This document shows positions 1 through 34,606 of a DNA stretch of 34,606 bases, piece by piece; within the stretch, counting starts at the first letter, position 1, and every line of letters begins with the position of its first letter. The translations under genes were made by a program, and so were the position numbers. A model generated the notes under the pieces. It saw only the letters and a program-made list of their open reading frames with translations. It was not told where the DNA came from and made no database searches. This DNA comes from an uncultured Ignavibacteriales bacterium (GTDB lineage Bacteria > Bacteroidota > Ignavibacteria > Ignavibacteriales > Ignavibacteriaceae). The stretch spans positions 1 through 34,606 of the forward strand of contig CAIYTF010000003.1 of NCBI GenBank assembly GCA_903929035.1, read 5' to 3'.

Positions 1-157
1 CAGCCCGCCTCTTCCTGTAATTTTATCGTTCGTTATTCCGATTTTGTCTATTTTAAATTCGTTTTTTTTTCGTCTTTTTGCATCTTTGTTTCACCTTTTG
101 GGTCGTTTATTAATTTTGTTTTTGTATTACAAAAGTACTGTTTTTTCAGCACTTAAA

Positions 158-176
158 CGCCCAAAAGGCTTTTTTT
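158..176 (+). terminator. Terminator-like hairpin with T run
   Basis: A short stem (GCC at 159-161 with GGC at 167-169, weakly extended by flanking A/T pairs) is followed directly by seven T residues at 170-176. An imperfect hairpin with a T6 loop lies just upstream at 133-154. The core stem is only three base pairs, so this is a weak candidate for a terminator of a gene left of the window. Confidence 0.3.
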
Positions 177-267
177 AACGGGCTTATCGCTCAATTTAGG
201 TTTTACTAAGTTAGTGACATTACCGAAGGATAGGGAATTTGCGCGTAACCACAATCGATAGGATCTG

Positions 268-305
268 CCCTCTCCTCAAAGGAAAGGGGATTAAGGGGTG
301 AGGTT
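268..305. repeat. Probable dispersed intergenic repeat (CTCTCC/GGGGTGAGG type)
   Basis: The segment reads as a pyrimidine-rich block (CCCTCTCCTC), AAAGGAAAGGGG, then ATTAAGGGGTGAGG. TCCT at 273-276 can pair with AGGA at 280-283 across a three-base loop. The reverse complement resembles short CCTCACCCC...CTCTCC repeats that I recall from intergenic regions of many unrelated bacterial genomes. There is only one copy in this window, so repeat status rests on recognition and not on an internal match. Confidence 0.4.
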
Positions 306-403
306 TAATATTATACCATTTTCATCAGGATACAAAACATACTCGTTTTTTTACCTAAACAGTTACCTATATCTTTAATAATAATTGGTTTTGTCCTATA
401 AAA

Positions 404-432
404 TTGGTATCATACCACTTCTTGTATTTTTG
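404..432 (+). promoter_or_regulatory. Candidate promoter with internal palindrome
   Basis: TTG at 404-406, an 18-base spacer and TATTTTTG at 425-432 match the Bacteroidota -33/-7 pattern (TTTG, about 19 bases, TAnnTTTG). The -7 element ends 25 bases before the ATG at 458. Between the two boxes lies a perfect 11-base palindrome, GGTATCATACC (406-416), placed where a repressor could block RNA polymerase. The promoter call is moderate and the operator idea is inference. Confidence 0.4.
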
Positions 433-457
433 ATTCTTAAAGGTATTTCCACGGATA

Positions 458-3400
458 ATGTTACTCGCTCGACAAAAAACTATAACAAAAGAAGAAGCTG
501 AAGAAAAACTTAAAGAAGCTTTCGATCACCTGACAGAAGGCAGATATCGTATTGCATTAACCACCGCGCAGCGTGTATTTGACGCGTTTCCTAACGATTT
601 TAGAATTGCAATTTGTTTAGCTTGGGCTTACCTTGAAAACGGAGATGCAAATAACGCTATGGAATATGCCGATGTCGCGGTTAGTCTTGGCAAAGCTATC
701 CCGCAGACAAGGCTCTACAGGGGATTTATCCTGATGCGGATTGGCGTTTTTGATGGTGCTATTAATGATCTTGATGCAGTCATCGATAGTAAATCTGAAC
801 CACTTTCGTGGGCACATCATCTTAAAGCAAAAGCACTTGCAGGTGCCGGTAAATATTTAGATGCTCTCGAAGAATTTGAACTGGCAATAATAACCGATAA
901 AGCAAAAAGTAAAGCTCTTCTACGTTTAAGACGATGGTATCGAACCGCTGCAGGAATTGTAGAAACCCCCTTAACCAAAGGGAAAGAACGCTCCCTTATT
1001 GTTCAGGCAGAGGAAGCTTTTAAGGTCAAAGAATATTGGTACGTGCTTTGGGTGATAAGAAAAATACTTGGAAACAAGACTCTTTTTAGCGATCACGACC
1101 ACGCGCGGCTACTTGAAGTTGAAACTCTTTATTACTTATTTCAACTTAAGCCTGCAGCCGAAAAGGCAAATGCAATATTTGATAGATTTAAGGACGACCA
1201 GCGTTTCCAGAATATTCATAATAAACTTATTAACAGCGAGAAAAAGAAAAACGAGGGTGCTTCGCTCGCTTCAATAGATGATATGAACGTGAAAGATGAT
1301 TTCGAAAAAGTTCGGAATGATATCAAGCCAACTGAAATAAAACCCTCTAAATCAAGCATTTATCAATCTCTTGACTCGCAAATTTCTTCTGAAACTGATT
1401 ATCAAAAGTCGGATTCAAAACCAGGTGGAATGTCACTACAGCCCGGCAAAGTAATTACTCTCTCAAAACGCACCGATTTTGAACGATTTGATCATCCTGA
1501 TTTTATAGGCTATTTTGCTAAAATGCTCGACTATAATAATCCTGAAGACGAATCAGGCAAATTATATCAAATTCAATTTGCCGAATCTCAAATTCGTTAC
1601 ATTGGTGTTGAAGTAATCGTGTCGAATCCATATTTCCAAATGAAAGAAGATATCCTCAGCGGAGATGTGGTTTGGATTTTAAGCGGACGTGAAGTAGGCC
1701 GCCATAATTTTACAGTGCAAGTTGATCGTGCTTGGCCGCAAGTTGTGTTTGTACAAAGTTGGGGAACTGATTCACCCGGTTTTTGGAAACGCGGACAGGG
1801 CCGCGTGGAAATATATTTAAGCGGGATAAAGCTTTGCGAACGTTGGTTTCTCATCGGGCAGTCTGCTATTCCAAATATTGAAGAAATCGATATTGCATCA
1901 ATTGAACGTGACTTACGGAATAAAGCACCTGTTAAAGCATCTGCCTCATCCGGCGCGATGCAGGCTTCACCGGAAGTACCCGGTTCAGTCGGGCAAATTC
2001 TTGCCGATTTAAATACGCTGACAGGTTTAAATTCTGTTAAACAATCGATGAAAGACTTCATCAACTATCTTGAATTTATTAAGGAACGAAAAAAACAAGG
2101 ACTCAAGACACAGGATAACTTGACTTTTAACTGCGTGTTTCTTGGTAATCCCGGAACAGGAAAAACAACAGTTGCCAGAAAGCTGGGTGAAATATTCAGG
2201 CTAATGGGAATTCTTGAAAAAGGTCATTTGGTTGAAGTTGACCGGTCAGCATTAGTGGGGCAATATGTTGGTGAAACCGCGCAGAAGACCGATAAAGTAA
2301 TCGAAGATGCAATGGGTGGATTACTGTTTATTGATGAAGCATACACGCTTGTTAAAAAAGGCGGAGGCGGTCAGGATTTTGGGCAGGAAGCTATTGACAC
2401 TCTACTTAAACGTATGGAAGACAAGGGCGGGCAATTTGCAATTATTGCCGCTGGTTATCCCGATGAGATGAATGATTTTCTTTCGTCCAACCCGGGTATG
2501 AAATCGCGCTTCAATCACTTCTTCGATTTTGAAGACTATAACCCGGATGAGCTTATAGAGATATTCAGCGGGATGGCGAAAAAAGAAGATTATTCCATTT
2601 TACCGGAAGCAAATGAAATTCTTAAAAAAGAATTTATGAACATTTATCGCAAACGCGATAAAACATTTGGCAATGCCCGCTTAGTTCGTAATGTTTTTAA
2701 CGATTCAAAATTGAAATTGAGCAAGCGTTATTTGAAATTACCCGAAAATTTACGCGACCGCGGCGCGCTTACAACATTCACACCGGAAGATTTTAACCAA
2801 TTATTTGCAGCTCATACCGGTTCAAATTTCAAGACCGGAATGGATATGGAGGCACTTAATAAAGCACTTGAGAAACTCTACAGCCTGATAGGTTTGGGAG
2901 CCGTTAAACGCGAAGTGGATGAACTTGTAAAACTTGCTAAATATTATATAGAAATCGGTGATGACATTCAGAGCAAGTTCACCGATCATATTTTGTTCCT
3001 CGGCAACCCGGGCACAGGTAAAACAACTGTTGCAAGGTTAGTCGGGCAAATATTCGCGGCAATCGGGCTGCTTCCTAAAGGCCATTTGGTTGAAGCCGAT
3101 AGGCAGTCGCTGGTTGCTCCATTTGTTGGAAAAACTGCAGAGAAAACAACCGAGTTAATCAATCAGTCAATGGGCGGCACTCTTTTCATAGATGAAGCAT
3201 ATACTCTTATTAAGCAAGGCGATACATCTGATTTTGGCAGAGAAGCTGTTGACACGTTACTAAAACGTATGGAAGATGACCGCGGGAAATTTATTGTAAT
3301 TGCCGCCGGTTATACCGGTGAAATGCAAAAATTTGTTGAAAGCAATCCGGGTCTGCAATCGCGCTTTACAAAGACTTTTATTTTTGAAGATTACACTCCT

Positions 3401-4516
3401 CAAGAAATGATGGTAATTACCAAGGTAATACTTCGCGAGAAGAAACTTAAATTAAGCGTTGATGCCGAGCCTCAATTACTGACCTATTATATGAGTCTTT
3501 ACCGCAACAGGGATAAAAACTTTGGCAATGCCCGTCTGGTAAGAAATTTCGTTGATAACGCGGCTCGCAACCTCCTTTTGCGCATTGTTGATGTTCATAA
3601 AGACAGCAGATCCGCTGAAATGTCTTCAACGGTAATGGTGGAAGATATCCACGAGATAATAAATGTTAAGACTGACAAGAAAATTATATCCATTGAAGGC
3701 AATAAAGAACTCCTCGATCAATATCTATTGGAATTGAATGAACTTACCGGATTAGATTCTGTAAAACGTTCGGTTGAAAAGCTTATAAGCAGTTTAAAAG
3801 TTGCCAAGATGCGTGAAGCGCGAGGATTAAAGGTGCTTGAGAAGAATTTGCACAGCGTATTCCTTGGAAACCCCGGTACAGGTAAAACAACTGTTGCGCG
3901 TTTGCTAAGCAAAATTTACAAAGAAATGGGAATACTCGAAAAAGGACACCTTGTTGAAGTTGATCGTAGCGCGCTTGTTGCCGGCTATCAAGGACAAACT
4001 GCAATCAAGACAGATGATGTAATTCAGAAAGCTCTTGGCGGAACATTATTTGTTGATGAAGCTTATACCTTGGCGAGAGGCGGAAATGATTTTGGGCAGG
4101 AAGCTATTGATACTATTCTGAAGAGAATGGAAGACTATAAAGACAAACTGATTGTTATTGTTGCCGGTTATACAAATGAAATGAAAAGATTCCTTGATTC
4201 AAATCCCGGAATGCAGTCGCGTTTCACCAACTTTTTCGCGTTCGAGGATTATACTCCTCGTCAGATGCTGGAAATTGCATCTCAGCTTAGCGAGAAAAAC
4301 GGATATCAATTAGATGAAGGTGCTTTGCAGCTGCTGCTTGAGAAATTCACGCGTCTTTATGATAAGAGGGATGCAAATTTCGGCAATGCCCGCACTGTAA
4401 GGAATATTCTCTATAAAGCCATCAGTAATCAGGAAGAGCGAATTCTCACGGTACTAAATCCTTCAGATCACGATCTTACTTCAATTACTTATGAAGACTT
4501 AAAATCAATAGATTAG
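458..4516 (+). CDS. TPR protein with three tandem CbbX/EccA-type AAA+ ATPase domains
   Basis: This 1352-residue protein is probably a cytoplasmic remodelling ATPase; its substrate is unknown. Residues 1-240 are helical TPR-like repeats, followed by a charged linker, and residues about 330-480 form a separate beta-rich domain I cannot name. Three CbbX-like AAA+ modules follow. Their Walker A motifs (GNPGTGKTT) start at about 563, 849 and 1137, and their Walker B DEAY motifs at D626, D912 and D1200. Each module also has the SRF arginine-finger region and the FGNAR sensor-2 motif. All three sites look intact and the spacing is a regular 286-288 residues. EccA of type VII secretion has TPR plus one such module, and CbbX has one alone, so a covalent trimer is unusual. 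No ESX or RuBisCO genes lie nearby. The ATG follows a candidate promoter without a strong Shine-Dalgarno. The domain call is firm and the role is unknown. Confidence 0.9.
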   Translation: MLLARQKTITKEEAEEKLKEAFDHLTEGRYRIALTTAQRVFDAFPNDFRIAICLAWAYLENGDANNAMEYADVAVSLGKAIPQTRLYRGFILMRIGVFDGAINDLDAVIDSKSEPLSWAHHLKAKALAGAGKYLDALEEFELAIITDKAKSKALLRLRRWYRTAAGIVETPLTKGKERSLIVQAEEAFKVKEYWYVLWVIRKILGNKTLFSDHDHARLLEVETLYYLFQLKPAAEKANAIFDRFKDDQRFQNIHNKLINSEKKKNEGASLASIDDMNVKDDFEKVRNDIKPTEIKPSKSSIYQSLDSQISSETDYQKSDSKPGGMSLQPGKVITLSKRTDFERFDHPDFIGYFAKMLDYNNPEDESGKLYQIQFAESQIRYIGVEVIVSNPYFQMKEDILSGDVVWILSGREVGRHNFTVQVDRAWPQVVFVQSWGTDSPGFWKRGQGRVEIYLSGIKLCERWFLIGQSAIPNIEEIDIASIERDLRNKAPVKASASSGAMQASPEVPGSVGQILADLNTLTGLNSVKQSMKDFINYLEFIKERKKQGLKTQDNLTFNCVFLGNPGTGKTTVARKLGEIFRLMGILEKGHLVEVDRSALVGQYVGETAQKTDKVIEDAMGGLLFIDEAYTLVKKGGGGQDFGQEAIDTLLKRMEDKGGQFAIIAAGYPDEMNDFLSSNPGMKSRFNHFFDFEDYNPDELIEIFSGMAKKEDYSILPEANEILKKEFMNIYRKRDKTFGNARLVRNVFNDSKLKLSKRYLKLPENLRDRGALTTFTPEDFNQLFAAHTGSNFKTGMDMEALNKALEKLYSLIGLGAVKREVDELVKLAKYYIEIGDDIQSKFTDHILFLGNPGTGKTTVARLVGQIFAAIGLLPKGHLVEADRQSLVAPFVGKTAEKTTELINQSMGGTLFIDEAYTLIKQGDTSDFGREAVDTLLKRMEDDRGKFIVIAAGYTGEMQKFVESNPGLQSRFTKTFIFEDYTPQEMMVITKVILREKKLKLSVDAEPQLLTYYMSLYRNRDKNFGNARLVRNFVDNAARNLLLRIVDVHKDSRSAEMSSTVMVEDIHEIINVKTDKKIISIEGNKELLDQYLLELNELTGLDSVKRSVEKLISSLKVAKMREARGLKVLEKNLHSVFLGNPGTGKTTVARLLSKIYKEMGILEKGHLVEVDRSALVAGYQGQTAIKTDDVIQKALGGTLFVDEAYTLARGGNDFGQEAIDTILKRMEDYKDKLIVIVAGYTNEMKRFLDSNPGMQSRFTNFFAFEDYTPRQMLEIASQLSEKNGYQLDEGALQLLLEKFTRLYDKRDANFGNARTVRNILYKAISNQEERILTVLNPSDHDLTSITYEDLKSID

Positions 4517-4566
4517 AAAATAAGAAGATAAAATCATCATAGGATTCGTTCAATAATAACTTAGTC

Positions 4567-4599
4567 CTTGTAAAGAAATAACCTTTACATCTTCTAAAT
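4567..4599. repeat. 33-nt intergenic hairpin repeat, copy 1
   Basis: This 33-nt sequence is identical to 26707-26739 and has a degenerate relative at 6936-6965. It contains the stem TGTAAAG/CTTTACA around an AATAA-type loop and starts 50 bases after the stop of the AAA+ gene. There is no clean T run after the stem, so it is not a textbook intrinsic terminator. Confidence 0.75.
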
Positions 4600-4614
4600 C
4601 TAATCTTCGCGGTT

Positions 4615-4645
4615 TTTGTCTTTACTTCTCTATTCTGTATCTTTA
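4615..4645 (+). promoter_or_regulatory. Candidate promoter of the lpxC-fabZ operon
   Basis: TTTG at 4615-4618, a 19-base spacer and TATCTTTA at 4638-4645 fit the Bacteroidota -33/-7 consensus with one mismatch. It lies 41 bases before the lpxC-fabZ ATG and directly downstream of the 33-nt hairpin repeat, so a new transcript probably starts here. Confidence 0.5.
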
Positions 4646-4686
4646 ATGTTTACTTTATTTAGATTTACCTATTAAAAGAGAGATAG

Positions 4687-6093
4687 ATGTTAGAATTACA
4701 GAAGACTATCAAGCATTCCGTTAGTATGTCCGGTATAGGATTGCATACCGGAACGCATAGCACGATGACTTTTAAGCCGGCAGCGGACAACTATGGCATT
4801 CGATTTATTCGCGTTGATCTGGTTGATAATCCTGAAATACCCGCGCTAAGCGATTTTGTCGTGGATATTTCGCGCGGTACCACCCTTGGTATTGGCGAGG
4901 CAAAAGTTTATACCGTTGAACACGTGCTTGCTGCAATTGTCGGGCTGAAAATAGATAACATCATAATTGAACTTGATGGAGTGGAACCTCCTATTGGCGA
5001 TGGAAGTGCGCTGCCTTATGTTGAGTGCTTGAGAAAAACTGAGATTATACAGCAGGCAGAACCCCGGGATTATTTAATAATAGATGAAACCGTTACTTTC
5101 CACGATGAAGAAAAGCAAATTGATATTGTAGCCTTGCCCTTGGATGATTATCGTATGACGGTACTTGTTGATTATCAGAACCCTGCATTGGGCAGTCAGC
5201 ATACAGGGTTATTTAATCTTGAAAAAGAATTTATCGATGAATTTGCCCCTGCAAGAACATTCTGCTTTTTGAGTGAAGTTGAACAGCTTTCAAAATTGGG
5301 ATTAATTAAAGGCGGGGATATTGACAATGCTATTGTTATAATTGACAAACAATTGAACGAAGACGAACTTATCGATTTACAGACAAAGCTTGGTATTGAG
5401 CAAAAAGTGACATTGGGAGCGAACGGGATACTTAACAATAGAGAACCGCGATTCAAAAATGAACCTGCACGTCATAAACTCCTGGATTTACTTGGTGATT
5501 TGGCTCTAATAGGCGCGCCAGTCAAAGCTCAGATTCTTGCTGCCCGCCCCGGACATCACGCTAATGTTGAGTTTGCAAAGATGATCCGGAAATTGTATCA
5601 ACAGAAAAAAATTGTAAAAAAATTCCAGCATATCAAAACTCAAGGAATTGTTTTTGATTCGAATGCTATACAGAAAATTCTTCCGCATCGCTATCCGTTC
5701 CTGCTGGTTGATAAAATCACTCATTTGGAGTTGGATAAGAAAGTTGTCGGGGTTAAATCTGTTTCTATTAATGAACCTTTCTTTCAAGGGCATTTTCCCG
5801 GACACCCGATTATGCCCGGGGTGCTTATATTGGAAGCGATGGCGCAAACAGGCGGAGTGCTTTTGTTAAACTCTTTCCCTAATCCGGAAGAAAAACTTGT
5901 CCTTTTTATGCAAATAAACAATGCTAAATTCCGCAAACCGGTATATCCGGGCGATCAAATAATAATGGAAGTGGAATTAATTCAGAAAAAATCACGCTAT
6001 GTAGTTATGGCAGGAAAAACTTATGTTAATGATCAACTCGTGACCGAAGCAGACTTTACCGCGGCTATCGTTGATCGCGATAAAGCACTTTAA
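4687..6093 (+). CDS. lpxC-fabZ: Bifunctional UDP-3-O-acyl-GlcNAc deacetylase / 3-hydroxyacyl-ACP dehydratase
   Basis: This 468-residue cytosolic fusion carries out the committed step of lipid A synthesis (LpxC) and the dehydration step of fatty-acid elongation (FabZ). The LpxC half (about 1-300) has the zinc ligands H79 in VEHVLAA and H263/D267 in RHKLLD, plus the GHHANVEF motif. The FabZ half (about 325-465) has the catalytic H334 in ILPHRYPF and E383 in the GHFPGHPIMPG...LEAMAQ block. This fusion is typical of the Bacteroidota/Chlorobiota group and is a main clue to the lineage. The ATG follows an AGAGAGA purine stretch. lpxA starts 25 bases downstream. Both active sites look complete. Confidence 0.97.
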   Translation: MLELQKTIKHSVSMSGIGLHTGTHSTMTFKPAADNYGIRFIRVDLVDNPEIPALSDFVVDISRGTTLGIGEAKVYTVEHVLAAIVGLKIDNIIIELDGVEPPIGDGSALPYVECLRKTEIIQQAEPRDYLIIDETVTFHDEEKQIDIVALPLDDYRMTVLVDYQNPALGSQHTGLFNLEKEFIDEFAPARTFCFLSEVEQLSKLGLIKGGDIDNAIVIIDKQLNEDELIDLQTKLGIEQKVTLGANGILNNREPRFKNEPARHKLLDLLGDLALIGAPVKAQILAARPGHHANVEFAKMIRKLYQQKKIVKKFQHIKTQGIVFDSNAIQKILPHRYPFLLVDKITHLELDKKVVGVKSVSINEPFFQGHFPGHPIMPGVLILEAMAQTGGVLLLNSFPNPEEKLVLFMQINNAKFRKPVYPGDQIIMEVELIQKKSRYVVMAGKTYVNDQLVTEADFTAAIVDRDKAL

Positions 6094-6118
6094 TTTTTAA
6101 GATAAACTTGGTTAAGAG

Positions 6119-6916
6119 ATGATAAAACAACACACTTCTTCTATAGTCAGCCCTAAAGCAATTATTGCCGATAATGTAGAAATTGCTCCATATTCTCTGA
6201 TTGAAGATAATGTAGAAATTGGCGAAGGGACTTATATAGGTCCACACGTATGTGTTTATAGTGGTGCGCGTATAGGCAAGAACACCCGTATCTTCCAATC
6301 TGCATCAATCAGTCACGCGCCTCAAGATTTAAAATACGAGGGCGAACCGACAGAAGTGTTCATCGGCGATAACGTAACTATTCACGAATTTGTTACGGTA
6401 CATAGGGGCACTTCGGCTCTGCTTAGTAACCAGGGTACAGGTAAAACCACCATTGGTAATGACGTTTTATTGATGGCTTATTCTCATATCGCGCACGATT
6501 GCTATATCGGCAACAACTGCATTCTTGCAAACGCGGTTCAACTTGGCGGACACGTGTATATTGACGATTGGTCAATCTTAGGCGGGGGGGTACTTGTTCA
6601 TCAATTCTGTGTTGTAGGTAAACATATTATGGTTGGCGGCGGCTATCGAATTGTCAAAGATATTCCTCCTTTTTTGTTAGCAGCCGGCGAGCCGCTTCGC
6701 TATGAAGGACTGAATGTAGTTGGTCTTCGCCGTCACGGATTCACTTCTCAACAAGTTACCGCGATAAAAAAAATATACGCGATTCTCTTTAGCAAAAGCT
6801 ACAATGTTAGTCAGGCTAAAACAATTATCAGCGAACAATTTGCAGAAAACGAATATGCAAAAGATATACTTGAATTTATAAATTCAAGCAAACGCGGTAT
6901 TCTCGGTAAATCGTGA
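6119..6916 (+). CDS. lpxA: Acyl-ACP--UDP-N-acetylglucosamine O-acyltransferase
   Basis: This enzyme transfers a 3-hydroxyacyl chain from ACP to UDP-GlcNAc, the first step of lipid A synthesis. The 265-residue length is normal for LpxA. The N-terminal two thirds are hexapeptide repeats of the left-handed beta-helix type, with the catalytic histidine at H126 in the SHIAHDCYIGN motif. The C-terminal part is helical, as in the family. It sits 25 bases behind lpxC-fabZ, so the substrate and product enzymes are co-transcribed. lpxD is not in the window. The ATG at 6119 gives the usual N-terminus (SSIVSPKAIIADNVEI). Confidence 0.96.
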   Translation: MIKQHTSSIVSPKAIIADNVEIAPYSLIEDNVEIGEGTYIGPHVCVYSGARIGKNTRIFQSASISHAPQDLKYEGEPTEVFIGDNVTIHEFVTVHRGTSALLSNQGTGKTTIGNDVLLMAYSHIAHDCYIGNNCILANAVQLGGHVYIDDWSILGGGVLVHQFCVVGKHIMVGGGYRIVKDIPPFLLAAGEPLRYEGLNVVGLRRHGFTSQQVTAIKKIYAILFSKSYNVSQAKTIISEQFAENEYAKDILEFINSSKRGILGKS

Positions 6917-6935
6917 GAAAAATTAGACTTAAGGG

Positions 6936-6983
6936 CTTGCTAAGAAATAACATTAACAATTTCTCACGCGAAGACGCGAAGAA
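6936..6983. repeat. Degenerate copy of the 33-nt hairpin repeat joined to a GCGAAGACGCGAAG-type repeat
   Basis: 6936-6965 matches the first 29 bases of the 33-nt repeat at about 23 of 29 positions, keeping AAGAAATAAC intact. One stem pair is swapped (A-T to T-A) and two pairs are lost. It runs straight into TTCTCACGCGAAGACGCGAAG (6961-6981), which resembles a short GCGAAG-rich repeat I recall from intergenic DNA of many bacteria. The pair fills most of the 82-base gap between lpxA and the lipoate ligase gene. Confidence 0.45.
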
Positions 6984-6998
6984 AATAAAAAAGGTTTT

Positions 6999-7772
6999 AT
7001 GAAATATTTCCATATTCTAAACGAATCTCGAACAGGATCATTTAATATGGATTTTGATATTAATCTCGCGGAGCAATGCCGCGAGGATGAGTTCTATTTT
7101 AGGCTGTACCAATGGGAACCTTATTGTTTGTCATTAGGCGCGAATCAAAATAATGTTCTCGTTAATGAAAGTGCATTGAAATGCGCGGGAATTGATATTA
7201 TCAAACGTCCATCAGGTGGAAAGGCGATTCTTCATAGCGAAGAACTAACTTATTCTTTTATATGCCATACTAATACAATATTCACACCGCGGGAAATTTA
7301 CAGACAGGTAAATGAAGCTATCTTACTCGGGCTGTCTTATTATGACGCGAGGCTTTCCTCTGCAGAAATGGAATCTCAAGAACACGATTTCAGACAGGCG
7401 TTTGATTTAGAAAGTAACTTTGCCTGCTTCGGCAGCGCGGCAAAAAATGAATTAAAGTTTGCTCATAAAAAAATTGTCGGCAGTGCCCAGCGTAAAATGG
7501 GCAATGTTATCTTGCAGCACGGGTCGATATTATGCGGAAGTTTTCATAAGAGAATTACGGAATTTTTGTACTATGATGCAAAAACAATTGAACTGATAAA
7601 AAATGATTTGGAAGGAAAAACAACAGAGATTGAAACAATTCTTAATGAGCCAGTTGACTATTCGCGTTTAGAAAGTTCGCTAAGCAGGGGATTTGAAAAA
7701 TATTTTTCAATGCAATTTCAAGCGGTAACCACGAGCTGCTTCCTTGACAAATTTCATTTAAATGAGGCATAG
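6999..7772 (+). CDS. Lipoate--protein ligase / octanoyltransferase family protein (LplA/LipM-like)
   Basis: This 257-residue member of the biotin/lipoate ligase fold probably attaches lipoyl or octanoyl groups to lipoyl-domain proteins such as E2 subunits or GcvH. Visible motifs are RPSGGKAILH (R70-K75 region), the KKIVGSAQRK motif with the probable acyl-binding lysine at K158, and QHGSIL. A cysteine at C143 in the ACFGSAAKNE segment resembles the region carrying the nucleophile in LipM-type octanoyltransferases, so ATP-dependent ligase and LipM-type transferase cannot be separated here. The gene is 6 bases ahead of panB and 82 bases behind lpxA. Family membership is firm and the exact reaction is not. 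Confidence 0.8.
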   Translation: MKYFHILNESRTGSFNMDFDINLAEQCREDEFYFRLYQWEPYCLSLGANQNNVLVNESALKCAGIDIIKRPSGGKAILHSEELTYSFICHTNTIFTPREIYRQVNEAILLGLSYYDARLSSAEMESQEHDFRQAFDLESNFACFGSAAKNELKFAHKKIVGSAQRKMGNVILQHGSILCGSFHKRITEFLYYDAKTIELIKNDLEGKTTEIETILNEPVDYSRLESSLSRGFEKYFSMQFQAVTTSCFLDKFHLNEA

Positions 7773-7778
7773 CGGTCA

Positions 7779-8600
7779 ATGAGTACGAATAAAGGCATAC
7801 AGTTTCGTAAAGTAACTACCAGGACATTCTCGGTAATGAAGCAAAAGAGCGAAAAAATTGCAGCTCTCACGGCTTATGATTTCATAACAGCGATGCTGCT
7901 TGATAGGAGCGGAATAGATTTACTGCTTGTTGGCGATTCACTTGCAAATGTTTTCCAGGGAAATGAAACTACTCTTCCCGTTACAATGGATGAAATGATA
8001 TATCATACTAAAGCTGTTACCAAGGGAGTTCAGCGCGCGATGGTGATAACCGATTTGCCTTTTATGTCCTATCAGCTTGGTGTTGATGATGCTTTCAGAA
8101 ATGCGGGGCGTATAATGAAAGAAACTCATTCAGGGGGTGTTAAAATTGAAGGCGGTGAGCGCGTGGCAGAGAGCGTGCGTAAGATTACAAATGCCGGAAT
8201 ACCTGTTATGGGGCACATTGGTCTAACTCCGCAGAGTATTCATCAGTTTGGCAGTTATCGCGAACGAGGCGCATCAGAAGAAGAGGCATTTGAAATTTTT
8301 CGCGATGCAAAAATTCTTGAAGAAGCAGGCGCGTTCTGCTTAGTCCTTGAAAAAATTCCTGCAAGTCTCGCGAGAAAGATTACCGAAAATTTAAAGATAC
8401 CCACTATTGGTATTGGCGCGGGTGTTCATTGCGATGGTCAAATTTTGGTTACACCGGATATGCTAGGATTAAACAAAGAATTTCAGCCTCGATTTGTGCG
8501 TCACTATGCAAACCTCGAGGAACAGATTGTATCTGCCATTTCAAATTATATTGACGACATTAAGAAAGCTAAATTTCCGGATGAATCAGAGAGCTATTAA
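7779..8600 (+). CDS. panB: 3-methyl-2-oxobutanoate hydroxymethyltransferase
   Basis: PanB makes ketopantoate from 2-oxoisovalerate and methylene-tetrahydrofolate, the first committed step of pantothenate and coenzyme A synthesis. The 273-residue length is normal. The TIM-barrel motifs are present: ALTAYDF, the metal-binding VGDSLANV (D53), the GGVKIEGG segment, GHIGLTPQS, the catalytic glutamate E191 in LVLEKIP, and PTIGIGAG. It starts 6 bases after the lipoate ligase-like gene and ends 14 bases before the propeller gene. panC, panD and panE are not in the window. Confidence 0.96.
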
Positions 8601-8614
8601 TAATTTCATATTTT

Positions 8615-9703
8615 ATGTCTAAAAAAATAATTTTATCACTGTTTATTTTTAGCATTAGTTTCCTAAAAGCAGGGGATTGGTATGAACTCGCTCTTCCTTC
8701 AGTACAAGTGATGGATATGCATTTATACAAGTCGCAATTGTGGGTTGCCACTTATGGTAAAGGTATTTATCAATATGACTACAAACAGAAGAAATGGGAT
8801 TCATATTCCACTAAAAATGAAAAATCCGAAGAGGATTTTTTCTACTGCATTGCCGTTTCGGACGAATATATTTGGGCAGGCAGCAGCCAAGGTTTATATA
8901 TCTATGACCGGAAGAAAGAGTCTTGGAAGAAGCGGAAGTTTTCGGCGGGCGGTGAATACGGCAACTGGATACGTTCCCTGTATTATGATGGTGATGAAGG
9001 CGTTCTGTGGATTGGCAGATTTCAATATCTTTCGCGGCTTGATGTTAAAAATCAAAAGTATGACGATATCAATATGACAATGGGAACTGATGACCGTTCA
9101 AATAACATTAAAGCGGTGCGGCCCGATGGCGAGAATTTTATTTGGATAGGAACTGAGTCAGGGGCTTTCCGTTATGATAAAAGAAACAACCCAACCGAAA
9201 AATCTTCCTACGAATATTTCGGTAATAAGGAAAACTCATTTAAAGGCGATGGTGATTTTGTTTCCATATCGGAAATTTATTCCGATGATGAAGGTGTATG
9301 GTTCGCGGCAGATGAATTTGTTACACAAGATAAACCATATTTCAATATGGGGGGATTGTATAAATATAACCGCAAAGCCGCGTGGACAAAATTTGATCGG
9401 CGTACCGGATTGGCAGGTAATGGCGTGAAAGCAGTTGCCCGCTCCGGCAATCGATTGTGGTTAGGCGTATATGCTTTTGATAAGGAAGCAAAGGCAGAAA
9501 TAGGGCAGGGGCTTGCACTTCTCAATCCATCAACCGGCGCGTTGCAAAATATCCGCGTTGATGAACTAAAAGCTGAATCAAACCTTATTCACGCGCTGAT
9601 TTTCGATGGCGACGCATTGTGGATAGGAACCGATAAAGGGCTGTATCGAATAACATTTTACAACCCGTTCGCTGTTTTTACAAAAAAGAAAAGAATAAAA
9701 TAA
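8615..9703 (+). CDS. Secreted beta-propeller protein with Reg_prop-like repeats
   Basis: The function of this 362-residue protein is unknown. It begins with a clear signal peptide (basic MSKK, then a hydrophobic stretch, predicted cleavage after A19), so it should be periplasmic or exported. The mature part has about seven blades marked by LW(I/V)(A/G)...G(I/L)Y.YD motifs at residues near 43, 87, 131, 176, 228, 281 and 335. These resemble the Reg_prop repeats of the sensor halves of Bacteroidota hybrid two-component systems. Here there is no membrane segment after the propeller and no kinase, so it is a stand-alone propeller. It is 14 bases behind panB and 32 bases before rfaE1, within the LPS-related run. 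A binding or scaffolding role is only inference. Confidence 0.75.
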   Translation: MSKKIILSLFIFSISFLKAGDWYELALPSVQVMDMHLYKSQLWVATYGKGIYQYDYKQKKWDSYSTKNEKSEEDFFYCIAVSDEYIWAGSSQGLYIYDRKKESWKKRKFSAGGEYGNWIRSLYYDGDEGVLWIGRFQYLSRLDVKNQKYDDINMTMGTDDRSNNIKAVRPDGENFIWIGTESGAFRYDKRNNPTEKSSYEYFGNKENSFKGDGDFVSISEIYSDDEGVWFAADEFVTQDKPYFNMGGLYKYNRKAAWTKFDRRTGLAGNGVKAVARSGNRLWLGVYAFDKEAKAEIGQGLALLNPSTGALQNIRVDELKAESNLIHALIFDGDALWIGTDKGLYRITFYNPFAVFTKKKRIK

Positions 9704-9735
9704 AATTAGATTGCTTATTACGGAGAATTACTATT

Positions 9736-10731
9736 ATGATAACTATGAAAATTAATCGGCTTGATGAGCTAAAAAAGAAATTTAACGGAAAAAAGATTGC
9801 CGTTATCGGTGATGTAATGTTAGATTGCTATTACTGGGGAATAGTAAAGCGCATTTCTCCGGAAGCACCTGTTCCTGTAGTTGAAGTCGATAATGAATTT
9901 TTTCGTTTTGGCGGAGCGGCTAATGTCGCGTATAATCTAGTAAAACTTGGCGCGTACCCGATCCCTTTTGGTGTCATCGGCAAAGATACTTACGGCGATA
10001 TTTTCTCGGGACTTCTTAAAGAAGCTAATATTACTAACGAATATTTGCTAATTGACGAAAGCAGACCAACCACAGCAAAGACAAGGATAATTGCCCACAA
10101 TCAACACGTGCTTCGCATTGATAAAGAGAGTACCGCGAGTATTTCAGCCGATATGCAGAACAAATTATTAGAGAACTTTTTATTTGTTATCGATGAGATT
10201 GATGGAGTTATTTTGCAAGACTATAATAAAGGTGTTCTTACTTCCCGCGTGATTCAAGAAGCCATCAGTATTGCTAATAAAAAAGGGAAACTTATTACTG
10301 TTGATCCGAAATTTCACAATTTCTTTGAATATAAAAATGTAACAGTATTTAAACCCAATAGAAAAGAAGCTGAAGATGTGCTTGGAATGAAAATCCGCTC
10401 ATCGGAAGATGTGTCAGATGCAGGAAAAAAATTATTGACAAAGTTGAATGCTAAATACATTTTACTTACATTAGGTGAAAGCGGCATCGCGGTTTTTGAA
10501 AAAGGCAAAAATGAAAAACGTATGCCCACTAAAGCAAGAAAAGTCTCTGATGTTTCCGGCGCGGGTGACACGGTTATTTCCACTCTCACAGTCGCTCTTT
10601 CAGCAGGAGCAGATATTTATGAAGCCTGTTATCTGGCAAATTATGCAGCCGGTGTTGTCTGCGAGGAGCCGGGTATTGTTCCGATAGAAGTAGAAAAATT
10701 ATTTGACACCGTGATAAAAGATAATCAATGA
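9736..10731 (+). CDS. rfaE1: D-glycero-beta-D-manno-heptose-7-phosphate kinase
   Basis: This PfkB/ribokinase-family enzyme corresponds to the N-terminal half of HldE and phosphorylates heptose-7-phosphate at C1 on the way to ADP-heptose for the LPS inner core. The 331-residue protein shows PfkB signature 1 (FRFGGAANVAYNLVKLGA) and signature 2 with the catalytic base D278 in DVSGAGDT. The VDPKFHNF segment is also typical. The ATG at 9736 is preceded by CGGAGA at a spacing of about 10, which favours it over a second in-frame ATG at 9745. Its stop overlaps the start of rfaE2 by four bases (ATGA), so the two halves of the pathway are translationally coupled. Confidence 0.94.
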   Translation: MITMKINRLDELKKKFNGKKIAVIGDVMLDCYYWGIVKRISPEAPVPVVEVDNEFFRFGGAANVAYNLVKLGAYPIPFGVIGKDTYGDIFSGLLKEANITNEYLLIDESRPTTAKTRIIAHNQHVLRIDKESTASISADMQNKLLENFLFVIDEIDGVILQDYNKGVLTSRVIQEAISIANKKGKLITVDPKFHNFFEYKNVTVFKPNRKEAEDVLGMKIRSSEDVSDAGKKLLTKLNAKYILLTLGESGIAVFEKGKNEKRMPTKARKVSDVSGAGDTVISTLTVALSAGADIYEACYLANYAAGVVCEEPGIVPIEVEKLFDTVIKDNQ

Positions 10732-11207
10732 AAGCATACTATTCCCTCGATGAAATGAAAGTCATCAGGGCTGATTTGAAAAAGCAAAATAAGCAAGTAG
10801 TTTTTACTAACGGCTGCTTTGATATTTTGCACGCCGGGCACGCGGACTATTTGCTTAAAGCCCGTAATTGCGGTGACGTGCTTATTCTTGGTTTGAATAG
10901 CGATATATCCGTGAGAGAAATTAAAGGCGAGAAACGCCCGATTGTTCCCGAAAATGAAAGAGCTTTTTTACTTTCACAGCTTAAATCTGTTGATTATGTT
11001 GTGCTTTTTGATGAACCGACACCCGAAGAATTGATAGATATTTTAATTCCCGATGTGCTTGTAAAGGGCGGCGACTGGCCGCTGGATAAAATTGTTGGAC
11101 GTGATAAAGTTATCCAAAATGGCGGCAAAGTAATGACGATTGATTTCGTTACTAAAGCATCAACCACAAACATTATTAAGACGGTCATTGAACGCTATTC
11201 AAAATGA
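10728..11207 (+). CDS. rfaE2: D-glycero-beta-D-manno-heptose 1-phosphate adenylyltransferase
   Basis: This cytidylyltransferase-fold enzyme corresponds to the C-terminal half of HldE and adenylates heptose-1-phosphate to ADP-heptose. The 159-residue length fits a stand-alone RfaE2. The nucleotide-binding motif FTNGCFDILHAGH has H35 and H38, and the later NSD, GEKRPIVPENERA and KGGDW motifs are typical. It overlaps rfaE1 by 4 bases upstream and the TamB-like gene by 4 bases downstream. The phosphatase GmhB and the epimerase HldD are not in the window. Confidence 0.94.
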   Translation: MKAYYSLDEMKVIRADLKKQNKQVVFTNGCFDILHAGHADYLLKARNCGDVLILGLNSDISVREIKGEKRPIVPENERAFLLSQLKSVDYVVLFDEPTPEELIDILIPDVLVKGGDWPLDKIVGRDKVIQNGGKVMTIDFVTKASTTNIIKTVIERYSK

Positions 11208-14200
11208 AAGAAGATGAAGAGGGACTAATCACCAATAGCCCCGATGATGACTCTATACCACGATCTACTGATTCTCCAATAGAGAACGGAGGGAAAAATG
11301 ATTTCATTTCCTCACCAGATCACGGCATACCGTCCAAGGAACAAACAGCTATTGAAAGAAACTTTCTTAACAGATTTGAAAAATTAACCGGTCCTTTTGA
11401 TAAAGTAAAAGAAAATACAAAAAAACTTCTTCGCCGTTCCGCCTTTCATAAAACTGTTAACTGGTTCCTTGGTATAATGATTTTCATATTTGCTGTCTTC
11501 ATTATTTTGCTTGGTTTTTCACAAACATCCACTTTCAGAAATTTTGTTCGGCAAAAACTTGTTGCAATATTGAATGAAGAAACAAAAGGACATTTTTCAA
11601 TTGGTCAAATTGACGGTTCATTCTTTACCGCACTTACTATACGCGATGTTGCACTCACGTATAGCAGCGATACTATCGGTAAGTTTACTAAAATAAGTAT
11701 ACGCCTCAATCCAATGGCACTGCTTATAAAAACTATCAGTATTACTGATATTTCAGTTCATTATCCTTATGCCGCGTTAGAAACAGACAGTACAGGAACA
11801 CTCAATTTTGCAAGAGTATTCCCATCTAAGGAAAAGCCCGATACTGCACCTTCAAGTTTTCCATACAAAATTGATGTTGGTAATTTTGAAATTGTTTCAG
11901 GCAAATTTAATGTTTATGATTGGAGGTACAGGGATAGTCTTGTTCCGAATCAAATATTAAACATTGAAAATCTGAGGCTTGATAGTTTTCATCTGAAACT
12001 TAAAGCTCAGATTGATATTGATAATAAAGATTTCAAAGTCGATATTAAAAATTTAGAAGCTAAAACAAACCTTAAAAATATCCATAATATTGTTTTTTCT
12101 TCAGATATTAGATTGAATAGAAAGACTATAGAGGTGAACAATCTTTCTATTAATACATTGCATACTGAAATAAAAGCATCACTTAAAACCGATGGTCTTG
12201 ATATTTTCAGTGGTATAACGAGAGAAAAGTTAAAACAAACAAAAGTCTCTCTTAAATTAGAATTGCCAAAATTTAGTTTTGATGAGTTGACGGCTTTTGT
12301 CCCCGCTGTAGATATGCTCAAAGGAGATTTACGAGGTGAACTGATGGCGGAAGGATTTATCAACAAGCTTAGCATTCGTAAACTTTTTGTTGAGTATGGT
12401 GAGACTTCGCTTCTTGTACAAGGCAGATTTGAAAATTTAGATAATCCTAAAGAATTACTCATTTTTGCTGATATGACAAAATCAAAATTAGTACCCGAGA
12501 ACATTTCGCGATTATTACCTGCAGTTACGTTACCGGAGCTAAAAGGATTTGAATCGATTCAAATCGACAGTTTAAGTTTTTCCGGCAAACCGTTAACTTT
12601 TAAGACCAAAAGCAAATTATCAGTATCGGGAGGCATTTTGCGCTCAGATGCAATTCTTGATTTTAGCGGTAGTTCAATGAAATATTCTGCTTCTCTATAT
12701 TCCGATAATATTAATTTAGGAGGTGTTGCACACTATCCTATTAATTTTAACGGTGCTGTTTCAATTTCCGGACAAGGTTTTGACCCAAAAACTGCTGAAT
12801 TGATTTGCAAATTAAACGGCGATAATTCTATCATTGGGAATAAACATTTTAATAAGCTAAATTTAAACGCTTCTCTTGCTAATGGTGATTTGGTTACTGA
12901 TTTGAACGCGCTAACTTCACGAGACTCTCTTTCTTTTATTGGTAATCTAAATTTTATCAACGATACTTTGCCTGAATATTCAGGGAAACTAAACTTGTCA
13001 GGTTTTAATCTTGCGCCACTCTTGATGGACTCTGCTCTAAGCTCAAAAATAAATTTAAGTTTAGACCTGACTGCCAAAGGATTTAATCCTGATGATATTT
13101 CCGGAATATTTAATTTAGATATTAATAATTCCTTGATAAATGCAAATTTGTTAGATAGTCTTCACGCTGCATTAACTATCACTCGCGGACAAAATTATTA
13201 CCACCGCTTCAGCTTGTTATCAGATGTAGCTGACTTGGAAATCAAGGGCAATTTTCCTGTTATCGGGTTTGCTAATTCAGTTAGGACTCAAACAAACTTA
13301 ATATCTTCTGCTATTGCTAATAAATTGTCTACATATTTCCCAAAATTGTTTTCATCTGACACGAGCAAATCTACAATAAAACTCGATTCTGCTGCTAAAA
13401 CATCAGCCCCTTATGATGTTGAAGCATCGTTAAAAATAAAAGACACGAAAACCATCAATACGTTCATTCCAAATCTTAAAGTTGATTTTGACGGCGAAAT
13501 ATTGACAAAATTTTCACAAACAGGCACTGATTTTCATTTTGACCTGATGTCTGAAATTAAACTTTTAAAAATGGAGTTTAAAGAAAGTGTTTATTATATC
13601 TATGACGGTTCGTGTACCGCGAAGATTAACGCGGATACAAAACTAAGAGATATTTCTGAAGTCTCCGCCGATATCGACTTCTCTGCCACACGTTTTCTTG
13701 TTAATCAAGAGCTGCAAGATGTTGCTGTCAATTTAAGCATAGAACGAGGGATTGCAAAAATCGGGTGCGAAGTAAGTATGCTTGATAAAATGCGGACAAC
13801 TTTCGATGGTTCTTTTAACCTGACAGAGGACATACTCGATCTCCGGTGTAAAAAGCTTGTATTCAAATATTACCGGTTTGAAATTAAAAATCAGAAGCCC
13901 TTTTCAATTGCATATATCGATGATAACTTTGCTATTACGGGACTTGAACTGAAACGCGGCGATTCAAAAATGACTGTTGAAGGCAACATTTCAGCAAGCA
14001 AGACAGAAAACCTGAAAATAACATTGAGTAACTTAAAGGGTTATGATCTCAGTTATTCATTATTGGGAACTTCGCCGTCTGACATTATTGACAGTGATAT
14101 AAATGTGACAATGCTTCTTTCCGGAACCTTTAAACAGCCTTTGATCTCATTGACTTTAGATGCTGACAGCGTTACATATAAATCAACAAATTTTGGATCA

Positions 14201-15904
14201 TTAAAGGGCCAGTTTAATTATGCAAATGAACAAATTGTTTCTAATATAAAATTCATAGATCGTGCAAATAAAGACAAAAAAGAAAGATTTTCTTTAATTG
14301 GTACTGTACCAATAAATCTTTCACTTACAGACGTAAAAAATAGAATCCCGGCTATTTCGAGTATAGATTTGCACGTGGCGGCGGATAACTTTAATTTAAC
14401 TTCCGTTTCCAACTTTTTCCCTGCAGTCACTCATTTGCGCGGTTTCTTAAACGGCAAAATCGATCTCGCGGGAACATACACGAAGCCGGAACCAACCGGA
14501 TTTATGCGTTTAACCAATGTTGGCTTTAGAGCTGTTCAAAACAACTTGGACTATTCCGCGGGCAGTCTGTTTACTTTTAATAAAGCAACTGTAAAAATTG
14601 ACAGTTTCATCATACGCAATGAAGGTAAAGTAAAAAATAAAGGTACTATTACAGGTAATGGTACTATCGTTGCAACAGCCGACAGCGGGTTCGCGCTGAA
14701 CGCGAATATTCACGGAGATTTGACTATTCTTTCTGATGCTTCAAAAGTTACCAACAGTTCCATTTATGGTAATTTATTTATCGGCACTGATGGCGATATG
14801 GTTTTCTCGTATAGCAAAGGCAAAACTTTTTTATCAGTGCCCTTAGTTGTAAAAGAAGCAAAAGTTGTGTTCCCTTCAACGCAGTCAGGTTATTCAGCAG
14901 CAGGTGATAACTTTATTTACCGAAAACCCGTCACGGAATTTAGTCTTTCTCCACGCGAATTGGAAATGAGACGACTTTCTAATTTATATAACAGAAAAAC
15001 TACAATAGACACAGCTAAATCTATAACCGGTAAATTTGACTATGAAATTAAAGTCCGGATAAAAGATGAAGCAAATTTTGTATTTGTATTCAATCAGGAA
15101 GCCAATCAAAAACTCAATGCAGTTCTTAAAGGTGATGTAGTTTTTGAGAGAAAAAACGGAATTCAAAATTTTCAAGGGGAACTTACGGTACTTGACGGCT
15201 CAACACTTGAATTTGTGAAGACTTTTAGTGCCACCGGTTCCATTCGTTTTGAAAACGACTTGACAAACCCTAATCTTAATATTATTGGTTTATACAAAGC
15301 ATACTACCAAAAGGTGGATACAACCTCTGTCAGCGGCGGCAGAGATGAAGAAGTTGCTATTAAAGTAAGACTTAAAGGACCTTTACGTGATATGGCAAAG
15401 AATTTTTCGCAGGATGAAAATAACATCGCGGTATATGTTGGTGCATCAAATATTGAGAAAGAAGTAGTTTCGCAGGAACTTGACAAAGCAGATGCTGTAT
15501 GGTTTATCATTACAGGGAAATTCAAACGTGACTTAACCCAGCAGGATAAAACAAGAGCTGCAAACCAGGTAGACCCGATATCGGGTACTGCAACTTCTCT
15601 TGCAGGTTCGCTGGTTGGCGGTTTATTAAATAATTATTTTGGCGACTACGTTAAAAGCATTGAACTGCGAAATAATGGCACTTCAACAAAATTTAATCTC
15701 AGCGGAAAATTCAAAAGTTTCCGATACACATTTGGCGGTTCAACCAATTTTTTACAGGATATTTCAACGGCGAGTGTCCGAATTGAATATCCGTTTTTCG
15801 AAAATTTACTAATAAGAATTGAACGAAGAGAGTCGGTTACTGAAACATCCTATCAAAATCAAATGATTAGTGAAATGGGGCTTCGGTATAGGATAGAATT
15901 TTAA
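11204..15904 (+). CDS. tamB: TamB/AsmA-like inner-membrane-anchored outer-membrane biogenesis protein
   Basis: This 1566-residue protein probably bridges the inner and outer membranes to move phospholipid or assist outer-membrane protein insertion, as known for TamB/YhdP/AsmA proteins. An acidic cytosolic N-terminus of about 85 residues is followed by one membrane segment (about 87-106). Long repetitive beta-strand-rich AsmA-like sequence comes next, with a DUF490/TamB-type C-terminal domain from about 1150 that ends in a short aromatic tail (YRIEF). The TamA/Omp85 partner often found beside tamB is absent. The ATGA overlap with rfaE2 ties it to ADP-heptose synthesis, in keeping with an envelope role. 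It is followed by a 114-base gap. Confidence 0.85.
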   Translation: MKEDEEGLITNSPDDDSIPRSTDSPIENGGKNDFISSPDHGIPSKEQTAIERNFLNRFEKLTGPFDKVKENTKKLLRRSAFHKTVNWFLGIMIFIFAVFIILLGFSQTSTFRNFVRQKLVAILNEETKGHFSIGQIDGSFFTALTIRDVALTYSSDTIGKFTKISIRLNPMALLIKTISITDISVHYPYAALETDSTGTLNFARVFPSKEKPDTAPSSFPYKIDVGNFEIVSGKFNVYDWRYRDSLVPNQILNIENLRLDSFHLKLKAQIDIDNKDFKVDIKNLEAKTNLKNIHNIVFSSDIRLNRKTIEVNNLSINTLHTEIKASLKTDGLDIFSGITREKLKQTKVSLKLELPKFSFDELTAFVPAVDMLKGDLRGELMAEGFINKLSIRKLFVEYGETSLLVQGRFENLDNPKELLIFADMTKSKLVPENISRLLPAVTLPELKGFESIQIDSLSFSGKPLTFKTKSKLSVSGGILRSDAILDFSGSSMKYSASLYSDNINLGGVAHYPINFNGAVSISGQGFDPKTAELICKLNGDNSIIGNKHFNKLNLNASLANGDLVTDLNALTSRDSLSFIGNLNFINDTLPEYSGKLNLSGFNLAPLLMDSALSSKINLSLDLTAKGFNPDDISGIFNLDINNSLINANLLDSLHAALTITRGQNYYHRFSLLSDVADLEIKGNFPVIGFANSVRTQTNLISSAIANKLSTYFPKLFSSDTSKSTIKLDSAAKTSAPYDVEASLKIKDTKTINTFIPNLKVDFDGEILTKFSQTGTDFHFDLMSEIKLLKMEFKESVYYIYDGSCTAKINADTKLRDISEVSADIDFSATRFLVNQELQDVAVNLSIERGIAKIGCEVSMLDKMRTTFDGSFNLTEDILDLRCKKLVFKYYRFEIKNQKPFSIAYIDDNFAITGLELKRGDSKMTVEGNISASKTENLKITLSNLKGYDLSYSLLGTSPSDIIDSDINVTMLLSGTFKQPLISLTLDADSVTYKSTNFGSLKGQFNYANEQIVSNIKFIDRANKDKKERFSLIGTVPINLSLTDVKNRIPAISSIDLHVAADNFNLTSVSNFFPAVTHLRGFLNGKIDLAGTYTKPEPTGFMRLTNVGFRAVQNNLDYSAGSLFTFNKATVKIDSFIIRNEGKVKNKGTITGNGTIVATADSGFALNANIHGDLTILSDASKVTNSSIYGNLFIGTDGDMVFSYSKGKTFLSVPLVVKEAKVVFPSTQSGYSAAGDNFIYRKPVTEFSLSPRELEMRRLSNLYNRKTTIDTAKSITGKFDYEIKVRIKDEANFVFVFNQEANQKLNAVLKGDVVFERKNGIQNFQGELTVLDGSTLEFVKTFSATGSIRFENDLTNPNLNIIGLYKAYYQKVDTTSVSGGRDEEVAIKVRLKGPLRDMAKNFSQDENNIAVYVGASNIEKEVVSQELDKADAVWFIITGKFKRDLTQQDKTRAANQVDPISGTATSLAGSLVGGLLNNYFGDYVKSIELRNNGTSTKFNLSGKFKSFRYTFGGSTNFLQDISTASVRIEYPFFENLLIRIERRESVTETSYQNQMISEMGLRYRIEF

Positions 15905-16018
15905 TTTTTTATTGCAATTAAAATAATATCTGCATTCCAACAAAAATATCTCCAAAATATTACCTGTAATAGAAGTAAATTTGATAGTACAAATAAATAG
16001 CACTGTTTCCCTGATTAT

Positions 16019-19000
16019 ATGGATTATTTAAATCGAATTTTTCCCGGCAGATTGACAAAAAGTGAAATTCCGGGTCTCATCGAGACTTTACATAAATCAC
16101 TCAATCGAACAAGAGAATTACACGAGTTACTAAAGCTAAGTGACCAATTGCGTATAATACGAGACTTTGCATCTTTTTCAAAATCATTGTCCATTCAGGA
16201 ATATCAAGATATTTCTTTGACTGAATCCGGACTTCTGCTTGAAAGTATCAGAACCGATATTTTTCCGGAAATATCCCGCGTTGACTTTACCTCCAATTTA
16301 TTCAAGTACTTAACCATCGCGGAAGAAAAAATAACCGGAATTATTCATACTCTCAATTATGAAGATTTTCAGGGATTGGTAGAAGCATCGCACGATGTTA
16401 TTTTCCAAATTTCTTCATCGGGAAAAATTTTATATATCAGCCCTTCTGTAACAGATACTTTTGGTTATTCGCCGGAAGAACTAAATGGCAAACCTTTTAT
16501 ATTTATTGTAAAAAAGGACGAAACACGAATATTTTTTTCCGCGCTTGCCAAATTTTTTAAAGATAAATCAATTGGTGATTTTAGGGCTAACCTAATTAAA
16601 AAAGACGGAACATCCGTCACCTGTGAAATTAACGGGAAACTCATTAAAAAGAACGATCACTATTTAGGGCAGGGAACAATCCGTAATGTTTCGGATCGCG
16701 TAAAGGCAGAGGAATCTCTCAAATCAACCGAATTTTTATTCAGGGAAGTATGGGAACGATCTAATGATGGAATGAGAATTACCAATGAAAGCGGTGTGGT
16801 TACAATGTGTAATCAGACTTATGCTAAATTTGTGGAATTAGACCGCGAAGAGATTGAAGGGAATTTGTTTACTCAATCCTTTAATAAAGAAGACCGTAAG
16901 TCTATTCTTTATAATTTTCTTGAGCGATTTCGGATTAATTCTTTCCCTCCTCACTATGAAGATACTTACACGATATGGAATGGAAAGGTTAAGCATTTTG
17001 AGTTAACAACTTCTATCTTGAAAACAATAGAAAATAATAAGTTGCTGCTTAGTATTTTTCGCGATATTTCCGCGAGAAAAGAACAAGAGAAACTTCTCCA
17101 ACAAAAAGACAGACTCCTGCAGGGTGTAGCAAATGCTTCAAACACTCTTTTAGCATCTTCAAATTATCAAGAGGCTGTTATTAAAGCACTGAAGATTTTA
17201 GGTGAAGCGACTGGTGTTGATCGAGTTTATATTTTCCAGAATAGCGACAACATTAAGAGCAGAGAAATAACTCAAGTTTTTGAATGGAGTATTGTAGCAA
17301 CTCTTGCCCAAATACACGATTTTCAGAAGAATAAATTCTCTTATAGCCGATTTTCCGGTCTTAAACTGTATGAAAAACTCGCGGCAGGAGAAATTCTCAG
17401 TTTTAAGTTAGATGAATTAGCAGAGGCACGCCATACTGCATTTATTGATCCGAATATTAAGTCAATTTTAATTGCCCCAATTTTTGTCGATCAAAAATTT
17501 TGGGGTTTCATTGGCTTTGATGCCTGTAAAGAATCGCGTGTATGGAATGACAGCGATAAATCGGTCATTGACACGTTATCTGTAAGTATAGGCGGATTGA
17601 TTCAGCAAAATAATGCCAATGAAGAACTAAAATTTAAAAATATTGAGCTTGATAGAGCACTTGTACTGGCTGAAACCGCGACAAAAGCAAAAAGTGAATT
17701 TCTTGCACTAATGAGTCACGAAATTCGTACGCCAATGAACGGAGTAATTGGAATGACCGGCATTCTGCTTGATACTCAGCTTACTATCGAACAGCGTGAA
17801 TATGCTGAAACAATCAGAGTCAGCGGTGAACAATTATTGGTTATTATTAACGATATTCTTGACTTCTCGAAGATAGAATCCGAAAAAATAGATTTGGAAA
17901 CTCAGCCATTTGAAATACGCGAATGTATTGAAGATACTCTGGATCTGCTGGGTACAAAAGCCTCTGAAAAAGGAATTGATCTATTATATATTATCAAGGA
18001 AAATACTCCTGAATACATTTTAAGTGACGTTACCCGTCTTCGCCAGATACTGACAAACCTTATAGGCAATGCTATCAAATTTACAGAGAGAGGCGAAGTG
18101 CTGGTCTTGGTAAGTGCGAAGTCCTCTGAGGAAGGTAAATTTGAAATTGAATTCACCGTGCACGATTCGGGAATTGGAATTCCTGCCGATAAACGTGATA
18201 AACTCTTTCAACCATTCAGCCAAGTTGATACATCCACAACAAGAATTTATGGGGGTACCGGCTTAGGGTTGGTCATCAGCAAACGGCTTGCAGAGATGAT
18301 GGGCGGACGTATGTGGGTAGAAAGCTTACCCGGAGAGGGTTCTTCATTTTCTTTTACAATTATGGTTGATGAGGCTCCTGTTTCTGCAAAAATACCTAAA
18401 TACAACTCACTTCCCGACCTCACAAACAAAAATGTTTTGGTTGTAGATGATAATCCTACAAATAGAAAAATTATTAAACTTGAAGTTGAACACTGGGGGA
18501 TGCACTCAACCGAATTTGAAACTTCACAAGGAGTTTTAGATTTTCTTCGTGATTCAAATAATACACAGAGATTTGATGTAGCAATTATTGACTACCAGAT
18601 GCCCAGAATGGACGGAATGGAACTAACTAAAAAAATCAGAGAAATTCAATCAATGGAACAGTTCCCGATTATTATTCTTACTTCACTTGGAAGAAAAGAA
18701 GATGTAAAAACTCTGGAACATCTGAAAATAAAAAAGTTTCTTAGCAAACCGGTTAAACAATCACAGCTATTTGAAAGCCTAGTTTCTGTTTTGTCTGATT
18801 TGCCAATACAATTTATGAGGACGGAAAAATATCAACCTCTTGATTCTCAAATGGGCGAACGATTGCCCCTCCGAATCTTACTGGCGGAAGACAATGCCGT
18901 GAATCAGCGCGTTGCTATTCGTATGCTCGAACGATTAGGCTATCGTGCTGATGTTGCTGCAAACGGGATAGAAGTTATTGAAGCAATGAAGGTAATTTCT

Positions 19001-19654
19001 TATGATTTTATTTTTATGGATGTTCATATGCCGGAGATGGATGGATTAGAAGCAACTCGACAGTTAACATACTTTTACAAAGGAGTTGATAAACCGGCTA
19101 TTGTTGCTATGACTGCTAATGCTATGCAAGGCGATCGTGAAATTTGTTTCGCCGCGGGTATGGATGATTATATCAGCAAACCGGTAAGGATTGACGAACT
19201 TCAGAATATGATTGAGAAGTGGGGAACAAAGATTCTGGCTCGTAAAGGCAACATAATTCAGCAGTTACAAAGAAAAAAGTTAAATACGAAAGTTCTTGAT
19301 GAATCAAAAATTTCTTTTCTCAAAGATTTGCAATCGGAGGACGATTTAGTATTCTTTTTAGAATTGATTGACCTGTTTTTAACTGAAACACCCAAAATGC
19401 TCGCAAAAATTGATGCTGCATTAGAAGAAAAGGACGCAAAACTTCTTAGATTTCTAGGTCATAAACTTAAAGGCAGTACATTAACACTTGGTATTACTAA
19501 AATGGCTGAACTTTCCGATACACTTGAAGTGGAAGCAAAAAACGGATTTAGCGAAAAGATGACAACAATAGTGAGAGATATTCACACTCTATTTGAATTA
19601 TCAATTCGTGACATTGTTGAATTAAAGAAAAAATATATGAATGCAATTTCTTAA
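16019..19654 (+). CDS. Soluble hybrid sensor histidine kinase with two receivers and an Hpt domain
   Basis: The 1211-residue protein has no evident membrane segment and no signal peptide, so it should sense a cytoplasmic signal. The order is: an N-terminal helical region of about 110 residues that I do not recognise, PAS at about 115-230, PAS at 232-350, GAF at 368-525, then HisKA with phospho-acceptor H567 in [10 protein letters not shown] HATPase domain (about 669-785) has the N box NLIGNAIKF and glycine boxes. Receiver 1 (about 803-925) carries D858 and receiver 2 (about 951-1075) D1001. The C-terminal Hpt domain has H1148 in LGHKLKGS. Every phosphorelay residue is present, but there is no DNA-binding output, so the final target must be a separate protein. 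It is convergent with the small minus-strand gene, with 2 bases between the stops. Confidence 0.95.
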
Positions 19655-19656
19655 TT

Positions 19657-20043
19657 CTACTCAACTTCAAACTCAACACCCCACGAACTTCCAAGAAGCC
19701 GAATAAATGCTTTTTCATTTTCAATAAAATCAAAATCAGATTTGCCAATGGAAGCAAGGTCTTCCAAAATACCCTTTTTGATTTCTTTATCTTGAATTTC
19801 AAAGTTCAGATTAACCGCTATGCTATTTACAACCTGCAGCCTCTCAGTACTGGTTGAATTATACCAATATAGAATCTCCTCCATAAAACTGTCAATATCA
19901 AAATCATCTTCCTCCGGAATATATTTGACAATGCTTTTTTTTATCTCTTCAAGTTCTTCTTGTAACAAATGAAGATCAGTCAAATGTGCAAAGGACATAA
20001 AAAGATATCCCAAATGACGAAGCTGTTGTTTTGTAAAAGTCAT
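19657..20043 (-). CDS. Small acidic helical protein, possibly TerB-like
   Basis: This 128-residue acidic, all-helical protein has no signal peptide or membrane segment. The C-terminal half (DKEIKKGILEDLASIGKS, then IENEKAFIRLLGSSWGVEF) resembles the paired helices of TerB-like domains, but the metal-binding acidic motif of classical TerB is not obvious, so this is a weak call. It faces the hybrid kinase gene and its stop is 2 bases from the kinase stop. Frame length, composition and its placement in the kinase-to-glycan gap support a real gene. I cannot see a strong Shine-Dalgarno before the ATG. Function unknown. Confidence 0.6.
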   Translation of the reverse strand: MTFTKQQLRHLGYLFMSFAHLTDLHLLQEELEEIKKSIVKYIPEEDDFDIDSFMEEILYWYNSTSTERLQVVNSIAVNLNFEIQDKEIKKGILEDLASIGKSDFDFIENEKAFIRLLGSSWGVEFEVE

Positions 20044-20429
20044 AAGAAAGTCATTTCATTTAAGTTAGTAAATTATACCTATTATTTAACGACAAGCCAT
20101 TCAAAAAAATATTCTGGATGTTTCACTGCAAAAATAACAGTAATTTTGTCGCGTGAAAAAAATAAACAACCCAAAGGGTACCTCCAAAGATGCAAAAAAA
20201 CGGACAATATAACCAAGCCAAAATCAAGAAAATTGAAATAAACAGCTATAAAACATCCAAAGAGGAGGGTATTAGTTTCTTTATTACAATAAATCGTAAC
20301 TGTTACTTAAAATGGAATATGTTAGGAATATTTTTTTTATTATTTTGCAATGTCTTTAGTCTAAATACTATTTTCTCACGTTTTTTTTGTAAATAGGAGT
20401 GTTCTAATTTTTGGACAAAATGAGCAAAG
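20044..20429. other. AT-rich intergenic region between divergent genes
   Basis: These 386 bases separate the minus-strand small gene from the plus-strand glycan cluster and must hold promoters for both. I see no gene. Two short open frames (reaching 20241 and 20396) have compositions like non-coding DNA. A small palindrome with a three-base loop, ACCC-AAA-GGGT, lies at 20169-20179. TTTG at 20386-20389 is a possible -33 element for the downstream gene, but no well-spaced -7 box follows. Confidence 0.5.
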
Positions 20430-22874
20430 ATGGATACCGATAATATCAGTTTGCTAAAAAAACAAGTTTCCGGCTTGCTGGATAAAGGTCTATTTGCTTC
20501 GGCAGAGGAATTAGTTATTTCCGAGCTTTCTTCCGATTCGCGAAATCCGGAATTATTCCTGTTGTTGGGAGATGTGTTTTTCACCCAAGGTCGCAGCATA
20601 GAAGCTCAAATATTTTATGAAAAATCGCTTGAAGACGGGAACACCCTCGCGAAAAATAGATTATCTGATTTAGAAGACTTAATAAGAGAATTAAAACAGT
20701 CGCCGCGAATTATTGCAGAGAAATTTGTAAAGGGAGGGCTTTCCGTTAAAAACCTACGCGTAGTTATTCGAATGATCAATGAAACAGAGAAAAAAATTGA
20801 ACTTATTGATTGCCTGCGTTCTGAAGTAATTATTGATGAAGATAATTGGTTACTATTTTGGCAAATGGCTAATGAGGCGAAAGTCTATCGGCAAATAGAA
20901 ATCGTGGATGATCTTTGCGCGAAATTGTACGCGTTCAAGCCTGATTTTAGATATGCCCGCGAATTGCCCAAACACGCGAGGGGATATTATGCCCAGGCAG
21001 AGCAAGATAAAATTATCGAGGATTTTTTCGCTGTACATTTACCTAAGTCTAAGATTTTTATTGAGGTTGGAGGTTTTGATGGAATTAATTACAGTAATGT
21101 GCGCCGCTTGTATGAACAATATGGATGGGAAGGAATTTCAATTGAACCTGTAGAAAAGAACTACAAAAAACTTGCAGCTTCCTACCAAGATACAGGAGTT
21201 GCTTGTTTACACGCCGCGGTTGGTGAGTTTGATGGCGAAACAGTATTGCACGTTGCAGAGTACCCTCATTTGACTGATTGGGGCAGCGAAATAGCTACTC
21301 TTGACCCTGCCAACAAGACCAAGTGGCTGGAATTTCAACCCAGCTGGCACGAAGAAAAAATTACTCTTAGGTCAATGAATTCAATTCTCGAAGAGGCTGA
21401 AATTAATGAAATCGGATTTATTTCAATAGATACTAAAGGGAGTGAGCTTAATGTATTGAAAGGATTTAACTTACAGAAATATCGCCCCCAATTAATTCTA
21501 ATCGAGTATGGTGAAAATAAAACAGGCATTGAAGAATATTTATATAATGCCGGTTATTCAAATCTTCTTGATAACGGGCAAGATTTGTTTCTATATTCTA
21601 CTCCAATAGCCGCCCGTAAGCCTACGCGTGTTGAGCCCAAGGCTGCCGCGATAATCAAAAACACGAATAAAATTATTGGTTTAGTGGCTGCAAAAAATGA
21701 AGCGCGAATATTAGCGCGAACCATTAAATCTCTTGCTCTATTTGTTGACAGCATCATTTACCTTGACGATAATTCTGATGATAACAGCCTGAAGATAATA
21801 AATTCGTTACGCGAAAGCTATAAAATTGAGAAAATTATCACGAAATCAGTTGATAAAATTGATGATGCAACGGACAGGAACATACTACTTAGTGCAGGAC
21901 GTGAGTTAGGCGGCAGTCATTTTATCGTTATAGGCGCGAATGAAGTATTTACATCAAATTTGCTATCAGATAATTTGCTGCATCGTTCTATTTTGGACCT
22001 ACAACCTGGTGATTCGCTTTCTTTAAATATAATTCAGCTTTGGAAAAGCCCCGACAACTTTTGTTTTGATGATTCACTTGGCATTTGGAATTACAAACCA
22101 GCTATATTCGCGGATGATGGAGTCTGTAATTATGAACGCGAATATTGTCCTACTCCGCGAATACCGAAGAATTTACAAGGAACAAATTATACTGTTGAGG
22201 GCTATAATTTTGGACTTATGCAGTTTAATAATGTAAATTTGGAAAATTTATTGATAAGGACAGCATTCGATAAAATTATTGAAAAGATCAAATATCCAAA
22301 AAAATCGGCAATGGAGATAAAACAACGTTATGAATTAGAAATAAATGAGTCGAATCTTACATTAAAAGATGTTCCTGATAATTGGTATTCAATGTATGAA
22401 GATTTCGACAAAAATATTTATACTTCGCTGGATGAATGGAGAATCGCGAAAGTACTTAACCAGATGGATAATTATGACAATGATTTTTTTAGTGATTTAG
22501 ATATTAACGATATTGATTGGAATTCCTATCGGTCTAAACTTAATATTATCAATCCATTTATTCAAAAGGAAACTGTTGTTCTTAATATTGCTGATTTAGA
22601 AGATGATTCTCCGCAAAATCCACAATTATTGCTCGAGTATGCTGAACAATATCTTCACAATAAAGATACAGTAAACGCGGAATTAGTTTTGCAAAAGCTA
22701 TTATCAAGTGAACCTGCGAATATAGATGCTCTCAACAACTTGGCAGTGATAAAAATTATGCAAGAGGAGTTTAGCGCGGCGCAGGTTATTCTGAATAGAA
22801 TTTTGCAAATAAACCCAAGTGATGAAATAGCAAGGGAAAATTTGCGGTTTTTAGTACGGGTTAAGAATATATGA
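20430..22874 (+). CDS. TPR / FkbM methyltransferase / GT2-like glycosyltransferase fusion protein
   Basis: This 814-residue multidomain protein is likely cytoplasmic and acts on glycans. Residues 1-90 contain a TPR-like pair. About 200-370 form an FkbM-family SAM methyltransferase (FIEVGGFDG at E212-G218, the SIEP motif, then FISIDTKGSELNVLKGF and LILIEYG). About 410-680 resemble a GT-A family 2 glycosyltransferase, with VAAKNEARILARTI and DDNSDDN at 446-452. The usual DADE metal motif reads GANE (502-505), losing both aspartates. A C-terminal TPR pair (about 725-805) ends the protein. FkbM plus GT2 plus TPR proteins occur in polysaccharide and S-layer glycan loci. The gene leads a small cluster with a cupin, an aminotransferase and an N-methyltransferase, after a 206-base gap. 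Domain calls are good and the substrate is unknown. Confidence 0.8.
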   Translation: MDTDNISLLKKQVSGLLDKGLFASAEELVISELSSDSRNPELFLLLGDVFFTQGRSIEAQIFYEKSLEDGNTLAKNRLSDLEDLIRELKQSPRIIAEKFVKGGLSVKNLRVVIRMINETEKKIELIDCLRSEVIIDEDNWLLFWQMANEAKVYRQIEIVDDLCAKLYAFKPDFRYARELPKHARGYYAQAEQDKIIEDFFAVHLPKSKIFIEVGGFDGINYSNVRRLYEQYGWEGISIEPVEKNYKKLAASYQDTGVACLHAAVGEFDGETVLHVAEYPHLTDWGSEIATLDPANKTKWLEFQPSWHEEKITLRSMNSILEEAEINEIGFISIDTKGSELNVLKGFNLQKYRPQLILIEYGENKTGIEEYLYNAGYSNLLDNGQDLFLYSTPIAARKPTRVEPKAAAIIKNTNKIIGLVAAKNEARILARTIKSLALFVDSIIYLDDNSDDNSLKIINSLRESYKIEKIITKSVDKIDDATDRNILLSAGRELGGSHFIVIGANEVFTSNLLSDNLLHRSILDLQPGDSLSLNIIQLWKSPDNFCFDDSLGIWNYKPAIFADDGVCNYEREYCPTPRIPKNLQGTNYTVEGYNFGLMQFNNVNLENLLIRTAFDKIIEKIKYPKKSAMEIKQRYELEINESNLTLKDVPDNWYSMYEDFDKNIYTSLDEWRIAKVLNQMDNYDNDFFSDLDINDIDWNSYRSKLNIINPFIQKETVVLNIADLEDDSPQNPQLLLEYAEQYLHNKDTVNAELVLQKLLSSEPANIDALNNLAVIKIMQEEFSAAQVILNRILQINPSDEIARENLRFLVRVKNI

Positions 22875-22883
22875 TGGGTTCAC

Positions 22884-22908
22884 GTGTAAAATGTACACTG
22901 CTTTTCTA
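22884..22908 (+). terminator. Weak terminator candidate
   Basis: GTGTA (22884-22888) can pair with TACAC (22894-22898) across five bases, followed by the T-rich TGCTTTTCTA. It lies about 10 bases after the stop of the FkbM/glycosyltransferase gene. The stem is short and the T tract is interrupted, so confidence is low. Confidence 0.3.
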
Positions 22909-23045
22909 TTTTTGAATGACGCAAGCGGCAAATCCAATGTGTCTGCTTTTAGCCATATTAATATAACTGCTCAATATTGTGCGGTTTTTATATAATTTGA
23001 GATTAATTATGCTTAAACTTTATTGGTACAATACTTGACTACAAC

Positions 23046-23058
23046 TGATAAATTATCA
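23046..23058. promoter_or_regulatory. Short palindrome upstream of the cupin gene
   Basis: TGATAA-A-TTATCA is a perfect 13-base palindrome 22 bases before the cupin ATG at 23081, with TTGACT just upstream at 23035-23040. It could be an operator overlapping the promoter of the cupin/aminotransferase/methyltransferase genes. AT-rich palindromes of this size also arise by chance. Confidence 0.25.
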
Positions 23059-23080
23059 ATTTACAATTTGAATTTGTATA

Positions 23081-23512
23081 ATGGTTACTAAAATTGAACA
23101 CGATGGCAAACTATTAGCTTTAATATTACGGGCAGGGTTTTCAGAGGCTGGTATAACATTTTTCACACCCACCAATTACTCTCAGCAGCTTGGATATATG
23201 AAACACAAATCGGGGCATCACATTGTGCCGCATATTCACAACGAAATTAAAAGAGATGTTATTTTAACACAGGAAACACTGCTTATTAAAAAAGGTGTTT
23301 TGCGTGTCGATTTTTATGATGACAGCCAGCACTACCTATTTAGTTCCATTTTAAATGCCGGAGATATTATTTTGCTTTCTTCCGGAGGACACGGTTTCGA
23401 AATAATTGAAGATATTGAAATGGTGGAAATTAAACAGGGACCTTATTGTGGAGATAGTGATAAAACCCGCTTTGATGTTTCGGTTCCAAAAAACCTGATA
23501 ATAAAAGATTAG
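23081..23512 (+). CDS. Cupin-domain protein of glycan clusters
   Basis: This 143-residue single-domain protein has a cupin fold. The metal-binding motif HKSGHHIVPHIHN carries the clustered histidines of cupin motif 1, and GDIILLSSGGHGFEI matches cupin motif 2. The ending MVEIKQGPYCGDSDKTRF is a pattern I recall from small cupins encoded next to sugar aminotransferases in surface polysaccharide clusters. It does not read like the FdtA/QdtA ketoisomerases or WbuC. The ORF ends 2 bases before the aminotransferase start, so the two are co-translated. The reaction is unknown; a sugar-modifying or sugar-binding role is inference from context. Confidence 0.75.
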   Translation: MVTKIEHDGKLLALILRAGFSEAGITFFTPTNYSQQLGYMKHKSGHHIVPHIHNEIKRDVILTQETLLIKKGVLRVDFYDDSQHYLFSSILNAGDIILLSSGGHGFEIIEDIEMVEIKQGPYCGDSDKTRFDVSVPKNLIIKD

Positions 23513-23514
23513 TT

Positions 23515-24639
23515 ATGCCGACATTTATACCTGTGAATGAGCCGCTCCTTAACGGTAATGAGAAAAAATATCTTAATGAGTGCATTGATTCAGGATGGAT
23601 TTCATCGGAGGGCCCATTTGTCGGTAAATTAGAAACGCAATTTGCAGAAAGAGTTTCCCGCGAATATGGAGTAGCTGTCTGCAATGGCAGTGCTGCTCTT
23701 GATATTGCAGTGAAAGCCCTAAACATAGGCAAGGGTGATGAAGTAATCTTTCCGACATTTACTATTATTTCGTGTGCTGCCGCAATTGTTCGTTCTGGTG
23801 CGGTACCCGTACTTGTTGACTCCGATCCAATAACCTGGAATATGGACGTGAACCAAATCGAAGCTAAAATTACCCCGCGCACAAAAGCAATAATGGTTGT
23901 TCACATTTACGGACTTCCGGTGGATATGGATACTGTTCTTATGCTTGCCCAAAAGTATAACTTACGAATAATTGAAGATGCTGCAGAAATGCACGGGCAA
24001 TATTACAAAGATAAACCGTGCGGGAGTTTTGGAGATATCAGTATTTTCAGTTTTTATCCAAATAAACACGTAACAACCGGTGAGGGCGGAATACTTGTAA
24101 CAAATGAGGAGCATCTTGCTGCCCGTTGCAGGGCTTTCCGCGATTTATGTTTTATAAAAGAACGCCGCTTCAAACACGAAGAATTGGGGTGGAATAACAG
24201 AATGTCGAATTTGCAGGCAGCCGTAGGAGTTGCTCAATTAGAACGATTAGATGAATTTATTGTTTTAAAAAGAGAAATGGGGAAACTATACACTTCTATT
24301 CTCTCGGGTTGCAATAAAATTCAAATTCCACAGCCTTCAATGACGTACTCGGAAAACATCTATTGGGTATTTGGGCTAGTGCTTGATGAAAACTTAGGAA
24401 TAAATGCACAATTAATAATGAAGGAATTAGGCGATAGAGGTATTGGAACCCGTCCATTTTTCTATCCAATGCATCTGCAGCCTGTGTTTAATAAAATGGG
24501 TTTATTTAACGGTGAAAGTTATCCTGTAGCTGAGCGGATAGCTGAACAGGGATTTTATCTTCCTAGCGGGTTGACAATGAATAAAGAAAAGATTGAAATA
24601 TGCGCAAACACGTTACTTTCTGTGCTATCCGAGAAATAA
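23515..24639 (+). CDS. DegT/DnrJ/EryC1/StrS sugar aminotransferase, perosamine synthase-like
   Basis: This PLP-dependent enzyme transfers an amino group to a nucleotide-linked keto sugar. The 374-residue length and the opening (IPVNEPLLNGNEKKYL, SGWISSEGPFV) match the Per/RfbE branch that makes GDP-perosamine. The PLP lysine is K184 in SFYPNKHVTTGEGG, and EDAAEMHGQ and the RMSNLQAAVG motif are typical. It follows the cupin by 2 bases and precedes an N-methyltransferase by 19 bases, suggesting a methylated amino-sugar product. No nucleotide-sugar dehydratase is in the window, so the keto-sugar substrate must come from elsewhere. The family is firm and the sugar is uncertain. Confidence 0.9.
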   Translation: MPTFIPVNEPLLNGNEKKYLNECIDSGWISSEGPFVGKLETQFAERVSREYGVAVCNGSAALDIAVKALNIGKGDEVIFPTFTIISCAAAIVRSGAVPVLVDSDPITWNMDVNQIEAKITPRTKAIMVVHIYGLPVDMDTVLMLAQKYNLRIIEDAAEMHGQYYKDKPCGSFGDISIFSFYPNKHVTTGEGGILVTNEEHLAARCRAFRDLCFIKERRFKHEELGWNNRMSNLQAAVGVAQLERLDEFIVLKREMGKLYTSILSGCNKIQIPQPSMTYSENIYWVFGLVLDENLGINAQLIMKELGDRGIGTRPFFYPMHLQPVFNKMGLFNGESYPVAERIAEQGFYLPSGLTMNKEKIEICANTLLSVLSEK

Positions 24640-24658
24640 AGTAAGCCAGAATAGAAAT

Positions 24659-25423
24659 ATGGAAGTATTTAAAGACTATGCCGGATATTATGAACTGCTT
24701 TATAAAGATAAAGATTATAACGGTGAAGCGGCCTATTTGGCAAATCTCATTGATAAGTTTTCTGAAAAAAACATCAAGTCTATATTAGATTTAGGCTGCG
24801 GGACAGGAACTCACGCGTCTCTACTGGCGAAAAAATATCAAAGAGTTGAAGGGATTGATATATCTGAAAATATGATTCTACAAGCACGCGAAAAAAAACT
24901 CGGAAATATGGATTTCCATCATCAGGATGTTGTAAATTTCTCATTACCAAATCGGTTTGATGTTATTACTTCGCTATTCCACGTTGTAAGTTACCAAACA
25001 ACAAATGATTCGATTATGGGAATGATAAAGCAAGTTTCATTCCATTTGAATGGAGGCGGGTTATTCATTTTTGATGTATGGTATGGACCTGCAGTTTTAA
25101 CATTAAAACCTGAAACACGCGTAAAGCGATTAGAAAATGATAAACTCAAGATTGCAAGGTTAGCCGAATCAGAACTCCTTCCAAATGAAAACTGTGTTAA
25201 TGTTCATTACGAGATTATTATACAAAATAAATTGGATTTAAGTGTCAGTTTTGTTCAAGAAACTCACAAAATGAGATATTACTTTTTGCCAGAACTTGAG
25301 ATGCTATTAAACAATAACAATATGCAGCTTTTACATAGTGAGGAATGGATGAGCGGAAATATTCCAGATGATAAAACTTGGGGAGTGTGTTTTGTTGCAA
25401 GGAAGAATACCGGAACAAAATAA
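24659..25423 (+). CDS. Class I SAM methyltransferase, DesVI/TylM1-like
   Basis: This methyltransferase of about 254 residues has the SAM motif LDLGCGTGTHAS and the acidic loop GIDISENM. Its layout (an N-terminal DYAGYYELLYKDKDYNGEA helix, then a mid-protein beta insertion around residues 130-215) resembles DesVI/TylM1 enzymes, which N-methylate TDP-amino sugars. Placement 19 bases after a DegT aminotransferase supports an amino-sugar N-methylation role; this is inference. I chose ATG 24659 because an upstream ATG in the same frame (24593) would overlap the aminotransferase by 47 bases, and the family N-terminus starts at MEVFKDYAGYY. Confidence 0.8.
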   Translation: MEVFKDYAGYYELLYKDKDYNGEAAYLANLIDKFSEKNIKSILDLGCGTGTHASLLAKKYQRVEGIDISENMILQAREKKLGNMDFHHQDVVNFSLPNRFDVITSLFHVVSYQTTNDSIMGMIKQVSFHLNGGGLFIFDVWYGPAVLTLKPETRVKRLENDKLKIARLAESELLPNENCVNVHYEIIIQNKLDLSVSFVQETHKMRYYFLPELEMLLNNNNMQLLHSEEWMSGNIPDDKTWGVCFVARKNTGTK

Positions 25424-25652
25424 GAGATATTCAAATGCACAACAATTATCACGCGGATGTATTATGTTATTGATAAGAACAATTTGGCCGATACTATGTT
25501 ATTTATTGCGCGAAAACAATGATAATTTGGTAACTACTCAGCCGCTTTATAATAGTACAACCAATTGTATAGTAATGATTTACTAAAACGTCGAAAAGTT
25601 TTTTTTCTCTGTCACACCGCTTAATTTAGGTAACATATAGAATAGAAGAATT

Positions 25653-26684
25653 ATGAAATACAAATTATTAGGAAGAAGCGGGCTGCGGGTTTCACAGCTT
25701 TGCCTGGGTGCGATGAGTATGGGCGAAGAGTGGGGCTACGGTGCTGACGAAGTGGAAAGCGGCAAAGTATTCAAAGCATTTATTGATAACGGCGGAAATT
25801 TTATCGATACGGCCAATAGATATACCGAAGGCACAAGTGAAAAATATCTGGGCAAATTTATTTCAGGGATGAGAAATTCAATTGTACTCGCGACAAAATA
25901 TACACTATATACCGAGCGCGGAAACCCGAACGATGGAGGCAATCATAAGAAGAATATGATTCAATCACTTGAGGGCAGTCTTAAACGTCTCAATACCGAT
26001 TATGTGGATGTTCTCTATCTTCACGCTTGGGACTTCACTACTTCGGTGGAGGAAGTATTACGCGGACTTGATGATCTCGTGCGCGCGGGCAAAGTTCTTT
26101 ATATTGCTATTTCAGATACACCCGCCTGGATTATTTCAAAAGCAAACACCATCGCGGATTTCCGAGGTTGGAGTCCTTTCATTGCAGTACAATTGGAATA
26201 CAGTCTCATCACCCGCGATGCCGAACGTGAACTGATTCCAATGGCAAAAGCATTAGATTTGGCAGTCACTGCCTGGGGACCACTTGCAGGCGGCGCGTTG
26301 ACAGGTAAATACCTTAATGACGATGGTACTCCCAAAAGACTAAAAGAAGGAAGCAAACGTTTAAATGAAAAATCGATTGCCATTACTAAAGAAGTTGTCG
26401 CTATAGCGAATGAAATAGGATGTACCGCTACACACGTTGCACTCGCGTGGCAGTACGGACAGTCACAACAAATATTCCCAATAGTTGGTGCACGAACAGA
26501 AAAACAAATCATTGATACACTCGGTGCAATAAATATAACGATCTCAGCCGAGCAAATGAACAGGCTGAATGAAGTAAGCAAAATCGAGTATGGTTTCCCA
26601 AACGATTTCCTCACCGGTGATATCGTTAAAAATGTTGTCTATGGCGGAATGTACGAGCATATCGAGAACCACAGGTTAAAATAA
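25653..26684 (+). CDS. Aldo/keto reductase
   Basis: This 343-residue NADPH-dependent oxidoreductase of the AKR superfamily has the full catalytic tetrad: D52 and Y57 in FIDTANRYTEG, K82 in VLATKYTL, and H124 in VLYLHAWD. The LLGRSGLRVSQLCLGAM start, the nucleotide-binding tail PIVGARTEKQI and the overall length match the YajO/Tas-like subgroup. The substrate cannot be read from sequence. It stands alone: 229 bases separate it from the methyltransferase and 248 bases from amrA. The 33-nt hairpin repeat begins 22 bases after its stop. It might be a general carbonyl-detoxifying enzyme. Confidence 0.92.
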   Translation: MKYKLLGRSGLRVSQLCLGAMSMGEEWGYGADEVESGKVFKAFIDNGGNFIDTANRYTEGTSEKYLGKFISGMRNSIVLATKYTLYTERGNPNDGGNHKKNMIQSLEGSLKRLNTDYVDVLYLHAWDFTTSVEEVLRGLDDLVRAGKVLYIAISDTPAWIISKANTIADFRGWSPFIAVQLEYSLITRDAERELIPMAKALDLAVTAWGPLAGGALTGKYLNDDGTPKRLKEGSKRLNEKSIAITKEVVAIANEIGCTATHVALAWQYGQSQQIFPIVGARTEKQIIDTLGAINITISAEQMNRLNEVSKIEYGFPNDFLTGDIVKNVVYGGMYEHIENHRLK

Positions 26685-26706
26685 TATATCTACTGTTTCA
26701 TAAGTT

Positions 26707-26739
26707 CTTGTAAAGAAATAACCTTTACATCTTCTAAAT
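26707..26739. repeat. 33-nt intergenic hairpin repeat, copy 2
   Basis: Identical over 33 bases to 4567-4599, with the same TGTAAAG/CTTTACA stem. It begins 22 bases after the aldo/keto reductase stop and lies upstream of the amrA promoter. An exact match of this length, 22 kb apart in otherwise unrelated surroundings, marks it as a real dispersed repeat. Confidence 0.8.
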
Positions 26740-26812
26740 TAAACAGAAATTCATTGAATTATTACCGCGGGAAACAAAAAGTGCAGCGTGCAAAATCATT
26801 GGCTATAAGTTA

Positions 26813-26842
26813 TTGACAATTCCGGAAAAAATATTATATTTG
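26813..26842 (+). promoter_or_regulatory. Strong promoter for the amrA-amrB-DUF2520-comEC operon
   Basis: TTGACA at 26813-26818 is followed by TATATTTG at 26835-26842. Read as TTG, 19 bases, TATATTTG, it is a full match to the Bacteroidota -33/-7 consensus; read as TTGACA, 16 bases, TATATT, it also fits sigma-70. The leader to the ATG at 26933 would be about 85 bases, longer than for the other promoters here. Confidence 0.6.
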
Positions 26843-26932
26843 ATAAATATAAATGAGAATACTTTTTCCGATTGATTTCTATATTGGTCTTTTCCCGGTG
26901 TCTGATAATTATTAAAAACAAGGTACTAAAGG

Positions 26933-27526
26933 ATGCAGCTCACAACACAAGATAAAGGTGTTTTATTACTATGCGCGCGCGAATCCATTACCTCTCTTTT
27001 AAGAGGTAATCCCGCTCCATCAATGGATTTTTTTCATAACTACCCGAATCTTGAACTAAACTGCGGTGCGTTTGTAACTCTTTCTATGGACGATCACCTG
27101 CGGGGATGCATTGGTTATATCACTTCCGAGGATACACTATTTGAAACTGTTTGTGAAGCAGCCAAACTCGCGGCTACAGAAGACCCTCGTTTTTATCCGG
27201 TTACAGAAACTGAACTCTCTAATATTTTAATTGAAATTTCCGTACTCTCACCTTTACAGCTGCTGGATGATTATAACAATATCGTGATTGGCAGAGACGG
27301 GCTTATGCTGCAGGAACCGGATGCCCGCGGGGTTTTATTACCTCAGGTTGCTGTTGAACAGAAAATGAATGTCAGCGAATTTCTTTCGAGTCTGTGCCGC
27401 AAAGCTGGGCTTCCGGCGAACGCCTGGATGAAAAAGAAATTGAATATTTTTACTTTTACAGCTGAAGTATTTGGCGAACAAAAACACAAAGAGCTAACTC
27501 TTGAACGGCGTACTAAACAACATTAG
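26933..27526 (+). CDS. amrA: AMMECR1-domain protein (AmmeMemoRadiSam system protein A)
   Basis: This 197-residue protein has the AMMECR1 domain, marked by the invariant LRGCIG motif (L56-G61, in DDHLRGCIGYI), a characteristic acidic FYPVTETEL segment and VLLPQVAVEQ. The biochemical function of the family is unresolved; in bacteria it is typically encoded with a MEMO protein and a radical SAM enzyme. Here it overlaps the MEMO gene by 26 bases, but the radical SAM partner is not in the window. AAGG sits nine bases before the ATG and serves as the Shine-Dalgarno. Confidence 0.93.
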   Translation: MQLTTQDKGVLLLCARESITSLLRGNPAPSMDFFHNYPNLELNCGAFVTLSMDDHLRGCIGYITSEDTLFETVCEAAKLAATEDPRFYPVTETELSNILIEISVLSPLQLLDDYNNIVIGRDGLMLQEPDARGVLLPQVAVEQKMNVSEFLSSLCRKAGLPANAWMKKKLNIFTFTAEVFGEQKHKELTLERRTKQH

Positions 27527-28325
27527 GGAACCTGCTGCCGCAGGAACTTTCTATCACGGGTCTTCAGCGAAATTAGAAGATGATATCAATACTCTTTTTT
27601 ATGCTGCAAGGCAAATCTCACCGCTTAATTCGACTGCTTTCATCGTTCCGCACGCGGGGTATCTCTATTCAGGTTTAACCGCTGCTCACGTGTATGCCAA
27701 CCTCTATCCGGGAAGATATAAATCGGTGATTATTATTTCACCGAGCCACTATGAATATTTTGAGGGAATCTCCATCTATCCGGGTAAAGCATACAGAACC
27801 CCGTTAGGCGAAGTTCCTATAGACAGTGAAAAAGCTGTTTTCCTTACTGAAAAAAGCCGATATATTTTTTTCGGAGAACAAGGACACAGACGCGAACACG
27901 GTGTTGAAGTACACTTGCCGTTTTTGCAAAAAATCAATTCCTCGTTTTCATTTGTTCCTGTTGTTATTGGAACGCGCGACAATGAAATGATTGACGAACT
28001 AGCACAAAAGCTATCCGCTCTTATCGATGAAGATACCCTCCTCATTGCAAGTTCGGATTTATCCCACTTCCATACAAGAGAAATTGCCGGCAAACTTGAC
28101 GGGCTTCTGACAAAGCACGTGGTAAATTTTGACTATAATAATTTGCAAAACGATATTCTCACAGGGGCTTGCGAAGCTTGCGGAGCGGGTGCTATTATCG
28201 CGCTTATGAAAGCTTTAGATGGTAAACAAATATCCAATCCGGTTATACTGCACAAGAGTGATTCTTCAGATGTGACAAGGAATACCTCCGCGGTTGTTGG
28301 CTATCTCTCGGCATCTCTTAATTAA
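27501..28325 (+). CDS. amrB: MEMO-family protein (AmmeMemoRadiSam system protein B), TTG start
   Basis: This 274-residue MEMO/dioxygenase-like protein shows IREPAAAGTFY, H51 in PHAGYLYSG, H83 in SPSHYEYF, EHGVEVHLPF, SSDLSHFH, and a cysteine-glycine at C227-G228 (CEACGAG). These align with the H49, H81 and C244 metal-site residues of human MEMO1. The start is TTG at 27501: an in-frame TAA at 27495-27497 excludes anything earlier, and no ATG lies between it and the conserved IREPA. It overlaps amrA by 26 bases, so translation is probably coupled. The exact reaction is unknown. Confidence 0.92.
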   Translation: MNGVLNNIREPAAAGTFYHGSSAKLEDDINTLFYAARQISPLNSTAFIVPHAGYLYSGLTAAHVYANLYPGRYKSVIIISPSHYEYFEGISIYPGKAYRTPLGEVPIDSEKAVFLTEKSRYIFFGEQGHRREHGVEVHLPFLQKINSSFSFVPVVIGTRDNEMIDELAQKLSALIDEDTLLIASSDLSHFHTREIAGKLDGLLTKHVVNFDYNNLQNDILTGACEACGAGAIIALMKALDGKQISNPVILHKSDSSDVTRNTSAVVGYLSASLN

Positions 28326-28327
28326 TT

Positions 28328-29239
28328 ATGCAAAATATTTCCGTTGCTATTCTCGGTGCCGGGAAACTAGCGCATTCGCTTGTTGCTGCTCTTATCAATG
28401 CAGGCATTAAAGTCGGGTGTATATTTAGTAAAACATCGCTGAATGCTAAAACGCTTGCAAAGGAATATCATATTCCTGTTTCAACAAATTCACTGTCGGA
28501 TATTCCATCGACAACTTCACATTTCTTTATTACCGTAACGGATAGCACAATCGCGGATGTTGCGGAGCAACTATCTGTAACTCACTTGCAGCTGCATCAA
28601 AAATTTGTAATTCATTTCTCCGGTGTACTCAGCAGCAGAATACTTTCAGCAATCGAGCGAAATGGCGCGATGACAGGGTCAATGCACATTCTGCAATCCT
28701 TTCCCTCAAAACAAATTGTGTCCATAAAAAATTGCGCGGCGGGAATAGAATCAAACTCCAATATTTGCTTTGAAGAAATGAAACGGATTGCATTACTATT
28801 GGATATGAAACCTTTCGCGATAGATGCAGGCAATAAATCACTCTATCACGTTCTCGGCATACTCGTTTCAAATTTCATAACAGGCAATCTGGCGGCGGCA
28901 GAAGAACTTTTTCACTGTTGCGGCATTACAGGCATTTCATTTGCTGATTTAGCAATTCCTATTGCTATGCAGACAATACAAAATGCCCGATTGACGGGCA
29001 CTGTAACCTCGCTTTCCGGTCCAGTTGAACGAAACGATTTGCAAACAATTGAAACCCACCTATCTGCATTGGGAATTGCAGATGGACTAAATTATTCAAA
29101 AGAATTATACGCGGAACAAACCAAATATCTCATTCACGTTGCACAAATAAAAAATCCCCAAACAGACTATTCCGCTATTTCAAGAATTATTGAAACAGAC
29201 AATCGCGCCGAGGATACTTCTTCGCGAATAAATGATTAA
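28328..29239 (+). CDS. Rossmann-fold and DUF2520 domain protein
   Basis: This 303-residue predicted NAD(P)-binding protein has the same overall layout as 6-phosphogluconate and hydroxyacid dehydrogenases. The N-terminal Rossmann motif is VAILGAGKLAHSLVAAL. The strand HFFITVTDSTI and the HFSGVLSSRIL and SMHILQSFPS motifs mark the DUF2520 (F420-NADP oxidoreductase-like) family. The C-terminal half is the helical dimerisation domain. The physiological substrate is unknown. It begins 2 bases after amrB and overlaps comEC by 8 bases, so it belongs to the same transcription unit. An association of this family with the AMMECR1/MEMO pair is seen here and not claimed to be general. Confidence 0.85.
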   Translation: MQNISVAILGAGKLAHSLVAALINAGIKVGCIFSKTSLNAKTLAKEYHIPVSTNSLSDIPSTTSHFFITVTDSTIADVAEQLSVTHLQLHQKFVIHFSGVLSSRILSAIERNGAMTGSMHILQSFPSKQIVSIKNCAAGIESNSNICFEEMKRIALLLDMKPFAIDAGNKSLYHVLGILVSNFITGNLAAAEELFHCCGITGISFADLAIPIAMQTIQNARLTGTVTSLSGPVERNDLQTIETHLSALGIADGLNYSKELYAEQTKYLIHVAQIKNPQTDYSAISRIIETDNRAEDTSSRIND

Positions 29240-31628
29240 GAAATACCCTGTTATTAAATTTACTATTCTGCTCGCTTTAGGGATAGTATTCGAGCGTCTA
29301 TGGCCCTTTCCTGTTTTAAACTATGTTGTTTTCTTAATAATATGCATCCTTGCATCGAGCCTGTTGATTAATAAGGGGAATATTTCTTTTTATCTTTGGC
29401 AAATCTCCCTTTCCCTTGCTATTATTGCCGCGGGCGGACTTCTCTATTCCCTGAATAACCCTGCAATTACACAAATCCCGTTTGATGGTAAATATCAAAA
29501 GGAACTAACAGTAACAGGGAAAATTACCGACATCAATCTAAAGCAGCCCGGGAAGATCGTGTTTTATATAGAGACAGGAGTCTTTGAAAAAGAAAAACCT
29601 GATACCGTTTTTATGCACCCGTATTCCTTTTTATGTTCATTAAAAGATACTTTGGCAAGCGAAATTGATTCTGCATATAACTTGCTTGTACCCGGAATGA
29701 CTATGCAATTTAAATGTTCCTATTACGATGGCGGGAGCTTAAGAAATCCCGGTGCATTCGACTATGGCACGTATCTGCGCGCTAAAGGAATTGCAGGGAT
29801 ACTAAAAATAAAAAATAAATCAGATATTTCAATTCTTCGATACAATGTCCATTCAGTTGCGAATTGGCTTTTTCGGCTCCGTTCCGGCATCGCTGATAGA
29901 ATAGATTCTACTTTTGATCCTGCAAGTGCCGGACTTGCAAAGGGACTTCTGCTCGGGGATAAGAATGAAATTCCCGATGATATTCAAACAGCCTTTGTTA
30001 ATGCAGGTGTCGCGCACGTGCTTACCGTTTCCGGATTGAATGTCGCTTATATTTCGCTAATGGTCTTTTTTCTGCTTGGACGATTGCAACTCAAGACACG
30101 GTATATCTGTTCGGCAATTGTAATCACCATATTCTGGATGATTGCAGGAAATTCTCCTCCTGTTTTGCGCGCGGTGTTGATGGGCTATATTGTTTGCGCC
30201 AATTTTTTCCTTGGAAGAAATACGCATTCGCTGAATACTCTCTTTTTAACAGCAGCAATTGTGCTTTTCATTGCTCCCTCAGAATTATTTACCGCGAGTT
30301 TTCAACTCTCTTTCGGCGGAGTGTTTTCAATACTTATTATCTATCCGCCATTAAAGAGATATGTCGCCGCATTCCCCATAAAAACCAAGTGGGTGAAAAA
30401 ACTGCTTCTCTTCTCGGCAGTAACTGTTGCTGCTCAAATCGGCTTACTCCCGATTACTAATTTCTATTTCGGAAAATTATCCTATACTTCAATACTTGCA
30501 AATGTTCTCGTGGTTCCGCTTACATCAATGCTTATGGGCACGCAAATACTTGCTTTACTTATTTCTTTATTATGGTCTCCATTAGCAGCTATTCTATCTG
30601 CCGGATGTTCTGGCATAACTTATATTACTTATTGGGTTGTTATTTTGACCGGAAGTAGTTCATTCTCCTATTTTTCAATAGGTGGTTTTTCCTACCTTGC
30701 AGTAGTAACTTATTATGCTGTGCTTTCAATGCTCATTTACTTTCTTCCGCAATTTACATCTCTTCGCTCAAAAACATTTTTGTTAACTTCTGCAACACTC
30801 TGTCTGATAATGGTACACATTGTTATGATTCACCCGCTCTTCGAAAAAGGGAAACTCAACATTCTCACGATTGATGTTGGACAGGGAGATGCAACACTTA
30901 TCCAAACACCGGAAGGTGAAACAATTCTTGTCGATGCCGGAAACGGCAACATAGATTTTGACAACGGTAAACGTGTCATTCTGCCACTGTTGGATTATTT
31001 GCATATAGATAAAATCGATTACGCGATTATTTCTCATTTGGATGCAGACCATTACAAAGGAATTTTCGCGCTTCTATCAGCTGGGAAAATTAAAACATTG
31101 CTAAAGCCGCCATCATACCGCCATATTGAAGACAGCGTGCTTGTTTATTACGCGAATCGGCACGATGTAAAATCATTTGTTCCGAATGACAGCGTGTGGC
31201 AAATCGGCGGGTGTAGAATATATTTTATGGATAATCAATCAGCTTGGCAGGTACCCTCGTTCAGCCCAAATGATATGAGCCTTTGTTTTCGCCTGCAATA
31301 CGGGAACACGAGCGCGCTTTTCACAGGCGATGCACAGGGTGGGCGCGAAACACTATGGACTGAAGGACTCGGTTCCCTCATTGATGTTGACTACCTGAAA
31401 GTCGCGCATCACGGCAGTAAGCACGGAACAACCAAGCAGTTCTTAGAACTCGCCACCCCGAGCATTGCCGTAATCAGCGTTGGTGAAAGGAACATCTATC
31501 AGCATCCCAATAAAGAAGTTTTGGAACGCCTGCAAACTGCAGGAACAAGAATTTATCGAACAGATAAGCAGGGAGCAATTTTCTTTCAGAGCAATGGTGT
31601 GAAGTTTGAGGAGGTTGGATGGAGATAA
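29232..31628 (+). CDS. comEC: ComEC/Rec2-family DNA internalisation protein
   Basis: This 798-residue polytopic membrane protein forms the inner-membrane channel for DNA uptake in natural transformation. Two N-terminal hydrophobic helices are followed by a soluble OB-like region (DUF4131, about 30-180). The competence domain (about 215-490) has many membrane segments and the GLLLGDKNEIP and HVLTVSGLNVAYIS motifs. A C-terminal metallo-beta-lactamase-like domain (about 540-790) starts with ILTIDVGQGDATLI and carries the HLDADH motif (H602-H607) and FTGDA. All three parts are present and look intact. The 8-base overlap with the DUF2520 gene suggests translational coupling. Confidence 0.94.
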   Translation: MIKKYPVIKFTILLALGIVFERLWPFPVLNYVVFLIICILASSLLINKGNISFYLWQISLSLAIIAAGGLLYSLNNPAITQIPFDGKYQKELTVTGKITDINLKQPGKIVFYIETGVFEKEKPDTVFMHPYSFLCSLKDTLASEIDSAYNLLVPGMTMQFKCSYYDGGSLRNPGAFDYGTYLRAKGIAGILKIKNKSDISILRYNVHSVANWLFRLRSGIADRIDSTFDPASAGLAKGLLLGDKNEIPDDIQTAFVNAGVAHVLTVSGLNVAYISLMVFFLLGRLQLKTRYICSAIVITIFWMIAGNSPPVLRAVLMGYIVCANFFLGRNTHSLNTLFLTAAIVLFIAPSELFTASFQLSFGGVFSILIIYPPLKRYVAAFPIKTKWVKKLLLFSAVTVAAQIGLLPITNFYFGKLSYTSILANVLVVPLTSMLMGTQILALLISLLWSPLAAILSAGCSGITYITYWVVILTGSSSFSYFSIGGFSYLAVVTYYAVLSMLIYFLPQFTSLRSKTFLLTSATLCLIMVHIVMIHPLFEKGKLNILTIDVGQGDATLIQTPEGETILVDAGNGNIDFDNGKRVILPLLDYLHIDKIDYAIISHLDADHYKGIFALLSAGKIKTLLKPPSYRHIEDSVLVYYANRHDVKSFVPNDSVWQIGGCRIYFMDNQSAWQVPSFSPNDMSLCFRLQYGNTSALFTGDAQGGRETLWTEGLGSLIDVDYLKVAHHGSKHGTTKQFLELATPSIAVISVGERNIYQHPNKEVLERLQTAGTRIYRTDKQGAIFFQSNGVKFEEVGWR

Positions 31629-31820
31629 GATGGAAGCGATACCAATGTGGTGAGCCATACTACTTTGTGTAGGACATTAGAGCTTTCATTACTGACTTAT
31701 GAACCGAAGTGCCATTTACCAATAATCAAGTGCAAATTTTGATTTGTCTAATTCAATCTAAACAGTTACAAGTTACCTCTCTTTTTTGTATTTTACATCT
31801 TTATATTTTACATTTATACA

Positions 31821-33470
31821 ATGTTTTTACCAAAACTATTCACCACGTTAAAAGATTATAATCGCGAACAATTTATTGCCGATACATCAGCAGGTATTAT
31901 TGTTGGTATTGTTGCTCTTCCTCTCGCGATAGCGTTTGGAATAGCTTCCGGTGTAACTCCATCACAAGGTATTATTACAGCTATTATTGGCGGATTCATT
32001 GTTTCGGCATTGGGTGGAAGCCGCGTTCAAATTGGCGGTCCAACAGGAGCATTCATCATAATTGTTTATGGTATTGTACAAACTTACGGGATGGCTGGTC
32101 TTACTATCGCCACGGTGATGGCAGGATTTATTTTAATTGCAATGGGGCTTGCCCGCTTCGGATCGGTTATTAAGTTCATTCCATATCCTGTTACAGTCGG
32201 GTTCACGAGCGGAATTGCTCTGCTTATTTTTTCCACGCAAATAAAAGATTTTTTTGGACTTGTTATTGCCAAAGTGCCATCGGAATTTCACGAAAAATGG
32301 ATTTCATATTTTTTTAATTTTTATTCAGTGAATTATTTTTCGACAGGGATTGCTTCACTTGCATTGGCGATAATGATATTCTGGCCAAAAGTGACTAATA
32401 AAATTCCCGGTTCTCTCATCGCGATAATAATTACGACAGTGATAGTTCAACTTTTGAATTTTCCGGTAGAAACTATTGGCAGCCGTTTTGGTGAAATATC
32501 GTCAAATCTCCCTGCACCAAAATTCTTTCCAATAAATTTCAGTACTGTTAAAAACCTTATAGGTCCTGCATCAACTATTGCAATTCTTGCAGCTATCGAA
32601 TCATTACTTTCGGCTGTGGTATCGGACGGGATGGTGGGCACGAAACATAGAAGTAATATGGAATTGATCGCGCAAGGTGCGGCAAATCTTGGGTCCGCTG
32701 TTTTCGGCGGTATTCCTGTAACCGGAGCAATTGCCCGTACTGTTGTTAACGTGAAAAATGGCGGTAGAACTCCAATCGCCGGAATAATTCACGCTATAAC
32801 ACTATTATTGATTATGCTTTTCTTTGGCAGCCTGGCAAAACTTATTCCTATGGCAACACTTGCCGCTATACTGGTGATTGTGGCTTATAATATGAGCGAG
32901 TGGCGATCCTTCTTGGAACTATTGAAAAGTCCGCGGAGCGATGTGATTGTTTTAGTGACAACGTTTTTGCTTACCGTGATATTTGATTTAACAATCGCGA
33001 TTGAAATTGGGATGGTACTATCGGTATTTTTATTTATGAGACGTATGTCGGAAGTAACAAATATCGGATTAATAAAAAGAGAAATGTCTGATGATGAAGA
33101 GAAGCCCGATCTAAATTCAATCTCGACCAAAGATATTCCGGAAAGTGTTGAAGTATTTGAAATTAATGGTCCTTTTTTCTTTGGTGCCGCATCCAAGTTC
33201 TTAGATGAAATGCGTATAGCCGGCAAACCGCCCAAAGTGCGAATTGTCCGTATGCGAAATGTTCCCGCTATAGATGCAACAGGATTGCATACTCTAAAAG
33301 ATTTTTATTTGGATTCTAAAGAACAAGGAACCCTGGTAATTCTTTCAGATGTACATACCCAGCCGCTTTTCGCGATTACACAGTCCGGTTTGATTGATTT
33401 GTTTGGTGAGCAATATATCGTGGGCAACATTGATGAAGCACTTCAAAAAGCCCGAGACATTATCCGGTAA
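31821..33470 (+). CDS. SulP-family anion permease with STAS domain
   Basis: This 549-residue SLC26/SulP transporter probably moves sulfate, bicarbonate or another anion across the inner membrane. The transmembrane part (about 20-420) has the SulP hallmarks: [27 protein letters not shown], and the conserved [11 protein letters not shown] and [12 protein letters not shown] motifs. A cytoplasmic STAS domain occupies about 438-545, with the conserved IDATGL segment (D485). Anion choice cannot be read from sequence. No sulfate-assimilation or carbonic anhydrase gene is nearby. It has its own 192-base upstream gap, in which I see no convincing promoter of the type found elsewhere in the window. Confidence 0.93.
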
Positions 33471-33528
33471 ATTTTATTACAACGATTGTTCAATAATAAC
33501 GTGGGTCAAATGGATTTAAATAATTTAT

Positions 33529-33543
33529 AGGGACACCCTTTTT
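33529..33543 (+). terminator. Candidate terminator after the SulP gene
   Basis: AGGG (33529-33532), a three-base ACA loop and CCCT (33536-33539) form a compact hairpin followed by T residues through 33543, about 60 bases after the SulP stop. The stem has only four pairs but is GC-rich and is followed directly by the T run. Confidence 0.4.
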
Positions 33544-33763
33544 GAGCATAGTCCGAGTTTTTACGTGTACTTGCTAAAAAGCACTTAAATCGAACGCGAT
33601 GCGAATCAATGACCTAAATTCAACTTTCGGCATTTCTAGGAGCTTTTATACCGGTTTGTCTGCGCAGATGGCAGGCAAATGGGTGCCATTTAATACCAAA
33701 CCGATAACAAGTTGAATAGTATGCAGAGCAATCTGCAATCAGTAAATGGAATGCTCGCGGCGA

Positions 33764-33832
33764 TACTCCAAAGGAGTAAAATTTGAATAACCGTGAGCGA
33801 GTGCCGTGCAGCGGCGCGATGCTCACGGAAAA
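33764..33832. repeat. Left inner arm: two-hairpin palindromic unit
   Basis: Hairpin one is TACTCC-AAA-GGAGTA (33764-33778). After a linker with AATTTGAATAA comes hairpin two, CCGTGAGC (33791-33798) with GCTCACGG (33821-33828), enclosing a smaller GCCG/CGGC stem. The linker and the start of hairpin two match the reverse complement of the right arm exactly for 21 bases. Confidence 0.75.
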
Positions 33833-33954
33833 CGTTACAAACAAGTAATGTTCCCTGCAAGGGGACAACCAAAATCGGTATACTCAGTAACTTTTGGGCG
33901 ATATTGAGTGGTTAAGTTTGCCTCCTACGGAGACGAGAGAGTGGACTCTGCGCA

Positions 33955-34024
33955 TTTTCCGTGAGCATCGCACCGCTTCGCGGTACTTCGCTCACGGTTA
34001 TTCAAATTGAACTCTTTCAGAGTA
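33955..34024. repeat. Right inner arm: inverted copy of the two-hairpin unit
   Basis: Hairpin CCGTGAGC (33959-33966) with GCTCACGG (33990-33997) encloses ACCGC-TTC-GCGGT; then comes ACTCT-TTC-AGAGT (34011-34023). Against the left arm, one C-G pair in the small hairpin has become T-A, and the outer G-C pair of the enclosed stem has become A-T. Both stems therefore stay paired despite divergence. Confidence 0.75.
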
Positions 34025-34137
34025 CTCGGAATAACACGGTTGATTTAATCTAACTTGTTATCGATTTGTATAAGAACGGCGAATAAACTGTTTGACTTTT
34101 TCAGGAGACCCTAATTGGTTGATAAGGTAAAAATATG

Positions 34138-34161
34138 AAAAAACGCAAATTATGATTTGCG
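34138..34161 (-). terminator. Intrinsic terminator of the minus-strand kinase gene
   Basis: Read on the minus strand, CGCAAAT and ATTTGCG form a perfect 7-bp stem with a four-base loop (CATA), followed by six T residues and then C. It lies about 48 bases after the kinase stop. This is the clearest intrinsic terminator in the window. Confidence 0.8.
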
Positions 34162-34208
34162 ATGGGTGTACGACAAACTATCCTGTATTTTGATTGCTGC
34201 TCAACGAT

Positions 34209-34606
34209 TCAAACAACTAATTTCGGAACAGTAAAATAAAACGTACTCCCGATACCATCCCTGCTTTCCACCCAAATTTTGCCGCCGTGCTTTTCAACAA
34301 ATTCCTTGCATAGAATTAATCCCAAACCCGTGCTGGGTTCATTTTCTGTTCCGGTTGTGCCCACTTTTTCGCCGACTATAAAAAGCTTATCAATCACATC
34401 TTTATGAATGCCGATACCGGTATCTGTTACCGATATTTCCACCATCCCTGCTTCCGTCTCCTTTGCTCCGATGGTGACAGTCCCGCCCTTTCCCGTGAAT
34501 TTTACAGCATTTGTCAAAAGATTTCTAATAACGGTACTTATCATTTTCTCATCGGCAAATATGTTTTCAACTTCCGTGCTTTCCCCGATAGAATCGGGAC
34601 AAGCGC
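34209..34606 (-). CDS. Sensor histidine kinase, C-terminal ATPase part (cut by window edge)
   Basis: Only the last 132 residues or so are inside the window; the frame stays open to the right edge, and the methionine at 34544 is internal, not the start. What is visible is the HATPase_c domain of a histidine kinase. It has the N box RNLLTNAVKFTG, the G1 box DTGIGI, the G2 region GLGLILCKEFVEKHGG, and the closing GSTFYFTVP. The signal-sensing part and the phospho-acceptor histidine lie outside. No receiver follows the ATPase domain, so it is not a hybrid at its C-terminus. An intrinsic terminator follows the stop. Confidence 0.9.
   Translation of the reverse strand, partial: ACPDSIGESTEVENIFADEKMISTVIRNLLTNAVKFTGKGGTVTIGAKETEAGMVEISVTDTGIGIHKDVIDKLFIVGEKVGTTGTENEPSTGLGLILCKEFVEKHGGKIWVESRDGIGSTFYFTVPKLVV

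Follow-up and report, generated by a model that had tools for sequence, protein, structure and literature searches.

RUP and Correia elements are bacterial MITEs, and 3-bp targets of the form TNA are characteristic of both the IS1031-type elements of the IS5 family and the eukaryotic PIF/Harbinger elements. QMITE2 of Coxiella is another bacterial MITE (reviewed in PMC10969869). REPINs and BIMEs, which go together with RAYTs (PMC3733652, PMC6006769, PMC3116915), are defined by a hairpin with an unpaired GTAG (or CGTC) foot (PMC3733652).

The window, i.e. the whole stretch of 34,606 nucleotides analysed here from an uncultured Ignavibacteriales bacterium, contains an element that resembles the bacterial MITEs in that it is short and geneless, has terminal inverted repeats, many intergenic copies and a target duplication, and folds strongly. 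In contrast to those elements, the ends of its family, which we call F1, are unrelated to any named family that we found, and its core consists of two head-to-head half-units of three hairpins each, which are also present in a second MITE family with unrelated ends. The TNA-form 3-bp target is shared with the IS1031-type elements and PIF/Harbinger, but the only IS5-type sequence in this genome is a degenerate fragment, and its ends are not those of F1. Because many copies have the same ends, sites without the element exist in a host repeat (F4), and a 3-bp TAA duplication is present, we conclude with a probability of about 0.9 that the window feature represents one member of a family of non-autonomous DNA transposons (MITEs) that was amplified in this genome. 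The same evidence bears out the first identity offered by the sequence-only reading, namely a transposable element that is non-autonomous and whose terminal inverted repeats are the outer ends. F1 is a new family of MITEs whose cargo, rich in hairpins, is shared.

Borders, copies and target site

Outer ends matching at 16 of 17 bases and inner arms of about 70 bases had been reported from the sequence, and both were recovered by our repeat search, the ends as 33697-33713/34052-34068 (17 nt, 94%) and the arms as 33764-33800/33988-34024 (37 nt, 86%) plus 33800-33832/33955-33987 (33 nt, 88%). The RNA fold of the region reaches -172.3 kcal/mol, compared to -98.5 +/- 5.5 in shuffles (z = -13.5), and the DNA fold gives a z of -11.0 against shuffles. 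An alignment of the copies shows that the true outer end is 20 bp long and begins 3 bp beyond the reported one, with TACCAAACCGATAACAAGTT at 33694, and that the right end of the window copy lacks one G and carries a G-to-A change. The element therefore spans 33694-34070 (377 bp), with TAA on each side. No gene covers it, in agreement with the earlier claim that no gene explains the symmetry. A plus-strand SulP-type permease (Sulfate_transp + STAS) ends at 33470 on its left and a minus-strand histidine-kinase HATPase frame ends at 34209 on its right, so that the element sits between convergent genes. The outer features are as follows:

33485..33693, plus strand: left part of the F4 host repeat, F4's own left end being lost (match to L182, L149 and L060)
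33691..33693, plus strand: left TAA of the 3-bp target duplication (four empty F4 copies, CCATT-TAG-GAACGG)
33694..34070, plus strand: complete MITE copy of the F1a type, 377 bp, ends TACC...GTA (copy alignment; empty sites)
33694..33713, plus strand: left terminal inverted repeat TACCAAACCGATAACAAGTT (94 own-genome matches, 0 for the reversed control)
34052..34070, minus strand: right terminal inverted repeat, decayed by one substitution and one lost base (repeat search and copy alignment)
34071..34073, plus strand: right TAA of the target duplication (comparison with empty F4 copies)
34071..34111, plus strand: right part of the F4 host repeat, ending in GACTTTTTCAGGAGACCC (F4 comparison)

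A search of the bacterium's own genome (3.36 Mb, 222 contigs) with 33690-34075 returned many further copies, so the region is not single-copy. About 15 are near full-length at 79-95% identity, and there are about two dozen full-size or cut copies in all, plus short forms down to about 50 bp; the self-comparison covered about 1.2 Mb of the 3.36 Mb. The 20-bp end TACCAAACCGAYAACAAGTT has 94 matches in the genome at up to three mismatches (reversed control pattern: 0). Aligned with their flanks, as the earlier reading had proposed, the copies show common borders, TACCAAACCGAYAACAAGTTGAATAG... and ...AACTTGTTATCGGTTTGGTA, and these terminal inverted repeats enclose dispersed copies at unrelated sites. 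Element sizes are about 49 bp (L062, two ends back to back), about 87, 146 and 265 bp, and up to 385 bp, with several different interiors. None of these elements of about 49-385 bp, all below the roughly 600 bp expected of a MITE, contains a transposase gene. We checked 24 copies that carry the core; none of them falls within a long open frame, and they show no preference for gene orientation.

Among the genomes compared, the family is known in copy number from this bacterium only. The F1 end family is missing from 30 relatives, including members of the same genus, apart from one stray single match, and the exact terminal repeat has no match in all GTDB genomes or in viral contigs. In 390 other genomes of the class the F1 ends do not form a family, with one or two scattered matches at most and a single exception (G347, see below).

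The window copy is inserted in the dispersed repeat F4, of which four copies without the MITE were found, two in L182 and one each in L060 and L175. The empty site reads CCATT-TAG-GAACGG (CTATT instead of CCATT in L175), and the filled site reads CCATT-TAA-MITE-TAA-GAACGG, which supplies the empty sites and the target duplication that the earlier reading had suggested looking for. The duplicated TAA is one base off the TAG of the empty sites, and it had been hidden because one G is deleted at the right end. A logo of the flanks next to F1 ends gives Y-T-N-A, with T at 82% and A at 79%. Twenty other copies have TNA at both ends, and a hand count shows an identical central base in only 6 of them, which is chance level, so that no duplication can be claimed from those copies alone; many copies must be rearranged or old, and the duplication thus rests mainly on the window copy. 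An orthologous empty site was also sought through the SulP gene, for which the relatives are too distant. Palindromic target sites were considered and rejected (left flank vs. reverse complement of the right flank, p = 0.16).

F4 itself is a fourth dispersed repeat (window 33485-34111; L182:11117-11378 and 11942-12167) with ends GGGTTTCCTGAAAAAGTC and TA next to them, possibly of IS630 type. Two further F1 copies, L021:5004-5384 and L034:5004-5136, have alike flanks on both sides with a coding-like left flank, which suggests a duplication that took in the element. At L015:4979-5467 an F1 copy lies 19 bp inside an element of a third family, and since L024 and L036 have identical junctions, this composite seems to have been copied as one unit.

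The hairpin core and its two shells

The core of F1 consists of two head-to-head half-units, each with hairpin A, the linker AAATTTGAATAA, hairpin B, an A/C-rich linker and hairpin C; the arms of about 70 bases correspond to the A and B hairpins of both half-units. In the window copy the core is laid out as follows:

33764..33778, plus strand: left half-unit, hairpin A, TACTCC-AAA-GGAGTA (half-unit alignment)
33779..33790, plus strand: left half-unit, conserved linker AAATTTGAATAA (near-invariant over representative half-units; motif 176 times in the genome)
33791..33828, plus strand: left half-unit, hairpin B, CCGTGAGC...GCTCACGG (repeat search and half-unit alignment)
33851..33866, plus strand: left half-unit, hairpin C, TTCCCTGCAAGGGGAC (half-unit alignment)
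33920..33934, minus strand: right half-unit, hairpin C (half-unit alignment)
33959..33997, minus strand: right half-unit, hairpin B (repeat search and half-unit alignment)
33998..34010, minus strand: right half-unit, conserved linker (half-unit alignment)
34011..34023, minus strand: right half-unit, hairpin A (half-unit alignment)

The motif MAATTTGAATAACCGYGRG is found 176 times in the bacterium's own genome (reversed control: 0) and once, with one mismatch, in the 30 relatives. Many contigs have core motifs near their ends, which partly accounts for how fragmented the assembly is.

In six F1a copies (L023 and L027-L031) the orientation of the core is reversed with respect to the ends, as would be expected from recombination between the arms; a second test confirmed the reversal in three of the six. 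Two copies of about 146 bp (L033 and L035) are without the core, and the missing part is bounded precisely by AAATT repeats, which is what slippage at the palindrome base would produce. The opposite order of events, insertion of the core into short MITEs with duplication of AAATT, was set aside; deletion reads better because the A hairpins, which lie outside the AAATT repeats, belong to the core in all shells.

The second family, F2, is an IS66-derived MITE of about 265-270 bp that is present in high copy and frequently at contig ends (L097, i.e. G000:C208, as well as L076, L077 and L080); its end is common to an IS66 element in L097. The half-units of F2 and F1 are laid out alike and agree fully in the linker and B-stem motif, AAATTTGAATAACCGTGAG, whereas the stems of hairpins A and C differ. 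The shells differ as well: the ends of F2 are GTAACTACTCAGCC and its duplications are 8 bp long (CTTGAAAT in L076, AAAAATTT in L077 and CCAAAAAG in L080), F1 has TACCAAACC and the 3-bp TNA. Of 123 core motifs in the loci examined, 48 are in F1 shells and 49 in F2 shells, and several more are in F2 variants with GTAACTACTTTAG; contig ends truncate another 12, and most of the remainder have lost one end. As the same half-unit is found in both shells, the core is a cargo that has switched transposon shells. This transfer probably proceeded by nested insertion and subsequent loss of one set of ends, and L048, where F2 is nested in an F1-type end, offers a plausible route for passing the core on.

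Could the core be a functional structured RNA or single-stranded DNA element, such as a regulator or a packaging or replication signal, that is merely spread by its shell? This concerns the core alone and is compatible with the MITE reading of the whole; we regard it as unlikely, though it fares best among the alternatives. The linker AATTTGAATAA hardly varies, whereas the shells differ by paired changes in stems A, B and C, and the head-to-head order provides one sense half-unit whichever strand is transcribed. In 20 representative half-units, aligned with the B loops replaced by GAAA, 97.6% of cells pair, a fraction that is biased because the half-units were delimited by their best stems, and two-sided changes are seen in 9 of 17 pairs. 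The covariation is 0.429 compared to 0.212 in shuffles (reached in 0 of 500), but templated repair also keeps palindromes homogeneous where no selection acts, and since such repair and selection for structure both predict paired changes, covariation does not prove function. Moreover, Rfam gave no match at gathering score in the window and two sub-threshold chance matches elsewhere, and no promoter or terminator signal was found inside the element. The large folded RNA named as a further identity in the sequence-only reading may apply to the core, whose stems co-vary, but no Rfam family matches it. It is similarly doubtful that the half-unit is a selected RNA or ssDNA module which rides shells with unrelated transposases (TNA-type and IS66-type) and spreads by changing its vehicle.

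In either case, several families of miniature transposons in this genome have unrelated ends but share a palindromic cargo, and they occur nested within each other. Under selection, the cargo would be a module able to outlast individual transposases by changing shells; without selection, it would be a clear case of palindromes passing between mobile elements, with pairing kept by templated repair.

Candidate transposases

In the MITE reading, a DDE-type transposase supplied in trans would bind the 20-bp terminal repeats, and insertion at YTNA sites would duplicate the 3-bp TNA, in line with the TNA targets and the TAA of the window copy. The alternative that F1 is a Tc1/IS630-type MITE with a TA duplication, and that the flanking YTNA only reflects a target preference, appears improbable. 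It would account for the central base of TNA being unmatched between the ends of most copies, and the genome has IS630 transposases. However, a TA duplication needs five more bases in the empty site, expected to read TNATATNA, and all four empty F4 sites, with CCATT-TAG-GAACGG, are 5 bp too short; nor does either IS630 locus (L070-L072) have matching ends.

The DDE transposase with matching ends that the earlier reading had proposed to look for was not found in the assembled genome by Pfam searches (DDE_Tnp_1, Y1_Tnp, DDE_3, IS66 and DDE_Tnp_1_2). Only IS66 among these five families gave a partner, and for F2. The IS630 copies and the IS5-type relic have ends other than those of F1, and no convergent pair of F1 ends spanning a transposase was present in the own-genome sequence examined (about 1.2 Mb of 3.36 Mb). 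The partner IS would bear the ends TACCAAAC..ACAACAAGAT.

A probable source of such a transposase is an IS like the one whose end, TACCAAACATACAACAAGAT, occurs in six copies in Candidatus Kapaibacterium sp. LacPavin_0818_WC45_MAG_29_7 (G347), a MAG of the same class and the sole near match with six copies among the 390 genomes. This IS-like end matches the AAGAT subfamily of F1 at 18 of 20 bases and is preceded by TNA in every copy (TAA, TCA, TAA, TTA, TTA and TAA), and all six copies are at contig ends. The five longer ones enter an identical open frame, ...RIMNSMEEVIDTLAEALHQIHDEKEIIKSLCNYHWLYS*, which comprises 38 codons, runs off the contig and terminates just inside the end. This frame resembles the 3'-terminal part of a transposase gene, whose interior would lie beyond the contig ends; no assembly searched contains the full gene. 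No Pfam or NCBIfam model matches this 38-residue C-terminus, and a tblastn search with the 38 residues against plasmids and phages gave no significant match. In a search for its protein motif in GTDB genomes, only G347's own copies were real among the matches listed.

That F1 is a cluster of REP/BIME (REPIN) type mobilised by a REP-associated tyrosine transposase, the remaining identity suggested by the sequence-only reading, is largely refuted: as in REPINs and BIMEs, the hairpin-bearing units form inverted pairs, and of the two Y1 transposases in the genome, the one at L069 has other hairpin repeats on either side, but the half-units lack the unpaired GTAG or CGTC foot, the element is bounded by terminal repeats in the style of protein transposons and by a target duplication, almost no core lies outside a shell with such repeats, the AATTTGAATAACCG motif has no copy in the L068 or L069 locus, and there is no association with a RAYT, L069 scoring 55.5 bits where the IS200/IS605 cut-off is 55 and giving no RAYT match, and L068 giving a RAYT match only far below the cut-off.

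Two observations concern the Y1 loci themselves. A divergent F1 end, TATCAAACCGACATCAGGTT, is present at L068:1199, at a distance of 245 bp from the IS200/IS605 transposase, and a second end was not found nearby. L069:1102-2115 (G000:C219) encodes a Y1 (IS200-like) transposase of 153 amino acids with the motifs NHLH, WQ and YIMNQKEH, which resembles subclass 1.2 of PMC6006769 and sits between hairpin repeats of the third family (ends GTAACTGTTTAGG / CCTAAACAGTTAC, the hairpin followed by ATGTTTGTAGAAA).
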